The translations under genes and the position numbers were made by a program. Below are positions 1 to 64,000 of a DNA stretch of 64,000 nt, one piece after another. The notes below the pieces were generated by a model, which had not been told where the DNA came from, did no database searches, and saw only the letters and a program-made list of their open reading frames with translations. Numbering within the stretch: the first letter of the stretch is position 1; every line of letters begins with the position of its first letter. The DNA comes from Methylocella tundrae (GTDB taxonomy: Bacteria; Pseudomonadota; Alphaproteobacteria; Rhizobiales; Beijerinckiaceae), in NCBI RefSeq assembly GCF_038024855.1, contig NZ_CP139089.1, positions 3,747,501 through 3,811,500 of the forward strand, in the 5' to 3' direction.

Positions 1-1
1 C

Positions 2-352
2 GCCTGGAACGGCACCACGGACACAGCTCGCAGCATCGCCTTCGCCATGCCATTGATCACCCGCGCCCAGGACGTCGTGATTCTGACGGTGCCGGGTCCG
101 GCGCTGCCGGGGCCAAGCGACGAACAATTGGCGAAAAGTCTTCGCCGGCATGGCGCGCAGGCGCGCGTCGGCATCGTCGGCGAGGCCGAGAATTCACCGG
201 CCGCCGCGCTTCTTGAGGCGGCGGCGGCGCTCGGCGCCGATCTTCTCATCAAAGGCGGCTACACGCGCAGCAGGCTGCGTCAGCTCATTTTCGGCAAAGT
301 GACGAGCGAAATACTGGCGGAGGCCAATCTGCCGGTTTTTATGGCGCATTAA
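2..352 (+). CDS. Universal stress protein (UspA family), 5' end cut by window start
   Basis: The frame is open from base 2 (A-W-N-G-T at the edge), so the N-terminal part lies outside the window; 116 residues are visible. They fit the second half of a UspA domain: a beta strand reading VVILTV, an amphipathic helix rich in Ala/Leu (AAALLEAAAALGADLLIKGG) and the terminal block with R-L-R and P-V-F. The Gly-rich ATP motif of UspA (G-x2-G-x9-G-S/T) is incomplete here (GGYTRS, then FGKVT), so ATP binding is uncertain. UspA proteins are cytoplasmic stress proteins, often in tandem-domain form of about 280 residues, which this may be. It converges on the TonB receptor gene. The internal ATG at 47 is probably not the real start. 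Confidence 0.8.
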   Translation, partial: AWNGTTDTARSIAFAMPLITRAQDVVILTVPGPALPGPSDEQLAKSLRRHGAQARVGIVGEAENSPAAALLEAAAALGADLLIKGGYTRSRLRQLIFGKVTSEILAEANLPVFMAH

Positions 353-362
353 AGGAAGGCGG

Positions 363-395
363 CGCGGGATCGAGCCGAAAGCGCTTTTTCCCGCG
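363..395. terminator. Possible bidirectional hairpin between uspA and the TonB receptor
   Basis: CGCGGGA (363-369) pairs with TCCCGCG (389-395), a 7-bp perfect stem with a 19-nt loop that contains TTTTT. It sits between two convergent stop codons (352 and 401), the place for a shared terminator. The loop is long and there is no clean U tract on either side, so this is a weak call. Confidence 0.3.
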
Positions 396-400
396 GCGCT

Positions 401-2749
401 TCAGAAGGTCATTTTGGCGGTGAGGACGGCCGATCGCCCCGGCCCCGGCGTCGCCGAGCCGTAGCCTGAAATCGTCTCGAAGTTTTTCGTGTCGGCGATA
501 TTGTAAATGTTCGCCTGCACCGAGAAATGTTCGTCGATTTTATATGATCCGAACAGGTCGAAGCGCCAGTAACCCGGGACCCACCCGGTGTTGGCGGAAT
601 TGGTGTAGCGCGAGTCGACGAAATAGGCGCTGGCGCCGGCGGTTAACGCGGCGGTGATGGCGTAGCTGCTTGTCACTGTAAAGGTGTTGCGCGGCACGTT
701 GGGAAGCTTATTGCCGGGAGGCGAGATGAAGGCGCCGGCGGCTGTCGTTCCGCTGGCGAGCACCCTGCCGTCCATATAGGTGTAGCCGCCGAAAATGCTC
801 CAGGCGTCGGTGATCTTGCCGGCGACGCCGATCTCGCCGCCCTGAACCCGCGTTTTGCCGATCTGCGCATAAAGGCCCGCCGCGGCGTTGACGGTTTCGA
901 CGGCGTTTTCCTGCGTCACCTGAAACAGAGCGCCTGTCAGGCTAAGGCGGCTTTCGAGCAAGTCGATCTTGGCGCCAAGCTCCATGTTTTGATTGGTGGT
1001 CGGTTGCAGGTTCTGCTGGCCGCCCGAGAGGGTCAAAAACTCGCTCGAAGGGTCGAAGGACGTTCCATAGACGTAATAGATGCTGGCGTTCGGGACCGGA
1101 TGGAACACGCCGCCGGCGCGCCAGCTCAGAAAATTCGTGTCACTGTTTATGTTGTAGGGGGTCGCCGCATTGACTTGCGAGATGAAGACCTTGCTGCCGG
1201 TGTTCACCGTCCCGTAATTCTGCCAGATTTTGAAATCGTCGAAACGCAGGCCTCCGAGAACTTCAAAATATGGACCGATCTTGACCTGATCATTCGCGTA
1301 GACGCCGATCGTTCGACCGAGGGAGTATTGATCTGTGCTGGTCGGATTGGGGTAGCCGGGATTGACCGGGTAGGGATTGGGTTCGCCGATGTTGACGCGA
1401 TCGCCGCCGATGATGTTGGTGCGATATTGATCCCGCGTCTCCTGCGACAGTTCGAGGCCGGCGAGGATCGTATGGCGCAGGAAGCCTGTATCGAAATGCC
1501 CGACGAGATCGCTTTGATTGGTGAGCAGCGAATTTTGTGTGTGGTTCTGAAAATCATTCGTATTTTGATAGTAAAGACTGTCGAGCGGGAAATTGAACAA
1601 TTGGGCGCTGGTCAGCGCGCTGCCGCCGACGGCGGTTGCATATGGAACGCCGGTGTTGGTTTGCACGCCGCGGATGCGGACGAAGCGGTCGACGTAGGAA
1701 TAGCGCGTGACGTTGCTGCCCTGCCAATCGGCGTTGAAGTCATGTTCGATGCGGGCGGTGACGATGTTGACGCTGACTTTTTCGGCGTCGGAAAAGCCGC
1801 TGCTCAATCGGCCATAATAAGTGTTGGCGGCGACCGGCGCCGGCTTGCCGTAGGGCGTGCCGAAATAGGCCGCCGGCAGAAGGGGAATGCCGTAATCGGG
1901 GATATTGTCGTCCCGCTGATAGACGTAGCTGAGCGTGACCCGCGTGTCCTGGGTCATGTTCATCGTGATCGAAGGCGCGACGCCGATGCGCTTCGTATTG
2001 ATATGGTCGCGACCGGCGACATCGGTGTCGTTGCCGAGCAGAATGATGCGCGCGGCCGTATCGGCGAATGTGCGGTTGATGTCGGCGGTGACGCGGGCGC
2101 CGGGAGCCGTGTAGCCCGACATTTCGACGGTCGTGAAATTCGTGAAGACCGGCAGCTTGCTCGTCATGTTGATGACGCCGCCGGTTGAGCCGCGGCCGAA
2201 CAGGAATGACGCCGGGCCCTTTAGCACCTCTATTTCCTGGATGCTGAATGTGTCGCGCGTGTACCAGCCTGGATCGCGCACGCCGTCGCGGTAGAAATCA
2301 TTGCGCGCCGTATAGCCGTGGATCGAGACATTATCACCCTGCGTGCCGCCCTCGCCGCCAAAGAAGGTGACGCCCGGCACATTGTGCAGCGCCTCGACCA
2401 CGGTGGAATCCTTCTGGTCCTGAATGAGCTGCTGCGGGACGACGGTGATGCTTTGCGGGGTGTCGAGGATCGGCGTCGCAATGCGCTTCAGGCCGAGCGT
2501 GCGCGGATTGTAATCGGAGCCGCCGCCCTGGCCCTGGCCGCTCACGTCGACCTGTTCAAGCGCAATCGGGTCTCCCTCCGGGGCTGCGGCGTCCTGCGCG
2601 AACGCCGCGTCCGCGAGCATGACTGAAGCAAGGCTGACGGCGGCGTGCGCGATGGGCCGCCGCGCCTTGGCTAGAATGAATCCAGAAGTAGAACTGGATT
2701 GGGGCTTGCGCTGGGAGCCGGATAATTCAGATACAGGCCCTGTGATCAT
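401..2749 (-). CDS. TonB-dependent siderophore receptor (Fiu/FhuE type)
   Basis: A 782-residue outer-membrane gated channel that imports a ferric chelate using TonB energy. The N-terminal leader is long and ends near A-F-A-Q (about residue 51). A TonB-box-like stretch IALEQVDVSG follows at about 62-71, then the plug domain (about 90-210) with TPQSITVVP, the VEVLKGP-type motif (EVLKGPASFLFG) and RGSTGGVINM, then a 22-strand-type barrel ending in Phe (AKMTF). The start is placed at 2749 because GGGAG lies 8 nt upstream; an in-frame ATG at 2764 would sit on that ribosome site. It diverges from the PepSY-piuC-exbBD-tonB genes, and an Irr-like palindrome lies 24 bp upstream. The substrate cannot be read from sequence; iron is the default, another metallophore is possible. 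Confidence 0.93.
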   Translation of the reverse strand: MITGPVSELSGSQRKPQSSSTSGFILAKARRPIAHAAVSLASVMLADAAFAQDAAAPEGDPIALEQVDVSGQGQGGGSDYNPRTLGLKRIATPILDTPQSITVVPQQLIQDQKDSTVVEALHNVPGVTFFGGEGGTQGDNVSIHGYTARNDFYRDGVRDPGWYTRDTFSIQEIEVLKGPASFLFGRGSTGGVINMTSKLPVFTNFTTVEMSGYTAPGARVTADINRTFADTAARIILLGNDTDVAGRDHINTKRIGVAPSITMNMTQDTRVTLSYVYQRDDNIPDYGIPLLPAAYFGTPYGKPAPVAANTYYGRLSSGFSDAEKVSVNIVTARIEHDFNADWQGSNVTRYSYVDRFVRIRGVQTNTGVPYATAVGGSALTSAQLFNFPLDSLYYQNTNDFQNHTQNSLLTNQSDLVGHFDTGFLRHTILAGLELSQETRDQYRTNIIGGDRVNIGEPNPYPVNPGYPNPTSTDQYSLGRTIGVYANDQVKIGPYFEVLGGLRFDDFKIWQNYGTVNTGSKVFISQVNAATPYNINSDTNFLSWRAGGVFHPVPNASIYYVYGTSFDPSSEFLTLSGGQQNLQPTTNQNMELGAKIDLLESRLSLTGALFQVTQENAVETVNAAAGLYAQIGKTRVQGGEIGVAGKITDAWSIFGGYTYMDGRVLASGTTAAGAFISPPGNKLPNVPRNTFTVTSSYAITAALTAGASAYFVDSRYTNSANTGWVPGYWRFDLFGSYKIDEHFSVQANIYNIADTKNFETISGYGSATPGPGRSAVLTAKMTF

Positions 2750-2772
2750 GATGAAGACTCCCATATATCTAG

Positions 2773-2789
2773 TTTAGATTTGATCTAAT
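2773..2789. promoter_or_regulatory. Irr (ICE)-box-like palindrome 1, receptor side
   Basis: TTTAGATTTGATCTAAT is an inverted repeat (TTAGA / TCTAA around TTTGA). Against the rhizobial Irr consensus as I recall it, TTTAGAA-N3-TTCTAAA, 11 of 14 defined bases match. It lies 24 bp upstream of the receptor start (2749) in an AT-rich stretch (2765-2900) that contrasts with the GC-rich surroundings. Irr controls iron genes in Hyphomicrobiales, which fits a siderophore receptor. The consensus is from memory and no scan was run. Confidence 0.55.
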
Positions 2790-2855
2790 GTATATACTTA
2801 CAAATATTACTATCATCTCAGCAAATGAGTCGCAATAAAACCGTGTAACTTTCAA

Positions 2856-2872
2856 ATTAGAACAATTGTAAA
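2856..2872. promoter_or_regulatory. Irr (ICE)-box-like palindrome 2 plus -10 box, PepSY operon side
   Basis: ATTAGAACAATTGTAAA matches 12 of 14 defined bases of the remembered Irr consensus TTTAGAA-N3-TTCTAAA. A consensus -10 hexamer TATAAT lies at 2895-2900, 49 bp before the PepSY start at 2949, so the palindrome would cover or abut the -35 region. No good -35 hexamer is visible at 17 bp, which is common for activated or tightly controlled promoters. Binding here would control the whole plus-strand PepSY-piuC-exbB-exbD-tonB set. Confidence 0.55.
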
Positions 2873-2948
2873 CAAGGAGTAGCTTGATTTTCGATATAAT
2901 AAACTGATACTGAGCCCGTATTGATTTCCAGGGACTCGCGACAACATC

Positions 2949-4094
2949 ATGGTTCGTCCATTTCTCAGCCGGTCGATATGGCGCCGGATCCATCTCTGGC
3001 TTGGTTTTGGATTGGCCTTTCTGATGGTTCCGATCGGCCTTACCGGCGTCGTCCTCGTTTTTGCGCCGGAGGTGGATCGCTGGGTCTTTCCGTCCCGCTA
3101 CGCGGTGACGGGCGCAGTGGCGGGTCAGCCGGCCGGCGTCTATCTCGGCAGCGCGGCGGCGGCCGCTTCAGGCGCGCGCGTCATGGTCCTGCGCTGGCCT
3201 CGGATGGAGGGGGCGCCTGTCACCGTTCTGCTGCGCGGCGGCGCTTTTGCCGATCAGGCGCGCCTCGCCTATCTCGATCCGCCGACCGGCCGCGTTCTCG
3301 ACATCGCCGATCTCCGCGGGGGGCTCATTGGCCTCGCGCATGCGCTGCACGCCAATCTGATGCTTCCCCCTTCCTTCGGGAGGCAGATTGTCGGCTGGGC
3401 AGGCGCCGCGCTTCTGACGATGGTGCTGACAGGCCTCTGGCTCTGGCGCCGGCCGTCTGTCGGCTTTCTCCGGCTGCTGCGCTGGCGGCGCGGTCCAGCG
3501 CTGAGTTCAAACCTCCATCATATGATGGGCTTCTGGATCGCCGCGCCTTTGGGGGCGATGGCGCTTACCGGCGTCACGCTCGGCTTTCCGGTGGCGACGC
3601 GCGCGACGATCAGCCTTTTCGCCGAGGTCGCGCCACAGGCGCCGCGTCCGGCCTCCGGCGGCTCGATGCGCCAGCCTTTGCAGGATCCGCAGCGCGTGGT
3701 GGATCTCGCGATGCAGACCGGCGAAGGATTGAAGCCGGTCTCGCTGACGCCGCCGACGCTTCAAGGAAAATTCTGGCGCGTGACGGCGGCGACGCGGACC
3801 GGCGCGACGCAGACCGTGCTCGTCGATGACGCATCCGGGGCCGTCACCGTTCAGGCCATCGCGGCGGGCGACGGGCTCCTCGCTTTGCTGCGGCGCATTC
3901 ATGAGGGCCGATCGCATGGCCCGGTCTGGAGCTTGATCGTCGTCGTTTGCGGCTTTGCGCCGACGCTGTTTTTTGCGACCGGGCTTTTGATGTGGCTGTG
4001 TCGCCGCCAGTCGACAACGCAAGCCCTGCTTTCCGCGCAGAAGGGCGCGCGGCGCGCCGCGTCCGACCTCTCCTCCCTCGAACCACGAGGCTGA
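2949..4094 (+). CDS. PepSY-associated membrane protein (PiuB-like)
   Basis: A 381-residue inner-membrane protein with about four membrane segments: near 12-35 ([20 protein letters not shown]), 140-162, 190-215 and a C-terminal one ([20 protein letters not shown]). Periplasmic loops between them carry PepSY-type beta structure. Histidines sit at the membrane ends ([30 protein letters not shown]), as in family members thought to carry haem and reduce ferric siderophores. Family members are typically encoded beside TonB receptors and PiuC, as here. The stop codon is 1 nt before the piuC start, so the two are co-transcribed. Reduction of an imported chelate is an inference from family and context. 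Confidence 0.88.
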
Positions 4095-4095
4095 C

Positions 4096-4776
4096 ATGAT
4101 CGTTCACATCGAAAACATTCTCGACAAGGATCAACTTGCGCGCTGTCGTGAGGCGATGCGGCGCGCCGCCTGGGTCGACGGGCGCGTCACGGCGGGTCAC
4201 CAGTCGCGGCAGGTGAAAAACAATCTGCAATTGCCGGAGGGCGGCGCCGAACATCAGGAACTCGGCGTCATGATCATGCGCGCCCTGCATCGTTCCCCTC
4301 TTTTCATCTCGGCGGCGCTGCCGCATACGGTCTTTCCGCCGTTGTTCAACCGCTATGAGAGCGGAATGGGATTTGGGCTTCACGTCGATAACGCCATCCG
4401 GCAATCGGCGGATGGCGGGGTCCGCATCCGCACCGACATATCGGCGACCCTGTTCCTCAGCGACCCGGACGAATATGACGGCGGCGAATTGATTATCGAA
4501 GACACTTACGGCAATCACTCGGTCAAACTTCCGGCCGGCGATCTCATCGTCTATCCCGCCGACAGCCGGCATGAGGTCGCGCCGATTACGCGGGGAGGGC
4601 GCGTCGCATCCTTCTTCTGGATTCAGAGCCTCATTCCCGATAAGACACGGCGCTCCATTCTGTTCGAACTCGACGCCGCGATCATTCAATTGACGCGCGA
4701 CGTCCCGGGAAATCCGGCGCTGGTCTCATTGACTGCGACTTATCATAATTTGCTTCGGCAATGGTCCGAGGTGTAA
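4096..4776 (+). CDS. piuC: Fe(II)/2-oxoglutarate-dependent dioxygenase, PiuC/YbiX family
   Basis: A 226-residue PKHD-type hydroxylase. The facial triad is intact: H96 and D98 (in GLHVDNA) and H159 (SRHEVAP), followed by the 2-oxoglutarate-binding R169 (GGRVASFF). Length and order match YbiX/PiuC. These cytoplasmic enzymes co-occur with catecholate receptors such as Fiu and are thought to process imported siderophore or adjust iron status; the substrate is unknown. The start ATG at 4096 has GAGG 6 nt upstream, inside the end of the PepSY gene. The next gene, exbB, begins 158 bp later with its own ribosome site. Confidence 0.93.
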
Positions 4777-4901
4777 GTTTATCGCCCGCTCTGCAAGGAT
4801 GGCCGGGTCATAGCTTCGCATTGTTATTTGGGAGCCTGCATGATGTGCTGGCTTGGGATGTCCGCCGATCCGACCAGAATTGGGTCATGCGCCTTCAACC
4901 G

Positions 4902-4936
4902 GGAATTATTCTATACTCTGGGAGGAATTATTCTAT
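4902..4936 (+). repeat. 13-bp direct repeat spanning the exbB ribosome site
   Basis: GGAATTATTCTAT occurs at 4902-4914 and again at 4924-4936, a period of 22 bp (two helical turns). The second copy starts within the ribosome site GGAGG (4921-4925) and ends inside the exbB start codon region (ATGATG at 4935-4940). TATACT at 4912-4917 resembles a -10 box but would place transcription start on the ribosome site. It may be an operator pair or a recent small duplication; the sequence alone does not decide. Confidence 0.5.
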
Positions 4937-5951
4937 GATGTCGGCCGAAAATAACATGAGGCTTAGATCAGCAGCTTGGCCCTCCATTGATCGTTCCCGC
5001 AAGGTTCTCGCAGCGGCGGCCCTGACTTTAGGCCTGTGCGCAGGATCGGCGCTGGCGCAAACGCCGGCCGGGACGATCGATCCCGCGGTGGCCGTTCCTG
5101 CTCCAACCGCGGAGTCTGCGCCTTCGGCCGCCGCGGCGGTGGAATCCCCCCAAGGCGCGAAGGCGGCCGGCGAATCCGTCAGGCTTGCGCCCCCTGCCGA
5201 TGCATCTTTGCCGTCGGCCCTGCCGAACGATCTCTCGCCATGGGGCATGTTCCTCCACGCTAATTTGATCGTGAAGCTGGTCATGTCGGGGCTCGCCTTT
5301 GCTTCGCTCGTCACCTGGACGATCTGGCTGGCGAAAACCCTCGAGCTCTGGACCGCCCAGCGATCAGCGCATCGCGACCTCAAGACGCTCGCCAGCGCCG
5401 CGAGCCTTTCCGCTGCCGAGGCATCCTTCGCAGAGTCCGCCACTCCGGTCGCCCGGTTCGTTCGCGCCGCGGTTGGCGAAGAGGAGCGTTCAAACGGTCT
5501 GCCGGCCGAAGGCGTGAAAGAGCGCGTCGCGGCCTTGCTGTCGCGTCTTGAAGCCCATGCCGGGCGCAAGATGGCGCGCGGCACGGCGATCATCGCGACG
5601 ATCGGTTCGACCGCGCCTTTCGTCGGACTCTTCGGCACGGTCTGGGGCATCATGGACAGCTTCATCGGCATATCAAAGACACACACCACCAATCTCGCCG
5701 TGGTCGCGCCCGGCATCGCCGAAGCCTTGCTCGCAACCGCGACCGGACTTGTCGCCGCCATCCCCGCCGTGATGATTTACAATGGCTTTGCGCGCGCCAT
5801 CACGGGCTACAAGGCGCGGCTCGGCGACGCCTCGGCGGAGGTTCTCCGCCATGTGTCCCGCGATCTCGACCGCCGCGACGCCGACCGGACGCCCGCCGCG
5901 CCCGCAAAGGATGAGGCGCATGTAATCGCCATGCGCCGTTCGGCGGAGTAA
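4935..5951 (+). CDS. exbB: TonB-system energiser ExbB
   Basis: A 338-residue inner-membrane proton-channel subunit of the TonB motor. A signal-peptide-like leader (to about residue 42, ending in A-L-A-Q) and an Ala/Pro-rich stretch precede the MotA/TolQ/ExbB channel domain. Three membrane segments are visible: FASLVTWTIWLAK, the motif region GSTAPFVGLFGTVWGIMDSF, and GIAEALLATATGLVAAIPA. The long N-terminal extension is typical of the alphaproteobacterial ExbB subtype. GGAGG at 4921-4925 selects the start at 4935 over an upstream in-frame ATG at 4761 that overlaps piuC. exbD follows after 4 nt. Confidence 0.95.
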   Translation: MMSAENNMRLRSAAWPSIDRSRKVLAAAALTLGLCAGSALAQTPAGTIDPAVAVPAPTAESAPSAAAAVESPQGAKAAGESVRLAPPADASLPSALPNDLSPWGMFLHANLIVKLVMSGLAFASLVTWTIWLAKTLELWTAQRSAHRDLKTLASAASLSAAEASFAESATPVARFVRAAVGEEERSNGLPAEGVKERVAALLSRLEAHAGRKMARGTAIIATIGSTAPFVGLFGTVWGIMDSFIGISKTHTTNLAVVAPGIAEALLATATGLVAAIPAVMIYNGFARAITGYKARLGDASAEVLRHVSRDLDRRDADRTPAAPAKDEAHVIAMRRSAE

Positions 5952-5955
5952 GCCG

Positions 5956-6411
5956 ATGGCTGTGCGGCTGTCCTCCAGCGACGATGATCTCGAGATCAAT
6001 CACGAGATCAATGTCACGCCTTTTATCGACGTCATCCTCGTCCTTTTGATCATTTTCATGGTCGCCGCGCCGCTGTCGACAGTGGACGTCAATGTCGATC
6101 TGCCGGCCTCCACGGCCGAACCTGCGCAGCGGCCGGACAAGCCTCCGTTTCTGACGATCAAGCCCGATCTGTCGCTCGCGCTCGGGGAAGACCCCGTGAC
6201 GCGGGACGGGCTCGCCGCCGCGCTCGATGCGCAGACGAAGAGCGATAAGGACAGCCGCGTATTCGTGCGCGCCGACAAGAGCGTCTCTTACGGCGACGTG
6301 ATGGGGGCTATGAATCTTCTTCGGGCCGCGGGTTATCTGAAGATCGGGCTCGTCGGCCTCGAGGCTGATTCGGCCGCGCCTTCTGACGCAAAACCAGCGG
6401 GCGCCCATTGA
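5956..6411 (+). CDS. exbD: TonB-system energiser ExbD
   Basis: A 151-residue protein with one N-terminal membrane segment (VTPFIDVILVLLIIFMVAAP) and a periplasmic domain that contacts TonB. D25 in the motif NVTPFIDV is the protonatable residue required for proton-motive function. Length and motif match ExbD/TolR. Its stop TGA shares one base with the tonB start ATG (TGATG at 6409-6413), implying translational coupling. Confidence 0.95.
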   Translation: MAVRLSSSDDDLEINHEINVTPFIDVILVLLIIFMVAAPLSTVDVNVDLPASTAEPAQRPDKPPFLTIKPDLSLALGEDPVTRDGLAAALDAQTKSDKDSRVFVRADKSVSYGDVMGAMNLLRAAGYLKIGLVGLEADSAAPSDAKPAGAH

Positions 6412-7283
6412 TGACGATGCACGTTCATCTCGTTTTGCCGCCGGATGAGAAACCCTCCCGCTGGCGTTGGACTCTCGCGGCGGCGGTGATCGTTCTTGTT
6501 CATGCGGGCCTGTTTTACTGGCTGAGCCGGAGGTTCGAGACGCCGGACCTTGGCGGGACGCCGGAATCCGCGATTCTGATCGAGCTTCCGCCGATGGGGG
6601 TGGCGCAGCCGGCGCCCGTGGCGGAAGTCCCGCCGGGGCCGGAAATGAAGGAGGCGGAGCCGGAGCCGACGCCGGAGCCCCAACCCGAGGCGGCCGAGCC
6701 GCCGCCGGCGCCGCCGGTTCCTGATCTTGCCCCCGCGCCAAAGGCCGACGCGGTGCTGGTTGCGCCGGACAAGCCGGAGCCAAAGCCCATCGTCGAGCCA
6801 AAGCCCAAGGCCGAACCGAAGCCGAAGGTCGAGGCCAAGCCCAAAGTCGAAGCAAAGCCCAAGAAGAAAATAACCGAGGAGCGTCCAAAGCCGGAGACGA
6901 AGCGGGAGCCGGGGCCTCGCGCCGCGCGCACCAGCGCGCCCGCCCGCCAGAGCGCCGGCGCCCCAGGCCAGGCCTCGCAAGGGGCCGCGGGCTCGACCAT
7001 GTCGGCCGGCGCGTGGCGCAGTCTCGTCTCGGCGCAACTCAATCGCAACAAACGCTATCCGCCCTCGGCGCAGGGCGCGAGCGGGGCGGCGACGATCAGT
7101 TTTTCCATCGACCGATCGGGGCGCCTTGTTTCGGCGAGCCTCGTGCGGAGTTCTGGCTCATCCGCCCTAGACTCGGAGGCGGTGGCGATTGCCCATCGCG
7201 CCAGCCCCTTTCCGCCGCCGCCGGCCGACGTTTCCGGGAGCCGCATCACGCTGACCGTGCCGGTCAATTTCCGTCAGCAATGA
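6411..7283 (+). CDS. tonB: Energy transducer TonB
   Basis: A 290-residue protein that carries energy from ExbBD to outer-membrane receptors. One membrane segment lies near the N terminus (LAAAVIVLVHAGLFYWL), then a periplasm-spanning Pro/Glu/Lys region at about 60-175 with many EPKPK repeats, then a C-terminal TonB domain (about 195-290) with YPPSAQ, VSASLVRSSG and FPPPP motifs. The ATG at 6411 is preferred; a TTG at 6408 is also in frame. Linkage to the receptor, exbB and exbD makes this a dedicated TonB system. Confidence 0.94.
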   Translation: MTMHVHLVLPPDEKPSRWRWTLAAAVIVLVHAGLFYWLSRRFETPDLGGTPESAILIELPPMGVAQPAPVAEVPPGPEMKEAEPEPTPEPQPEAAEPPPAPPVPDLAPAPKADAVLVAPDKPEPKPIVEPKPKAEPKPKVEAKPKVEAKPKKKITEERPKPETKREPGPRAARTSAPARQSAGAPGQASQGAAGSTMSAGAWRSLVSAQLNRNKRYPPSAQGASGAATISFSIDRSGRLVSASLVRSSGSSALDSEAVAIAHRASPFPPPPADVSGSRITLTVPVNFRQQ

Positions 7284-7390
7284 CGGGATTGGCTCAATCT
7301 GCGCGTTGCTATAGTCTCTGATACGAGGCTGACCCTCGGCTGAAGGCGGTGTCGATCCTGCCTGAATGCATCGTAAACGGAGTATTAAGA

Positions 7391-7807
7391 ATGCTGGATA
7401 AGAGCTCGATTTTGGCAAAAATCTCCTGCTGCGGTCTGTTGGCGGCTGTGCTTGTCCTGCATTCGGCGCCGGCTGCATTGGCCGCCTCCGATGTGGTGTC
7501 GAAATATGACAAGGATAGCGACAAAACCCTCGATCTCGCCGAGGTGAAGAGCGCTGCGGGCGCGCAATTCGACAAACTGAACAAGGATTCCGACGACACG
7601 CTGGACAGCAAGGAAGTCAAAAGGGTGATCGGCAAGAAAGAGTTCAAGGCGGCGGACCCCGACAATGACGGGACGCTGAGCAAGGACGAATATCTCGCCA
7701 TCGTCGAAGATCTGTTCAAGAAGGCGGACGTCGATAATGAAGGCACGCTCGACGCCAAGGAACTGAAATCAAAGGCCGGGCGCGCCCTGAAGCGCCTCAT
7801 CGACTAG
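7391..7807 (+). CDS. Lanmodulin-type four-EF-hand secreted protein
   Basis: A 138-residue protein with a signal peptide (cleavage near residue 31, A-A-L-A-A) and four EF loops at 40-51 (DKDSDKTLDLAE), 64-75 (NKDSDDTLDSKE), 89-100 (DPDNDGTLSKDE) and 113-124 (DVDNEGTLDAKE). Inter-loop spacings of 12, 13 and 12 residues equal those of Methylorubrum LanM, and the protein aligns with it end to end without gaps, as recalled. LanM features present: Thr7 in all loops, Asp at position 9 in three loops, and Pro at position 2, but only in EF3. LanM binds lanthanides with very high affinity in the periplasm of methylotrophs. Metal preference of this divergent form is unknown. GGAG lies 8 nt upstream of ATG 7391. 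It follows tonB by 107 bp. Confidence 0.82.
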   Translation: MLDKSSILAKISCCGLLAAVLVLHSAPAALAASDVVSKYDKDSDKTLDLAEVKSAAGAQFDKLNKDSDDTLDSKEVKRVIGKKEFKAADPDNDGTLSKDEYLAIVEDLFKKADVDNEGTLDAKELKSKAGRALKRLID

Positions 7808-7824
7808 TTGGGCCGCCAATTTGT

Positions 7825-7848
7825 CCAGACGGCGTTCACGCCGTCTGG
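7825..7848 (+). terminator. Hairpin terminator after the lanmodulin homologue
   Basis: CCAGACGGCG (7825-7834), loop TTCA, CGCCGTCTGG (7839-7848): a perfect 10-bp stem with a tetraloop, 17 bp after the stop codon. There is no T run after it, so termination may be Rho-assisted or the hairpin may protect the 3' end. Confidence 0.6.
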
Positions 7849-7938
7849 CTCCGTCTCTCCAGATTGTCGCGTTGATCAGAGCAAAGGCCTGCAGCCCCGG
7901 CGCGCGCTCTGGATGTTGTCCATTTGTTCTCAATTTTT

Positions 7939-8196
7939 TCATTTACAGACGTTGAACGTGTGATAGCCCATAAAATGGCCGTGTGCGTCAACGACCGGTC
8001 GGCTCGCCAAAGCGCAGCGGCTGTCGCCCGCGGGATTTGGATATCCTTCATTCTCCTGGGTGAGAATGGTCGCCCACCTCCTGCCATCAGTGGGGATAAT
8101 GCCGAAAGCCATGGCGTGCGGGGACGCTGCAGCGAAGGCGAGTTCAATCATGGCGACGGCGAAGCCGCCAGTGGTGATTTTGCGCAATCCAATCAT
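7939..8196 (-). CDS. Small secreted protein of unknown function
   Basis: An 85-residue protein, not recognised. It has an N-terminal hydrophobic leader (MIGLRKITTGGFAVAMIELAFAAA split around a Lys/Arg start) and a likely cleavage near A-M-A-F. The mature part is about 60 residues with two Cys, several His/Gly (DAHGHFMGYH) and an aromatic end (FNVCK). The start at 8196 is supported by GGAG 7 nt upstream; the frame stays open further up without a better start. It converges on the lanmodulin gene, across the hairpin at 7825. Coding status is likely, function open. Confidence 0.55.
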   Translation of the reverse strand: MIGLRKITTGGFAVAMIELAFAAASPHAMAFGIIPTDGRRWATILTQENEGYPNPAGDSRCALASRPVVDAHGHFMGYHTFNVCK

Positions 8197-8618
8197 AATT
8201 TTTCTCCTGTTCGCGACTCGCTTGAACACGGCAAAAAGGCGCGTGATTTCGGCGAGTTGGCATTTTTGGGCTATGGCCGAGAACACTAGTGCTGATCGGG
8301 ATGGGTTGGTTCCATCCGTTTCATGACCAATAGATAGGGCGGGAAATCCAATCTGTATAATTCATTGTTCTTCTGAAATTGATCGATTAATTGAATGATT
8401 TCCCGGGCGGCGCTGGCCGGTGTCGCTGACTTCGCGCCGGCGCGGAGCCGTCTTCCTCAAGCGGCAGCTCTCGCGGCGATCAGCGCCAGAGAAGAGCTGC
8501 CGTGATGCGCCTTGACAGAAGCCTTCTTTGTGTCTGGCCATTGTCAAACAGGCGATGCGCTCGAAAGAGCCTTGCGATATAAAGCGTCTATTCAAACGCG
8601 TGCGACATCGGAAGGCCC
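8197..8618. other. Intergenic region upstream of tal, with an inverted repeat
   Basis: No gene is supported in these 422 bp. A 9-bp inverted repeat, GGCAGCTCT (8463-8471) and AGAGCTGCC (8493-8501), encloses a 21-nt loop. TTGACA at 8512-8517 is a perfect -35 hexamer without a convincing -10 at 17 bp; TATAAA at 8578-8583, 35 bp before tal, could be a -10 box. The promoter of tal is presumably here. Confidence 0.4.
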
Positions 8619-9575
8619 ATGCCCTCAAAGCTCGATCAACTGAAAGCCATGACCACGGTTGTCGCCGATACCGGCGACATGGAGGCTGTGCGCGCCTTCG
8701 CGCCCGTGGACGCGACCACGAATCCAACCCTTATTCTGAAAGCCGCTCAGCTCGAGGCCTATGCGCCGCTGCTGTCCGAAGCGATCGTCTGGGGACGCAG
8801 CCACAATCATCTGACAAGCGAGGTGGCGGATCGGCTGGCGATCAATTTCGGAGAGGAGCTGACCAAAATCGTTCCGGGCCGGGTCTCGACGGAAGTCGAC
8901 GCGGACCTCTCGTTCGACATAGAAGGCACGGTGGCGAAGGCGCGGGAGATCATCGCCGAATATGAGAGGCGCGGCGTCGGGCGCGAGCGCATCCTCATCA
9001 AGATCGCCGCGACATGGGAGGGCGTCAGGGCGGCCGAGATCCTTCAGGCCGAAGGGATCGACTGCAACATGACCTTGATCTTCTCGCTGGCGCAGGCGGC
9101 CGCGTGCGCCGACGCAGGCGCATTCCTAATCTCGCCTTTCGTCGGCCGCATTCTCGACTGGCACGTCAAGACCGAAGGCAAGACCTATACGGCCGAAACC
9201 GATCCCGGCGTTCTCTCGGTCAAGCAGATTTATGCTTACTACAAAGCCTACGACGTCAAGACCGTCATCATGGGCGCTTCGTTCCGCAACAAGGGCGAGA
9301 TCGAAGCTTTGGCAGGATGCGACCGATTGACCATTTCGCCGCAATTGCTCGACGATCTCGCCAGGGACGACGGCGTCCTGGAGCGTCGCCTAGACCCTGC
9401 GAGCGCGGCTCATCGGGCGTCGGCGCGGCTCAATCTCGATGAGAAAACCTTCCGCTTTCTCTTGAACGAGGATGCTATGGCGACGGAAAAGCTCGCGGAG
9501 GGGATCAGGCTGTTCTCGCGTGATCTGCGGTCATTGCGCGAACTCGTGTCGCAGCGGCTCCTCGCCGTCGCCTGA
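8619..9575 (+). CDS. tal: Transaldolase
   Basis: A 318-residue class I aldolase of the pentose phosphate pathway, transferring a dihydroxyacetone unit between sugar phosphates in the cytoplasm. The Schiff-base lysine is K128 in [12 protein letters not shown]17 (VADTGD) is the catalytic acid, and [10 protein letters not shown] is the substrate-loop signature. Length matches the TalB subfamily (about 316). In methylotrophs it can serve sugar-phosphate rearrangement. It stands alone; a short hairpin (CCTGAGC-CT-GCTCAGG, 9571-9586) overlaps the stop codon. Confidence 0.96.
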
Positions 9576-9711
9576 GCCTGCTCAGGCGATCAACGGGCGG
9601 CGATTCATTCGTAGCTTGAGATGAATCGCGGCCGGTCCTGTGGAAGCGTGCCTGCCTGAGCATTGCGCCGCTCGTCCTTGAAGACAGCCGCTCGGCGCTT
9701 CGCCCCGCCTT

Positions 9712-9729
9712 GCCAGACAGCGGTCTGGC
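9712..9729 (-). terminator. Hairpin downstream of rpmF
   Basis: GCCAGAC (9712-9718), loop AGCG, GTCTGGC (9723-9729): a 7-bp perfect stem 22 bp past the rpmF stop. It lacks a U tract on the minus strand, so the terminator role is inferred from position. Confidence 0.4.
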
Positions 9730-9751
9730 GCCGGCGCGGTAGAAAAGAAGC

Positions 9752-9940
9752 TTAAGCTTCTTTGTTTTTCGGCGTCAGAATCTGGCGGCCGCGATACATG
9801 CCGGTCTTGAGATCGACGTGGTGCGGACGGCGCAGCTCGCCGGAATCCTTGTCTTCCACATAGGTCGGGGCCGCGAGCGCATCGGCGGAGCGGCGGAAAC
9901 CGCGCTTCATGGGGGAGGTTTTGCGTTTCGGAACGGCCAT
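9752..9940 (-). CDS. rpmF: 50S ribosomal protein L32
   Basis: A 62-residue basic protein of the large ribosomal subunit with the standard N terminus [17 protein letters not shown] and the alphaproteobacterial body ([20 protein letters not shown]). It has no zinc-binding Cys pairs, as usual for L32 of this class. The length is normal. mtgA lies upstream on the same strand, 137 bp away; rpmF-mtgA adjacency is common in this order. Confidence 0.97.
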
Positions 9941-10077
9941 GGATCAGTCTCGATAAAGCTGTTAAGCGAACCTTGCGGCTCGACGTGAACTCAGGTGTGA
10001 ACGCGCCTCATACAATGAAAAAACCGCGCTGGCTATCTCAAATCGCCACGAGAGCGCCACTCGGTTCGATCCGGGCC

Positions 10078-10767
10078 TTAATTGACGCAGGCCGTGTCCG
10101 TGCTCCGGGTGCGGGCGATGATGGTCGCGGCGCGCCGGCTCAGCTGCCGGCTAGGACGCGCTGGGTCGCGCAGCCGGGGATTGGGCAGCGCGGAGGCGAG
10201 CAGGGCGGCCTGGCGGAGGTCAAGCCTGTCCGCGCTTTTCTGAAAATAGCGCTGCGCCGCCGCCTCGGCGCCGAAAATGCCGTCGCCCCATTCGGCGATG
10301 TTCAGATAAATTTCGAGCACGCGCCGCTTCGGCCAGACGAAATCAATGAGCAGCGCCAGCGGGATTTCGATGGCCTTGCGGATGGCCGAGCGCCAAGGCC
10401 ATAGAAACAGGTTCTTGGCCGTCTGCATCGTGATCGTCGAGGCGCCGCGCGAGGGCCCGTCCGCGTCGGCGTCGTCGATCACTTCCCGCAACGCCCCCCA
10501 ATCGACCCCGTGATGGCGACAGAACAACGCATCTTCCGACGCGATGACCGCCGCGCGCAAATTGGGCGATATCTGAGCAAGCGGAACATAGAGGCGCTGG
10601 ACCGGCTCGCCTTCAATCTCCCGCGCCAGCATCAGCGTCGACGTCGGCGTCACATATCGGTAGGCGAAGGCCAGCGCGACGACGCCAAGCGCGAACGCCA
10701 GAGCGAGCCGGGTGAGGATGATGAACAATTTGCCGACAAAACCAGCTCGGCTGAACCGCGACGCCAT
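10078..10767 (-). CDS. mtgA: Monofunctional peptidoglycan glycosyltransferase
   Basis: A 229-residue GT51 enzyme that polymerises lipid II glycan strands at the outer face of the inner membrane. One N-terminal membrane anchor (about 13-36) precedes the transglycosylase domain. The catalytic Glu is E78 in [17 protein letters not shown], and [16 protein letters not shown] and [13 protein letters not shown] are the classical motifs 2 and 4. There is no transpeptidase domain, so it is MtgA and not a class A PBP. It diverges from the polyprenyl synthase gene. Confidence 0.96.
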
Positions 10768-10879
10768 GCGCGAGCCTTGACCGATCTTCTCCGATCGGGC
10801 AAGCCGAGCCTGAACTTTATTGGTTTGGCGCGATTGGTTTGGCGGGGTTCGCCCGGCCGGCGAGTGGGATGAAGCGACG

Positions 10880-11809
10880 ATGACTGAGGGCGCGGCGGCG
10901 GAATTCGAGACGCGGTTGAAGACAGTCGCGGAAGGCGCTGAGGATATTCTGGATCGCCTGCTTGGCGCGGCGACGCTTCCCGGCGAGATCGCAAGGCCCG
11001 CGCGTCTCCTCGACGCGATCCGCTATTCGACTCTTGGCGGCGGCAAGCGCCTGCGCCCCTTTCTGCTCGTCGAGACGGCGCGGCTGTTCGGAGTTGAGGG
11101 CGAGGGCGTTTTCCGCGCCGCCGCTGCGGTCGAGATGATCCATTGCTATTCGCTGGTTCACGACGATCTCCCGGCTCTTGATAATGACGATCTGCGACGT
11201 GGACGGCCGACGACGCACAAGGCTTATGATGAAGCGACCGCGATCCTCGTCGGCGACGGCCTTCTGACCTACGCCTTCGACGTGATCGCCGATCCCGCGA
11301 CCCATCAAGATGCGGCGATCCGCGCCGGGCTTGTGCTGGAGCTTGCCCGCGCCGCCGGCTTCGGCGGCATGATCGGCGGACAGGTGCTCGATCTCGAGGC
11401 CGAACAATCGCAAGCAGCGCATACAACGGAGGCCGTGATCAGGCTTCAATCCATGAAAACCGGCGCCCTTTTGCATTTTTCGGTGATCGCCGGCGCCATC
11501 ATCGGCAAGGCCGACGCGAGGGCGAGGGCCGCGCTTTCAGCCTATGGCCTCGCCCTCGGCGCGGCCTTTCAGGTTGCGGACGACATTCTCGACGTTGAAG
11601 CTGATGAGGCGGTGCTTGGCAAACGCGCCGGCAAGGACGCCGGGCGCAACAAGGCTACGCTTGTCGCGGCGCTCGGCCTTGAAGGCGCGCGTGAGCGGCG
11701 CGACAGACTTGCTGCCGAGGCAATCGCCGCGCTGGACTGCTTCTCGCAAGGCGCGGACGCTATGATCCTCAAAGAGGCGGCGCGCTTTGTCGCCCGGCGC
11801 GCCAGCTGA
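10880..11809 (+). CDS. ispA: Polyprenyl (farnesyl/geranylgeranyl) diphosphate synthase
   Basis: A 309-residue trans-prenyltransferase that condenses isopentenyl diphosphate with allylic diphosphates. The first Asp-rich motif is [10 protein letters not shown], the second [18 protein letters not shown] and [11 protein letters not shown] are conserved. Chain length control (C15 against C20) cannot be fixed from the sequence alone. The start at 10880 gives the family length; the frame extends to a TTG at 10820 without support. Supplies precursors for quinones and undecaprenyl carrier, and so links to ispG in this window. Confidence 0.92.
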
Positions 11810-11848
11810 AGGCTGTTAAGACGTCCGATGCTCAGGAAGAGGCGGGCC

Positions 11849-12529
11849 ATGGTGCGGATAGACTATCCCTATCTCACAGTCCGGGGCCATCCGCGCCTTT
11901 TCGCCGGCCTTGCGCTCGGCATATTGGTCACTTTTCTCCTTCCGGCCAATTTCCGGCTCGCGACACGGCTTTTGATCGCATGGAATATCGGCACATGGCT
12001 CTATTTTATTCTTTCGGCCGTGCTTGTCGTCACCTCTACCCCAGAATCCATGCGCCGGCGCGCCAAGGCCAGCGATGAGGGACGATTCCTCGTCCTCATT
12101 CTGACCAGTTTAGCCGCGATCGCTTCAATGGGGGCGATTGTGGCGCAGCTTGGCGCCACCAAGGATATGTCGGGGATGACCAAAAGCCTGCATGTCACGC
12201 TGGCGGCCGCGACCATCATCAGCGCCTGGACCTTCATCCATCTGACCTATGCACTGCATTATGCGCATGAATATTTCGACGAACTCGACGCCGAGCCGGG
12301 CAAGGAGCCGCATGAGGCGGGCGGCCTGAAGTTTCCGGGAACCGATGACCCCGATTACTTCGACTTCCTCTATTTTTCTTTCATTATCGGCGTCGCCTCG
12401 CAGACCGCGGACGTCGAAATCACGGCGAAGGAGATGCGCCGCGTGTCGCTGGTGCATTCCATTTTGTCGTTTTTCTTCAACAGCGCGGTGCTTGCGCTCA
12501 CGATCAACATTGCGGCGGGGCTCATCTGA
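11849..12529 (+). CDS. DUF1345 membrane protein
   Basis: A 226-residue integral membrane protein matching DUF1345. Five hydrophobic segments are visible, for example LFAGLALGILVTFLLP, NIGTWLYFILSAVLVV, LVLILTSLAAIASMGAI and FFNSAVLALTINIAAGL, together with the conserved acidic stretch DDPDYFDFLYFSFIIGVASQTADV. Function is unknown. AGGAAGAGG just before ATG 11849 favours this start over ATG 11828. It is 40 bp downstream of ispA on the same strand and could share its transcript. Confidence 0.88.
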   Translation: MVRIDYPYLTVRGHPRLFAGLALGILVTFLLPANFRLATRLLIAWNIGTWLYFILSAVLVVTSTPESMRRRAKASDEGRFLVLILTSLAAIASMGAIVAQLGATKDMSGMTKSLHVTLAAATIISAWTFIHLTYALHYAHEYFDELDAEPGKEPHEAGGLKFPGTDDPDYFDFLYFSFIIGVASQTADVEITAKEMRRVSLVHSILSFFFNSAVLALTINIAAGLI

Positions 12530-12560
12530 ACGACGGCGCGCTTCTGAAGCGCCTCATTCT

Positions 12561-14165
12561 TCAGGAGCCGCCAAAATGGTAGCCGATCTGCACGAACGCG
12601 CCATAGAGGCCGGATTTGAAATCCATTCTTTGGATCGTGGGCGAATTTGGAAACTGCGTATAGCCGGTTGGCGTGCGAAGCGACCAATAACGGCCGTCGA
12701 CGCCGATGCTTACGCGGTCGGTGACAAAATAGGATAGCGAGGCCTCGAGTTGAAGGCCGTCGCCTTTCCACCCCGTTTCGGTCATCGGATTGATATCGGG
12801 ACGCAGCCAATGATTGTCGACGCCGCCGAATTTTGTATAGGGCAGCCATGCCGCCTCGGCGGCGAGCTTGACGCGATCCGTTAGCATGACGTCGCCGGCG
12901 AGGCCGAGACGAATCGAGTTCCAATGTTCCGTTTCGCTCAATATGAGTTGGCCGGCGGGAATATTGTCCGATGGGGCGCATATCGGCGAACTCGCAACCT
13001 GAGCGCAGCCATAGGCGTTGAGCGCCTGCTGGTAGTAACTGTATCCGACGAAGCCGCCGATCTTCCAGCCCTCGCCGCGCAGCGCGCTATAGCCGAGATC
13101 AGCGACAGCGGAGAAATTGCTCCCTTTTTGCTGCTGCGAAAGTGTCCTCGAATAAGGCTCCGTAACCGGCGGATAGTCCTCGTCGGTCATATGGCTGCCG
13201 AACAGGCTGCCGCCGCCAAGAAATCCTTTCACGAACACGCCCGAGCTATGGTCGACGCGAGCGAAGCCCTCGATCGCCCCGGCGCTGAGATCATTCCACG
13301 CGAGGCGCGAGACCAGGGTCGGCGAGTACGCGAAGAGGTTTTTCTGGAAATAGCCGGTCGTTACGCCGAATCGGCCGCCGAACTCGCCAGTGACGTCGCC
13401 AAGTATCGGCAGCATGGGCGCGGATATCTCGGGCGCCTCGTCGTTGAACCGATAATTGAGGCCGAGCTTGAACAGTTGCACGCTGTGGCGAACGCTCACA
13501 TGCGAGACGTCGCCGTAATAGGGATCATAAAGGCCGATCTGTCCGGGCCCGAAGTCGTAATAGTCGAACTCGCCCTTGACCGACCAATGCGGCCATAAAG
13601 CGTATTCGACGCCGGCGCCGACGACCCAGCCAAAACGGGTCTGGCCGCCTGCTGGGCGAATGCCGTTGTGGTTTTCGACGAAGACAGGAACGGCGAAAGC
13701 CTCGTTGGCGATGGCGGCGCCCGCCTTGCCGAAGATCAACGCGCGTCCGACCGCATAGCCAGCGCGTCCGCTCACGTCGCCAAGCGCGCGGAGGTTTGAT
13801 TCGCAGGTCCAGCCCAAGCCATCCTGCGCGCCAAGAGCGCCGCCGCATATGGCGTGGCCAAAGAGATTTGAAGCTGCGCCCGAGCCCTCAAGGCCGGCGA
13901 CCCACGGGCCGACGGTGACATTGTAACCGATCTGTCCGCCGCCGAAGAGGCCGTTCTGGCCGGAGGAAGCCGGGTAGCGTGGCGTGCGCGCCGCAAGGAT
14001 GCCGCCCGGATCAGACCATTTGGTCTCGCCCGTCGCGACGCCCCAGTTCACGCCGCCATAAAAGCCCTGCCACAAAGCGGCCGGCGCCGCCTCGCCAGCC
14101 GATGACGGCGCCGGCGGCAATAATGACGATGCGGCGACTGCTGCGACGAGAAGCGCGCGATTCAT
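12561..14165 (-). CDS. Outer-membrane double barrel: Omp25-like domain plus omptin-like protease domain
   Basis: A 534-residue protein with a signal peptide (cleavage near residue 23, S-S-A-G). Residues about 30-240 form an Omp25/opacity-type barrel (GFYGGVNWG at the start, VEYALWPHWSVKGEFDYYDFG, LGLNYRF at the end). Residues about 255-534 resemble omptins: HMTDEDYPP carries D328 and D330 in the position of OmpT D83/D85, and GVDNHW carries D450 and H452 in the position of D210/H212, so both catalytic pairs appear intact. Omptins are surface aspartyl-type proteases of about 290 residues; the extra barrel is unusual. Omptin assignment is from motif recall, not a profile search. Confidence 0.7.
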   Translation of the reverse strand: MNRALLVAAVAASSLLPPAPSSAGEAAPAALWQGFYGGVNWGVATGETKWSDPGGILAARTPRYPASSGQNGLFGGGQIGYNVTVGPWVAGLEGSGAASNLFGHAICGGALGAQDGLGWTCESNLRALGDVSGRAGYAVGRALIFGKAGAAIANEAFAVPVFVENHNGIRPAGGQTRFGWVVGAGVEYALWPHWSVKGEFDYYDFGPGQIGLYDPYYGDVSHVSVRHSVQLFKLGLNYRFNDEAPEISAPMLPILGDVTGEFGGRFGVTTGYFQKNLFAYSPTLVSRLAWNDLSAGAIEGFARVDHSSGVFVKGFLGGGSLFGSHMTDEDYPPVTEPYSRTLSQQQKGSNFSAVADLGYSALRGEGWKIGGFVGYSYYQQALNAYGCAQVASSPICAPSDNIPAGQLILSETEHWNSIRLGLAGDVMLTDRVKLAAEAAWLPYTKFGGVDNHWLRPDINPMTETGWKGDGLQLEASLSYFVTDRVSIGVDGRYWSLRTPTGYTQFPNSPTIQRMDFKSGLYGAFVQIGYHFGGS

Positions 14166-14283
14166 GTATCACCCCCGATGATCCATGACGACAATCGCCA
14201 ACGATCAGCGCCGGCGCAATGGAAAACGCACGAGCGTCTCCCGCGCGTCTGCTCCAATCGACCAAGCCGCGATGTGTTCGAGT

Positions 14284-15600
14284 CTATTCCGCCGCGCTTT
14301 TCGCGCCGCCGAAGCGGCGTTCGATATAATTGTCGACGATCGTCTTGAACTCGGCCGCGATGCCTTCGCCGCGCAAGGTCATCGCCTTCTGGCCGTCGAT
14401 GAAAACCGGGGCGGTCGGCGTTTCGCCCGTGCCGGGTAGGGAGATGCCGATATCGGCGTGTTTCGATTCGCCGGGTCCGTTGACGATGCAGCCCATGACC
14501 GCGACGTTCAGCGTCTCGACCCCGGGATAACGGGTCTTCCAGAGGGGCATTTCATCGCGGATGTAGGTCTGGATGTCGCGCGCGAGTTCCTGGAATACGG
14601 TCGAGGTGGTGCGCCCGCAGCCGGGGCAGGCGGCGACCAGCGGCACGAAAGTGCGAAAACCCATGGTTTGCAGGATTTCCTGACCGACCTTCACCTCAAT
14701 CGTGCGGTCGCCGCCGGGCTCCGGCGTCAGCGAGACGCGGATCGTATCGCCAATGCCTTCCTGCAACAGAATCCCGAGGGCGGCGGAGGAGGCGACAATG
14801 CCTTTCGAGCCCATGCCGGCCTCGGTGAGGCCAAGGTGCAGCGTGTAGTCGCTGCGGCGGGCCAGCGTGCGATAGACGGCGATCAGCTGCTGTACGGCGG
14901 AGACCTTGGCCGAGAGGATAATTTTGTCTCGCGGCAGCCCGATTTCCTCAGCCCTCGCGGCGGAGAGCAACGCCGATTGCACCATCGCCTCGCGCATCAC
15001 CGCGTCGGCTGGGACGGGGGCGGCTGTTTTTGCGTTCTCATCCATCAGGGCGGTCAGAAGCTCCTGATCGAGCGAACCCCAATTGGCGCCGATACGCACC
15101 GCCTTGCCGTGCTTGATCGCCATTTCGACGATGGCGGAGAACTGGCGGTCCTTTTTGTCCTTGAAGCCGACATTGCCCGGATTGATGCGGTATTTGTCGA
15201 GCGCCTCGGCGCAGGCCGGATGGTCGGCGAGAAGCTTGTGGCCGATATAGTGGAAATCGCCGATGAGCGGGACATAGCAGCCCTGACGCGCGAGCTTGTC
15301 GCGAATATGCGGCACGGCGGCGGCCGCCTCGTCGCGATCGACCGTGATGCGCACGAGTTCGGAGCCGGCTCTCGCCAGCGCGGCCACCTGCGCGGCGGTC
15401 GCGTCAATGTCGGCCGTATCGGTGTTGGTCATCGACTGAACGACGATCGGAGCGCCGCCGCCGACCCGGACCGCCGCCGCGCCCGATCCGACCATGACGC
15501 TGACCGAGCGTCGGCGCGGCGCCGGTCCCGCCTCCTGCGCGTCAGCGTAGCGGGAGGAGGCCGATGCTGTTTCGAAGGGCGTTTCTTGAAGCAAGCTCAT
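14284..15600 (-). CDS. ispG: 4-hydroxy-3-methylbut-2-en-1-yl diphosphate synthase (IspG/GcpE)
   Basis: A 438-residue Fe4S4 enzyme of the MEP isoprenoid pathway, converting the cyclic diphosphate MEcPP to HMBPP. The N-terminal TIM-barrel part has [16 protein letters not shown] and [12 protein letters not shown]; the C-terminal part carries the cluster cysteines in ACPGCGR and [10 protein letters not shown]. About 60 residues longer than E. coli IspG, mostly an internal insert typical of alphaproteobacteria. The gene is flanked by zur and the omptin-like gene on the same strand with gaps of about 120-165 bp. Confidence 0.97.
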
Positions 15601-15764
15601 GCGGGGCGGTTTCCCGAAGTTTTCGAAAGCGCCTCAAGGCGCGATCATCCGCCGGCGCGGCGCGATCCTAACCGACGGAGCCGCGACAGTCGTGGCCAAA
15701 AACGATTTTCGCGTCAAGTCGGCATATTGGCGCCCGGCGCGAGACGAAAGGCCGGACCTGGCTG

Positions 15765-16271
15765 CTAGGCCGCCGCGCAGGCCTGGCAAAGGCCCGTCAC
15801 TTCCATGACTTGTGCGCGCGGAAAGAAATGCGCCTCGCTGGTCAGCTCCGCGATACTGCCGCGCAGCGCGCCGGAATTGGCCTCGACCACTTCGCCGCAG
15901 ACGTCGCAGATTAGAAAGGCGATCGGCGCTTCGCGGGCGTGGCCGTGGCCGCAGGCGAGATAGGCGTTGCGCGAGGCCAGCCGGTGAACGAGGCTGTTTT
16001 CAAGCAGGAAATCCAGCGCGCGATAAATTGAAATCGGCGCCGGGCGTTTTCCGGTAAGATCCGCGACGCGGTCGATGAGATCATAGGCGCCGAGGGGGCG
16101 TCTCTCGCGCGCCAGAATTTCGAGGATGCGGCGCCGGCTCGGAGTCAAAGCGATGCCTTCCTGGCGGCACAGTGTCAGCGCCGCGTTCAAGGCGGTCTCG
16201 CCATCGGGCTTTTTCGAATGGTCATGATCCTGATGGTCGAGGCGGGGGGGCGATGCGCGCAAAATTGTCAT
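15765..16271 (-). CDS. zur: Zinc uptake regulator Zur (Fur family)
   Basis: A 168-residue Fur-family repressor. The winged-helix part (TPSRRRILEILARERRPLGAYDLIDRV, PISIYRALDFL) precedes metal-binding motifs: CGHGHAREAP, a CDVCG pair and a C-terminal CQAC pair holding the structural zinc. The short CGHGH sensor and the sequence character fit Zur rather than Fur or Irr. A His-rich stretch (HQDHDH) lies near the N terminus. The start is uncertain: ATG 16271 overlaps its own GGAG, while TTG 16262 has GGAG at 9 nt. No zinc transporter is adjacent. Confidence 0.88.
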   Translation of the reverse strand: MTILRASPPRLDHQDHDHSKKPDGETALNAALTLCRQEGIALTPSRRRILEILARERRPLGAYDLIDRVADLTGKRPAPISIYRALDFLLENSLVHRLASRNAYLACGHGHAREAPIAFLICDVCGEVVEANSGALRGSIAELTSEAHFFPRAQVMEVTGLCQACAAA

Positions 16272-16433
16272 CTCCGTAATATATCGCAATTATGCAGGTA
16301 AGGCGACCGGCTGCCCCCGGGGCGATTCCGCGCCGGAGCGCGCTTGGTAAGATCTTCGTCAACCCGGTAAAGATTTATTGTCAGCCCGGCAGTCCCGCCA
16401 GTCCATCCGCGCCCATTCACCACGGAGTTCATC

Positions 16434-17219
16434 ATGACCCTGCAAACGCGCAACGCCATCGTCACCGGTTCGACCAGCGGCATCGGGCTCGCCATGGCGC
16501 GCGCCTTCGCCAAGGAAGGCGCCAACGTCACGATCAACGGCCTTGGCGACGCGGCGGCGATCGAAGCCGAACGGGCGGCGATCGAGAAGGATTTCGGCGT
16601 CAAGGCGCGCTATTCGCCGGCGAACATGACGAAGCCCGAGGAAATTCGCGCGATGGTGACGGACGCCGAGAAAGCCTTCGGCAGCGTGGACATTCTGGTC
16701 AATAACGCAGGGATCCAGCATGTCGCGCCGATCGAGGAGTTTCCGATCGACACCTGGAACCTCATCATCGCGATCAATCTGTCCGCCGCCTTCCATGCGA
16801 TCGCCGCGGCGATTCCGGGCATGAAGGCGCGCAAATGGGGCCGCATCATCTCGACCGCCTCGGCCCATTCAAAAGTCGCCTCGCCCTTCAAATCGGCCTA
16901 TGTGAGCGCCAAGCACGGCATCGACGGCCTGACCAAGACGGCCGCGCTGGAGCTCGCCAAATTCGGAACCACGGTCAATTGCATCTCGCCCGGCTATGTC
17001 TGGACGCCGCTCGTCGAGAAACAGATCCCGGACACGATGGCGGCGCGCCATCTGACGCGCGAGCAAGTCATCAATGACGTGCTTTTGACGGCGCAGCCGA
17101 CCAAAGAATTCGTCACCGTCGAACAGGTCGCCGCGCTCGCGGTTTTCCTCACCTCCGATGCGGCCTGCCAGATCACTGGCGCCAATATCTCGATCGACGG
17201 CGGCTGGACGGCCGAATAA
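16434..17219 (+). CDS. bdhA: 3-hydroxybutyrate dehydrogenase (SDR)
   Basis: A 261-residue NAD-dependent short-chain dehydrogenase interconverting 3-hydroxybutyrate and acetoacetate, the last step of polyhydroxybutyrate breakdown. The coenzyme motif is TGSTSGIG, the active-site residues lie in STASAHS and YVSAKHG, and ITGANISIDGGWTAE is the family C terminus. NINLS-type motif and Gln/His residues in SAHSKV and QHVAP fit BDH subfamily. The patatin lipase starts 17 bp later, so they form an operon. Confidence 0.94.
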   Translation: MTLQTRNAIVTGSTSGIGLAMARAFAKEGANVTINGLGDAAAIEAERAAIEKDFGVKARYSPANMTKPEEIRAMVTDAEKAFGSVDILVNNAGIQHVAPIEEFPIDTWNLIIAINLSAAFHAIAAAIPGMKARKWGRIISTASAHSKVASPFKSAYVSAKHGIDGLTKTAALELAKFGTTVNCISPGYVWTPLVEKQIPDTMAARHLTREQVINDVLLTAQPTKEFVTVEQVAALAVFLTSDAACQITGANISIDGGWTAE

Positions 17220-17236
17220 GCTGAATCGAGGAAGCC

Positions 17237-18280
17237 ATGACTGAATCCGTCGCGCCGGACGACTGGAACGGCCAGAAAAAAATCAGCCTGGCCCTGCAGG
17301 GCGGCGGTTCGCATGGCGCCTTCACATGGGGCGTGCTGGACGCCATCCTCGAAGACGAACGGCTGGACGTGGAGGCGATTACGGGAACGAGCGCCGGCGC
17401 GATGAACGCCGTCGTTTTTGCCGAGGGTTATCTCGAAGGCGGCCGCAAGGGCGCGCGCAAGAGCCTCGCCAAATTCTGGCGTTCGATCAGCGACGCGGCG
17501 GCGTTCTCTCCCGCGCAGCAAAAAATCATCCACATGTTCTTCCGCGATCTGCCGCTGCAGCGCAGCCTTGCCTTCTGGTGGACGGATTTCCTGACCCATT
17601 ATGCGAGCCCTTACGAGTTCAATCCGCTCAACATCAACCCGCTGCGCGACCATCTGATCAAAATGATCAATTTTGAAAAAGTGCGCGCCATGACCGAGCT
17701 GAAGCTGTTCGTTACGGCGACGAACGTCCATAACGGCAGGGTCACCATCTTCGAAGGCAAGGATCTGACCGCGGATCATGTGATGGCGTCGGCCTGCCTG
17801 CCGTTCCTTTTTCAGGCGGTGGAGATCGACGGCGTCCCCTATTGGGATGGCGGCTATATGGGCAATCCGGCGCTTTTTCCATTGTTCTACGAGACCGCGT
17901 GCCCCGATATATTGATCGTGCAGATCAATCCCATCGAGCGCGATGAAACGCCGAAGTCCGCGCGCGACATTCAGGACCGCCTGAACGAAATCACATTCAA
18001 CGGCGCGCTGATGGGCGAACTCCGCGCAATGGATTTCGTCAACAGGCTGATCGACAAGGGCAGACTGACGGGCGACCAATATATGCGCACGCTCGCGCAT
18101 CGCATCGACGGCGGGAAATTCCTTGAGCCCTTCGCGGCCTCGACCAAAATCGACGCCTCCTGGTCCATGATCCAGAAGCTGCATGGATTTGGCCGCGAGG
18201 CGGGCAAACAATGGCTCGGCGCGCATTACGAGAAGATTGGCGTCGAAGCGACGCTCGATCTGCGCATGGCGTACAGGTAG
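17237..18280 (+). CDS. Patatin-like phospholipase
   Basis: A 347-residue lipid acyl hydrolase. The oxyanion loop is GGGSHGAF, the nucleophile Ser lies in GTSAG, and the dyad Asp in DGGYMGNPA. It is cytoplasmic or peripheral; there is no signal peptide. Patatin-like genes directly behind bdhA are frequent in Hyphomicrobiales, where a role at PHB granules or in membrane turnover has been considered; the substrate here is not known. The 17-bp gap shows co-transcription with bdhA. Confidence 0.93.
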   Translation: MTESVAPDDWNGQKKISLALQGGGSHGAFTWGVLDAILEDERLDVEAITGTSAGAMNAVVFAEGYLEGGRKGARKSLAKFWRSISDAAAFSPAQQKIIHMFFRDLPLQRSLAFWWTDFLTHYASPYEFNPLNINPLRDHLIKMINFEKVRAMTELKLFVTATNVHNGRVTIFEGKDLTADHVMASACLPFLFQAVEIDGVPYWDGGYMGNPALFPLFYETACPDILIVQINPIERDETPKSARDIQDRLNEITFNGALMGELRAMDFVNRLIDKGRLTGDQYMRTLAHRIDGGKFLEPFAASTKIDASWSMIQKLHGFGREAGKQWLGAHYEKIGVEATLDLRMAYR

Positions 18281-18284
18281 CGCT

Positions 18285-18788
18285 TCAGGAATTGAGCAGG
18301 GCGACAGCGCCGTTCAGCGCCGCCGCGAAGCTGATCCAGGCAAGGTAGGGCGCAAGCAGAAAGGCGGCGATCCGATCAGCCTTGGCGCTCTGCCACATGG
18401 TCGCCGCGAGCGTTCCGACGAGCAGCAGGATAATGGCGAAGCCGGCCCAAATGGCGTGGAGCCCGAAAAAGACGGGCGACCAGCTCGCGTTGAGAGCCAG
18501 CTGAACAAGGAATAAAATCAGGGCGCGCCGGCGCGCCGCCGATGGCGGGGCGCGGTCCCAAAGCCGCCAGAGCGCAATCGCCATCAGCCCGTAAAGGATG
18601 GTCCAGGCGATCGGAAAAGCAAGGTTCGGCGGCGTCCAGGCCGGCTTTGCCAGCGTTGCGTACCAGCCTGAAATCTGCGGCGCGGTGGCCGCGCCTTCGA
18701 TCGCCGCGATTGCATAGCAAAGCGCGAAGCAGGCGACCAAACGAAACAGGGAGCGCGCGGCGCCTGTCAGAAGCGGCGCGTCTTTCAT
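18285..18788 (-). CDS. tspO: TspO/MBR family tryptophan-rich sensory protein
   Basis: A 167-residue, five-helix membrane protein. Signatures are WYATLAKPAWTPPN, WTILYGLMAIALW, NASWSPVFFG and the terminal LAWISFAAALN. TspO binds porphyrins and affects tetrapyrrole or stress physiology in alphaproteobacteria. It converges tightly on the patatin gene (4 bp between stop codons). Confidence 0.95.
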   Translation of the reverse strand: MKDAPLLTGAARSLFRLVACFALCYAIAAIEGAATAPQISGWYATLAKPAWTPPNLAFPIAWTILYGLMAIALWRLWDRAPPSAARRRALILFLVQLALNASWSPVFFGLHAIWAGFAIILLLVGTLAATMWQSAKADRIAAFLLAPYLAWISFAAALNGAVALLNS

Positions 18789-18896
18789 GGCGCGGCCTCG
18801 CCGGCTGAGTCGGCCGCATCATAGCGGCGGTGGCTGGCAAAGGCGTTGTATCGCGCCATCGCGTCGAATTGGGCTTTGAACATCAACGCCTCGTTC

Positions 18897-19547
18897 TCAC
18901 GCCGCTTTTGGCGCCCCGGGCTGCTTCAAAGGGTGGGCGGCGCTGAACGCCTCGAGTTGGAGGCAGCGATCGATGATTTCCGCAAGCCTTGGATAGGCGT
19001 CGAGCGCGCCGCCGAAAAGCTGATGGCCGACGGCGACGCTGACGACCGAAATATCGGCGATGGTCACCGTGTCGCCGTGACAATAGAGGCCGGTCTCGCT
19101 CTCGCGAGTCAAATGTTCTTCAATTGATTGCAGGCCGAGCCCCAGCCAATGATGCGCCCATTTCGTCTGGCCGGTTTCATCGACGCCGAATTCAGCTGCG
19201 AGATAGCCGCGCACGCGGGGCGTCACCAGCGAATGCGCGTCTCCCGCCGCGATTTGCGCGAGCGCGCGCGCCCTTGCGCGTCCGCGCGGGTCGGCTGGCA
19301 GGAGCGGGGGAGATGGATGCGTCTCGTCGAGATATTCGAGAATGGCGAGGGATTGCACCAATGGCGGCCCCTCGCCCTCGATGAGCGCGGGAAGCAGGCC
19401 CTGCGGATTGATCGCGAGATAGGCGGGCGCGCAATGCTGACCCTTGAAAAGATCGACGAAGACCTGCTCGGGCGCCAGGCCCTTGAGATTAAGCCCGATG
19501 CGGACGCGAAAACTCGCGAGCGAGCGCCAGAATGTGAATATCTTCAT
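18897..19547 (-). CDS. maiA: Maleylacetoacetate isomerase-like glutathione S-transferase
   Basis: A 216-residue zeta-class GST. The N-terminal thioredoxin fold carries RSLASFRVRIGLNLKGL, NPQGLLPAL and QSLAILEYLDETHP, the MaiA pattern; the C-terminal helical domain has ADISVVSVAVGHQLFGG. The usual SSCS active-site motif is reduced to S-L-A-S here. MaiA acts in tyrosine breakdown, but hmgA and fahA are not adjacent, so maleylpyruvate isomerase or a general GST remain possible. GGAGAGG upstream of ATG 19547 sets the start. Confidence 0.82.
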   Translation of the reverse strand: MKIFTFWRSLASFRVRIGLNLKGLAPEQVFVDLFKGQHCAPAYLAINPQGLLPALIEGEGPPLVQSLAILEYLDETHPSPPLLPADPRGRARARALAQIAAGDAHSLVTPRVRGYLAAEFGVDETGQTKWAHHWLGLGLQSIEEHLTRESETGLYCHGDTVTIADISVVSVAVGHQLFGGALDAYPRLAEIIDRCLQLEAFSAAHPLKQPGAPKAA

Positions 19548-19624
19548 AAAGCCTCTCCGCCAGCGGCTCCATGCTGCCACGAAACAGCATGGAGCTCCAG
19601 TGAGCGGCGGCGAACGCTGGAAGC

Positions 19625-20983
19625 TTACGCCGGCTGGATGGCGTCGCGATCGCCGCGGCGTCTTTCGCCCTGCGGCCTTGCGCTATTATAACGCGGCCTT
19701 GACGCCGACGGCCCATTCGAGCCCGGCGCGCCGGCGCTTCGCGCGCCGAAACCGCGTTCTTGCGGACGCGAGGCGCCTGGGCCTGGCCGCCTGTCCTGCT
19801 GCGGCCGCGGCGAGGTTGCGCTCCGCGCCGGCGGCTTTGCCTCCGGCGAGCCGGGCGCCGCGCGGCGGTCCTGCGTCGGCAGGTTAAGGCGCGTCAGCCT
19901 TTCGATATTGCGAAGAAGGTCGCGCTCGGCGCCGTCGCAAAGCGAAATCGCGACGCCTTCGGCGCCCGCCCGCGCGGTGCGCCCGATGCGATGAACATAG
20001 GCTTCGGGAACTTCCGGCAGGTCGAAATTGACGACATGGGTGACGCCGTCGATATCGATGCCGCGCGCGGCGATGTCCGTTGCAACGAGAGCGCGCACGC
20101 GCCCGGCGCGGAAAGCCGCGAGAGAGCGTTCGCGCTGATTCTGGCTCTTGTTGCCGTGGATCGCGACCGCCGCGATGCCTGTCGCGTCGAGATGCTGCGT
20201 CACCTTGTCGGCGCCGCGCTTCGTGCGGGTGAAGATGATCGTGCGCGCCATTCCGGCGTCGGACAAGAGATCGACGAGAACGTCGCGCTTGCGATGGGTC
20301 TCGACGAAAAGCACCTGCTGGTTGACCCGGTCGGCCGTCTTTGCCACCGGCGTGACCGAGACCTGGACGGGATCATTGAGGAGTTCGCCGGCGAGCTTGG
20401 CGATTTCGGTTGGCATCGTCGCCGAGAAGAACAGATTCTGGCGGCGCTTCGGCAGCGTGCCGACGACGCGGCGGATCGACTTGACGAAACCGAGGTCGAG
20501 CATCTGGTCGACTTCATCGAGCACGAAAAATTCAGTCTTGCCGAGATGCGCGGCGCCGGCGTCGAGATGATCGACGAGACGGCCGGGCGTTGCGACGAGA
20601 ACATCGAGACCGCGCTGCAACGCCCTGATCTGCGCGCCATGCGGCACGCCGCCAAACACCACCTGGACGGAAAGCTGCATTTCCGAGCCGAGGCTGCGGA
20701 AGCTCTCGGCGATCTGGCTGGCGAGTTCGCGCGTCGGGCTCAGCACCAGAACGCGGGCTCCGCCACGCGGCGCCTGTTGCGGATGAGTGATGAGATGATG
20801 AAGGATGGGGAGGGCGAAGGCGGCCGTCTTGCCCGTGCCCGTTTGAGCGATGCCGACGAGATCGCGGCCCGTCATGAGATGGGGGATGGCTTGCGCCTGA
20901 ATGGGCGTCGGCGCCGTGTAGCCGAGTTTATTCAGGGCAAGGAGAAGGGGCGCGGCCAAGCCGAGTCCGGAGAAATCTTGCAA
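19625..20983 (-). CDS. rhlE: DEAD-box RNA helicase RhlE-like, with DEVD in motif II
   Basis: A 452-residue ATP-dependent RNA helicase. Q motif PTPIQAQAI, motif I AQTGTGKT, Ia PTRELASQ, motif II FVLDEVDQMLD, motif III SAT, and VI HRIGRTARAG are all present. Motif II reads DEVD instead of the family DEAD; the catalytic Asp-Glu are kept, so ATPase activity should be retained. After about residue 375 a low-complexity Arg/Pro/Gly tail follows, as in other RhlE proteins. The start is a TTG at 20983; no ATG precedes the Q motif in frame. Confidence 0.93.
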   Translation of the reverse strand: MQDFSGLGLAAPLLLALNKLGYTAPTPIQAQAIPHLMTGRDLVGIAQTGTGKTAAFALPILHHLITHPQQAPRGGARVLVLSPTRELASQIAESFRSLGSEMQLSVQVVFGGVPHGAQIRALQRGLDVLVATPGRLVDHLDAGAAHLGKTEFFVLDEVDQMLDLGFVKSIRRVVGTLPKRRQNLFFSATMPTEIAKLAGELLNDPVQVSVTPVAKTADRVNQQVLFVETHRKRDVLVDLLSDAGMARTIIFTRTKRGADKVTQHLDATGIAAVAIHGNKSQNQRERSLAAFRAGRVRALVATDIAARGIDIDGVTHVVNFDLPEVPEAYVHRIGRTARAGAEGVAISLCDGAERDLLRNIERLTRLNLPTQDRRAAPGSPEAKPPARSATSPRPQQDRRPGPGASRPQERGFGARSAGAPGSNGPSASRPRYNSARPQGERRRGDRDAIQPA

Positions 20984-21607
20984 TGGGGGATCTTTCGATG
21001 AGCCCGTGGCCGCCTTTTGGGCGGAGCTGGGGCTTCAGATAGGTTGGACGCCCTGCGTGCCTGGGCTGTCGAGCGGAGTGCGCTGGTGCGCCCGACAGGA
21101 GAATAGCAAGCTATCCTTCACGCAACCGGAGCGCCAACATCTACACTTAGGCAGATGATCCTCTATCGCTGGTTTGCAGAGAAAAGTCAAGCCAGATCGG
21201 CTTACCGCGGGAGTTTACCGGATTCTCTTAAAGATTATCCACGCCCCCCGGCGCTTTCCACCGCGTAGCGCCTCTATTATAAAATGCCGCCCGCTCAGGT
21301 AGTATTTGAAGTATATATGACGAATCCGCCGTCTGCCCGGAGCGATGCAGCCTGAAGCCGAAGCTGCGGCTCGCGTAAAGCTCATGGAGCAGCCAACTGA
21401 TTTGCTCTCGATTATTTGACTTGAAGAACGAACTCGGGCAGCCTTCCTAGCGCGCCCCAACCCTCCGGCTGAATCGGCGTCATCAGAGGGGGCTCAGACT
21501 TCCAGTAGAAAAACCCCGGAGCGTTTCTTGCATCAGGTTCGTTCGCGGAGATCGCCGCGCAAACGGACATCGCTCTTCGGGGAGAATCAAGGAGAACATT
21601 GAGATTG
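20984..21607. other. Intergenic region between rhlE and the glycosyltransferase pair
   Basis: No coding frame or RNA gene is convincing in these 624 bp. Base composition is more even than in the neighbours, notably around 21100-21450. GGAG at 21591-21594 is the ribosome site for the glycosyltransferase that starts at or near 21608. The promoters of rhlE (minus) and of the glycosyltransferase genes (plus) should both lie here. Confidence 0.4.
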
Positions 21608-22801
21608 ATGGACGACCTCACGATCAAAATTGGCAATGACTTAAAGCACAAGATTTGGGCGGGCGCCGAAAAGGCGTCGACATTTGATCTGCCTATGGTC
21701 AGCGTGATCGTCGTTAATTACAATTATGGGCGCTTCCTGCGCCAGGCCGTCGATTCGATATTTGCGCAAAACTATCCGAACATCGAGTGTATTATCGTTG
21801 ACAACGCCTCGACGGATGAGAGCGCAGAGGTTCTCCTTGAGATCGCCGCGGATTATCCGAGCGCCGTGGTTTTAAGGCGCGCGCGCAATGAGGGGCAATG
21901 CGCCGCTTGTGTCGACGGCTTTGCGGCGAGTTCTGGCGAATATATCGTCTTCCTCGACGCCGACGATGTCTTGGTATCGGCCTTTGTCGAAACGCATGTC
22001 TTCGTGCATTTGTCTCTGCGCCTTCCCGTCGGCCTCACATCCTCGGACATGATGCAGGCCCTCAATTCACGGATTGTCCTTAGCACGATCCGCGGGGACA
22101 ATGCGCAGGCGCTGGAAAAAACCAAAAACACCGCTGATCTTCTGCGAAATTTTGACTCGATCTGTCCCGAATTCTGGCCCTTGCAGAAAATGGACGCATC
22201 GATCAAGGCGCAAGTCCGGCTTATCGAGCCCATGAACGTCGCGTCATGGGTGTGGTCGCCAACTTCGGGCAATTGCTTTCGCCGCGATGCGCTCGATCTA
22301 TTTATCGGCGATCCAGCGTTGCCCGGTTTGCGCTATGCGATTGACACTTACCTTATTCGCGGGATCAGCGTTCTGACGGGAAGCGTGCTGATCGACCGGC
22401 CCTTGTCGATTTACCGGATGCATGGCGGCAATGGCTTCACCAAGCATCCTCACCTCCATGGCGTTCTGAACTACGACAGGTTCGGCCCCAATGATCTCGA
22501 CTTGCGCTCGCGCGAGATGATCATTGACCATTGCGTCGCCAACGCCCGCATGTTCAATAGCCGCCTCCATGAGGCCTCCTGCTTTATCCGGGCTCTCGAG
22601 GCGATCAACGATATTTGGCCGCCCCTGCGTTCGCGCAATAACGCCGCTAAAAGCTATCTCGCGGAAAGGCTCGAGACCGAAGCTGATGCGCTTGCCGATG
22701 TCTTCGGACGCAAGCTCGTTGCTTATTGGCGGGCCCGCCAACGTCATTCGATCATCCGGGCGTTGAAGGCCTGGGGCGCGCGATTGCTCCCGCGCAAATA
22801 G
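21608..22801 (+). CDS. Glycosyltransferase family 2
   Basis: A 397-residue GT-A fold enzyme. The N-terminal domain reads VSVIVVNYNYGRFLRQAVDS, SIFAQNYPNIECIIVDNASTDES and VFLDADDVL (the metal-binding DxD region), the GT2 hallmark. The C-terminal half (about 230-397) is less familiar and contains IYRMHGGNG and many Arg. The sugar and acceptor cannot be predicted. Start choice is open: ATG 21608, or TTG at 21599 or 21605 behind GGAG. The next gene, also a glycosyltransferase, begins 70 bp downstream. Confidence 0.85.
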   Translation: MDDLTIKIGNDLKHKIWAGAEKASTFDLPMVSVIVVNYNYGRFLRQAVDSIFAQNYPNIECIIVDNASTDESAEVLLEIAADYPSAVVLRRARNEGQCAACVDGFAASSGEYIVFLDADDVLVSAFVETHVFVHLSLRLPVGLTSSDMMQALNSRIVLSTIRGDNAQALEKTKNTADLLRNFDSICPEFWPLQKMDASIKAQVRLIEPMNVASWVWSPTSGNCFRRDALDLFIGDPALPGLRYAIDTYLIRGISVLTGSVLIDRPLSIYRMHGGNGFTKHPHLHGVLNYDRFGPNDLDLRSREMIIDHCVANARMFNSRLHEASCFIRALEAINDIWPPLRSRNNAAKSYLAERLETEADALADVFGRKLVAYWRARQRHSIIRALKAWGARLLPRK

Positions 22802-22871
22802 TCAATCCCCGACGTCCCAACGAGACCGGGGGCGCATTGCTCGTTGCGTGGCGTCCGGGGGCAGGGGTGGC

Positions 22872-24122
22872 ATGGATATTATTTTCCTGGACAACGGGCT
22901 GATCGGCCGTGGCGAGCACAGCTACAGCCTGATCAAACAGGTCGGAGAGGCGCTGACGCGCCGGGGAGTTCGTCACCTGGGGTTCGGGACGAAGGCCATG
23001 CAGGCCTCGGTCGCTGAAGAACTGGGCGTTCTTCCACACTTCAACTATCCACTCTATTTCGCCGTTGTCATTTCCGAGCGCGAACATGATCGCCGGCGAA
23101 CGCTTTTCGCAAAAATCCTCGGCCTCAAGGCAGATCCGACACAACCGTCGGAGATCGACACATGGCGCGTCTTGAATGCTTCTTTCGAAAAGGATCTAAG
23201 GGCGCTGCCGCCTGACGCCTGGAGCGCGGACAATCTTATCGTTGTTCCCGCTTGCTCCCAGAATGAGATTCTTGGACTGGTCCACGCTCTGCTGGCAAGG
23301 CCCGAAGGAGCGCGGCCACGCGTTCTCTGTCAACTCATGTTCGGGCCGAACTGGACGGCATGGGGTCGCCCGGCAAAGCTTGGGACCAAACTCTATCGTA
23401 AAGCCTTCGCTCTCGCCCGGCCGCTGATCGGAAAGACGCTGTTCTTTACGACCGAGAACGAGGCGATGCGACGGCTTTATCGCACGACGTTTCGCATTGA
23501 AACGGACATTCTCCCCGTGCCATTTGGCGATGTCGCGCCGGCGGCGGCGCCCGCGGAAAGACCGGTCTTTGGTTTTTTCGGCAATTCCAAATCCGATAAG
23601 GGATTTCACCTGCTGCCGAAGACCATAGAGATCTGTCGCGCGCGCGGGCTGGCGGCTGATTTCACCGTCCAGCTGCAACATTGCGGTTGGGAGCCGGCGA
23701 CGGTTGCGGCCGAGGCCGAACTGCGGCGGATGCAGGGCATAAGGCTGATCGAGGGCGTTCTGAACGGACAAGACTACGCCGCTGAGACGAGCCGGATCGA
23801 CGCGATGCTTTTGCCCTATGATCCCATTCTTTTCGGTCTTCGAGGATCGGGCATCTTTACGCAATCCGCCGCCGCCGGCAGGCCTGTAGTCGCCTCAAAG
23901 GGAACTTTTGCCGGAGACAGCATCACGCGCGGCGAAGCCGAGGGCGAGATTTTTTCGCCCTACGACGCGCCGGCGCTCGCCGACGCCGTCGAGCGGCTCG
24001 CCGGACGCTTGCAGGGGAGCCACGGCCGCGCGGCGGCTCTCGCTAAAGCCTTCAGGCAAAGCCACAGCGCCGACGCCTATGTCGACGTTGTTTTGGCGCA
24101 TGCGCTGCGCAAGCCCGAATGA
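22872..24122 (+). CDS. Glycosyltransferase, GT4/GT-B type
   Basis: A 416-residue protein with two Rossmann-like halves. The N-terminal MDIIFLDNGLIGRGEHSYSL keeps the glycine loop of GT-B enzymes; the C-terminal half has FGFFGNSKSDKGFHLL and the donor-site pattern GSGIFTQSAAAGRPVVAS. This is a retaining glycosyltransferase family 1/4-like sequence; donor and product are unknown. AGGGGTGG precedes ATG 22872. With the GT2 gene it makes an isolated two-gene sugar-transfer unit, with no polymerase or exporter nearby. Confidence 0.75.
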   Translation: MDIIFLDNGLIGRGEHSYSLIKQVGEALTRRGVRHLGFGTKAMQASVAEELGVLPHFNYPLYFAVVISEREHDRRRTLFAKILGLKADPTQPSEIDTWRVLNASFEKDLRALPPDAWSADNLIVVPACSQNEILGLVHALLARPEGARPRVLCQLMFGPNWTAWGRPAKLGTKLYRKAFALARPLIGKTLFFTTENEAMRRLYRTTFRIETDILPVPFGDVAPAAAPAERPVFGFFGNSKSDKGFHLLPKTIEICRARGLAADFTVQLQHCGWEPATVAAEAELRRMQGIRLIEGVLNGQDYAAETSRIDAMLLPYDPILFGLRGSGIFTQSAAAGRPVVASKGTFAGDSITRGEAEGEIFSPYDAPALADAVERLAGRLQGSHGRAAALAKAFRQSHSADAYVDVVLAHALRKPE

Positions 24123-24164
24123 GGCAGCCTCACGGCCCCGGCGGCGCCGTCCATGAAGCCCGCT

Positions 24165-24971
24165 CTAGACGTCCGTGCTGTTGTCGTCGTCGCCATAGTC
24201 CGAGCTGTAGTCGGCGGCGTCCTGTATGTCGTCCTGATCCTGATCGGCGTCCTGCTGGGCGTCCTGCTGGCGAACCGCATCATCGCCATAGTAATTATTG
24301 ACGACGGTCTCGCGGCCGCCGCCAAGTCCCGCCAGCCCCTGATCGACGCCGGGCACGCCGGCGCCAATGCCGAGCGCATTATTGTGGCCGCCGAACAAGC
24401 CTTTGATTGAATCGGCGAGAAGAACACCGCCGGCGACGCCAGCCGCGGCTCCGAGCGCTCCCTTGAGGAAGCCGCCGCCTTGACCACCCATTGGGCCGCC
24501 CATGGGGCCGCCGCCGCCAAAGCCGCCACCCATCGGTCCGCCTTGCGGCGCGCCCCACGGTCCTCCTGCGGGCTGCTGTTGTGGCGGCTGCTGCCAGCCG
24601 CCCTGCTGCGGCGGCTGGCCCCAGCCCGGCGAAGGCGCGCGCGGCTGTTGCGGCGGGGGAGAGGGCTGCGGATTGCCGCCGCCAAACAGGGAGCCGAGGC
24701 CGCCGAGGAAGCTGCCGCCGCCCTGTTGCGGCTGTGCGGCGCGCTGTTCGAGGTCGCGCACCTGCGCCTCCAGCTGCTGCAGGCGGTCATTGGCCGCGCG
24801 CAGCGCCTGATCCTGAACAATGGTGGTCTGGGTGAGGAGATAAGGCGCATAGGGAAGCGCCTTGACGGCGTCCTCGATGAAGGCCTCCGCTTCCTTGTCG
24901 CGCGGATTGGCGCCCGCGCTCTGGATGCGGTCGAACAGGCCTGTGAGCAACTGACGTTCCTCGGGTGACAT
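24165..24971 (-). CDS. DUF2076 domain protein
   Basis: A 268-residue protein starting MSPEERQLLTGLFDRI, the DUF2076 signature. A helical N-terminal domain (about 1-85, with a coiled-coil-like LQQLEAQVRDLEQR) is followed by a long Gly/Pro/Gln-rich low-complexity region (about 90-200), a hydrophobic Gly/Ala stretch (GALGAAAGVAGGVLLADSI) and an acidic Asp-rich tail (DADQDQDD...). The function is unknown; family members are thought to be periplasmic or membrane-associated. GGAG at 6 nt before ATG 24971 sets the start, shorter than the longest open frame. Confidence 0.88.
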   Translation of the reverse strand: MSPEERQLLTGLFDRIQSAGANPRDKEAEAFIEDAVKALPYAPYLLTQTTIVQDQALRAANDRLQQLEAQVRDLEQRAAQPQQGGGSFLGGLGSLFGGGNPQPSPPPQQPRAPSPGWGQPPQQGGWQQPPQQQPAGGPWGAPQGGPMGGGFGGGGPMGGPMGGQGGGFLKGALGAAAGVAGGVLLADSIKGLFGGHNNALGIGAGVPGVDQGLAGLGGGRETVVNNYYGDDAVRQQDAQQDADQDQDDIQDAADYSSDYGDDDNSTDV

Positions 24972-25118
24972 TGCCTTCTCCGGTGCAAAATCGGCGAATT
25001 CCTTATCGCCGCATAAGACATAAGCCGTTTTCGGCGCCCGCCAAGGGGCGTTGCCTGACGGCATCCCTTGCCGCTTCGCCTCGCGCCTCGTATGAAGCAC
25101 GGGAGTTACGAGGATTTA

Positions 25119-26612
25119 ATGAACGACGACACGAAAACTACGCAACGCGCGAGCGCAAAACTGCCGCGCGGCTTTGGCGACCGCGGGCCGGCGGAGATCG
25201 CCGCGACCGAAAAAATGCTCGCCGCGATCAAAGAGTCTTATGAACTCTTTGGTTTCGAGGCGGTCGAGACGCCGTTCATCGAATTCACCGACGCATTGGG
25301 AAAGTTTCTGCCCGATCTCGACCGGCCGAACGAGGGTGTCTTTTCGTTCAAGGACGATGACGAAAGCTGGCTGTCGCTGCGCTATGACCTGACGGCGCCG
25401 CTCGCCCGCTTCGTGGCGGAAAATTTCGATCGTCTGCCGAAACCCTATCGCAGCTATCGCGCCGGCTATGTGTTTCGCAACGAAAAGCCGGGACCGGGGC
25501 GGTTTCGCCAGTTCATGCAGTTCGACGCCGATACGGTCGGCTCCGCCTCAGTCGCGGCCGACGCCGAGATGTGCATGATGGCGGCGGATACGCTCGAGCG
25601 CCTCGGCGTCAGGCGCGGCGATTACGTCATCAAGGTGAACAATCGCAAGATTCTGGACGGCGTTCTGGAGGCGATCGGGCTCAGCGGCGAGGCGAACGCC
25701 GCGCGGCGGCTGATCGTGCTGCGCGCCATCGACAAGCTCGACAAGTTTGGGCCAGAGGGTGTGAAGCTGCTGCTCGGGCCCGGGCGCAAGGACGAGAGCG
25801 GGGATTTTACGAAGGGCGCGGGACTGGATGCTGGCCAGCAGGAGTTTGTGGTTGGGCTCATCGACCCACAAAAGGCGTGGGAAGATCATATAGCGTCAAT
25901 AGATATCCGATTGGCCGACAGTGAGATCGGCCAAGAAGGCCGCACGGAACTTGAACAGATCGCCGAACTGATTTCTCAGGCCGGCTATAATGACGGCCGC
26001 ATCCGCATCGACCCATCCGTCGTCCGCGGCCTCGAATATTACACCGGCCCCGTTTTTGAGGCCGAACTCACCTTTGAAATCGACGGCGAGGACGGCAAGC
26101 CGATCCGCTTCGGTTCGGTCGGCGGCGGCGGCCGCTATGACGGGCTCGTTGGCCGCTTCCGCGGCGAAAACATACCCGCGACCGGCTTTTCCATCGGCGT
26201 GTCGCGGCTTTATTCAGCGCTGAAGGCGGTTCGATCGCCGATCGTCTCCGCCAGGCCGCAACAGGGCCCGGTGGTGGTGCTCGCGCTCGATAAGGGCGAG
26301 CTTCCGCGCTACCAGAAATTTGTCTCCGCGTTGCGGGCGGCGGGCATTCGCGCCGAACTCTACCTTGGCCAGTCCGGCATGAACGCGCAGCTGAAATATG
26401 CCGACAAGCGCGGCTCGATCTGCGCCGTCATTCAGGGGTCCAACGAGCGCGAAAGAGGTGAGGTCGCCATTCGAGACCTTGCGCTCGGCGCCGAACTCGC
26501 CGGCGCCAGCAAGGATCGCGCGGATTACCTTGAACTGCGCGCCAAGGCGCAATTCGCCGTTCCCGAATCCGGGCTGGTCGAAGCGGTCAAAGAGGTTTTG
26601 GGCCGCCATTGA
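25119..26612 (+). CDS. hisS: Histidyl-tRNA synthetase
   Basis: A 497-residue class II synthetase charging tRNA-His. Motif 1 region [12 protein letters not shown], motif 2 [20 protein letters not shown], the histidine motif [13 protein letters not shown], motif 3 GGGGRYDGL with the arginine further on (GFSIGVSRL), and a C-terminal anticodon-binding domain are present in order. GAGG before ATG 25119 sets the start. The alphaproteobacterial HisRS is divergent at the tRNA-His end, and its length here fits that group. hisZ and hisG follow on the same strand. Confidence 0.97.
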
Positions 26613-26836
26613 GCCCAACAATTCACATTTTCCAGCAAAAGCAGTCGCAACCAACGCTTCCGCCTGCTAAACAGCCCTCGCTTGCAAAGCGCCCATTTAG
26701 AGACACGACCGCCTCTTCCGCGCCGCGATGACGCCCCTTCAGGCGCTCCTCGCCATGAGGGCTTGATGTTGCGTTGCGTGTCCAGCGGGACTTTAGGAGC
26801 AAAGCCAGTTTCGAACCATCCTGTGAGCCGCGCGCT

Positions 26837-27958
26837 GTGACCTCCGTCCAAAATTCTTCCGGCGTCGTCGCGACGCATCTGATCCGCGCGGGCTATGCGC
26901 GCTGCGAGCCGCCGATCCTTCAGCCGGCCTCGATCTTCTTCGATTCGGGGGAGGATCTGCGCGGGCAGCTCTATCTGACGAGCGATCTCTCCGGCGCCGA
27001 ATATTGTCTGCGTCCGGAATATACGATTCCCGTTTCAAAGCACTATCTCGCCTCGGGCGCCGCGGGCGAGACCGCCGCTTTTTCCTATTGCGGCCCGGTG
27101 TTTCGCTACGCCGCCGGCCAGAGCTGTGAGTTCACGCAGGCTGGCGTCGAAAGCTTCGGCCGCGCCGACCGCGAGGCGGCGGACGCCGAAATTCTGACGC
27201 TTGCGCTCGACGCCGCCTCCACTGGCCACGGCCTTGACCTCAGCGTTCGCATCGGCGACGCGGGGCTTTTTTCACGCCTTCTGGCGGCGCTTGATCTGGC
27301 GCCGCAATGGCGCCGCCGCATCGCCCGTGGGCACAGCCAGGGCAAGTCGGTCGAGGCGATCCTCAACGCCTCCCAAAACGGCTCGGGTCATGACCATTCG
27401 GGCGTGCTCGGCATGCTGGAAGGCGCCGACAAGCAGGGCGCGCGCGCCTTCGTCGAGGATCTTCTGTCGATCGCGGGAATCGTCGCCGTGGGGGGACGCA
27501 CGGCGGGCGAGATCGCCGACCGTTTTCTGGAACAGGCGGCGCTGAAGCGGGGTGTTGGCGTTTCGGACGAGAAGGTCGCCATCATCGAGGCTTTTTTTGC
27601 CATCGAGGGCAATCCGGACGCGGCCTCGGTGCGAATGCGCCGGCTGGCGCAAGAGGCAAGTCTCGATCTCGACGCGAGTCTCGACGCTTTCGACACGCGT
27701 CTCGGCTTCATCGCGGCGCTCGGCTTCGACGTCGCGGCGCTCAGTTTCGAGGCGAGCTTTACGCGCAATCTCGACTATTACACGGGCTTTGTGTTCGAGG
27801 CGCTCGACCGCGCCCGCCCCGATGAGAAGCCGATCGTCGCTGGCGGACGGTATGACCAGCTGCTGCAAACGCTCGGAGCCGATCGCGCCATCCCCGCTGT
27901 TGGCGCGTCGATCTGGGTCGATCGCCTGCCGCTGGCTTTTGAAGGAGACGCGGCATGA
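26837..27958 (+). CDS. hisZ: ATP phosphoribosyltransferase regulatory subunit HisZ
   Basis: A paralogue of HisRS (about 373 residues) without tRNA-charging function; it forms a complex with HisG and controls the first step of histidine synthesis. It keeps [29 protein letters not shown] and [10 protein letters not shown], which parallel synthetase motifs, and lacks the C-terminal anticodon domain. The start is uncertain: GTG 26837 is chosen because an upstream TTG (26774) adds a sequence unlike HisZ. Its stop overlaps the hisG start (ATGA, 27955-27958). Confidence 0.93.
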
Positions 27959-28923
27959 GCGAAACCCTCGTTCTCGCTATCCCCTCCAAGGGACGCCTGC
28001 AGGAAAACGCCGCCGCCTTCTTTGCGCGGGCGGGGCTTGAGATCGTGCAAGGGCGCGGCGCGCGCGACTATCGCGGTTCGCTCGCGGGCCTGAAAAACGT
28101 CGAGATCGCGTTCTTATCGGCCTCCGACATTGTTGCGCAGCTCGCGAGCGGCAATGTCCATCTTGGCGTCACAGGGGAGGATCTCGTCCGCGAAACGATC
28201 GCCGACGCCGATGAAAAGGTGGCGCTTTTGACGCCGCTCGGATTTGGCGGCGCGAATGTCGTCGTCGCCGTCCCGCGCGCATGGATCGACGTCAAGACCA
28301 TGTCCGACCTCGAAGACGTCGCGGCGAGCTTTCGGGCAAGGCGCGGCGAGCGCATGCGCGTCGCCACCAAATACGTCAATCTGACGCGGCGCTTTTTCGC
28401 GAAGATGCATGTCGCCGATTATCGCATCGTGGAAAGTTCGGGCGCGACGGAAGGGGCTCCCGCCGCCGGGCAGGCCGAACTCATCGTCGACATCACGACG
28501 ACGGGGGCGACGCTCGCCGCCAATGCGCTGAAAATTCTCGACGATGGGATCATTTTGCGTTCGCAGGCCAATCTCGTCGCCTCGCTGAGCGCGGACTGGA
28601 GCCCGCCGGCGCGGGAGAATGCGCGCGTCATACTTTCGCGCATCGCGGCGGAGGAGGAAGCGCGCACGACGCGGGAAGTCTCGACCGTACTCGCCAACCC
28701 ATTCCCATCCCTGATCGCGGACGCCGAGGCGCTTTTCGCCGCGCGCCCGCGCTTTCGCGCGGCGGACGGACGCCTGACGCTGAATTGCCCGACCGACAAG
28801 GTCGCGCCGCTCGCCGACTGGCTCATCGCTCATGGCGCCGATCATGTGGGCGTCGCAACGCTCGACTATGTTTTTTCAGCAACCAATCCGCTCTACGAGA
28901 AACTTGTCGGGCGGCTTGGCTGA
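27955..28923 (+). CDS. hisG: ATP phosphoribosyltransferase catalytic subunit
   Basis: A 322-residue enzyme coupling ATP and PRPP in the first histidine step. The periplasmic-binding-protein-like fold begins [19 protein letters not shown], and the PRPP loop is [16 protein letters not shown]. At about 230 residues the short HisG forms would end; here some 90 more residues follow, ending [26 protein letters not shown], which looks like the ACT-like regulatory domain of long HisG. Long HisG normally works without HisZ, yet hisZ overlaps this gene by 4 nt. Such long HisG with HisZ occurs in some Hyphomicrobiales. Confidence 0.95.
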
Positions 28924-29021
28924 AGCGCATCGCGCGGCGGGAGTCGATGTTATAAGGAAATGACTGAGATTATTTCTCAACTCGGGAATATGCCGCCGAC
29001 CGGCGAAATGGAGACTGCTAT

Positions 29022-29339
29022 ATGTCAGCGCGTATGATCGTGGATTTGGCCGAGGGGAATATCGTTCTTTTCGGCGGCGCTCCCGAGCCGGGAATGCCTG
29101 ACGCCGGCCTGACGAACGGCTTTTCAAGGGCGAGCGCCGAGACTTTTCAGGCAGCGCTCGGCACGATCGGCGCGCTGGTCAAGACAGTTGAAGCCTCGAT
29201 CGAGGCCATGCCGAAAAAACCGGAAGGAATCGAAATCGAGTTTGGCGCCACTCTCAGCCAGGACTGCGATTTGTGGATCGTCTCGCCCGATTCCGCGCCG
29301 GAGTTCAAAATCAGGCTGTCCTGGGGCAAGAACGGCTGA
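29022..29339 (+). CDS. Trypco1 (CU044_2847 family) domain protein
   Basis: A 105-residue cytoplasmic protein. The pattern SAETFQAAL, then a helix, then EGIEIEFGATLSQDCDLWI and EFKIRLSW matches the trypsin-co-occurring domain 1 family, recognised by the I-E-F-G and terminal L-S-W blocks. In other bacteria this domain is found with trypsin-like or caspase-like effectors in predicted conflict systems, and also alone. No peptidase gene is adjacent here: hisG is 98 bp upstream and an ABC transporter converges downstream. Function unknown. ATG 29022 has a GGAG about 10 nt upstream. Confidence 0.72.
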   Translation: MSARMIVDLAEGNIVLFGGAPEPGMPDAGLTNGFSRASAETFQAALGTIGALVKTVEASIEAMPKKPEGIEIEFGATLSQDCDLWIVSPDSAPEFKIRLSWGKNG

Positions 29340-29645
29340 CGAGCCGCCCCCCCAACACCGGCGAGGAGCTGGCGCCGGGCCGGGAGCGGCCCCCTTACAT
29401 GCAGGTTTCCTCGAGTTCTTCGAGGAGCTTCAAAGTCGCATCGTCGCGCAGATCTTCAAGGATCCCGCGCAAAGTCGGCCGGAAATTATGCAACACCTGC
29501 AAATCGTTGAGCCCCAAGCTTATGGGCAAGCTCCCTCTGGCGGGTGAAATAGGCTCAGAACGCGTTGTCTTCCGGTCGTGGCGCGCGCGAAGGCGGATGG
29601 TGAGGCACGGCCAAATGCTTTCGCGCGGGACGGGCGCTTCCCGGA
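29340..29645. other. Convergent spacer between the Trypco1 gene and the ABC transporter
   Basis: About 306 bp between two convergent genes. On the minus strand an 83-residue frame (29395-29649) starts with TTG overlapping the transporter stop; its last 40 residues are helix-like and acidic, but it lacks a usable start and I do not call it. No hairpin with a T run was seen. Confidence 0.35.
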
Positions 29646-31802
29646 TCAAAAGCCGGGAGACAGGGAAACGTCTCTTTTGACCAAAGCGGGTTTCTCGGAG
29701 GGCGTAAACACGCCATCGTCGTCGCTCCGCATCTCGATATGCCGGTCGTGCATGTCGATGAGGCTTGAGCGATGTCCGATCGAGATAATGGTCGTCGCGG
29801 GTAGATGCTCGAAGAGAATCTCATAGATCCTCGCCTCAAGCGTCTCGTCCATGGAAGCGGTCGCCTCGTCGAGGAAGAGCCAGTCCGGTTTTGCAAGGAG
29901 AGCGCGGGCGATGGAAATGCGCTGCTGTTCGCCGCCGGAAAGGCGCTGGCCCCAATTGTCGTCGACGTCAAGCTTGTCGACCAGTTCAGGCAGCTGCGCG
30001 GCGAGAAGCGCGCTGCGGATCGCTTCCTCGCCATAGGTCTCGGGCGCCGCCGGATAGGTGACGGCCCCGCGCAGCGGGCCATTTGGAATGTATGGCTTTT
30101 GGGGCAGCAGCATCACCCGAGTGTCGGCGGGCGCCGTGACGGAGCCGTCGCCGTGCGGCCATATGCCGGAGATCGCGCGGAACAATGTCGATTTGCCGGA
30201 GCCCGACGGTCCCGTGAGAAGCGTCGACTCGGCCGGCGAGAGACGGACATTGGCGTCCTTGACGATGACGCGGCCATCTGGAAGGTGCAGCGTTACGTCC
30301 TCGAGGTGGATGTGCTGGCGCGCATCGACGGCGGCTTGCGGCGCGGGTTTTAGGCCGGGGCGCTTCTGCGCTGCCTCGATCGAAGCGTCGAACGAGATCA
30401 GACGGTCGAGAACGGCTTTGAAGTCGGCGAGAGAGACATAATAGGTCACGAAGAAGGTCAAGGCGTCGTTGACGCTGCCAAAAGCGCGCGCGGTCTGGGT
30501 CATGACGCCGAGGGTGATCTTGCCGGCAAAATAGAAGGGCGCCGCGACGATATAGGGGATGATCGGGCTTAACTGGCCGTAAGAGGCGGTAAAGCCGATC
30601 AGATTCTTGCGGACGGCGACGATCTGAAAATAATTGCCGATGATCGTGTTGAAACGTTCCCGCAGAGAGCGCTTTTCGGAATCTTCTCCCGAGAGCAGCG
30701 CGACCTGTTCGGCATATTCGCGCAATCTTGCCAGCGAAAAGCGGAAATCGGCTTCGTAACGCTGCCTGGCGAAAGAGAGCGGCACCAGCGAGCGGCCGAT
30801 GAGATGGGTGATCCAGGTGCCGAAACCGGCATAGATCAAAGCGACCCAGAACAGGAATCCTGGCACCGCGATCGCCGTGTAAGGCAAGGTGAAATTCGCG
30901 GAAAGAGACCAAAGCACGATCGCGAAGGAAACCAGCGAACTGAGGTTCGAGATCAAAAGGATCGAGAAGGTATAGATGCCGTAGCCTTCCTGGCCGCCGT
31001 TGATGAAGCGGTTGACGTCCTCCGATATGCGCTGGTCGGGGTTGTCGGCGAGGCCGCCCTCGAGCGACATCCGGTAATGGGTGTGGCTGTCCAGCCAGCG
31101 GCCGACGTAATTCTCCGTCAGCCAGCGCCGCCAGCGGATGATCAGCGTCGAGGCGACGATGAACTCCAGGATGGCGGAGGCGATGTAGGTGAAGGCCCAC
31201 GGAGTGAATACAGTGAAGAGTTGCGACCAGAAGGCGGCTTGGTCCTTGTTCTGAATGGCGTTGAACCAGTCGCGCGAGAAGAAGGAAAGCCGGACCTGTA
31301 TGCCGACCTGGGTCTGATTGATGACGACGAGAAAAACGATCATCGCAATGGCCAGCTTGCGCTCTTTGACCCCAAACGAGGGCAGCGGCCAGATCTGCGC
31401 TCTCGTGTCCCCGTTCGAATCGAAATAGCGATCGCCGATGCGGGTCATCGACTGCACGACGGGAATGAAGGAGATGCCGTAAACGAGAATGGCGAAAATC
31501 GCGACGGTGAGCGGCAGGCTTTCCGGCAGAACGTAGTCTTCGAGCGAGGCCGGCCAGAAGCCGACTTGCGCGATCATGAAGACGACGCCGAAGATGACCG
31601 TCTCAATGGCGAAGATCGCGGCGAAAATCTGCAAAAAGCTGGAGATCTTGGGCGCTTTGTAGGTGGTATAGGCGCAGATGAAGCCCGTTGCGGCGAGGAG
31701 CAGAATGGTCGCGTCCCCGTGCATTGTTCCGATCAAAGCGGTTGCGAGCGAGAAAACGGCGACGACGGCGGCGAGAAAATGCATGGCTTGCCTTATGCTC
31801 AT
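29646..31802 (-). CDS. ABC transporter, fused permease/ATPase, SbmA/YddA-like
   Basis: A 718-residue half-transporter. Several N-terminal hydrophobic segments (about 1-75 and 90-130) precede the ABC_membrane_2-type permease domain (about 160-440, with [22 protein letters not shown] and RISEDVNRF). The nucleotide-binding domain (about 480-715) has Walker [10 protein letters not shown], signature [14 protein letters not shown] and Walker [12 protein letters not shown]. This family includes SbmA/BacA-related peptide transporters and YddA; vitamin or peptide substrates have been proposed. The start is ATG 31802; an in-frame TTG lies 12 nt upstream. It stands alone. Confidence 0.88.
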
Positions 31803-32109
31803 ATCCCTTCGCAAAGGGCGTTTAAGGGGCTTTCGTCGAAGACTAGTGGGATTTCGGGCGGCGCGAAATCAACAAAGCTTTTGTTTCAAAGATGGGCCGG
31901 GAAGGTGAGCGCCATTGCACCCATCTCAAGCCGCGGAAGGAGTCTGCGCGCGCCATCGCATTCTGCCGCCATATGCTTGTTTCAACGCATTATTTCACCT
32001 TAAATATGCGTAACTTTCAGGGCGGCCTGCGCCTGCCGCAAACGCGGCCGAAGCTTGCATGGCCGCCGCCGGCGTCGTCGAAGCATTCCGCGATGGCGGC
32101 TGCTTCGCG
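31803..32109. other. Intergenic region between the ABC transporter and the IHF paralogue
   Basis: 307 bp upstream of the transporter and downstream of the IHF-like gene, both on the minus strand. Nothing coding is supported. An AT-rich segment at 31970-32020 (TTATTTCACCTTAAATATG) stands out and may hold the transporter promoter. Confidence 0.35.
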
Positions 32110-32472
32110 TCATTCCTCCGCTTTTTTGGCTTCTTCGGGAGAGAGGCCGTTGACGCAGGCCGACAGCACCGGCGACGGTTTGAAGGTGAGAACGCGGCGC
32201 GATTTGATCGGCGCCTCGACGCCGGTGCGCGGGTTTCTGCCGATGCGCTCGCGTTTAGAGCGGACAGCGAACATGCCGAAGGATCGAAGCTTGACGCATT
32301 CTCCGCGCACCAGCGCTTCGGCGATTTCCTCAAGGGCCATTTCAAAGATCTCTCTCGCCTGCGCGCGCGAAAGCGCCGGACACGAGGCGTAAACCGCGTC
32401 CAGAAGGGCCGCCCGCGTCGCCGTTCTCCGATTGACGGCCGCATCCGATTGCGGCTCCGACGCCTGTCGCAC
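32110..32472 (-). CDS. IHF-alpha-like DNA-bending protein (paralogue)
   Basis: About 120 residues, HU/IHF family. The core TATRAALLDAVYASC...LSRAQAREIFEMALEEI, the hinge RGECVKLRSFGMFAVRSK and the DNA-arm motif RIGRNPRTGVEAPI with RRVLTFKPS all match IHF-alpha. It differs from standard IhfA by an insert near YASCPALS, an N-terminal extension and a Glu/Lys tail (PEEAKKAEE), so I treat it as a second copy. The GTG at 32472 with a G-rich site upstream is the likely start; longer frames run into the groEL terminator. Confidence 0.8.
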   Translation of the reverse strand: MRQASEPQSDAAVNRRTATRAALLDAVYASCPALSRAQAREIFEMALEEIAEALVRGECVKLRSFGMFAVRSKRERIGRNPRTGVEAPIKSRRVLTFKPSPVLSACVNGLSPEEAKKAEE

Positions 32473-32602
32473 CTCTGTCCCCCCCACTGCTTTCAATTGC
32501 GATAGTTGGATTAGAGCATATTTCAGGCCTTTGAAAAGCAGTCGATTCTTTGACCGAACAAGATCGCGCGCCGCCGCGCCGCGGTTCAGCTTGGCCGCAG
32601 CC

Positions 32603-32635
32603 AAAAAAAGAGCCCCGGATTTTCTCCGGGGCTCT
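32603..32635 (-). terminator. Intrinsic terminator of groES-groEL
   Basis: AGAGCCCCGGA (32609-32619) and TCCGGGGCTCT (32625-32635) form a perfect 11-bp stem with loop TTTTC. On the minus strand the hairpin is followed by seven U residues (AAAAAAA at 32603-32609 on the plus strand). It lies 32 bp past the groEL stop and is the clearest Rho-independent terminator in the window. Confidence 0.9.
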
Positions 32636-32666
32636 GTAGCAATTGATCAATGCCGGATGGGCTGGA

Positions 32667-34340
<1,674 letters not shown>

Positions 34341-34358
34341 TTAAGTGGGATTGGCCGA

Positions 34359-34646
34359 TCAGGCGACGACGCCGAGGATGTCGCTTTCCTTCATGATGAG
34401 CAGGTCCTGCCCGTCGATCTTGACCTCTGTGCCCGACCATTTGCCGAACAGCACCTTGTCGCCGGCCTTCACGTCGAGGGGGGTCAGCTTGCCGCTGTCG
34501 TCGCGGCCGCCCGGGCCGACGGCGATGATTTCGCCTTCCTGCGGCTTCTCCTTGGCGGTGTCGGGAATGATGATCCCGCCCTTGGTCTTTTCCTCACCTT
34601 CGAGACGTCTGACCACGACGCGGTCGTGCAAAGGACGAAAGCTCAT
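34359..34646 (-). CDS. groES: Co-chaperonin GroES
   Basis: A 95-residue lid protein of the GroEL chamber. [16 protein letters not shown], the mobile loop [18 protein letters not shown], and [19 protein letters not shown] are the family blocks. AAGGA 7 nt upstream sets ATG 34646 as start over an in-frame codon at 34661. First gene of groES-groEL. Confidence 0.98.
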
Positions 34647-34734
34647 GTCTAATTCCTTCATGGGCCGCGGGAGGCGCTTGGTCCGCGCTGGGACGCCTCT
34701 TGCAAAGGCGGCGGGTTTGAAAAACGGAGCCCTG

Positions 34735-34761
34735 TTAGCACTCTGATAGGGTGAGTGCCAA
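34735..34761 (-). promoter_or_regulatory. CIRCE operator (HrcA site) upstream of groES
   Basis: Read on the minus strand, TTGGCACTC-N9-GAGTGCTAA, one base from the CIRCE consensus TTAGCACTC-N9-GAGTGCTAA. It lies just downstream of the -10 box (34772-34777) and 89 bp before the groES start, so HrcA bound here would block initiation. This marks heat-shock control by HrcA; hrcA itself is not in the window. Confidence 0.93.
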
Positions 34762-34771
34762 AGGCAGCTCG

Positions 34772-34800
34772 TATTTAGGCAGGCGGGTCTGTGCTGTCAA
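34772..34800 (-). promoter_or_regulatory. Sigma-70-type promoter of groES-groEL
   Basis: On the minus strand TTGACA (34800-34795), a 17-bp spacer, then TAAATA (34777-34772). The -35 is perfect and the spacing is optimal. Transcription would start near 34765, at the edge of the CIRCE element. Confidence 0.85.
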
Positions 34801-34986
34801 GTCTGCCGTATACTTGGGCATGGCTTTGGCCATTTTAAAGCCATGCGCCACCGCGGCAGGCGGAGGCCGCTGAAAAGCCGTAATTAGAACTGATCCAAAT
34901 TAGGATGCTCTGGCTCGCGAATCGGCAGGCGGCGCCGGCGGCATCAGGATTTGCCTGACGCGAAACAATGGAACGGATCGGCGCCC

Positions 34987-35544
34987 ATGTCGGATAAGAC
35001 GAGCTCGAACTATGATCAGACCACCATTTTCCTGCATTGGATGACAGCGGCCTTGGTCGTCGTACTCTGGATTTTGGGACAGACCTCCGATCTCGTCCCC
35101 CGGGGTCCGCTGCGCACCGGGTCCTGGTCTCTTCACGTCACGCTCGGCTTTCTGCTCGCCCTTGTGCTCATGGGGCGCATCATATGGCGAGGCGGGGCCG
35201 GGCGCCGGCTGCCGCCCGCGGACGCGGGTTTTCTTCAGTTTCTGGCCGAGGCGACGCATTACGCGCTTTACGCCCTGCTGCTGGCCGCCGTGACCCTCGG
35301 CATTATCAACGCCTTCGTCCGGGGCTATGATCTTTTCGGCGTCGTAAGCCTGCCGAAGCTCGGCGATCCAGCCCTGAAGAAACCCATCACCGAATGGCAC
35401 GAACTCGCGGCCAATCTCGTTCTCGCCGTCGCCCTTTTGCACGCGGCGGCGGCGCTGGCGCATCATTATGTCTTGAAGGACGGCGTTCTTTTGCGGATGC
35501 TGCCGAAACGCGAAGCCGCCTCCGAGCGCCGTTCGGACCTCTGA
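34987..35544 (+). CDS. Cytochrome b561 family protein
   Basis: A 185-residue diheme-type membrane electron carrier with four helices. Candidate haem ligands are the His in FLHWMTAALVV, SLHVTLGFLL, ATHYALYALLL and EWHELAANLVL, and further His in LLHAAAALAHHYVLKDG. Family members oxidise or reduce quinone or transfer electrons to periplasmic partners. The start at 34987 is preferred over 34951. The gene diverges from groES; the VIT gene follows 46 bp later. Confidence 0.9.
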   Translation: MSDKTSSNYDQTTIFLHWMTAALVVVLWILGQTSDLVPRGPLRTGSWSLHVTLGFLLALVLMGRIIWRGGAGRRLPPADAGFLQFLAEATHYALYALLLAAVTLGIINAFVRGYDLFGVVSLPKLGDPALKKPITEWHELAANLVLAVALLHAAAALAHHYVLKDGVLLRMLPKREAASERRSDL

Positions 35545-35590
35545 ACGCGTCTTCGTCCGTCTCGCGCTCCTCCCTGAAAGGCCTGGCCTC

Positions 35591-36286
35591 GTGGTTCGTC
35601 TCCATGCCGAAAGGCACCTCGTCAACCGCATCGGCTGGCTGCGCGCCGCCGTTCTTGGCGCCAATGACGGGATTATCTCGACCGCCAGCCTGATGGTCGG
35701 CGTCGCGGCCGCCGCGAGTTCATCGAGCGAGGTCCTGGTCGCAGGCGTTGCCGGCATGATCGCGGGCGCCATGTCCATGGCCGCGGGCGAATATGTCTCC
35801 GTCAGCTCGCAATCCGATACCGAACGCGCCGATCTAGCGCGTGAGCGGCAGGAACTCGCGGAGAACCCGAAGTTCGAGACAAATGAGCTGGCGCAGATTT
35901 ATGTCGAACGCGGCCTTGAGCCGGCGCTCGCCCGTCAGGTCGCCGTGCAGCTCATGGCGAAGGACGCGCTCGGCGCGCATGCGCGCGACGAACTCGGGAT
36001 CTCCGAAGCGATCACGGCGCGCCCGATTCAGGCGGCGCTGACCTCCGCTGCGACGTTTTCCGTCGGCGCCGCCCTGCCGGTCATCGCGGCGCTGGCCGCT
36101 CCCCGGCCTTTTCTCATGCAGGCGGTGTTTGCGACGTCCCTGGCGTTTCTCGCCCTGCTTGGCGCGCTCGGAGCGAAAGCAGGGGGCGCCGACATCATCA
36201 AGCCGACGATTCGCGTCGCTTTCTGGGGCGCGTTTGCAATGGCGCTGACCGCCGGCATCGGAGCCCTCATCGGCAAAGCAGTCTAG
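35591..36286 (+). CDS. VIT-family iron/manganese transporter
   Basis: A 231-residue membrane protein of the VIT1/CCC1 family, which export or store Fe(II)/Mn(II). Helix 1 carries LGANDGIISTASLMVGVA, helix 2 GMIAGAMSMAAGEYVSVSSQSD with the conserved Met/Gly/Glu metal path; a Glu-rich cytoplasmic loop (ERADLARERQELAENPKFETNE) binds metal in the family; three more helices follow. The start is GTG 35591. It adds to the iron theme of the window but is not linked to the receptor locus. Confidence 0.93.
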   Translation: MVRLHAERHLVNRIGWLRAAVLGANDGIISTASLMVGVAAAASSSSEVLVAGVAGMIAGAMSMAAGEYVSVSSQSDTERADLARERQELAENPKFETNELAQIYVERGLEPALARQVAVQLMAKDALGAHARDELGISEAITARPIQAALTSAATFSVGAALPVIAALAAPRPFLMQAVFATSLAFLALLGALGAKAGGADIIKPTIRVAFWGAFAMALTAGIGALIGKAV

Positions 36287-36516
36287 TTGGACTGAGGCTT
36301 GTCCGTTGTCCGGAATCCGGCGCCGCGTCGCTTTTTATACATTTTTTTTCGTTTCAGACGGCGAACGACGCGCATGCTCGCCTGTCAGTGCATCGACATT
36401 ATACATGCGGCGGCGGAGGCTCTCGTGAAAACGAAGGCCGTGGGCCTAAGCCGTCTTGCAACGCCCAAGGCGACCGCGGAATTTGAAAAGCACTTCTATT
36501 CACAAAGGAAAAGACA

Positions 36517-37062
36517 ATGGACCGCATCATCATGCGAACCGGCGAGGCTCTTAGCGCTGGCGGTCCTCCTGGCACCGCAGCGGAGCCGGAGGTTATAATC
36601 GGGGAACTCGACGGGCCCGTTGGAACAGCGCTCGCCACTCTCACCGGCGACCAGGTAGCCGGGCACACGAGAGTATTCGCTCTCATGAATACAAATGTGA
36701 TGGTGCGGCCGGTGACGCTTTGCGTCTCCAAGGTGTCCGTCACCAATTCCCGTTACACCAGCATTCTCATGGGGACTGTGCAGTTCGCTATCGCGAATGG
36801 AGTGCTCGACGCCGTTCGCGCCGGCTACATTCCAAAAGAGAAAGCCAATGATCTTGGCATCATCTGCTCAGTCTGGCTGGCGCCGTCAGTGATCAAGGAC
36901 GACAATCTCGATCATAAGATCCTGTTCGACATTCACCGCAAAGGTATGACCGAAGCGATCAGAAAGGCGATGGCGAACGAACCCTCAATTGATTGGCTGC
37001 TGGAAAATCAGGACAAGGTGGTGCACAAATACTATCAGCTTGGACTTGACGGGAAGATCTGA
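36517..37062 (+). CDS. Formaldehyde-activating enzyme (Fae) paralogue without the catalytic His
   Basis: A 181-residue protein matching the Fae fold over residues about 6-150: MRTGEALSAG, VIIGELDGPVGTAL, HTRVFALMNTNVMVRPVT, the helix VQFAIANGVLDAVRAGYIP and EKANDLGIICSVWLAP. Fae condenses formaldehyde with tetrahydromethanopterin in methylotrophs, using a histidine (H17) just before the strand DLIIG. Here the aligned position is E23 (TAAEPEVIIG), so the standard chemistry is doubtful. It resembles the Fae2/Fae3-type paralogues of Methylobacterium. AAAGGA 8 nt upstream supports the ATG. A pteridine-reductase-like gene follows 61 bp later. Confidence 0.85.
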   Translation: MDRIIMRTGEALSAGGPPGTAAEPEVIIGELDGPVGTALATLTGDQVAGHTRVFALMNTNVMVRPVTLCVSKVSVTNSRYTSILMGTVQFAIANGVLDAVRAGYIPKEKANDLGIICSVWLAPSVIKDDNLDHKILFDIHRKGMTEAIRKAMANEPSIDWLLENQDKVVHKYYQLGLDGKI

Positions 37063-37123
37063 GCAAGGTTACGGCCGCGTTTCTGGCGAGACCTGAACTG
37101 TGGTCCGGGGCGGAAATGAGGGC

Positions 37124-37897
37124 ATGACCGACCGATCGAACCGAGGAATTTCGCCGACGGCGCTTGTCACCGGAGGCGGCAGGCGGATTGGCTTGCGAAT
37201 ATCGCAGCGCCTCGCGCGCGCGGGCTATGCCGTGATTCTCCATTGCAGCCCCCCGTCGGCAAGCGAGGTCGAGCATGAGGCGGCGCGCATCGCGGCGGAG
37301 GGAGGCAAGGCCGCCGCGCTGAGCGCCGATCTGTCGGAAGCGGAGGCGACTGATCGCCTGATCGCGGCGGCGAGCGCGTTGTTCGGGCCGCTGGCGCTCC
37401 TCGTCAACAACGCCTCCATTTTCGAAGATGATTCCGCCAAAAGTTTCGACGTCGAGCGATTCGACAGGCATTTTGCCGTCAATCTGCGGGCGCCTTGCAT
37501 TTTGGCCCGTGATTTCGCCGCGCAGGCGCGCGCCGGCGCCGACGCCGCGGTGGTCAACATCGTCGATCAGCGCGTTTTCAACCTGACGCCGGAGTTTTTC
37601 TCCTACACCTTGAGCAAGGCGGCGCTCTGGGCCGCGACCCAGACGATGGCGCAATCCTTCGCGCCGAATGTCCGGGTCAACGCCGTGGGGCCCGGCCCGG
37701 TGCTGCCGAATAGCATGGAGGGAGAGGCTGGCTTCCGGCGCGAGGTGGCGAGCGTGCTCCTGCGCCGCGCCGTCGATCCCGACGACATCGCCGACGCCGT
37801 TCTTTATCTGGCGAAAGCGCGCAATGTCACCGGCCAGATGATCGCTGTCGACGCCGGGCAGCATCTCTCCTGGCGGACGCCCGATATCGTGCTTTAA
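37124..37897 (+). CDS. PTR1/FolM-type pteridine reductase (SDR family)
   Basis: A 257-residue short-chain reductase. The coenzyme motif is TGGGRRIG, the TGxxxRxG variant of NADPH-using pteridine reductases in place of TGxxxGxG. The catalytic set D-x12-Y-x3-K is present (NIVDQRVF ... SYTLSKAAL), with the same spacing as D181/Y194/K198 of Leishmania PTR1; NNASIF is also shared. A role in reducing dihydropterins for folate or methanopterin cofactors is inferred, strengthened by the Fae paralogue directly upstream. ATG 37124 is preferred to GTG 37100. Confidence 0.8.
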   Translation: MTDRSNRGISPTALVTGGGRRIGLRISQRLARAGYAVILHCSPPSASEVEHEAARIAAEGGKAAALSADLSEAEATDRLIAAASALFGPLALLVNNASIFEDDSAKSFDVERFDRHFAVNLRAPCILARDFAAQARAGADAAVVNIVDQRVFNLTPEFFSYTLSKAALWAATQTMAQSFAPNVRVNAVGPGPVLPNSMEGEAGFRREVASVLLRRAVDPDDIADAVLYLAKARNVTGQMIAVDAGQHLSWRTPDIVL

Positions 37898-37913
37898 GCG
37901 TTTGCGCGGCGAG

Positions 37914-38219
37914 TCAATCCGCGCTCGGAAGGCGGCGCATCGTGAATTCGATGCGATCATCCGACAATTCGCGCCAGGATTCGATCTCGGTCATATAGGC
38001 GGCTTTCGGGAATCTCGCGAACCATTCGCGGGCTTTGTCGCGGGCCTCGCTGCGCGGCAGGGTAAAGGTCTCGCGCCTCCATGCGCCCATGCGCCGCGAC
38101 TCGTCGTCGGCTTGCGCGCGCGAGCGTTTGGCGAGCCGGCGCGCTATGTCCGATGGCCTCTTTTCCTCTGCGCTCACTTCAACGCAACTCCCGAACGCAA
38201 GAGTTTCAAACGATCGCAT
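37914..38219 (-). CDS. Conserved-looking hypothetical protein, 101 residues
   Basis: Not recognised. A soluble, charged protein (many Arg/Glu/Lys) starting MRSFETLAFG with one Cys (SCVEV). The C-terminal half, SEARDKAREWFARFPKAAYMTEIESWREL, looks like helices followed by two strands (DRIEFTMRRLP). GGAAA 7 nt upstream supports ATG 38219; the frame extends further up without a plausible start. It converges on the pteridine reductase gene with 16 bp between. Confidence 0.6.
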   Translation of the reverse strand: MRSFETLAFGSCVEVSAEEKRPSDIARRLAKRSRAQADDESRRMGAWRRETFTLPRSEARDKAREWFARFPKAAYMTEIESWRELSDDRIEFTMRRLPSAD

Positions 38220-38380
38220 TTTGTTTCCGCGAACCCGCGGCGCCGCATGAAAGCGCGCCGCTCCATCATAGCGCGGAGATAGGCCGGCTAAAACCTTAAC
38301 GGTGGGTTTAATGGAACAGTTTGGCCCTCGCGCGCTTGAGAATTGCAACGCGGTTAACAGCGCGCTTCGTTCAGCTTCGC

Positions 38381-39640
38381 TCAGCGGGAGCCTTTGACGA
38401 CCTCGTCGAGCATTTGCGCGAGGACGGACGCATCGTCCGGAAATCCCGCCGCGATCCAGCGTGTTTGCAGAAGGTCCAGCGCTTCGCCTATGGCCGGCCC
38501 GCGGGCGAAGCCATGCGCGAGAAGGTCGGCGCCGGAAAAGGGCAGGCGCGGCTCCTGAGTTTCGCGCAAAAAGTGCTTGGCGGGGACCCACTGCGCGAGG
38601 TCCGGCGCGCGAATGGCGGCGAGCATGACGGCGTCCGCCGCGGCCTGCCGGCCGTTGAGAAAAAGCAGCCGGCGCAATTCGTCCTCGCCGGGGGGCGCCT
38701 CGCGGGCGTGCAGCGGGATCAGGAGGCGGGCCGCGCGCTCAAGGCGCTGCCGCTCGGCGTTCGAGAGGCGAAGGCTTTGTCCAAGGCGATCGGCGTCTTC
38801 CGGCAATTCGACGCAAAGCGCGGCGAGGCGCAGCAGAGGGTCGGGCGGGCCGGCGTCCTCGGTCGCCGCCATCCGCCGCAGCCGCGCGGGATTCGGCGCG
38901 GAGGCGATGAGCGGCCCGAGCAGCCCGGCGTCGCACATCTCCTGCGCCGCCTCGGCTGCGCGCCGCGCGGCAAGCAGCTTCAAGAGCTCTGCCCGCACTC
39001 TTTCGCGCGAGAGGCGAGCGAGCCCCGAGCGCTCGCGCATCGCCGCGACGAGCCCCGCGGGATCAAGCGGACCTTCGGTGAAATCCGCCGAAAAACGAAA
39101 AAAGCGCAGGATGCGCAGATAGTCCTCGCGGATGCGCTGCGCCGGTTCGCCGATGAAGCGCAGCCTTCGCGCTCTGATGTCGTCGAGGCCGCCGACATAA
39201 TCGAAGATCCGGCCGTCCTTAGCGAGAAATAAAGCGTTGATCGTGAAGTCACGGCGCAGGGCGTCGGCCCGGAAATCGCGGCCGAAGCGCACGGTGGCGC
39301 GGCGCCCGTCGGTCTCGACGTCTTCGCGAAGGCTTGTCACCTCGAATGTCTCGCCGCCGACGAGCAGCGTGAGCGTGCCATGTTCGACGCCCGTCGGGAT
39401 GACGCGAATGCCGGCCGCGCTCGCCCGCTCCGCCGTCGTCTCCGGCGCGGCAGTGGTGGCGAGGTCGATTTCATGCACCGGACGGCCGAGCAGCGCATTG
39501 CGCACCGCGCCGCCGACGAGGCGGGTCTCCTCGCCGCCAAAGTCGATGGCTTCGAAGATGCGGTCGAGCGAGGGATTTCTCAGCAGCGCCGCCAGCGCCT
39601 CGGATGCGGCCCCGTCGGTCGGCGGCGCATCCCCATTCAT
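38381..39640 (-). CDS. cca: CCA tRNA nucleotidyltransferase / poly(A) polymerase family
   Basis: A 419-residue class II nucleotidyltransferase. The head domain has LVGGAVRNALLGRPVHEIDLATTA; the metal site reads E-I-D where many relatives have D-x-D, a form common in alphaproteobacteria. VTSLREDVETDGRR and FTINALF, then RRLRFIGEPAQRIREDYLRILRFFRF (split here only by my reading) follow as in tRNA-CCA-adding enzymes. It repairs the 3' CCA of tRNA. Start overlaps the DUF6111 stop (ATGA), in an operon DUF1285-CoA pyrophosphatase-DUF6111-cca. Confidence 0.93.
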   Translation of the reverse strand: MNGDAPPTDGAASEALAALLRNPSLDRIFEAIDFGGEETRLVGGAVRNALLGRPVHEIDLATTAAPETTAERASAAGIRVIPTGVEHGTLTLLVGGETFEVTSLREDVETDGRRATVRFGRDFRADALRRDFTINALFLAKDGRIFDYVGGLDDIRARRLRFIGEPAQRIREDYLRILRFFRFSADFTEGPLDPAGLVAAMRERSGLARLSRERVRAELLKLLAARRAAEAAQEMCDAGLLGPLIASAPNPARLRRMAATEDAGPPDPLLRLAALCVELPEDADRLGQSLRLSNAERQRLERAARLLIPLHAREAPPGEDELRRLLFLNGRQAAADAVMLAAIRAPDLAQWVPAKHFLRETQEPRLPFSGADLLAHGFARGPAIGEALDLLQTRWIAAGFPDDASVLAQMLDEVVKGSR

Positions 39641-39897
39641 TGAATGCGTCCCGGCACGATGCGGCCATTTTCGATATGGGCGGGTATGTACGGACCCTGG
39701 CTGCGATCTGCGAAGATGCCGATGAGGAACACGCCGGCCACGGCGATAACCAGGCCGATGAGCGCAAGGGTCGAGACGGCGCCGCGCGTCCAGTGATCGA
39801 CTTCGAAAGGATATTTCCGGCGCAGCGTCAGATAAAGAACATAGGCGACGAAAGGAGACCCGAACAAGAGCGCAGGCTCAAGAATGACGCGCCACAT
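39637..39897 (-). CDS. DUF6111 membrane protein
   Basis: An 86-residue protein with two membrane helices (VILEPALLFGSPFVAYVLYL and TLALIGLVIAVAGVFLIGI) and a short periplasmic or cytosolic tail containing GPYIPAHIENG, the DUF6111 pattern. Function unknown. It overlaps both neighbours (4 nt with cca, 1 nt with the CoA pyrophosphatase), so it is translated as part of this operon, which is conserved in Hyphomicrobiales. Confidence 0.88.
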   Translation of the reverse strand: MWRVILEPALLFGSPFVAYVLYLTLRRKYPFEVDHWTRGAVSTLALIGLVIAVAGVFLIGIFADRSQGPYIPAHIENGRIVPGRIQ

Positions 39898-40559
39898 CAG
39901 GAATAAAGCCTTTCAAAAAGATTGCGCAGAATGCCGGCGGTAATGCCCCAGATATAGCGCTCGCCGTAAGGCATCGCGTAAAATTGACGGAGCTTGCCGT
40001 CGAATTCGCGGGAGTGGAGCGAATGGTTCGCCGCATCCATGAGGAAAGCAAACGGCGTTTCAAATGCGTCCTCGACCTCGCCGGGATTGAGCCGGAGATC
40101 GAAATGCGGCTCCACTCTGGCGACGACCGGGATGACGCGAAAGCCGGTGCCTGTCACGTAAGGATCAAGGTAGCCGAGCGGCTCGACATGGGCGGGCGGC
40201 AGGCCGACTTCCTCGTGCGCTTCCCGCAAGGCGGCGGCGGCCGGGCTGTCGTCGTACGACTCGATCTTGCCGCCGGGAAAAGCGATCTGGCCGGCATGAA
40301 CCCGCAGGCCCGCCGCCCGCTGGGTTAAAAGCACGCGCACTTCTCGCGGATAAGCGACGAGCCCGACGAGCACGGCCGCCGCCCGCGCGCCCGGGGCGAG
40401 GGCCAAGGCCGTCGGCTGGCCGGCCATCACCTCATCGTCGATGACCGGATCGCTGAGCACGAGATCATGACCCGGCGGCTCGATCGTGAAAGTCAGCCGC
40501 CCTTTGATATGGGCGAAAACACGCGTCGGAGCGAAGCGCTCGTCGAGAAGGTCAGTCAA
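39897..40559 (-). CDS. NUDIX hydrolase, CoA pyrophosphatase
   Basis: A 220-residue enzyme hydrolysing CoA and its derivatives to 4'-phosphopantetheine and ADP. The Nudix box is present (GGKIESYD, then REAHEEVGL), preceded by LTQRAAGLRVHAGQIAFPGG, the UPF0035/CoAse signature. The start is most likely TTG 40559, which overlaps the DUF1285 stop (TTGA) and has AGAGGC about 7 nt upstream; the frame continues further up but without homologous sequence. Confidence 0.9.
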   Translation of the reverse strand: MTDLLDERFAPTRVFAHIKGRLTFTIEPPGHDLVLSDPVIDDEVMAGQPTALALAPGARAAAVLVGLVAYPREVRVLLTQRAAGLRVHAGQIAFPGGKIESYDDSPAAAALREAHEEVGLPPAHVEPLGYLDPYVTGTGFRVIPVVARVEPHFDLRLNPGEVEDAFETPFAFLMDAANHSLHSREFDGKLRQFYAMPYGERYIWGITAGILRNLFERLYS

Positions 40560-41188
40560 AGGCTTGCCTCTATGGCGGCGAGCTCCTGCGCGCCGGCCAG
40601 CGGGAAGAACGCGCCAGCCGAGGCTACGCCAAAGCACTGCGCGCCCTCATGCGCCCTGATTTCGCAAAGCGCAACGAGATCCATCAATAAGGCGCGGGCG
40701 AGCAGCGCCCAAAGCTCTCCGCGCACCAGAACATAGGGCTTGACGCCGCCGGATTCTGTCTCGCGCTCGAAACGCAAGGGATGCTCGGCGTCGGCCGTCA
40801 CCCAATCGTCGACATTTGTGCGAAACCGCAGGAGTTGCTCGGGGCCGTCTCCGCTTTTCTCCATTTCCACGGCGATGAAGGGGGCGTCCTCGACGAGGAT
40901 TCCGACGCGTTCGACGGGCGTCACCAGCACGTAACGATCGGGGTCCTTGCGCAAAATCGTCGAAAACAGCCGCACCAGCGCCGGCCGCAGGATCGGCGTT
41001 CCCTGATAGAACCACGCGCCGTCGCGCGCGATGCGCATGTCGATGTCGCCGCAAAAGGGCGGATTCCATTGCGCGACCGGAGGAAGCGGCCTCGCCTGGG
41101 CGGGCGCGGGAAGCTCCCTCGCCAGCCTGGCCAATGCCGGGGGATCTTGCCGCTCCGGTTCCCCTTTCGCTTCAATATCCTGCGCCAT
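40556..41188 (-). CDS. DUF1285 domain protein
   Basis: A 210-residue soluble protein with the DUF1285 blocks WNPPFCGDIDMRIARDG, WFYQGTPILRPALVRLFS and RYVLVTPVERVGI. Function unknown, structure known to be a two-domain beta fold in relatives. GAGG 5 nt before ATG 41188 gives the start. First gene of the minus-strand operon ending in cca, and divergent from moxR (157 bp shared promoter region). Confidence 0.9.
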   Translation of the reverse strand: MAQDIEAKGEPERQDPPALARLARELPAPAQARPLPPVAQWNPPFCGDIDMRIARDGAWFYQGTPILRPALVRLFSTILRKDPDRYVLVTPVERVGILVEDAPFIAVEMEKSGDGPEQLLRFRTNVDDWVTADAEHPLRFERETESGGVKPYVLVRGELWALLARALLMDLVALCEIRAHEGAQCFGVASAGAFFPLAGAQELAAIEASL

Positions 41189-41345
41189 ACATCCTCGCCG
41201 CAGCGCCAGCCATGAAAAAGAGCCAAATCGCGGTGATTGTGAAAATGAACCCCGTCGACAATGCAATCTGGATAGACCACTAATTGCAGAGCGACGAAGC
41301 GAAAATATCGTGTCCGCGGCCGCGGGCTCAAGAAAAAGGGATCCT

Positions 41346-42347
41346 ATGGCAGAAGCAGTGACAGCCTCCTTCGAAGCCGCCATGGAGCGCAGCGCCGAAA
41401 CCGCGCTGGATCGCATCGCGGCCGCGCGGGCTGCGATCGAAACGATCATTTTCGGCCAGACCCAGGTGGTGGAAGAAGCTCTGGTGACGCTTCTGTCGGG
41501 TGGCCACGGCCTCCTCGTCGGCGTGCCGGGCCTCGCCAAGACCAAGCTCGTCGAGACCCTTGGAATTGTGCTCGGCCTCAATGCGCGCCGCGTGCAGTTC
41601 ACGCCGGATCTCATGCCGGCGGACATCCTTGGCTCCGAGGTCCTGGAAGAATCGAGCGACCGGCGGCGCAGCTTCCGTTTCGTGCAAGGTCCGATCTTCG
41701 CCCAATTGCTGATGGCCGACGAGATCAACCGCGCCAGTCCGCGCACCCAGTCGGCCCTGCTTCAGGCGATGCAGGAATATCACGTTTCGGTCGCGGGCGA
41801 GCGCCATGACCTGCCGCAGCCTTTCCATGTTCTGGCGACACAAAATCCGCTCGAGCAGGAGGGCACATATCCGTTGCCGGAAGCTCAGCTCGACCGTTTC
41901 CTGATGCAGATCGACGTCGGCTATCCAGACCGCGCCGCCGAAAGGCGCATTCTGGTCGAAACGACGGGCGCGGCCCAGGCCGAAGCCAGGCATGTGATCA
42001 ACGCCGAGGAGTTGATGGGCATTCAGCGGCTGGTGCGACGGCTGCCGATCGGCGACAGCGTCATCGAAGCGATCCTCGACGTCGTGCGCTCGGCGCGTCC
42101 GGGCGAAGGCGATCCGGCGATCACGCAGCATATCGCCTGGGGGCCGGGTCCACGCGCGGCGCAGGCCCTGATGCTGGCGACCCGGGCGCGCGCCTTGATT
42201 GGCGGCCGGCTCTCGCCCTCGAACGACGATGTCGCGGCGCTCGCCGTGCCGATCCTGAAGCACCGCATGGCGCTGACATTTTCCGCCCGCGCCGAAGGCG
42301 AGACGATCACCGATCTCATCGCCAAGCTCACACAACGGCTGCGCTGA
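41346..42347 (+). CDS. MoxR-family AAA+ ATPase
   Basis: A 333-residue AAA+ chaperone. Walker A GVPGLAKT, Walker B LLMADEINRA, sensor 1 TQNPLEQEGTYPLPEAQLDRF and sensor 2 with an arginine finger (SPRTQ) are in place. MoxR ATPases work with VWA-domain partners such as the DUF58 protein encoded next, in metal-enzyme maturation or envelope stress. AAGGGA before ATG 41346 sets the start. Despite the name it is not evidence for methanol dehydrogenase, since this moxR-DUF58-DUF4159 block is general in alphaproteobacteria. Confidence 0.94.
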   Translation: MAEAVTASFEAAMERSAETALDRIAAARAAIETIIFGQTQVVEEALVTLLSGGHGLLVGVPGLAKTKLVETLGIVLGLNARRVQFTPDLMPADILGSEVLEESSDRRRSFRFVQGPIFAQLLMADEINRASPRTQSALLQAMQEYHVSVAGERHDLPQPFHVLATQNPLEQEGTYPLPEAQLDRFLMQIDVGYPDRAAERRILVETTGAAQAEARHVINAEELMGIQRLVRRLPIGDSVIEAILDVVRSARPGEGDPAITQHIAWGPGPRAAQALMLATRARALIGGRLSPSNDDVAALAVPILKHRMALTFSARAEGETITDLIAKLTQRLR

Positions 42348-42349
42348 AC

Positions 42350-43297
42350 ATGGCGGAGGTCCGGCTCCTCGACCGCGATGAAGGCCGCCTCGCCGGCCGC
42401 CAGCAGGACGAGGCGCTGTCTCTGGCGCGCCGTTTTCCGAACCTTGTCGTCGCCGCGCGGGAGGTTGCCGCCAGCGTGCTCCACGGCGTTCACGGGCGCC
42501 GCCGCGCCGGCGTTGGCGAATCCTTCTGGCAGTTCCGGCCCTTCGACGCGGGGGAATCGAAAAATCGCATCGATTGGCGCCGGTCGGCGCGCGACGACAG
42601 GCTTTATGTGCGCGAAAGGGAATGGGAAGCGGCGCATACGGTGATGGTCTGGATCGACCGCTCCGCCTCGATGCGTTTCGTCTCGAAACTGGCGCTGCAG
42701 CCGAAAATTGATCGCGCGCTGGTGCTTGGCCTCGCGACGGCCGATTTATTGATCAGGGGCGGCGAGCGCGTCGGCCTTCTTGGCCTCGTCCGGCCCGTCG
42801 CGGCCCGCAATATCGTCGAGCGCTTCGCGGAAGCTTTGCTCAGCGAGATTTTACAGCGCGGGTCCGATCATGAGGCGGCGGAGCTGCCGGCCTCCGACAG
42901 CCTGCCGCGGAATTCGCAGGCCGTGCTGATCGGGGATTTTCTCAGTGATCCCGCCGCCATCGCCGCGACGATCGAAAAGATCGGCGCACGCGGCGCGCGC
43001 GGTCATCTCATCATGATCGCCGACCCGGTCGAGGAGACATTTCCCTTCTCCGGCCATACTGAATTCATCGATGTCGATTCCCCCGCGCGCCTGCGCGTCG
43101 GCGATGCCGAATCCTTGCGCGTCGATTATATCCGGCGTCTTGAAGCCCATCGCGAGGCGATCCGGACGGCGGCCCGGGCGCGCGGCTGGACCTTGCTGCT
43201 GCACCGGACCGACCGGCCTGCGTCCGAGGCCTTGCTGGCATTGAGGATGCATCTCGACGCCCATTTCCATAACGCCTCCGCGGGTCTGGCCCTTTGA
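42350..43297 (+). CDS. DUF58 (VWA-like) protein, MoxR partner
   Basis: A 315-residue protein with the DUF58 signature FRPFDAGESKNRIDWRRSAR and LYVREREWE, followed by a von Willebrand A-like fold with a partial MIDAS motif (DRSASM). It starts 2 nt after moxR and overlaps the next gene by 4 nt (ATGA-type, 43294-43297). Co-function with MoxR is inferred from constant linkage. Confidence 0.92.
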   Translation: MAEVRLLDRDEGRLAGRQQDEALSLARRFPNLVVAAREVAASVLHGVHGRRRAGVGESFWQFRPFDAGESKNRIDWRRSARDDRLYVREREWEAAHTVMVWIDRSASMRFVSKLALQPKIDRALVLGLATADLLIRGGERVGLLGLVRPVAARNIVERFAEALLSEILQRGSDHEAAELPASDSLPRNSQAVLIGDFLSDPAAIAATIEKIGARGARGHLIMIADPVEETFPFSGHTEFIDVDSPARLRVGDAESLRVDYIRRLEAHREAIRTAARARGWTLLLHRTDRPASEALLALRMHLDAHFHNASAGLAL

Positions 43298-46140
43298 TGT
43301 TTGGTATTCCGCTCGCTTTCACGGTTCCCCTCGCCCTCACCGCGCTGATCGGTCTGCCGCTCCTCTATTATGTGCTGCGCGTCACGCCGCCGCGCCCGCG
43401 TCAGGTGCCATTTCCGCCGTTGCGGCTGTTTCTTGATCTGCTGCCGGCCAATCAGACCCCGCGGCGAACCCCCTTATGGCTTTTGATTCTGCGCCTCGCG
43501 ATCGCCGCCTGCATCATTTTCGCGATGGCTGGCCCTGTGCTGAACCCTGCGCCGGTCGCCGCGGGGGCGGGGCCGCTGTTGCTCGTGCTGGATGACGGCT
43601 GGCCGGCGGCCCCGAGCTGGGATCGCCGGATCGAGGCGGCCGCGCAGCGCATCCAGGCGGCAGGGCAACGGTCAAGACCGGTCGCCATCGTCGCGACTTC
43701 CGACGGCCCGCGCGAAATTCTTCCCTTTGAGGCGAACAAGGCGCTCGAGCGGCTGCGCGCGATCAAGCCCGCGCCTTATGCGCCGGATCGGTTGCCGGCG
43801 CTCGGCGCGATTAAGGCTTTCATCGCCGCCCATGACGAAAGCTCGGTCGTCTGGATCGCCGACGGCCTCGAGCGCGGCCATGCGGGCGATTTCGCTGCCG
43901 GCCTCGCGGGGGCGGCGAAACACCTCTCCATCGTCACCGACCCCAATCCGGTCAGGGCGCTCTCGGGGCCGCAAAATCTGGCGGGAGGCCTCGAAGTGGG
44001 CGTGCTGCGGTCCGCCGTCGCGGGCGCCGAGCAAGGTGAGGTTCGCGCGCTCGACCTCAAGGGCCTCGCCATCGGCGCCGCCCCTTTCGATTTTGCCGGA
44101 AAGACCGCCACCACCGCCCGGTTCGACCTGCCGGTCGAATTGCGCAACGACATCGTGCGGCTCGAAATCGCCGGCGAGCACTCGGCGGGAGCGGTCTCGC
44201 TGCTCGATGAGCGCTGGCGCCGGCGTAGCGTCGGCATCGTCAGCGGGGAGGCCGCCGACGTGTCGCAGCCCTTGCTCGCGCCGAATTATTATCTGAAGAA
44301 GGCGCTCTCTCCCTTCGCAGACGTGCGCGAGGCGCGGCCCGGCGTCGGCGATCCGATCCATGCCTTGCTCGAGGAGCATGTCGCCGTCATGGTCCTCGCC
44401 GATATCGGCGCCGTCTCGGGGCCGACGCATGACGAACTGCGGCATTTTATCGAGGATGGAGGCATCCTTGTCCGCTTCGCCGGCACCCGGCTCGCCAACG
44501 CTTCCGACGATCTCGTTCCCGTGCGGCTGCGCCGGGGCGGGCGCGTGCTCGGCGGGTCGATGTCATGGGACACGCCGAAAAAGCTCGCGCCATTCGAGCG
44601 TTCAAGTCCTTTCTTTGGTTTGAACGTTCCAGATGAAGTGACTGTCACGCGCCAGGTGCTCGCCGAGCCCGATCCCGGCCTGCCAGCCAAGACGCTGGCG
44701 CAGCTCTCGGACGGCACGCCGCTCGTAACGGCGATGCGCATGGGCAAAGGAATGACCATTCTCTTTCATGTGACGGCCGACACCACATGGTCGAACCTGC
44801 CGCTGTCGGGCCTTTTCGTCGATATGCTGCGCAAGATCGTCGATCTGTCTGGAGAAACGGGTCAAGGCGCGGCCACCGGGGTGGAAGCCGAGAAAGCGCA
44901 AACGGACGCGGCCAAAGCCGGCGACAAGGACGCGCTCGCCGCGAGCGCGGATCAGCCGCGCACCGTTGCGCCGACGCGAACGCTTGACGGCTATGGCGTC
45001 CTTGGCGTGCCGCCCGCCAGCGCAAAACCCATCCCGATCGGCTTTGCGGGCGCGGCGGACGCGGAGCATCTGCCTGGATTTTACGGCCCGCAAAATGCGC
45101 CTCTCGCCGTCAACACGCTGCTCGCCGGGGAAACCTTGTCGGCGCTGGATTTTGGCCGCCTTGGCCTCGCGCCCAATTTTCTGCGCGGCGCCGAGCCGGT
45201 CGATCTCAGGCCCTTCCTGATCGCCGCGGCGTTCCTTCTGTTCTGTCTCGACGCGCTGGCCTCGCTCTGGCTATCGGGGGCGCTGCGCCCCTCGCGCCGG
45301 GCCGTCGCGGGCCTTGCGGCGTTTCTCATCGCCTGCGGATGTGTCGCGGGGCCGATGCGGGCGCAGGCCGAACCTTCGAGCCCGGCGATTTCGCAGCGCG
45401 ACATCAATTCGGCGCTAACGACCCGTCTCGCCTATGTCGTCAGCGGCGACGCCAAGGTCGATGAGGCGAGCCGGCAAGGCCTCCTCAGCCTGTCGCGGGT
45501 GCTGGCGCGGCGGACGTCCCTCACGCCGGGAGAGCCGGTTGGCGTCGATCCTGCGCGCGACGAACTCAGCTTCTATCCGTTGCTCTATTGGCCGATCGTC
45601 GCCGGGCGCCCGCGGCCATCGCAGGAGGCTATCGCCAAGATCAGCGCCTTCATGAGACTTGGAGGCACCATTATTTTCGACACCCGTGATGCGCTGACGG
45701 CGCGTCCGGACGGGCCGCCGACCCCTGAGGCGCAATGGCTGCGGCAATTGCTCGATGGCGTCGACGTGCCCGAACTCGCCCCAGTGCCCGCGGACCACGT
45801 CGTCACCAAAACTTTTTATCTGCTCGACGGCTTCGTTGGCCGCTACGTCAATGGGGTCACCTGGATCGAAGCCCTGCCGCCGGCTCCAGCCGATGGGAGC
45901 GCGCGACCGGCGCGGTCCGGCGATGGCGTCTCGCCGGTGATCATCACCTCGAACGACCTTGCGGGAGGATGGGCGAGCGACCCCGATGGCGAGAGCCTTT
46001 ATGCGTTGACCCCCGGCGGAGCACGCCAGCATGAACTCGCCTTGCGCGGAGGGGTCAACCTCGTGATGTACACGCTGACAGGCAACTATAAGGCCGATCA
46101 GGTGCATGTGCGCGACCTGCTCGAGCGCCTCGCGCATTAA
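43294..46140 (+). CDS. DUF4159 membrane protein with BatA-type N terminus
   Basis: A 948-residue protein. The N terminus (1-85) is the BatA/aerotolerance type with two membrane helices (LTALIGLPLLYYVLRV, LLILRLAIAACIIFAMAGP). A VWA-like and gatase-like periplasmic region follows (VAVMVLADIGAVSGPTHDELRHFIEDGGILVRFAG), then a helix pair near 640-690 and the C-terminal DUF4159 domain (about 725-948, with TRLAYVVSGDAKVDEASRQGL and DELSFYPLLYWPI). Third gene of the moxR block, probably building an envelope complex with it. Confidence 0.9.
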   Translation: MMFGIPLAFTVPLALTALIGLPLLYYVLRVTPPRPRQVPFPPLRLFLDLLPANQTPRRTPLWLLILRLAIAACIIFAMAGPVLNPAPVAAGAGPLLLVLDDGWPAAPSWDRRIEAAAQRIQAAGQRSRPVAIVATSDGPREILPFEANKALERLRAIKPAPYAPDRLPALGAIKAFIAAHDESSVVWIADGLERGHAGDFAAGLAGAAKHLSIVTDPNPVRALSGPQNLAGGLEVGVLRSAVAGAEQGEVRALDLKGLAIGAAPFDFAGKTATTARFDLPVELRNDIVRLEIAGEHSAGAVSLLDERWRRRSVGIVSGEAADVSQPLLAPNYYLKKALSPFADVREARPGVGDPIHALLEEHVAVMVLADIGAVSGPTHDELRHFIEDGGILVRFAGTRLANASDDLVPVRLRRGGRVLGGSMSWDTPKKLAPFERSSPFFGLNVPDEVTVTRQVLAEPDPGLPAKTLAQLSDGTPLVTAMRMGKGMTILFHVTADTTWSNLPLSGLFVDMLRKIVDLSGETGQGAATGVEAEKAQTDAAKAGDKDALAASADQPRTVAPTRTLDGYGVLGVPPASAKPIPIGFAGAADAEHLPGFYGPQNAPLAVNTLLAGETLSALDFGRLGLAPNFLRGAEPVDLRPFLIAAAFLLFCLDALASLWLSGALRPSRRAVAGLAAFLIACGCVAGPMRAQAEPSSPAISQRDINSALTTRLAYVVSGDAKVDEASRQGLLSLSRVLARRTSLTPGEPVGVDPARDELSFYPLLYWPIVAGRPRPSQEAIAKISAFMRLGGTIIFDTRDALTARPDGPPTPEAQWLRQLLDGVDVPELAPVPADHVVTKTFYLLDGFVGRYVNGVTWIEALPPAPADGSARPARSGDGVSPVIITSNDLAGGWASDPDGESLYALTPGGARQHELALRGGVNLVMYTLTGNYKADQVHVRDLLERLAH

Positions 46141-46627
46141 GCGGGCGACACCTTTCTCTCGGCGCGGACGATCAGCGCCGCGCAACTTTCTCGCTTTAGA
46201 AGGAACGTGAACGCCGCGCGGGCAAGAGCGCGCCGTCAGGAGCCGCAGAGTTCCTGGATCAAATCATGTGGCGAAACAAAAAGTGAGGAGCCAGATCACC
46301 TTCGCGAATGGATCGGGCTTCGGCGACGGCCGCGACAATTGGCAGCGGCAGGCCCGGATTATGATGGCTCCGGCGCCTGATATACCGGCCATCCAAGCCT
46401 ATCCGGCGCTCCCGACACGTCTGGAACGCCGAACCTTTAGCTCTAGTCTGAACTGGCCGTTCAGCTTGGCTTGGCGTTATGGGGGATTAACTTTCTGTTA
46501 ACCATTGGGCTTGATTACTCAAATGCAACAGGGTCTGATAAGCTCGGATCAAGGTTGACGGAACCTTCTTTTAACGGTCGGGGCTTTACGAAAGGGCTAT
46601 CGTGCGATCACACAAGGAGTTTTGGGG
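46141..46627. other. Intergenic region upstream of pal
   Basis: 487 bp without a supported gene. A short frame at 46268-46501 has no homologous character and no ribosome site. The last 140 bp are richer in A/T (GGGGATTAACTTTCTGTT near 46480) and should hold the pal promoter; TTGATT at about 46511 and TGATAA at about 46536 are a weak pair with 19-bp spacing. Confidence 0.35.
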
Positions 46628-47140
46628 ATGAGCTTTCTCGAACGGAGGCGCGAGTTGAAAATCGCCGCCGTGCTGGGCGCCGCCCTGGCGATTGCGGCAT
46701 GCGCCAAAAACCCCGCTGAGGATCCAAACGCCCTCGCCGGCCTCAATGGGGGCGCAAGAGGGGCGGCGACGCCCGGCAGTCCGCAGGATTTCGCGGTCAA
46801 CGTTGGCGACCGGGTCTTCTTCGATAGCGACTCCAGCGAATTGAGCTCGACGGCGCAGGCGACGCTCGACAAGCAGGCGCGCTGGCTGCAGCAATATGCG
46901 AGATATAATTTCACCGTCGAGGGCCACGCCGACGAGCGCGGCACGCGCGAATATAATTTCGCGCTCGGCGCACGCCGGGCCGAAGCCGCCAAGGCCTATC
47001 TGGTGGCGCGCGGCATTCCGGCGTCCCGCATCCATACGATCAGCTATGGCAAGGAACGCCCGGTGGCCGTCTGCAACGATATTTCCTGCTGGTCGCAGAA
47101 CCGCCGCGCGGTCACCGTGCTTGCCGGCTCGCAGTCCTGA
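46628..47140 (+). CDS. pal: Peptidoglycan-associated lipoprotein Pal
   Basis: A 170-residue outer-membrane lipoprotein. The lipobox is IAAC with the lipidated C25, followed by a flexible linker and the OmpA-like domain (about 55-170) with VFFDSDSSEL, the peptidoglycan-binding EGHADERGTREYN and LGARRAEAAKAYLV. It anchors the outer membrane to the wall in the Tol-Pal system. GGAG 8 nt upstream sets ATG 46628. tolQRAB do not precede it here, and cpoB lies 4.6 kb away on the other strand. Confidence 0.96.
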   Translation: MSFLERRRELKIAAVLGAALAIAACAKNPAEDPNALAGLNGGARGAATPGSPQDFAVNVGDRVFFDSDSSELSSTAQATLDKQARWLQQYARYNFTVEGHADERGTREYNFALGARRAEAAKAYLVARGIPASRIHTISYGKERPVAVCNDISCWSQNRRAVTVLAGSQS

Positions 47141-47341
47141 CGTTGTGAAGGCAACGCCATTTCGCCGGAGTGGCCATCTCCGGCTCATCCTCGACACGGC
47201 GGATTGACTCGCCGCTGCTATGGCGGGTTTTCGCGCAAGCCGATCAGGGCGCTTAAGACCCCTGATTGGCGGGTGTCATGGAATCTGTCGAATTGCGTCA
47301 GGGCCTGGCGCTCTGAAAGCGGTGGTTGCGCCGAGTTTGAG

Positions 47342-48448
47342 CTATCTCGCGCGCGCCGCCTTCGCCGTATAGAGCGCCGGCCAATCATTCGAAGAAACGC
47401 CGCGGCATTCATTCATTTGCCTAAAGCGGATCAGCTGGAAAGCCGCGCCATCCCAGGCCCATTCGCTGATCTCGCCGCAATCTCCAACTCCTCTCCCTTT
47501 ATCCTCCGCGCCAAGCGTCAGGCCGTCCTCCAAAAGATAGGGACTGACCAGTTCTGCCGGATCGGCATCGGACTTCCCGGGTATTTTGAAGGCGGCAAGC
47601 GTCGCTCGTCCCGCGTCCGCAATCCAAAATCGATAGCGGAAATTATACGCCGCGGCCTGCTCGCAGACGCCCCAAAGGGTCTGATCGGGAGACAGGCGGA
47701 CCACGATCGGGTCATAATCCTTGCAGCTCTCATCTTTCGACAGGTGAATCCCCGCGGGGCGCTTTGGCGCCGTTTTGATCTCGCTCATCGTGATCGCCGC
47801 TATGCTTGGAGGCGCCGGCGCGGCGGGAACGGATGAAGCGGGCGCGCTGCCGCGCTGAACCAAAGCCGTTACCGTGCCGAGCCGGTTCTGCTGCGCGTCC
47901 ATATAGAGCAGCGCAGCGGCGGAGCCAGCGAGCGATATGATTGCTGGATCGCCAGTGCTCGCTCCGTCGATCAATTGAACCGTGAGCGTCTTGGCCGGCC
48001 GCAGGGCCTCGAGGAAGGCGCGGGCGCCATCCCCCGTCAAAGTGGCCGTTACGAAATCGCCGTCCTGACGAGCAGGAAGCGGTTTGGAGGGGAGGCCGGG
48101 TCCAGTCATGCCGTCGAGCAGCACCTTCAACTGCGGCGCTTTCGCTGGGTTTTCGGCATCGACAGTGAAGGCGACGACCGGTTGATCGTCGCCGGCGCCC
48201 GTGCGGCTGACCTTGACATAGGCGCCCGCGTTTTGATCGGGGAGGAGCCCGAGCGCAGTGCATGTCCTGAGATTGTCGCAGCCGATCGTCCAGTCCTTGA
48301 ATTGCTTGAGAGACTGCGCCTGGGCCGCGGGATTGCTTTTGATGGTCGGTCCATCAGCGGATTTGCTCTGCGCCGCGGCGGAGCCGGCGGCGGCGAAGGA
48401 GAGACCGAGCATGCCGAAGAAAGAATACAGCGATAGGGAATGCTTCAT
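47342..48448 (-). CDS. DUF1176 periplasmic protein
   Basis: A 368-residue secreted protein with a signal peptide (cleavage near residue 26, A-A-A-Q). KQFKDWTIGCDNLRTCTALGL is the DUF1176 signature; six or more Cys (WTIGCDN..C, ESCKDYD, WGVCEQAA, GDCGEISEW, NECRGV) probably form disulfides. Function unknown. It stands between pal (convergent) and the ftsH terminator. Confidence 0.9.
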   Translation of the reverse strand: MKHSLSLYSFFGMLGLSFAAAGSAAAQSKSADGPTIKSNPAAQAQSLKQFKDWTIGCDNLRTCTALGLLPDQNAGAYVKVSRTGAGDDQPVVAFTVDAENPAKAPQLKVLLDGMTGPGLPSKPLPARQDGDFVTATLTGDGARAFLEALRPAKTLTVQLIDGASTGDPAIISLAGSAAALLYMDAQQNRLGTVTALVQRGSAPASSVPAAPAPPSIAAITMSEIKTAPKRPAGIHLSKDESCKDYDPIVVRLSPDQTLWGVCEQAAAYNFRYRFWIADAGRATLAAFKIPGKSDADPAELVSPYLLEDGLTLGAEDKGRGVGDCGEISEWAWDGAAFQLIRFRQMNECRGVSSNDWPALYTAKAARAR

Positions 48449-48520
48449 TTAACCTCCGCCGGCGCCGGAAACGTCTCTTGCTTTGGCATCCTCGCCGCTT
48501 TTCGTTCGGCTTGACGCAAT

Positions 48521-48552
48521 AAAAAGGGCTGCCTCACATGCGAAGCAGCCCT
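48521..48552 (-). terminator. Intrinsic terminator of ftsH
   Basis: AGGGCTGC (48525-48532) and GCAGCCCT (48545-48552) form an 8-bp stem with a 12-nt loop. Read on the minus strand it is followed by TTTTT (AAAAA at 48521-48525), 26 bp past the ftsH stop. A good Rho-independent terminator. Confidence 0.8.
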
Positions 48553-48577
48553 GTCATTCTTAAAATCCCCCGCCGGC

Positions 48578-50509
<1,932 letters not shown>

Positions 50510-50662
50510 CTCAACGTCCTGCTACGGGCCATTCAAACCGGATGGTCGATCGCCCGTCGAAAGAAAAACTCACTGTGAGTCCGGCGATTAGAACGATAAT
50601 GTAGGCGTCAGAGGCGCCATTGCCAAGGGGAACGCTTGCGCCAAGGCAAATACCGCGCCGCA

Positions 50663-51775
50663 TCATGCCATTGGCGGCTCTTTTTTTGGCGCGCCACGTC
50701 CCCGCCGGCGCGGATTTTCGGTCTGGAGAACCAGAGCGCCATCCCGGCCAAGCTTGAGCGCCACACCGGCAAGCGTCGCCGCAAAGGGCTGGTTTTTGCG
50801 CAGCGCGCCCTGCACGGCCGCGGTCAGCGCTTCCAGCCGGTCGAGCCGGAGCGGCCGGCCCTGACCCCCGAGCACGGTAATCTGCGCTGCCAGAACGCGC
50901 ATAAAAATTTCCTCTGGCTCATTGGCGAGGGCGGTGAAATCGGCCGAGAAGCCGCCCGGCTCGCGGCGGGCGTCGAGGGCGCCGCCGGCGGCTTCCGCGC
51001 GTGCCGCCAGCGCGGCCTCGGCTCGCGCGGCGCGGCGCCCGAGCCGCAGAAGCGCGTGGCGGCTCAAGCCTTCTTCGGCCAGCATAGCGCCAAGCGCACG
51101 CAGCCGCGTGCGGGCGTAGGCGGGATTGCGATTTGAGGGATCGGCGAAAAACGGGTGCGCTTTCGCCTCGCAGAATGCGATCAGCTCCGCCTTGGGGAGC
51201 TCCAGCAACGGGCGCGAGAGCATCAGGCCCTGCCGCCGCGCGGAGGCGGCCATCCCGGAAAGCCCGCCGAGCCCGCTTCCGCGCAGCAGGCGAAACAGGA
51301 TCGTCTCAGCCTGATCGTCGGCATGATGGGCGGTTGCGACGATCTCGGCCCCAATGCGGGCCGCATGGCTGAAGAGAAGCGCGTAGCGGGCCTCGCGCGC
51401 CAGCTCCTGGATTTTCGACCTCGGCTTGGCGCCGCTCCAGACGAGAACGTCATGCGTCAGGCCCAGTCGCGCAGTCCAAACCGCCACGGCTTCCGCCTCT
51501 CTGCGGGAATCCTCGCGCAAGCCATGATCGACGGTGGCGACGTGAAGGGACGGCGCGCCCGGCCTGCGCCGCGCCCATTCGGCCGCGAGCAGCATCAAAG
51601 CAACAGAGTCAGGGCCGCCCGACACGGCGAGCAGAATTCTTTGTGCGTTTTCCCATGCTTGAAACAGCCGCGCGATCGCCTCCGGCGAAAACGCCTGGAT
51701 GCTGGCCGCGCGTCTTTGCGCGCGCGGCGGCGGTTCGCCGCCTCTGCCCGGACGCGCGCTGTCAACATTCAACAT
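50663..51775 (-). CDS. tilS: tRNA(Ile)-lysidine synthase TilS
   Basis: A 370-residue N-type ATP pyrophosphatase that modifies C34 of tRNA-Ile(CAU) to lysidine, changing its codon reading to AUA. The PP loop is AVSGGPDSVAL; the signature HHADDQAETILFRLLRGSG is complete. The C-terminal domains are short, as in alphaproteobacteria. Its start overlaps the cpoB stop by 7 nt. Confidence 0.95.
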   Translation of the reverse strand: MLNVDSARPGRGGEPPPRAQRRAASIQAFSPEAIARLFQAWENAQRILLAVSGGPDSVALMLLAAEWARRRPGAPSLHVATVDHGLREDSRREAEAVAVWTARLGLTHDVLVWSGAKPRSKIQELAREARYALLFSHAARIGAEIVATAHHADDQAETILFRLLRGSGLGGLSGMAASARRQGLMLSRPLLELPKAELIAFCEAKAHPFFADPSNRNPAYARTRLRALGAMLAEEGLSRHALLRLGRRAARAEAALAARAEAAGGALDARREPGGFSADFTALANEPEEIFMRVLAAQITVLGGQGRPLRLDRLEALTAAVQGALRKNQPFAATLAGVALKLGRDGALVLQTENPRRRGRGAPKKEPPMA

Positions 51776-52896
51776 TGGGCGCGTTTAGCCTCCCGATCCG
51801 CGCCGGCTTTGACAGCCGCCGAGGCGCCTGGATATTTGCGGCCGATCTCGGCGAATGTCGCGCAGGCCTGTTCCTTTGCGCCAAGCGCATTGAGCGACTG
51901 GCCAAGCCGCAGCATCGCCTCTGGCGCTCGCGGCGACGTCGCGTATTGCGTCGACATCTTGAGATATTGCTCCGCGGCCTCGCGCGGGCGGTTGCGCTGG
52001 AAGAAACTCTCGCCAAGGTAATAGGTCGCGTCGGCCGTCATTCTGCTCCTGGGATTCTTCTGGATGAAGGCGGCGAAGCTCTTTTCCGCGCTTTCATACT
52101 CCTTCTGCCGGAGATAGCCGTAGGCGACATCGAACTCCTCTTTCACCGGATTGATCGGCGCGGCGCCCGGCGCGACGCTGTTTGGCGTCGTCAGCGCCGC
52201 GACTGGCGGAGTGGCCGTGGCCGGGGAGCCGCTCGCCGGAGCATCGGCGGGAGCGGCGCGCCATTTCGCGCCGGATAGATCGAGCGGCGCGTCGGGAGAG
52301 GCCGCGTCCGGGAGGGCGGTGGTTCTCACTCTGGCGGCGGGCGATGGCGGGGCGCTTCCGAGCGTCCGGGGCGCGCCTGGAGCGTTGGGGTCATTTGACG
52401 GATCGAAGGCGTCGCCGCGTCGCGACGGGCGCGCGGAGCCGGGCGTCACGCTGGGCGGGGTCGCGGAGGAGGGCGGCTCCCCGGGCTGATCTCCGGCGTC
52501 GATGAGATTGTCGATCGCGTCGCTTCGCTTTTGCGGTTTCGCGGCGGACGGCGCCGCGGCGCCTGGCCGTCCGCTATCCTGAAACCGGAAATCGACATCC
52601 TCCTGGAACTTCTTCAGCTGATCCTCAAGCTTGTGGTTTTGAAACTGCAATTGCTCGATCTGGCCATTCATCTGGCGCATCTGGCTTTCGAGGCGATCAA
52701 TCCGCACGAGCAGGGTAGACGCATCGTCCGGCTGGCCGTCGCCAACGTCGCCGGGAGGAGCTCCAAAATTCTGCGCAAGGCGCTCCGGCGCGCCCGCCGC
52801 CTCGGCGCGCGGCGACGCGCCAGCGACGGCGCCGCAAAGAAAACCGGCCGCGCAGGCGCCGAGCAGGACCCTGAAGAGTGTTTCGAAATGCCTCAT
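51769..52896 (-). CDS. cpoB: Tol-Pal system protein CpoB (YbgF)
   Basis: A 375-residue periplasmic protein. A signal peptide (about 1-28) is followed by a coiled coil (LLVRIDRLESQMRQMNGQ and LQFQNHKLEDQLKKFQEDV), a long Pro/Ala/Ser linker, and a C-terminal TPR domain (about 250-375, with FDVAYGYLRQKEYESAEKSF and ADATYYLGESFFQ). CpoB links peptidoglycan synthesis to outer-membrane constriction. ATG 52896 with an upstream GGGA is preferred to the TTG at 52914. Confidence 0.93.
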   Translation of the reverse strand: MRHFETLFRVLLGACAAGFLCGAVAGASPRAEAAGAPERLAQNFGAPPGDVGDGQPDDASTLLVRIDRLESQMRQMNGQIEQLQFQNHKLEDQLKKFQEDVDFRFQDSGRPGAAAPSAAKPQKRSDAIDNLIDAGDQPGEPPSSATPPSVTPGSARPSRRGDAFDPSNDPNAPGAPRTLGSAPPSPAARVRTTALPDAASPDAPLDLSGAKWRAAPADAPASGSPATATPPVAALTTPNSVAPGAAPINPVKEEFDVAYGYLRQKEYESAEKSFAAFIQKNPRSRMTADATYYLGESFFQRNRPREAAEQYLKMSTQYATSPRAPEAMLRLGQSLNALGAKEQACATFAEIGRKYPGASAAVKAGADREAKRAQC

Positions 52897-53192
52897 CACG
52901 TAGCTTTCCCACAAAATTGGCGTGATTGATTATAAAATAACTCTTCTGCTGGAGTCTGGCGATTATCGGTGGCTATATTGAGATCGGCCCGCGCCTGAAC
53001 GCCGCGCCAAAAAATCCGCTTGTAAATGCCAATCAGCAGCAGAATGCAAGTTGGGAGTTTGAATGAGGCCGGCGCCCGCTGATCACGACCCCGTGTAATG
53101 CCAGGGCGTTGACGTGAGGAAGGCGTTGAGGCGAGCCTCGGTGGGTTGTTTGAGCCCGAACGCGCAGGAAGAATTGCAAGGAAAGCTGATTG

Positions 53193-54542
53193 ATGGTTCG
53201 CAAACATTTTGGAACGGATGGAATTCGAGGCCAGGCCAACTCGGTCATCACGCCGGAGCTGGCCATGAAGGTCGCGCAGGCGACCGGCGTCCTGTTTCAG
53301 CGCGGCGACCATCGCCACCGAGCGGTGATCGGCAAGGATACGCGACTTTCAAGCTACATGATCGAATATGCGATGGTGGCGGGCTTCGCCTCAGTCGGCA
53401 TGGATTCCCTTCTGCTCGGACCGATGCCGACGCCCGCCGTCGCCATGCTGACGCATTCGATGCGGGCCGATGTCGGCGTGATGATTTCCGCCTCGCACAA
53501 TTCCTTCGAAGATAATGGCATCAAGCTCTTCGGACCTGACGGATTCAAATTGTCGGATGAAGTCGAAGCCAAGATCGAGACGATGCTCGACAAGGATTTC
53601 GCACTGAAATTGTCGAAGCCTGCCGATCTCGGGCGCGCCATGCGCGTCGAGGGCGACCGCGCCCGCTACATCGAATTCGCCAAGAGGACGCTGGTGCGCA
53701 ACCTTTCCCTCGAGGGTTTGCGCATCGTTGTCGATTGCGCCAACGGGGCCGCCTATAAGGTCGCTCCGGAGGCTTTATGGGAGCTGGGCGCCGAGGTTTT
53801 CTCGATTGGCGTCGAGCCGGACGGGTTCAACATCAATCGCGGCGTCGGCTCAACCACGCCACTTGCCCTCGTCAAGAAGGTGCGCGAGATGCGCGCCGAT
53901 ATCGGGATCGCGCTCGATGGTGACGCCGACCGCGTGCTGATCGTCGACGAAATGGGCAAGATCGTCGATGGCGATCAATTGATGGCGGTGATCGCCGAGA
54001 GCTGGAAGGAAGATGGACGCCTGTCGCAGCCCGGCGTCGTCGCGACTGTGATGTCCAATCTCGGGCTCGAGCGCTATCTCCAGGGGATCGGCCTGTCGCT
54101 TGCCCGCACGGCTGTCGGCGACCGCTACGTGCTGGAGCATATGCGCCAGCACGGCTATAATCTCGGCGGCGAGCAATCCGGCCATATCATCCTCGCGGAT
54201 TATTGCACGACAGGCGACGGACTCGTGGCGGCGTTGCAACTGCTCGCGGTCGTCAAACGCCAATCAAAGCCGGTCAGCCAGGTCTGCCATCGCTTCGAGC
54301 CTTCGCCGCAGGTGCTAAAGAGCGTCAGGGTCAGCGCTGGCAAACCCCTGGAGGACGCGAACGTCGCCCGCGCAATTGAATCGGGGCGCCAGAAACTCGG
54401 CAGTTCGGGCCGCCTCGTGATCCGCGCATCGGGCACAGAACCCGTCATTCGCGTGATGGGCGAAGGCGATAATCTCGATCTCGTCGAGCGGATCGTCGAT
54501 GAAGTTTGCGACGCCGTCGCGACCTTCTCGCGGGCGGCCTGA
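53193..54542 (+). CDS. glmM: Phosphoglucosamine mutase GlmM
   Basis: A 449-residue enzyme isomerising glucosamine-6-P to glucosamine-1-P for UDP-GlcNAc synthesis. It begins [13 protein letters not shown]; the phosphorylated serine is S101 in [15 protein letters not shown], the magnesium loop is DGDADRVL, and GEQSGHII and [12 protein letters not shown] bind sugar phosphate. The 296-bp divergent spacer before it (to cpoB) holds an AT-rich stretch at 52925-52975 but no gene. Confidence 0.98.
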
Positions 54543-54613
54543 CGCGGCCGGCCCGCGGCTCCGCTGAGGAACCTTCTACCCGCAGCGGCGTCTCGACGCC
54601 GCGACGCGCGGAT

Positions 54614-54820
54614 TTATCCTCTCTTGAATTCCGCCCGGCAGGCGGCATGCAGGTGATACATATTGCGCTCCAGGCAATGTTGGATGCGCGCGTGATCGGG
54701 AATGACGTTGCGGCAAAAGCGGAAGGCGTCATCATGGCAGGCGTGCTGAGCGAGCGCCCCGGCGGAGCCCGCCAACAAAAACGCAGTAGCGACGACTGCG
54801 CGCGTCAAATTAATCTGCAT
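54614..54820 (-). CDS. Small secreted Cys-rich protein A
   Basis: A 68-residue protein: signal peptide (cleavage near residue 24, A-L-A-Q) and a mature part of about 44 residues with four Cys, C-x7-C-x12-C-x11-C. The pattern HACHDDAFRFC, IPDHARIQHCL and ACRAEF matches the cysteine-rich repeat family found in many Hyphomicrobiales. Function unknown. A second member lies 162 bp upstream on the same strand. Confidence 0.72.
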   Translation of the reverse strand: MQINLTRAVVATAFLLAGSAGALAQHACHDDAFRFCRNVIPDHARIQHCLERNMYHLHAACRAEFKRG

Positions 54821-54982
54821 GTTTCATCCTATCGTTTCGTTGAGAATCGTCCAATCTCCCAGCCCCGGCCTCTCTTAGGCGAAAGCGCGAGGCGCCTCAA
54901 GCTATCGCTTCACGCGCCGCGCCATTGGCGCTGCGCTTTTATGTGCAAAGCTCAGAGCTGAAGCGTCCATCGCCGGGAAAGC

Positions 54983-55234
54983 TTAATAGCTATGCTTACG
55001 ATGCTTTGCCGGTGCGATGATCGAACGGCAAGCCGGGCTTAGATAGACTTTGTAGGTGACCAGACAGGCGTGAATTTTCGCGTGATCAGGAATATAGGGG
55101 CCGCAAAGCCGCAAAGCGTCGCCCTGACAGTCCGCCGCCTCTTGCTGTTCGCTGAGCCCCTGACACCAGGCCGCCGCGGTCATCGCGCCCGATAAAACGA
55201 GCGCCGCGGCGAGCATTTTTGTCCTTTTCCCCAT
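54983..55234 (-). CDS. Small secreted Cys-rich protein B
   Basis: An 83-residue paralogue of protein A. After a signal peptide (to about residue 25) the mature part has DCQGDALRLC, YIPDHAKIHACL and SPACRSI, aligning with protein A across the four Cys and sharing I-P-D-H-A-K/R-I. It has an extra basic tail (APAKHRKHSY). The tandem pair suggests duplication. Function unknown. Confidence 0.75.
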   Translation of the reverse strand: MGKRTKMLAAALVLSGAMTAAAWCQGLSEQQEAADCQGDALRLCGPYIPDHAKIHACLVTYKVYLSPACRSIIAPAKHRKHSY

Positions 55235-55432
55235 TATCCGTCCCCCGCATCTGAGATTTTATGTGCTTCCGCCTCGAACGGAGCCCGCTCATATTCTATA
55301 GCTTGCGTTCAAACTGCAATAGATTAAGCGCTTATTGCCGGTCTGCTGACGGCTGCTTTCGATCGCCGGCGGCTCGCAATTTCCGCCGCCTTCGCCATAT
55401 TAGCTTCGCAACAATGAAAGGCGCCGCCCGCG

Positions 55433-56227
55433 TTGACCGAAGTCATCCTGGGAACAGAAGAAATCGAGCGCTATGCGCGCCACATCGTTCTGCGCGGCGT
55501 CGGCGGTCCGGGTCAGCAGAAGCTCAAGGCCGCGCGCGTCCTCGTCGTCGGCGCTGGCGGCCTCGGCGCGCCTCTCCTGCAATATCTCGCCGCGGCGGGC
55601 GTCGGGGAGATCGGCGTCATCGACGATGACGTCGTCTCGCTCTCGAACCTGCAGCGCCAGGTGCTGCACGGAACGCAGGATGTCGGACGGCCGAAAGTTG
55701 ACAGCGCAGCCGCGGCGATCGCAAGGCTGAACCCGCATGTCCTGGTGAGGCGGCATCAAACACGGCTCAGCGCCGAGAATGCGCGTGAACTCGTCGCGGC
55801 CTATGGCGTCGTCGCCGACGGGTCGGACAATTTCGCGACCCGCTACGTTGTTTCCGACGCCTGCTTCCACGAGCGGCGCCCGCTTGTCACGGCGGCGGTC
55901 GGCGCCTTCGACGGATCGCTGACGACGCTGCGCCCCTATGAATCAAGCGTCACAGGCGAACCCAATCCGACCTATCGCTGCCTGTTTCCGGAGCCCCCGC
56001 CCGAGGGCGTCGCTCCCTCCTGCGCGGAGATCGGGGTTCTTGGCGCCCTGACCGGCATACTCGGCTCCATGATGGCGCTTGAAGTCGTGCGCGAGATTGT
56101 CGGCTTTGGCGAAAGCCTCATCGGCAGATTGGTGCTCTTCGACGCGCTCGACATGCGCTTCGAGACCGTGCGCTACCGCTGGGATCCAGCCAACCCCCTG
56201 AACGGCGAAAAGGCCGTCGCGTCATGA
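55433..56227 (+). CDS. moeB: MoeB/ThiF/HesA-family adenylyltransferase
   Basis: A 264-residue E1-like enzyme activating the C-terminal glycine of a small sulfur-carrier protein (MoaD or ThiS). RYARHIVLRGVGGPGQQKL, the nucleotide loop VLVVGAGGLGAPLLQYL, the Asp in VIDDDVVSLSNLQRQ, and YRCLFPEPPP with PSCAEIGVLG are conserved. There is no rhodanese extension. Start is a TTG at 55433, as no in-frame ATG exists upstream. Carrier choice is open since no moa or thi gene is adjacent. Confidence 0.9.
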   Translation: MTEVILGTEEIERYARHIVLRGVGGPGQQKLKAARVLVVGAGGLGAPLLQYLAAAGVGEIGVIDDDVVSLSNLQRQVLHGTQDVGRPKVDSAAAAIARLNPHVLVRRHQTRLSAENARELVAAYGVVADGSDNFATRYVVSDACFHERRPLVTAAVGAFDGSLTTLRPYESSVTGEPNPTYRCLFPEPPPEGVAPSCAEIGVLGALTGILGSMMALEVVREIVGFGESLIGRLVLFDALDMRFETVRYRWDPANPLNGEKAVAS

Positions 56228-56366
56228 GGACGATAACGGCCGGCTTGGCCGTGGCGAAACGTTGACAGCGGCGAGGCGAAGAACTAGATGACATCTCCGC
56301 TCGCGCTATCGCGCCAATAGATCCGATTGCCGGGCGGCCCAGCGAAAGCCCTCGAAGATGGGTCGG

Positions 56367-56440
56367 TGGGGGATAGTTCAACGGTAGAACAGCGGACTCT
56401 GACTCCGTCAATCTTGGTTCGAATCCAGGTCCCCCAGCCA
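56367..56440 (+). tRNA. tRNA-Gln (anticodon CTG)
   Basis: A 74-nt cloverleaf including CCA. The acceptor stem is TGGGGGA with TCCCCCA, discriminator G, encoded CCA. The D arm is GTTCAACGGTAGAAC, the anticodon stem GCGGA/TCCGT with loop CTCTGAC (anticodon CTG), and the T arm CTTGG-TTCGAAT-CCAGG. All stems pair. Its 3' 23 bases are repeated at 57510-57532. Confidence 0.97.
56418..56440 (+). repeat. attL-like repeat: 3' end of tRNA-Gln
   Basis: The 23 bp from the T loop through CCA (TTCGAATCC ... CAGCCA) are identical to 57510-57532. tRNA 3' ends are the usual integration target of tyrosine recombinases, and the copy in the intact tRNA gene marks the left boundary of an inserted element. Confidence 0.8.
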
Positions 56441-56543
56441 CTCTGAAATCAATAGCTTATGATATTCCGAGATTAGATGTGCTGCACACGGTTTGCTACG
56501 CGGTTTGCCGAACATGTTCACGTTTTGGTAGGGCGTGCGAGTT

Positions 56544-56879
56544 CTAATTTCGCGATGGCTGACTGCGCCAAAGCTGGGTCTCGGCTGAAATAATGGCTGC
56601 GATCAGCGTCAGGCGGGAAGCCCAACGTGGCATGAAGCGGCTATGGCGAAGCCGCCCAGGAACGGCTGTGTTCGGCCCATTCTCAAATCTCGCCCAATCG
56701 CCATCTAGCGCGCTATCGGCTTCGAATCGGAGCGGACACCACGGCGCGGCATATCCGGCATCCACGGTCTTCTCCGCGATATCCTTGCCGGAGAATTCAT
56801 CAAGATCGCGCACCCAGAGCCGGTCGCCGGCGCTCCACTGCCGGAGGAAGTTACCTGTGCGGAAACTGCCTGCCTTCAG
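56544..56879 (-). pseudogene. Phage-type protein fragment (ASCH-like, with MPRWASRLTL motif)
   Basis: An open frame of 111 codons without an ATG start. LRQWSAGDRLWVRDL and later PGRLRHSRFMPRWASRLTL resemble a prophage protein family, where the second block is normally followed by a VRVERLQDI-type strand. Here the sequence departs after RLTLI and ends within 20 residues, which points to a frameshift or truncation. The family link is from memory. Its place inside the tRNA-bounded element supports phage origin. Confidence 0.5.
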
Positions 56880-57020
56880 CTAGCGGGGTGGAGTCAAAAA
56901 GGCCGATAGATGATCGTGCCCTTCAAAGAGCACATTATACCTACGCCGTCGCAAAGAGCGTTCAGCTACATCTTCACATTGCAAGAATCATCAAGAATGC
57001 GCGATCTATTAGGGTGTTGG

Positions 57021-57497
57021 TCAGCTCCGCGCTGACAGCAAAGATCGACGAATTGCGTCGTCGGCCAAAATGCGAACAATGTCCTCTAACGGGATGCCAG
57101 ATGTGTGAATTGCAGGACTATCTAGAACTGCAAGAACTGTTTCTGCCAGAGCCCTCGCTCGCTTCTCCGGCACCCCTAGCGCCACACATGAGCGCTCTAG
57201 AAGAATACCTGTAACCTGGCGCATCTGCCCTGCCGATCCAGGCTTAAAACCAAGAATATCGTTCGGGGTCACGCCGAGAATTTGGGCCATCTCGCTTAGC
57301 TTCACGAGCTGAATCAGGTTATTTCCGCGCTCATATGCCGAGACGCCGTCCGCCTTCATGCCGAGTTTCTTGGCGAACGAATCCTGCGTCGCGAAGCCTT
57401 TGGCCAGCCGCAACTCTTTAATCTTAGCCCCGATCTTCGCGGCCAGCTCTTCAGCTTCTTTGCTTGTCCCCATAGGCTTCGATTTAGCTTGATTCAT
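57021..57497 (-). CDS. XRE-family transcriptional regulator of the remnant element
   Basis: A 158-residue protein with a helix-turn-helix at about 24-83: IKELRLAKGFATQDSFAKKLG, then ADGVSAYERGNNLIQLVKL and LGVTPNDILGF. The C-terminal 70 residues are helical and not recognised. Such phage-type repressors keep elements silent. The frame stays open back through the att repeat to 57536; ATG 57497 is the first start inside the element, without a good ribosome site, so the natural start may have been lost or lie at ATG 57473. Confidence 0.85.
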   Translation of the reverse strand: MNQAKSKPMGTSKEAEELAAKIGAKIKELRLAKGFATQDSFAKKLGMKADGVSAYERGNNLIQLVKLSEMAQILGVTPNDILGFKPGSAGQMRQVTGILLERSCVALGVPEKRARALAETVLAVLDSPAIHTSGIPLEDIVRILADDAIRRSLLSARS

Positions 57498-57509
57498 CGG
57501 TAAAACCAA

Positions 57510-57532
57510 TTCGAATCCAGGTCCCCCAGCCA
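57510..57532 (+). repeat. attR-like repeat: duplicate of the tRNA-Gln 3' end
   Basis: Exact 23-bp copy of 56418-56440. The bases before it (AACCAA) and after it (TCATG) differ from those around the tRNA copy, so the duplication ends sharply, as expected for the far boundary of a site-specific insertion. Confidence 0.8.
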
Positions 57533-57792
57533 TCATGCATCATTGAAGTTGCCGAGCTGAAGCCGCTTTTGAGGCGGCTTTCCGATGTTGCGTGCGTCGC
57601 ATGATTTCAAGCAAGCATAAGGGCCCAAAAATTGTTGCGGCGACGCGACACGAGATGGCCTGCGAGGTTTTCGGCGCTGACCGGCGCCGACGGCGCGATC
57701 AGTATGAAGGAGATCGTCCATCATATCGAGGACGATCATGTCGCGGAGCAGTTCGCTCGCCTCCCAAGGCCGCTGGTCGAACCTGTCGGCGA

Positions 57793-57841
57793 GAGCATAT
57801 CCCGATCAGATCGGTTCGATCTGATCGACAAGGATATGCTC
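57793..57841. repeat. Palindromic element, hairpin 1
   Basis: GAGCATATCC (57793-57802) pairs with GGATATGCTC (57832-57841), and inside it CGATCAGATCG (57803-57813) pairs with CGATCTGATCG (57817-57827) around GTT: 21 paired bases with a 4-nt bulge (ACAA). Elements starting GAGCAT and ending near GCGCTCT are dispersed in rhizobial genomes; this one has that look. The stretch 57533-57792 before it holds no supported gene. Confidence 0.7.
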
Positions 57842-57856
57842 AAGTTTTTGAATCTG

Positions 57857-57904
57857 GAGCGATTTCTGATCGATCGAATGACTCCATTCGATCGGAAAGC
57901 GCTC
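57857..57904. repeat. Palindromic element, hairpin 2, abutting the folE stop
   Basis: GAGCGATTTC (57857-57866) pairs with GAAAGCGCTC (57895-57904) with one mismatch, and CGATCGAATG (57871-57880) with CATTCGATCG (57885-57894) around ACTC. It ends at the first base of the folE stop codon, so on the folE transcript it would form a 3' hairpin. With hairpin 1 it makes a 112-bp double palindrome. Confidence 0.7.
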
Positions 57905-58473
57905 TAGGCTCGCGTCAGGCGCAGAAACTCTTCGCGCGTGCGCGGGTCGTCCCGGATGATGCCGCGCAGGCGGCTGGTTGTGAGGGTGGTTCCGAGCGTG
58001 TTGACGCCGCGCAGCGTCATGCAGCTGTGCTCGGCCTCGATCACCACGCCAACGCCCTTCGGCTCCAGAATGTCCTGGATGGCGTCTGCGATCTCGGCGG
58101 TCAGTTTCTCCTGGATCTGCAGCCGGCGCGCAAAACCATGCACAACGCGGGCGAGCTTTGAGATGCCGACCACCCGATTGCTCGGCAGATAACCGACATG
58201 CGCGCGGCCGATCACCGGAAGCATATGGTGCTCGCAAAAACTGACGACGGGAATGTCCCGCATCACGACAAGCTCGTCGTAACCGCCAACCTCCTCGAAT
58301 GTGCGTTCGAGGTACGTTCGTGGGTCGGTCGCGTATCCCGCGAACAGCTCACGATAAGACCGCGCCACGCGTCCGGGCGTGTCGAGGAGGCCTTCGCGAT
58401 CTGGATCATCGCCCGCCCATTCGATCAGCACCCTGACAGCGGCTTCCGCGTCGGCCTGTGTCGGCTTCGCCAT
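57904..58473 (-). CDS. folE: GTP cyclohydrolase I
   Basis: A 189-residue type IA enzyme making 7,8-dihydroneopterin triphosphate from GTP, the first step to folate and possibly methanopterin. Zinc ligands are C80 and H83 (SFCEHHMLP) and C151 (EHSCMTLRG); VGISKLARVVHGFARRLQIQE is the family helix. GGAG 8 nt upstream sets ATG 58473, which gives the normal length. Its stop codon touches a palindromic repeat. Confidence 0.97.
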   Translation of the reverse strand: MAKPTQADAEAAVRVLIEWAGDDPDREGLLDTPGRVARSYRELFAGYATDPRTYLERTFEEVGGYDELVVMRDIPVVSFCEHHMLPVIGRAHVGYLPSNRVVGISKLARVVHGFARRLQIQEKLTAEIADAIQDILEPKGVGVVIEAEHSCMTLRGVNTLGTTLTTSRLRGIIRDDPRTREEFLRLTRA

Positions 58474-58871
58474 TCTTACGTCTCCAGAATCATGTGTTAA
58501 GGCCAGCGGACCGCCATTGGCACGGTAATACAATGAAAAGGCGTGAGGCAATTCGATTGCGTGGCCAATGGCCGCTTCGCCGGCCCTCTTGCGCGCCGGG
58601 CGAGACGCGATGAGAACCGCGGCGGGCACGCTCGTCGCCACCGAGGAAACGCCCCCGCATCCTGATTATTCCGGCAAAGCGCAGCTTGAGTCCGCCATCG
58701 TGGCGTTTTAGTCTGTTGTGTCATGAATCAGAGGAGCCAGGCAGGATTTCCGGCGCTGACGCCCATCGTCTTGATTCGACTTCCTCTTTCCGAAACCATG
58801 TCGATTCATCCGCCCGCGATGGCCTGTCAAAGGCCGGAACGCGATCAGCGGCCCCTCCCGAAGGCGATGCA

Positions 58872-59525
58872 TTGAGCGCTTTTGCTTCACCCCAGATGCT
58901 GATCGAGGCCCTGAGCGTCGCGAGCGCGGCGGCGATTTCTTATGGATCGACCAATTTCGACAATATGGTCGTCCTTTCGGCCTATGGCGCGAGGCCCGGC
59001 TACCACCCTTCTTTCGTGCGGCTCACATTCGTTCTGGTCTGTGTGACGGTCCTCGCCGTCAGCCTCGCCCTGGCTCGCGCCGCCGACGCCCTGCCGGCGG
59101 AAAGCATCCGCTATCTTGGCTTGATCCCGATTGGGCTCGGCGGCTATCAGCTCATGCAACTCATCACGAGCCAGCTCGGCATGAACCAGGCCGGCCGTGA
59201 CGACGAATTGATTGGCGAGCCGCGAGGTCCAATCGGTCTTTACGCCTATCTCGGGTTTGCGACGGTCCTGCTGGCGAACAGCAGCGACAGCGTCAGCGTG
59301 CTGACGCCGCTCTTCGCGGACTTGAAGCCGGCCTTCGTTCCCGCCTGTTTCATCGCCGCGATGGCGGTCGCCATTTTGATGAGCGCGCTGGCCGCACTGC
59401 TTGCGCGCCACCCGATTTCGCGGTCTTTCCTTGAGAAGATGGCGAAATGGATCTTGCCGTTCCTGCTAATTGCGATCGGCGCGCTGATCCTTACGGATCG
59501 GCCCGCTGACATTTTTGTGGGTTGA
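58872..59525 (+). CDS. CadD-like (cadmium resistance transporter family) membrane protein
   Basis: About 217 residues, six membrane helices in two halves. The first half has AAISYGSTNFDNMVVLSAYG, the second LLANSSDSVSVLTPLFADL, each with an N/S-x-D core, as in the Cad/LysE-related transporters. Substrate is unknown; cadmium is only the family name. The start is unsure: TTG 58872 with GAAGG upstream, or ATG 58896. It diverges from folE. Confidence 0.7.
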   Translation: MSAFASPQMLIEALSVASAAAISYGSTNFDNMVVLSAYGARPGYHPSFVRLTFVLVCVTVLAVSLALARAADALPAESIRYLGLIPIGLGGYQLMQLITSQLGMNQAGRDDELIGEPRGPIGLYAYLGFATVLLANSSDSVSVLTPLFADLKPAFVPACFIAAMAVAILMSALAALLARHPISRSFLEKMAKWILPFLLIAIGALILTDRPADIFVG

Positions 59526-59573
59526 GCAGCAAACGCCGATCGACCGGCGAGATCTGAAGCGACCGCCAGAACC

Positions 59574-59975
59574 TCAACCGGCGCTGGCCTCTTGCGTGAG
59601 CACGGCGAGGCCGTTTTCAAGAGCTGCAACCGTCTCCTCCACGGCGTCGCCAAGGCGGTGCCGGCGGACGAGCCATGCTGGATCGTTTGAGGAAAGCCAA
59701 ACCTTGCCATCGGCGTCCTGCCAGATAAGCGCCTTCATGGGCAGGTCGAGGCCGATCTCCTGATTGTGCTGCATTAGCGGCGTGCCCGTGCGGGGGCTCC
59801 CGAAAATCAACAGCAAAGTCGGCCGAAGAGTCATGCCGGCTTCGCCCGCGCCCGCCGCGTGGTCGATCTTGGCGAAGAGCGTCACCTTATGCGCTTTGAG
59901 CGCGGCCTCGAAGCGGCTGACCGTTTCCTCGACCGTATGAGGGCTCGAAACGGTGATTACACCATTGTCCAACAT
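59574..59975 (-). CDS. DUF302 domain protein
   Basis: A 133-residue protein with the DUF302 fold: VEETVSRFEAALKAHKVTLFAKIDHAAGA, RPTLLLIFGSPRTGTPLM and LDLPMKALIWQD. Family members have been tied to envelope or redox stress, without a fixed function. There is no signal peptide. It lies 15 bp downstream of rnr on the same strand and may be read with it. Confidence 0.93.
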   Translation of the reverse strand: MLDNGVITVSSPHTVEETVSRFEAALKAHKVTLFAKIDHAAGAGEAGMTLRPTLLLIFGSPRTGTPLMQHNQEIGLDLPMKALIWQDADGKVWLSSNDPAWLVRRHRLGDAVEETVAALENGLAVLTQEASAG

Positions 59976-59990
59976 GAATTGCCCCTGCGT

Positions 59991-62339
59991 TCATCTCGAT
60001 GAGCGGTTATGACGCTGCGCTTTCTCACCTTTGCCGGCCTGTTTGAGCGCGGTCCTTGGGGCGCGGGGACCGCCCGCGCTCAAAAGTTCGAAACGCAAGG
60101 CCCCGGCAAGCGGGGCCGCCTCGACCAGCTTCACCGTGACGATGTCGCCGAGCCGATGCATCTTACCGGTACGCGAGCCGATCAGCGCGTGCAAACGCTC
60201 GTCATGGCGAAAATAATCATCGCCCAGCATCGAGGCTGGAATGAATCCGTCGGCGCCGGTGTCGTGCAACCGGATGAAGAGGCCGGCGCGGGTCGCCCCT
60301 GAAATGCGTCCCTCGAAGGTCGCGCCGACCTTGTCGGCAAGATGCGCCGCGATCAGCCTTTCGATGGTCTCGCGCTCGGCCGCCATGGCTCTGCGTTCGG
60401 CGGCGGAAATCTTCGCCGCGACCTCGGTCAGTTCTTCCCGCGCATTTGGGGGCAGGCCGTCGGGGCCAAGACGAAGCGCCGAGATCAGCGCGCGATGGAC
60501 GATGAGGTCGGCGTAACGGCGGATCGGTGAGGTAAAATGCGCGTAGCGGTGCAAATTAAGGCCGAAATGGCCATAGTTTTCAACTACATATTCAGCCTGC
60601 GCCTGTGTGCGTAAAACGATCTCATTGACGAGATGCTCATTGTCGGTGTCCTTGACCTGAGCCAGAATGCCGTTGAACTGCTCGGCCCTGATAACCTGCC
60701 CCTTCGCGAGCTTGATCCCGATCGAGGATAGAAACTCCGCGAGATTGTTGAGCTTTTCGACCGAAGGCTCGTCATGCGCGCGATAGATCAGCGCCTGATG
60801 CTTGGCCTCGAGCGTTTCGGCCGCCGCGACATTGGCGAGGATCATGAATTCCTCGATCAGCCGATGCGCGTCGAGCCGCGTCGGAATGACGACGCTGTGG
60901 ACTCCGCCTTCTTCGTTGAGGATGATTTTCCGCTCGGGCAGGTCGAGGTCCAAAGGCCCCCGCGCATCGCGGGCGCGTTTCAGCGCGGCGTAGGCCTCAT
61001 AGAGCGGCGCCAGCACGCCCGCGACGAGCGGGGCTGTCGCCTCGTCGGCCGCGCCGTCGATCGCCGCCTGCGCCTGGCCATAGGCGAGCTTTGCCGCCGA
61101 GCGCATCATCACGCGATGAAAGCTGTGCGTGAGCTTATGTCCGTCCGCCGCGACGACCATGCGCACGGCGAGAGCAGGCCTGTCCTCATGTGGCCGCAGC
61201 GAGCAGAGGTCGTTTGAAATGCGCTCCGGCAGCATCGGCACGACGCGGTCGGGGAAATAGACCGAATTGCCGCGCTCCAGCGCGTCGCGGTCGAGCGGCG
61301 AGCCGGGCCGGACATAGGCCGCGACATCGGCGATGGCGACGCGCAGGATGAAGCCGCCACGATTATTGGGGTCAGGGTCGGCTTCGGCGTGAACCGCGTC
61401 GTCGTGGTCCTTGGCGTCGGCCGGATCAATGGTGACGAGCGGGATTTGACGCCAGTCTTCGCGCCCATCCATGGTCGCGGGGCGCGCGCGATCAGCCTCC
61501 GCGATGGTCTCGGGCCGGAAGACATTGGGGATCTTATGGGTGTGGAGGGCGATGAGGCTCACCGCCTTTTCGCTGTCGAAAGCGCCAAGGCGCTCGCGCA
61601 CGCGGGCCGAGGGAAGGCCGAGCCGTCCGGTACGCAAAATCTCGACGGCGACGAGGTCGCCTTCGCGCGCGTCTCCCTCCTGGCCGGGATGTACGTCGAG
61701 TTCGCCGCGATTGGCGTTCTTCTTGTCGACCGGTAAAACGCGGCCGCCGCCACCCGGCCGTTCGCGGAAAATGCCGAGAATCTGCGATCTGGCGCGTTCC
61801 AGAAGCTTAACGACACGCCCGCTATAGGCGGGCTCGCCCGGCTTTGCGTCAGGCAGGGGCTCGACACGCAAAAGCGCGCGATCGCCGACGCCAGGCGCCG
61901 GCGCCCCCGGTCTTTGCCTGCGCGGGATGCCGACGATGATTTTCGGCTGCGGTCCTTGCGCCGCGTCCCAATCGACGGGAGCGGCGAGAAAATCGCCGTC
62001 GCGGTCGCGGCTGAAAAAGTCGGCGAGCACGGTCGCAGGCAAAAGCCCAGCCTTGTGCAGCCCTTTGCGGCGGCGTTCGATGGCGCCTTCGGCTTCGAGT
62101 TCCTTCAGGAGCCGTTTGAGGGCGATGCGGTCATCGCCCCTGATGTCGAAGGCGCGGGCGATCTCGCGCTTGCTGATTTTCGCCGGCGATCTGCCGGAAG
62201 ACATTTGCTCGCCCTGCGCCTCCCGCTCTCTGGCGATGAAGGCGACGATATCTTCCCGCGAGGGCGCGGGGCGAGGGGTCTGCTGCGCGCCTTGCGCAGC
62301 CTTGGAGCCGGACTTTCCTGGACCGGCGGGTTTATTCAC
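59991..62339 (-). CDS. rnr: Ribonuclease R
   Basis: A 782-residue 3'-5' exoribonuclease that degrades structured RNA. An N-terminal helix-turn-helix-like part and cold-shock domains (about 1-245) precede the RNB catalytic domain (about 255-600) with DPADAKDHDDAVHAE, RVAIADVAAYV and SVYFPDRVVPMLPE; the S1 domain (about 645-735) has ATFEGRISGATRAGLFIRL. The tail is basic. Start is GTG 62339, overlapping the topA stop by 4 nt (GTGA-type). Confidence 0.96.
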   Translation of the reverse strand: MNKPAGPGKSGSKAAQGAQQTPRPAPSREDIVAFIAREREAQGEQMSSGRSPAKISKREIARAFDIRGDDRIALKRLLKELEAEGAIERRRKGLHKAGLLPATVLADFFSRDRDGDFLAAPVDWDAAQGPQPKIIVGIPRRQRPGAPAPGVGDRALLRVEPLPDAKPGEPAYSGRVVKLLERARSQILGIFRERPGGGGRVLPVDKKNANRGELDVHPGQEGDAREGDLVAVEILRTGRLGLPSARVRERLGAFDSEKAVSLIALHTHKIPNVFRPETIAEADRARPATMDGREDWRQIPLVTIDPADAKDHDDAVHAEADPDPNNRGGFILRVAIADVAAYVRPGSPLDRDALERGNSVYFPDRVVPMLPERISNDLCSLRPHEDRPALAVRMVVAADGHKLTHSFHRVMMRSAAKLAYGQAQAAIDGAADEATAPLVAGVLAPLYEAYAALKRARDARGPLDLDLPERKIILNEEGGVHSVVIPTRLDAHRLIEEFMILANVAAAETLEAKHQALIYRAHDEPSVEKLNNLAEFLSSIGIKLAKGQVIRAEQFNGILAQVKDTDNEHLVNEIVLRTQAQAEYVVENYGHFGLNLHRYAHFTSPIRRYADLIVHRALISALRLGPDGLPPNAREELTEVAAKISAAERRAMAAERETIERLIAAHLADKVGATFEGRISGATRAGLFIRLHDTGADGFIPASMLGDDYFRHDERLHALIGSRTGKMHRLGDIVTVKLVEAAPLAGALRFELLSAGGPRAPRTALKQAGKGEKAQRHNRSSR

Positions 62340-64000
62340 GCGTGTTTGGCCTTTTTCTGTTTATCCGCCGCTGGTTTAGGGGCGGGTTTTTGTGAGCCCG
62401 CAGGCTTTCGCGCCGGCGCGGGTTTGAGATTTGCCGTCGGCTCGAAAGGCGGACCGTCGTCGTCCCCCTCGGAGGCTTTCGCTTTCGACGCGGCGGCTTT
62501 CGACGCGCCCGCCTTGGCGCCATTTGTCTTGGGCGCGGCTTTCGCAGCTGTCTTCTTCGGCGCGGCGGCTTTCTTTTTCGCTCCGCCGCCAGCCGCTTCC
62601 TTGTCTTCGATCAGGCGGATCGCTTCCTCCAGCGTGATCGTCTCTGCCGAGGCGTTCGCCTTGAGGGTCGCGTTGGTCTTGCCGTGATTGACATAAGCGC
62701 CAAATCGTCCGGCCCGCACCGTGATCGGGCCGCCTGACGGATGCTCGCCAAGCAGGCGCCCCTGAATGGGACCGCCGCCGCCCGACGCCTTGGCGCTCAG
62801 AAGCTCCAGGGCGCCCTCAAGCGTCAATGTGGTGGGGTCGGCGTCCTTCAGCAAGGTCGCATTGACTTTGCCGTGGCTGACATAGGGTCCGTAACGCCCC
62901 GCCTTGATCGTGACCGGACCGCCGGACGGATGTTCGCCAAGGACCCGGGCGGGCGCGCTTTCCGAAGCGCCGAAGCGCCGGCCGGTGAGCCCGCTTTCCT
63001 TGGCGATGATGAGATCGATCGCGCGATTGCCGCCGATGCTCAAAATATCCTCGTCCTTGCCAATATTGGCGTAGGTCTTGCCGTGCTGGACGTATGGACC
63101 GTAGCGTCCGATGCCCGCGACGACAGGCTCTTTCGTCTCGGGATGCTTGGCGACTTCGCGCGGCAGGGATAAAAGCCCGATCGCCTGCTCCAGCGTCAGA
63201 TCGCCGGGAGAAATCGTCTTCGGCAGGGACGAGCGCTTCGGCTTTTCGGCCTCTCCCTGCTGCACATAGGCGCCGAAACGCCCGTCGCGCAGCGTGACCT
63301 CCTCACCCGTCTCGGGGTCGATTCCAAGCACCTTGACGCCGGGACGATCGCCTTCGACGGCCTCGGCGTTTTCGCCATTGCCGCCCGCGAGCGTGCGCGT
63401 GAATTTGCACTCGGGATAATTCGAGCAGCCGACGAAGGCGCCGAATTTGCCGAGCTTCAGCGACAGCTGGCCGTCCGCGCAGGATGGGCAGGCGCGTGGA
63501 TTCGATCCGTCCGCTTTCGCGGGGAAAATATGCGGCCCCAAAATCTCATTCAGGCTGTCCAGCACCTGCGTCGTGCGCAGATCCTTGGTGCCGGCGAGAG
63601 CGCCGGAAAAATCGAGCCAGAAATCGCGGAGCACCTGCTTCCAGTCGATTTCATGATTGGAGATGCGGTCGAGTTTTTCCTCCAGGTCGGCGGTGAAGTC
63701 ATAGCCGACGTAGCGCGTGAAAAAGCTTTCAAGAAACGCCGTGACGAGACGGCCCTTGTCCTCGGGGTAAAGACGTTTTTTCTCGATCCGCACATAGTCG
63801 CGCTCACGCAGCACCGCCAGCGTTGAGGCATAGGTCGAGGGCCGGCCAATGCCGAGCTCTTCCATGCGCTTCACCAGCGTCGCTTCGGTGAAGCGCGGCG
63901 GCGGCTCGGTGAAATGCTGGGTCGCGTCGATGCGCTCCTTGGTCAGCCGCTCGTCCCTCGCCATGTCCGGGAGACGGCTTGAATCTTCGTCTTCCTCGTC
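62336..64000 (-). CDS. topA: DNA topoisomerase I, 3' part (5' end beyond the window)
   Basis: The frame is open to the window end; the last 554 residues are visible. RPSTYASTLAVLRERDYV and FTADLEEKLDRI belong to the catalytic core; the active-site Tyr lies beyond the edge. A zinc-finger block (CPSCADGQLSLKLGKFGAFVGC and PEC, split here) follows, then repeated GRYGPYVSHGK-type C-terminal domains and a Lys/Ala/Pro-rich tail of about 100 residues. It relaxes negative supercoils. The operon topA-rnr-DUF302 is implied by overlaps. Confidence 0.96.
   Translation of the reverse strand, partial: DEEDEDSSRLPDMARDERLTKERIDATQHFTEPPPRFTEATLVKRMEELGIGRPSTYASTLAVLRERDYVRIEKKRLYPEDKGRLVTAFLESFFTRYVGYDFTADLEEKLDRISNHEIDWKQVLRDFWLDFSGALAGTKDLRTTQVLDSLNEILGPHIFPAKADGSNPRACPSCADGQLSLKLGKFGAFVGCSNYPECKFTRTLAGGNGENAEAVEGDRPGVKVLGIDPETGEEVTLRDGRFGAYVQQGEAEKPKRSSLPKTISPGDLTLEQAIGLLSLPREVAKHPETKEPVVAGIGRYGPYVQHGKTYANIGKDEDILSIGGNRAIDLIIAKESGLTGRRFGASESAPARVLGEHPSGGPVTIKAGRYGPYVSHGKVNATLLKDADPTTLTLEGALELLSAKASGGGGPIQGRLLGEHPSGGPITVRAGRFGAYVNHGKTNATLKANASAETITLEEAIRLIEDKEAAGGGAKKKAAAPKKTAAKAAPKTNGAKAGASKAAASKAKASEGDDDGPPFEPTANLKPAPARKPAGSQKPAPKPAADKQKKAKHA

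Follow-up and report, generated by a model that had tools for sequence, protein, structure and literature searches.

The closest described counterparts of the protein considered here are the lanmodulins (LanMs), for which a proline at the second position of the EF loop (Pro2) is often taken as a hallmark. In the LanM of Methylorubrum extorquens AM1 (Mex-LanM; PDB: 6mi5, 8fns), which has four EF loops spaced 12/13/12 residues apart, changing Pro2 to alanine leaves affinity for lanthanides (Ln) in place and lowers selectivity over calcium (PMC12603986). Hans-LanM, from Hansschlegelia quercus (PDB: 8dq2, 8fnr), carries a single Pro2 (PMC12603986), belongs to a separate cluster and binds La(III) in the picomolar range (PMC10232371); the LanM of Methylobacterium aquaticum 22A has two (PMC12603986), with threonine and lysine at position 2 of its first two loops (PMC9260416). 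A survey of methanotrophs kept the term ‘bona fide’ LanM for sequences showing the Mex or the Hans loop pattern, without deciding whether the rest are variants of LanM or of calmodulin (PMC12482762). Within the genus Methylocella, a LanM of M. silvestris BL2, Msil_0271, is induced 39-fold by La on methanol (PMC9291206), and the genome paper for M. tundrae lists xoxFJG (PMC6522787).

LanM-2, a lanmodulin of Methylocella tundrae

The window—the whole stretch of 64,000 nucleotides that was analysed—contains a gene encoding a genuine, ordinary lanmodulin, which we name LanM-2 here.

7391..7807, plus strand: lanM paralogue (LanM-2), 138 aa; lanmodulin by NF053806.1, its PDB relatives and the AlphaFold2 overlay
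7391..7483, plus strand: signal peptide, residues 1–31, by eye from the translation; cleavage site approximate
7508..7543, plus strand: EF1 loop DKDSDKTLDLAE, by sequence and loop reading; Lys2
7580..7615, plus strand: EF2 loop NKDSDDTLDSKE, by sequence and loop reading; Asn1, Lys2
7655..7690, plus strand: EF3 loop DPDNDGTLSKDE, by sequence and loop reading; Ser9 and the sole Pro2 of the protein
7727..7762, plus strand: EF4 loop DVDNEGTLDAKE, by sequence and loop reading; Glu5, Val2

The open reading frame, as given by sequence and translation, runs from an ATG at 7391 to a stop ending at 7807, with a GGAG at 7379–7382, 8 nt 5′ of the ATG; a longer alternative from an in-frame GTG at 7349 is possible. 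By eye the N-terminus is of the Sec type (basic start, hydrophobic core, APAALA followed by AS), placing the start of the mature protein at about residue 32 (7484). When its codons are compared with those of six relatives, dN/dS is 0.067–0.22, although dS exceeds 1, and is therefore saturated, for five of them; M. tundrae isolate 2, as a seventh partner, gives 0.82, but at a dS of 0.015 the two sequences have diverged too little for this value to mean much. A minus-strand ORF overlaps the gene (7309–7800, 163 aa) and is, in our judgement, an antisense frame that arises mechanically where DNA is rich in G+C. Between lanM-2 and the downstream transaldolase gene, tal, there is a possible small exported protein (115 aa; 7939–8286, minus strand).

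LanM-2 scores 151.1 bits (E 1.7e-44) against the NCBI equivalog model for LanM, NF053806.1, whose cut-off is 135 bits (150.5 bits in the genome search), and in a sequence search of PDB chains it finds Mex-LanM at 98.3 bits, as against 28.8 for the best non-LanM chain. Its AlphaFold2 (AF2) model has the three-helix-bundle fold of LanM and overlays Mex-LanM (8fns) with a TM score of 0.94 at 0.8 Å; the model holds no metal and reads the same for Ln and Ca, and the LanM structure 6mi5 (2018) is older than AF2 and may be in its training set. The protein has four EF-hand loops in fewer than 200 residues; two marks of the family used in PMC10232371, an inter-loop spacing of 12–13 residues and Pro2 in at least one loop, are likewise present (12/13/12; EF3). 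An earlier, sequence-only reading had described a signal peptide, the same spacings, Thr7 in all four loops, Asp9 in EF1, EF2 and EF4, Pro2 in EF3 alone together with Ser9, Asn1 in EF2 and Glu5 in EF4, all of which we find again, the signal-peptide-like start being read by eye. Its proposal that the gene encodes a LanM homologue is borne out by the LanM-specific profile and the structural overlay that it had suggested; it had named as counting against LanM the case in which calmodulin- or calerythrin-like proteins matched better, and this did not arise, LanM being the best match in both sequence and fold.

Set beside Mex-LanM, with which it shares 50–54% identity over the core, LanM-2 differs in having Pro2 in EF3 only, with Lys2 in EF1 and EF2 and Val2 in EF4; in Asn1 of EF2, Ser9 of EF3 and Glu5 of EF4; and in lying outside a lut cluster. 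Hans-LanM (40% identity; fold TM 0.91) is like LanM-2 in its one Pro2 among four loops and in its Asn1 loops, and unlike it in placing that Pro2 in EF2 and, by alignment, in carrying Glu9 for Asp9 in three loops. The LanM of M. aquaticum 22A, from a different genus and with two Pro2, resembles it through the Thr and Lys at position 2 of its first two loops. The likening of LanM-2 to LanMs with Lys in place of Pro2 fits, those with Lys or Thr there being the ones that it resembles.

The best explanation, to which we give a probability of roughly 0.85, is that LanM-2 is a genuine LanM serving as a periplasmic buffer or carrier of Ln(III). Its function would most likely be to bind Ln(III) in the periplasm, while discriminating less strongly against Ca(II) than Mex-LanM does: with Pro2 in one loop only, LanM-2 should keep high affinity for Ln(III) and reject Ca(II) less. 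Exported to the periplasm, the protein would fold around lanthanide ions, EF1–EF3 being expected as strong sites and EF4 as a weak one; it would buffer, and probably pass on, Ln(III) imported through TonB-dependent receptors, supplying XoxF methanol dehydrogenases while keeping free Ln(III) low. Against this, metal sites could be weakened by three residues, Asn1 of EF2, Ser9 of EF3 and Glu5 of EF4, which occur in 11, 30 and 21, respectively, of the 116 LanMs compared.

Pro2 across the family and the LanM tree

The set surveyed comprises 116 distinct LanMs, drawn from one GTDB family together with 11 named loci; near-identical relatives were counted separately, exact duplicates and the gapped L130 and L131 dropped, and over-cut-off places in G218, G111, G298 and G248:C3, along with nine places below 66 bits, fall outside it. 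Nine of these proteins have no Pro2, 30 have one, 47 two, 11 three and 19 all four; counted by loop, Pro2 is present in EF1 of 30, EF2 of 23, EF3 of 106 and EF4 of 74, and all 30 single-Pro2 proteins carry it in EF3. Judged on these sequences, it is common for a LanM to carry Pro2 in EF3 alone, and LanM-2 is an ordinary member of the family. As for the other unusual positions, Ser or Thr stands at position 9 of EF3 in 66 of the 116, and position 1 of EF2 is Asn in the 11 mentioned above and Glu in 57.

Since all-Pro2 proteins are a minority and it is Pro2 of EF3 that is conserved, filters built on loop pattern may miss LanMs. Whether Pro2 is needed at all could be learned from the nine LanM-like proteins that lack it, four of them above the LanM cut-off (L021, L119, L120, L122) and five below it (L127, L129, L132, L133, L134).

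In the LanM tree, LanM-2 lies nested inside an eight-row clade with good support (98/90) that holds M. tundrae isolate 2, Methylocapsa palsarum and other members of its own GTDB genus or sequences under Methylocella or Methylocapsa names. Four further LanM-2 sequences of the genus form another clade (99/93) and L017 is unplaced, so that the 13 LanM-2 sequences are not supported as one clade against all other rows; our grouping follows synteny and the side of the tree on which they fall. The deep order is uncertain, the tree having 104 columns for 116 rows and a midpoint root only. Even among the LanM-2 sequences of the genus Pro2 is not uniform (two in L017, none in L021), and a second tree, built without the Pro2 columns, calls for at least 4, 3, 7 and 8 changes of Pro2 in EF1, EF2, EF3 and EF4, respectively; the trait thus changes often. 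The suggestion that the protein is an ‘early-branching or altered’ LanM finds no support in these results: nesting among sequences of its own genus speaks against early branching as it was put, its Pro2 pattern is that of 30 of the 116, and LanMs with Pro2 in one loop of four have already been characterised, as in Hans-LanM (PMC12603986, PMC10232371).

LanM-1, the second copy, and the distribution of both in the genus

The same genome encodes a second LanM, with Pro2 in all four loops, a spacing of 12/11/12 and 45% identity to LanM-2 over 109 residues.

L029:8959-9363, within the region L029:6837-13363: LanM-1, the all-Pro2 copy

LanM-1 lies ~3 kb from a PQQ dehydrogenase of the WDYA type (MxaF-like), with insertion-sequence transposases (by eye) on either side, and could have arrived by transfer or be mobile. 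A TonB-dependent receptor ~5 kb beyond is called LutH-like on the basis of its nearness to a WDYD-type dehydrogenase and its grouping with the receptors of other LanM loci, rather than of a LutH model. The assembly of M. tundrae isolate 2, in 160 contigs, gave no match to LanM-1. Across the genus, LanM is present in 13 of the 15 genomes searched, LanM-2 in all 13 and LanM-1 besides it in four of the 15 (G000, G004, G005, G013); these four all-Pro2 copies group with two sequences of genus g34 in the Methylobacterium-side half of the tree. Four of the seven PQQ dehydrogenase matches in the M. tundrae genome carry WDYD, a motif that we take to mark Ln-dependent methanol dehydrogenases.

Msil_0271 is of the same family and genus as LanM-2, and would correspond best to LanM-1. 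The genome that fits M. silvestris, G004, has a LanM-1 at G004:314227 and, as a second gene, the LanM-2 orthologue at G004:903641; pairing five of its PQQ dehydrogenases, by order, with the five locus tags of the paper gives ~1.08–1.11 kb per tag and puts Msil_0271 near 0.3 Mb, from which we infer that it is the former. The LanM-2 orthologue is absent from the table of regulated proteins in the main text of PMC9291206, and Msil_08, Msil_07, ExbB, ExbD and siderophore are absent from that main text. Since the La-induced LanM of M. silvestris is of the LanM-1 type and LanM-2 is missing from that table, a role for LanM-2 in Ln metabolism is only putative.

The neighbourhood of LanM-2 and its possible readings

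Upstream of LanM-2 lies a set of TonB-type uptake genes, and downstream a transaldolase gene.

401..2764, minus strand: siderophore-type TonB-dependent receptor, nearest Fiu; TIGR01783, 247.9 bits (cut-off 223.5)
2773..2789, unstranded: ICE-like palindrome (Irr-type iron box), 3 mismatches from the ICE consensus
2856..2872, unstranded: ICE-like palindrome, 2 mismatches from the ICE consensus
2949..4094, plus strand: PepSY_TM inner-membrane protein; PF03929, 149.3 bits (28.8)
4096..4776, plus strand: PiuC/YbiX-like Fe(II)/2OG hydroxylase; NF003975, 350 bits (180)
4854..5951, plus strand: exbB; TIGR02797, 303.9 bits (206.2); start uncertain, the ORF opening at 4761
5956..6411, plus strand: exbD; TIGR02803, 201 bits (152.95)
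6408..7283, plus strand: tonB; PF03544, TIGR01352; ends 107 nt before lanM-2
7289..7315, plus strand: putative lanM-2 promoter, TTGGCT - 15 - TATAGT; weak, by eye
8619..9575, plus strand: transaldolase, tal, the 3′ neighbour of LanM-2; TIGR00874, 456.2 bits (396.2)

The receptor, which scores 427 bits against the Fiu model NF007349 (below its cut-off of 686), is divergent from the PepSY_TM, PiuC-like, exbB, exbD, tonB and lanM-2 genes, all on one strand; this exbB is the only over-cut-off place among the two TIGR02797 matches in the genome. LanM-2 weakly matches the transaldolase model PRK12309 (20.9 bits, cut-off 550), which presumably has an EF-hand tail; tal matches that model only over positions 4–325 of 392.

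Within the genus, exbB–exbD stands upstream of LanM-2 in nine of the 13 genomes (G000, G014, G001, G002, G004, G005, G007, G008, G013), with tonB called, on the same strand, in eight of the nine; the pair is not upstream in G003, G006, G009 and G012, where the contigs of G006 and G009 stop after 2–3 kb, a length in which an adjacent tonB would still have shown. The gap from tonB to lanM-2 is 92–277 nt at the seven loci measured, a range that spans alternative lanM starts. The receptor–PepSY–PiuC block adjoins LanM-2 in five of the 13 (G000, G014, G001, G002, G013), and tal follows it in 12, as it also does at L111 in another genus. Among 96 flanked LanM loci, the window apart, exbB and exbD are found in nine and the block in five; the probes being proteins of the window, distant homologues such as LutH are uncounted, and some loci are cut by contig ends. 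With the window included, a YVTN protein, a substrate-binding protein and an ABC permease (by eye) occur in 39–43 of 97 loci and another TonB-dependent receptor in 34; such genes make up the lut-type context described for Methylorubrum (PMC9291206).

Orthologues of the window's receptor (E ≤ 1e-120) are present in 11 of 298 genomes of the family, six of which (G000, G014, G013, G001, G002, G082) have a LanM less than 9 kb away. In G056 the distance is ~15 kb, and the LanM-like gene there does not reach the LanM cut-off; G012, G016 and G021 have receptor and LanM far apart or on different contigs, and G011 lacks LanM. In G082, a genome of another genus, the linked LanM (L082, all Pro2) lies 401–431 nt after the PiuC of the same receptor cluster and falls in a LanM-1-like clade, so that two kinds of LanM adjoin this cluster; as independent support for a link between LanM and receptor this is suggestive, not proof.

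The reading of this gene order that survives best, and one that we hold at about even odds, is that LanM-2 is a free-standing Ln buffer and the order tonB–lanM–tal inherited synteny, which is compatible with the best explanation above. It accords with linkage that lies mostly inside one genus; with the persistence of tal downstream, though we know of no functional link of transaldolase to metals or to LanM; and with a promoter-like element read by eye directly before lanM in five members of the genus. The phylogenetically separate LanM of G082, next to the same receptor cluster, counts against it. The five elements (L032, L033, L036, L038, L040) begin with TTTACTTTT, end near a varying AAAGATA and stand no more than ~100 nt or so before lanM. 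A sigma-70 scan of 7230–8640 found no site; terminator-like sites near lanM-2 (5, against a shuffle mean of 1.6) are discounted, as all are on the minus strand and three are inside lanM-2 itself.

That LanM-2 is instead the dedicated partner of the upstream operon, as periplasmic acceptor or as scavenger of co-imported Ln for an iron-controlled TonB system with a siderophore-type receptor, would add to the best explanation rather than oppose it, and is unlikely. The linkages to exbB–exbD–tonB and to the receptor block argue for it, as do G082 and the nearness of LanM to so rare a receptor; so does a pair of ICE-like boxes, scored against what we take to be the ICE consensus, in all six receptor/PepSY promoter regions compared (the window and L039 being one species), the best box having 1–2 mismatches in each and the second 2–4. 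In the window, the pattern at up to 3 mismatches gives four matches, two of them in the receptor/PepSY promoter region, against 0.43 expected, and a mononucleotide shuffle of that region reaches 2 mismatches or fewer in 0.75% of 2000 trials. Genome-wide there is no enrichment at that threshold, the pattern scoring 12 strand hits and its reversed form 20, and the case for the boxes therefore rests on their position and on the six orthologous promoter regions. Against a dedicated partnership, ICE-like boxes at up to 2 mismatches are missing from the ~160 nt upstream of lanM at all 11 LanM-2 loci, of the 13, so compared (one has a box with 3); linkage is missing in the four genomes given above, receptor and LanM are apart or LanM absent in four receptor-bearing genomes; and the receptor is of the iron-siderophore type, a separate LutH-like receptor being found near LanM-1. 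From these sequences, iron control of the uptake operon with a separate promoter from which lanM-2 would be read is possible. In strain RH AL1, exbB and exbD are lowered with Nd. Linkage of tonB to lanM is not mentioned in the available parts of PMC9291206 and PMC12482762, our search covering little of the subscription literature.

More doubtful is a specific form of this idea, in which LanM-2 would be the acceptor of an Irr/ICE-type TonB operon whose Fiu/PiuA-like receptor and PiuC import siderophore- or catechol-bound lanthanides. If true, Methylocella would have two lanthanide routes: LutH with LanM-1 for methanol oxidation, and the Fiu-type receptor with LanM-2 under iron stress.

We think it improbable that LanM-2 is a drifted paralogue binding Ca(II) or another metal instead of Ln(III). 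Three of its loops lack Pro2 while an all-Pro2 LanM is present in the genome, and Lys2 is common in calmodulin-type loops (PMC12603986). The loop carboxylates, Thr7 and the spacing are kept, however, as is Pro2 in the loop where it is most conserved; the same Pro2 pattern occurs at Methylosinus loci of lut-type context; and Hans-LanM, with its one Pro2, binds La at 68 pM (PMC10232371). Finally, a calmodulin- or calerythrin-like Ca(II) protein outside the LanM family, an identity that matches to EF-hand Pfam models might favour, is ruled out on sequence and fold: LanM is far ahead by model, sequence and structure, calerythrin comes only at rank 24 in a Foldseek search with the LanM-2 model, and neither the nearest relatives nor the loop spacing (~25 residues in such proteins) are those of Ca(II) EF-hand proteins.

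Reading LanM-2 as a periplasmic Ln(III) buffer or carrier, we regard its linkage to exbBD–tonB and the two-copy arrangement as what this locus adds, both as leads. In Methylocella genomes with both LanMs, nature sets a Mex-like and a Lys2-type protein side by side in one cell for comparison, and the linkage of the Lys2 type to exbBD–tonB gives a modest but testable clue to how lanthanides may be handed over after TonB-dependent uptake.
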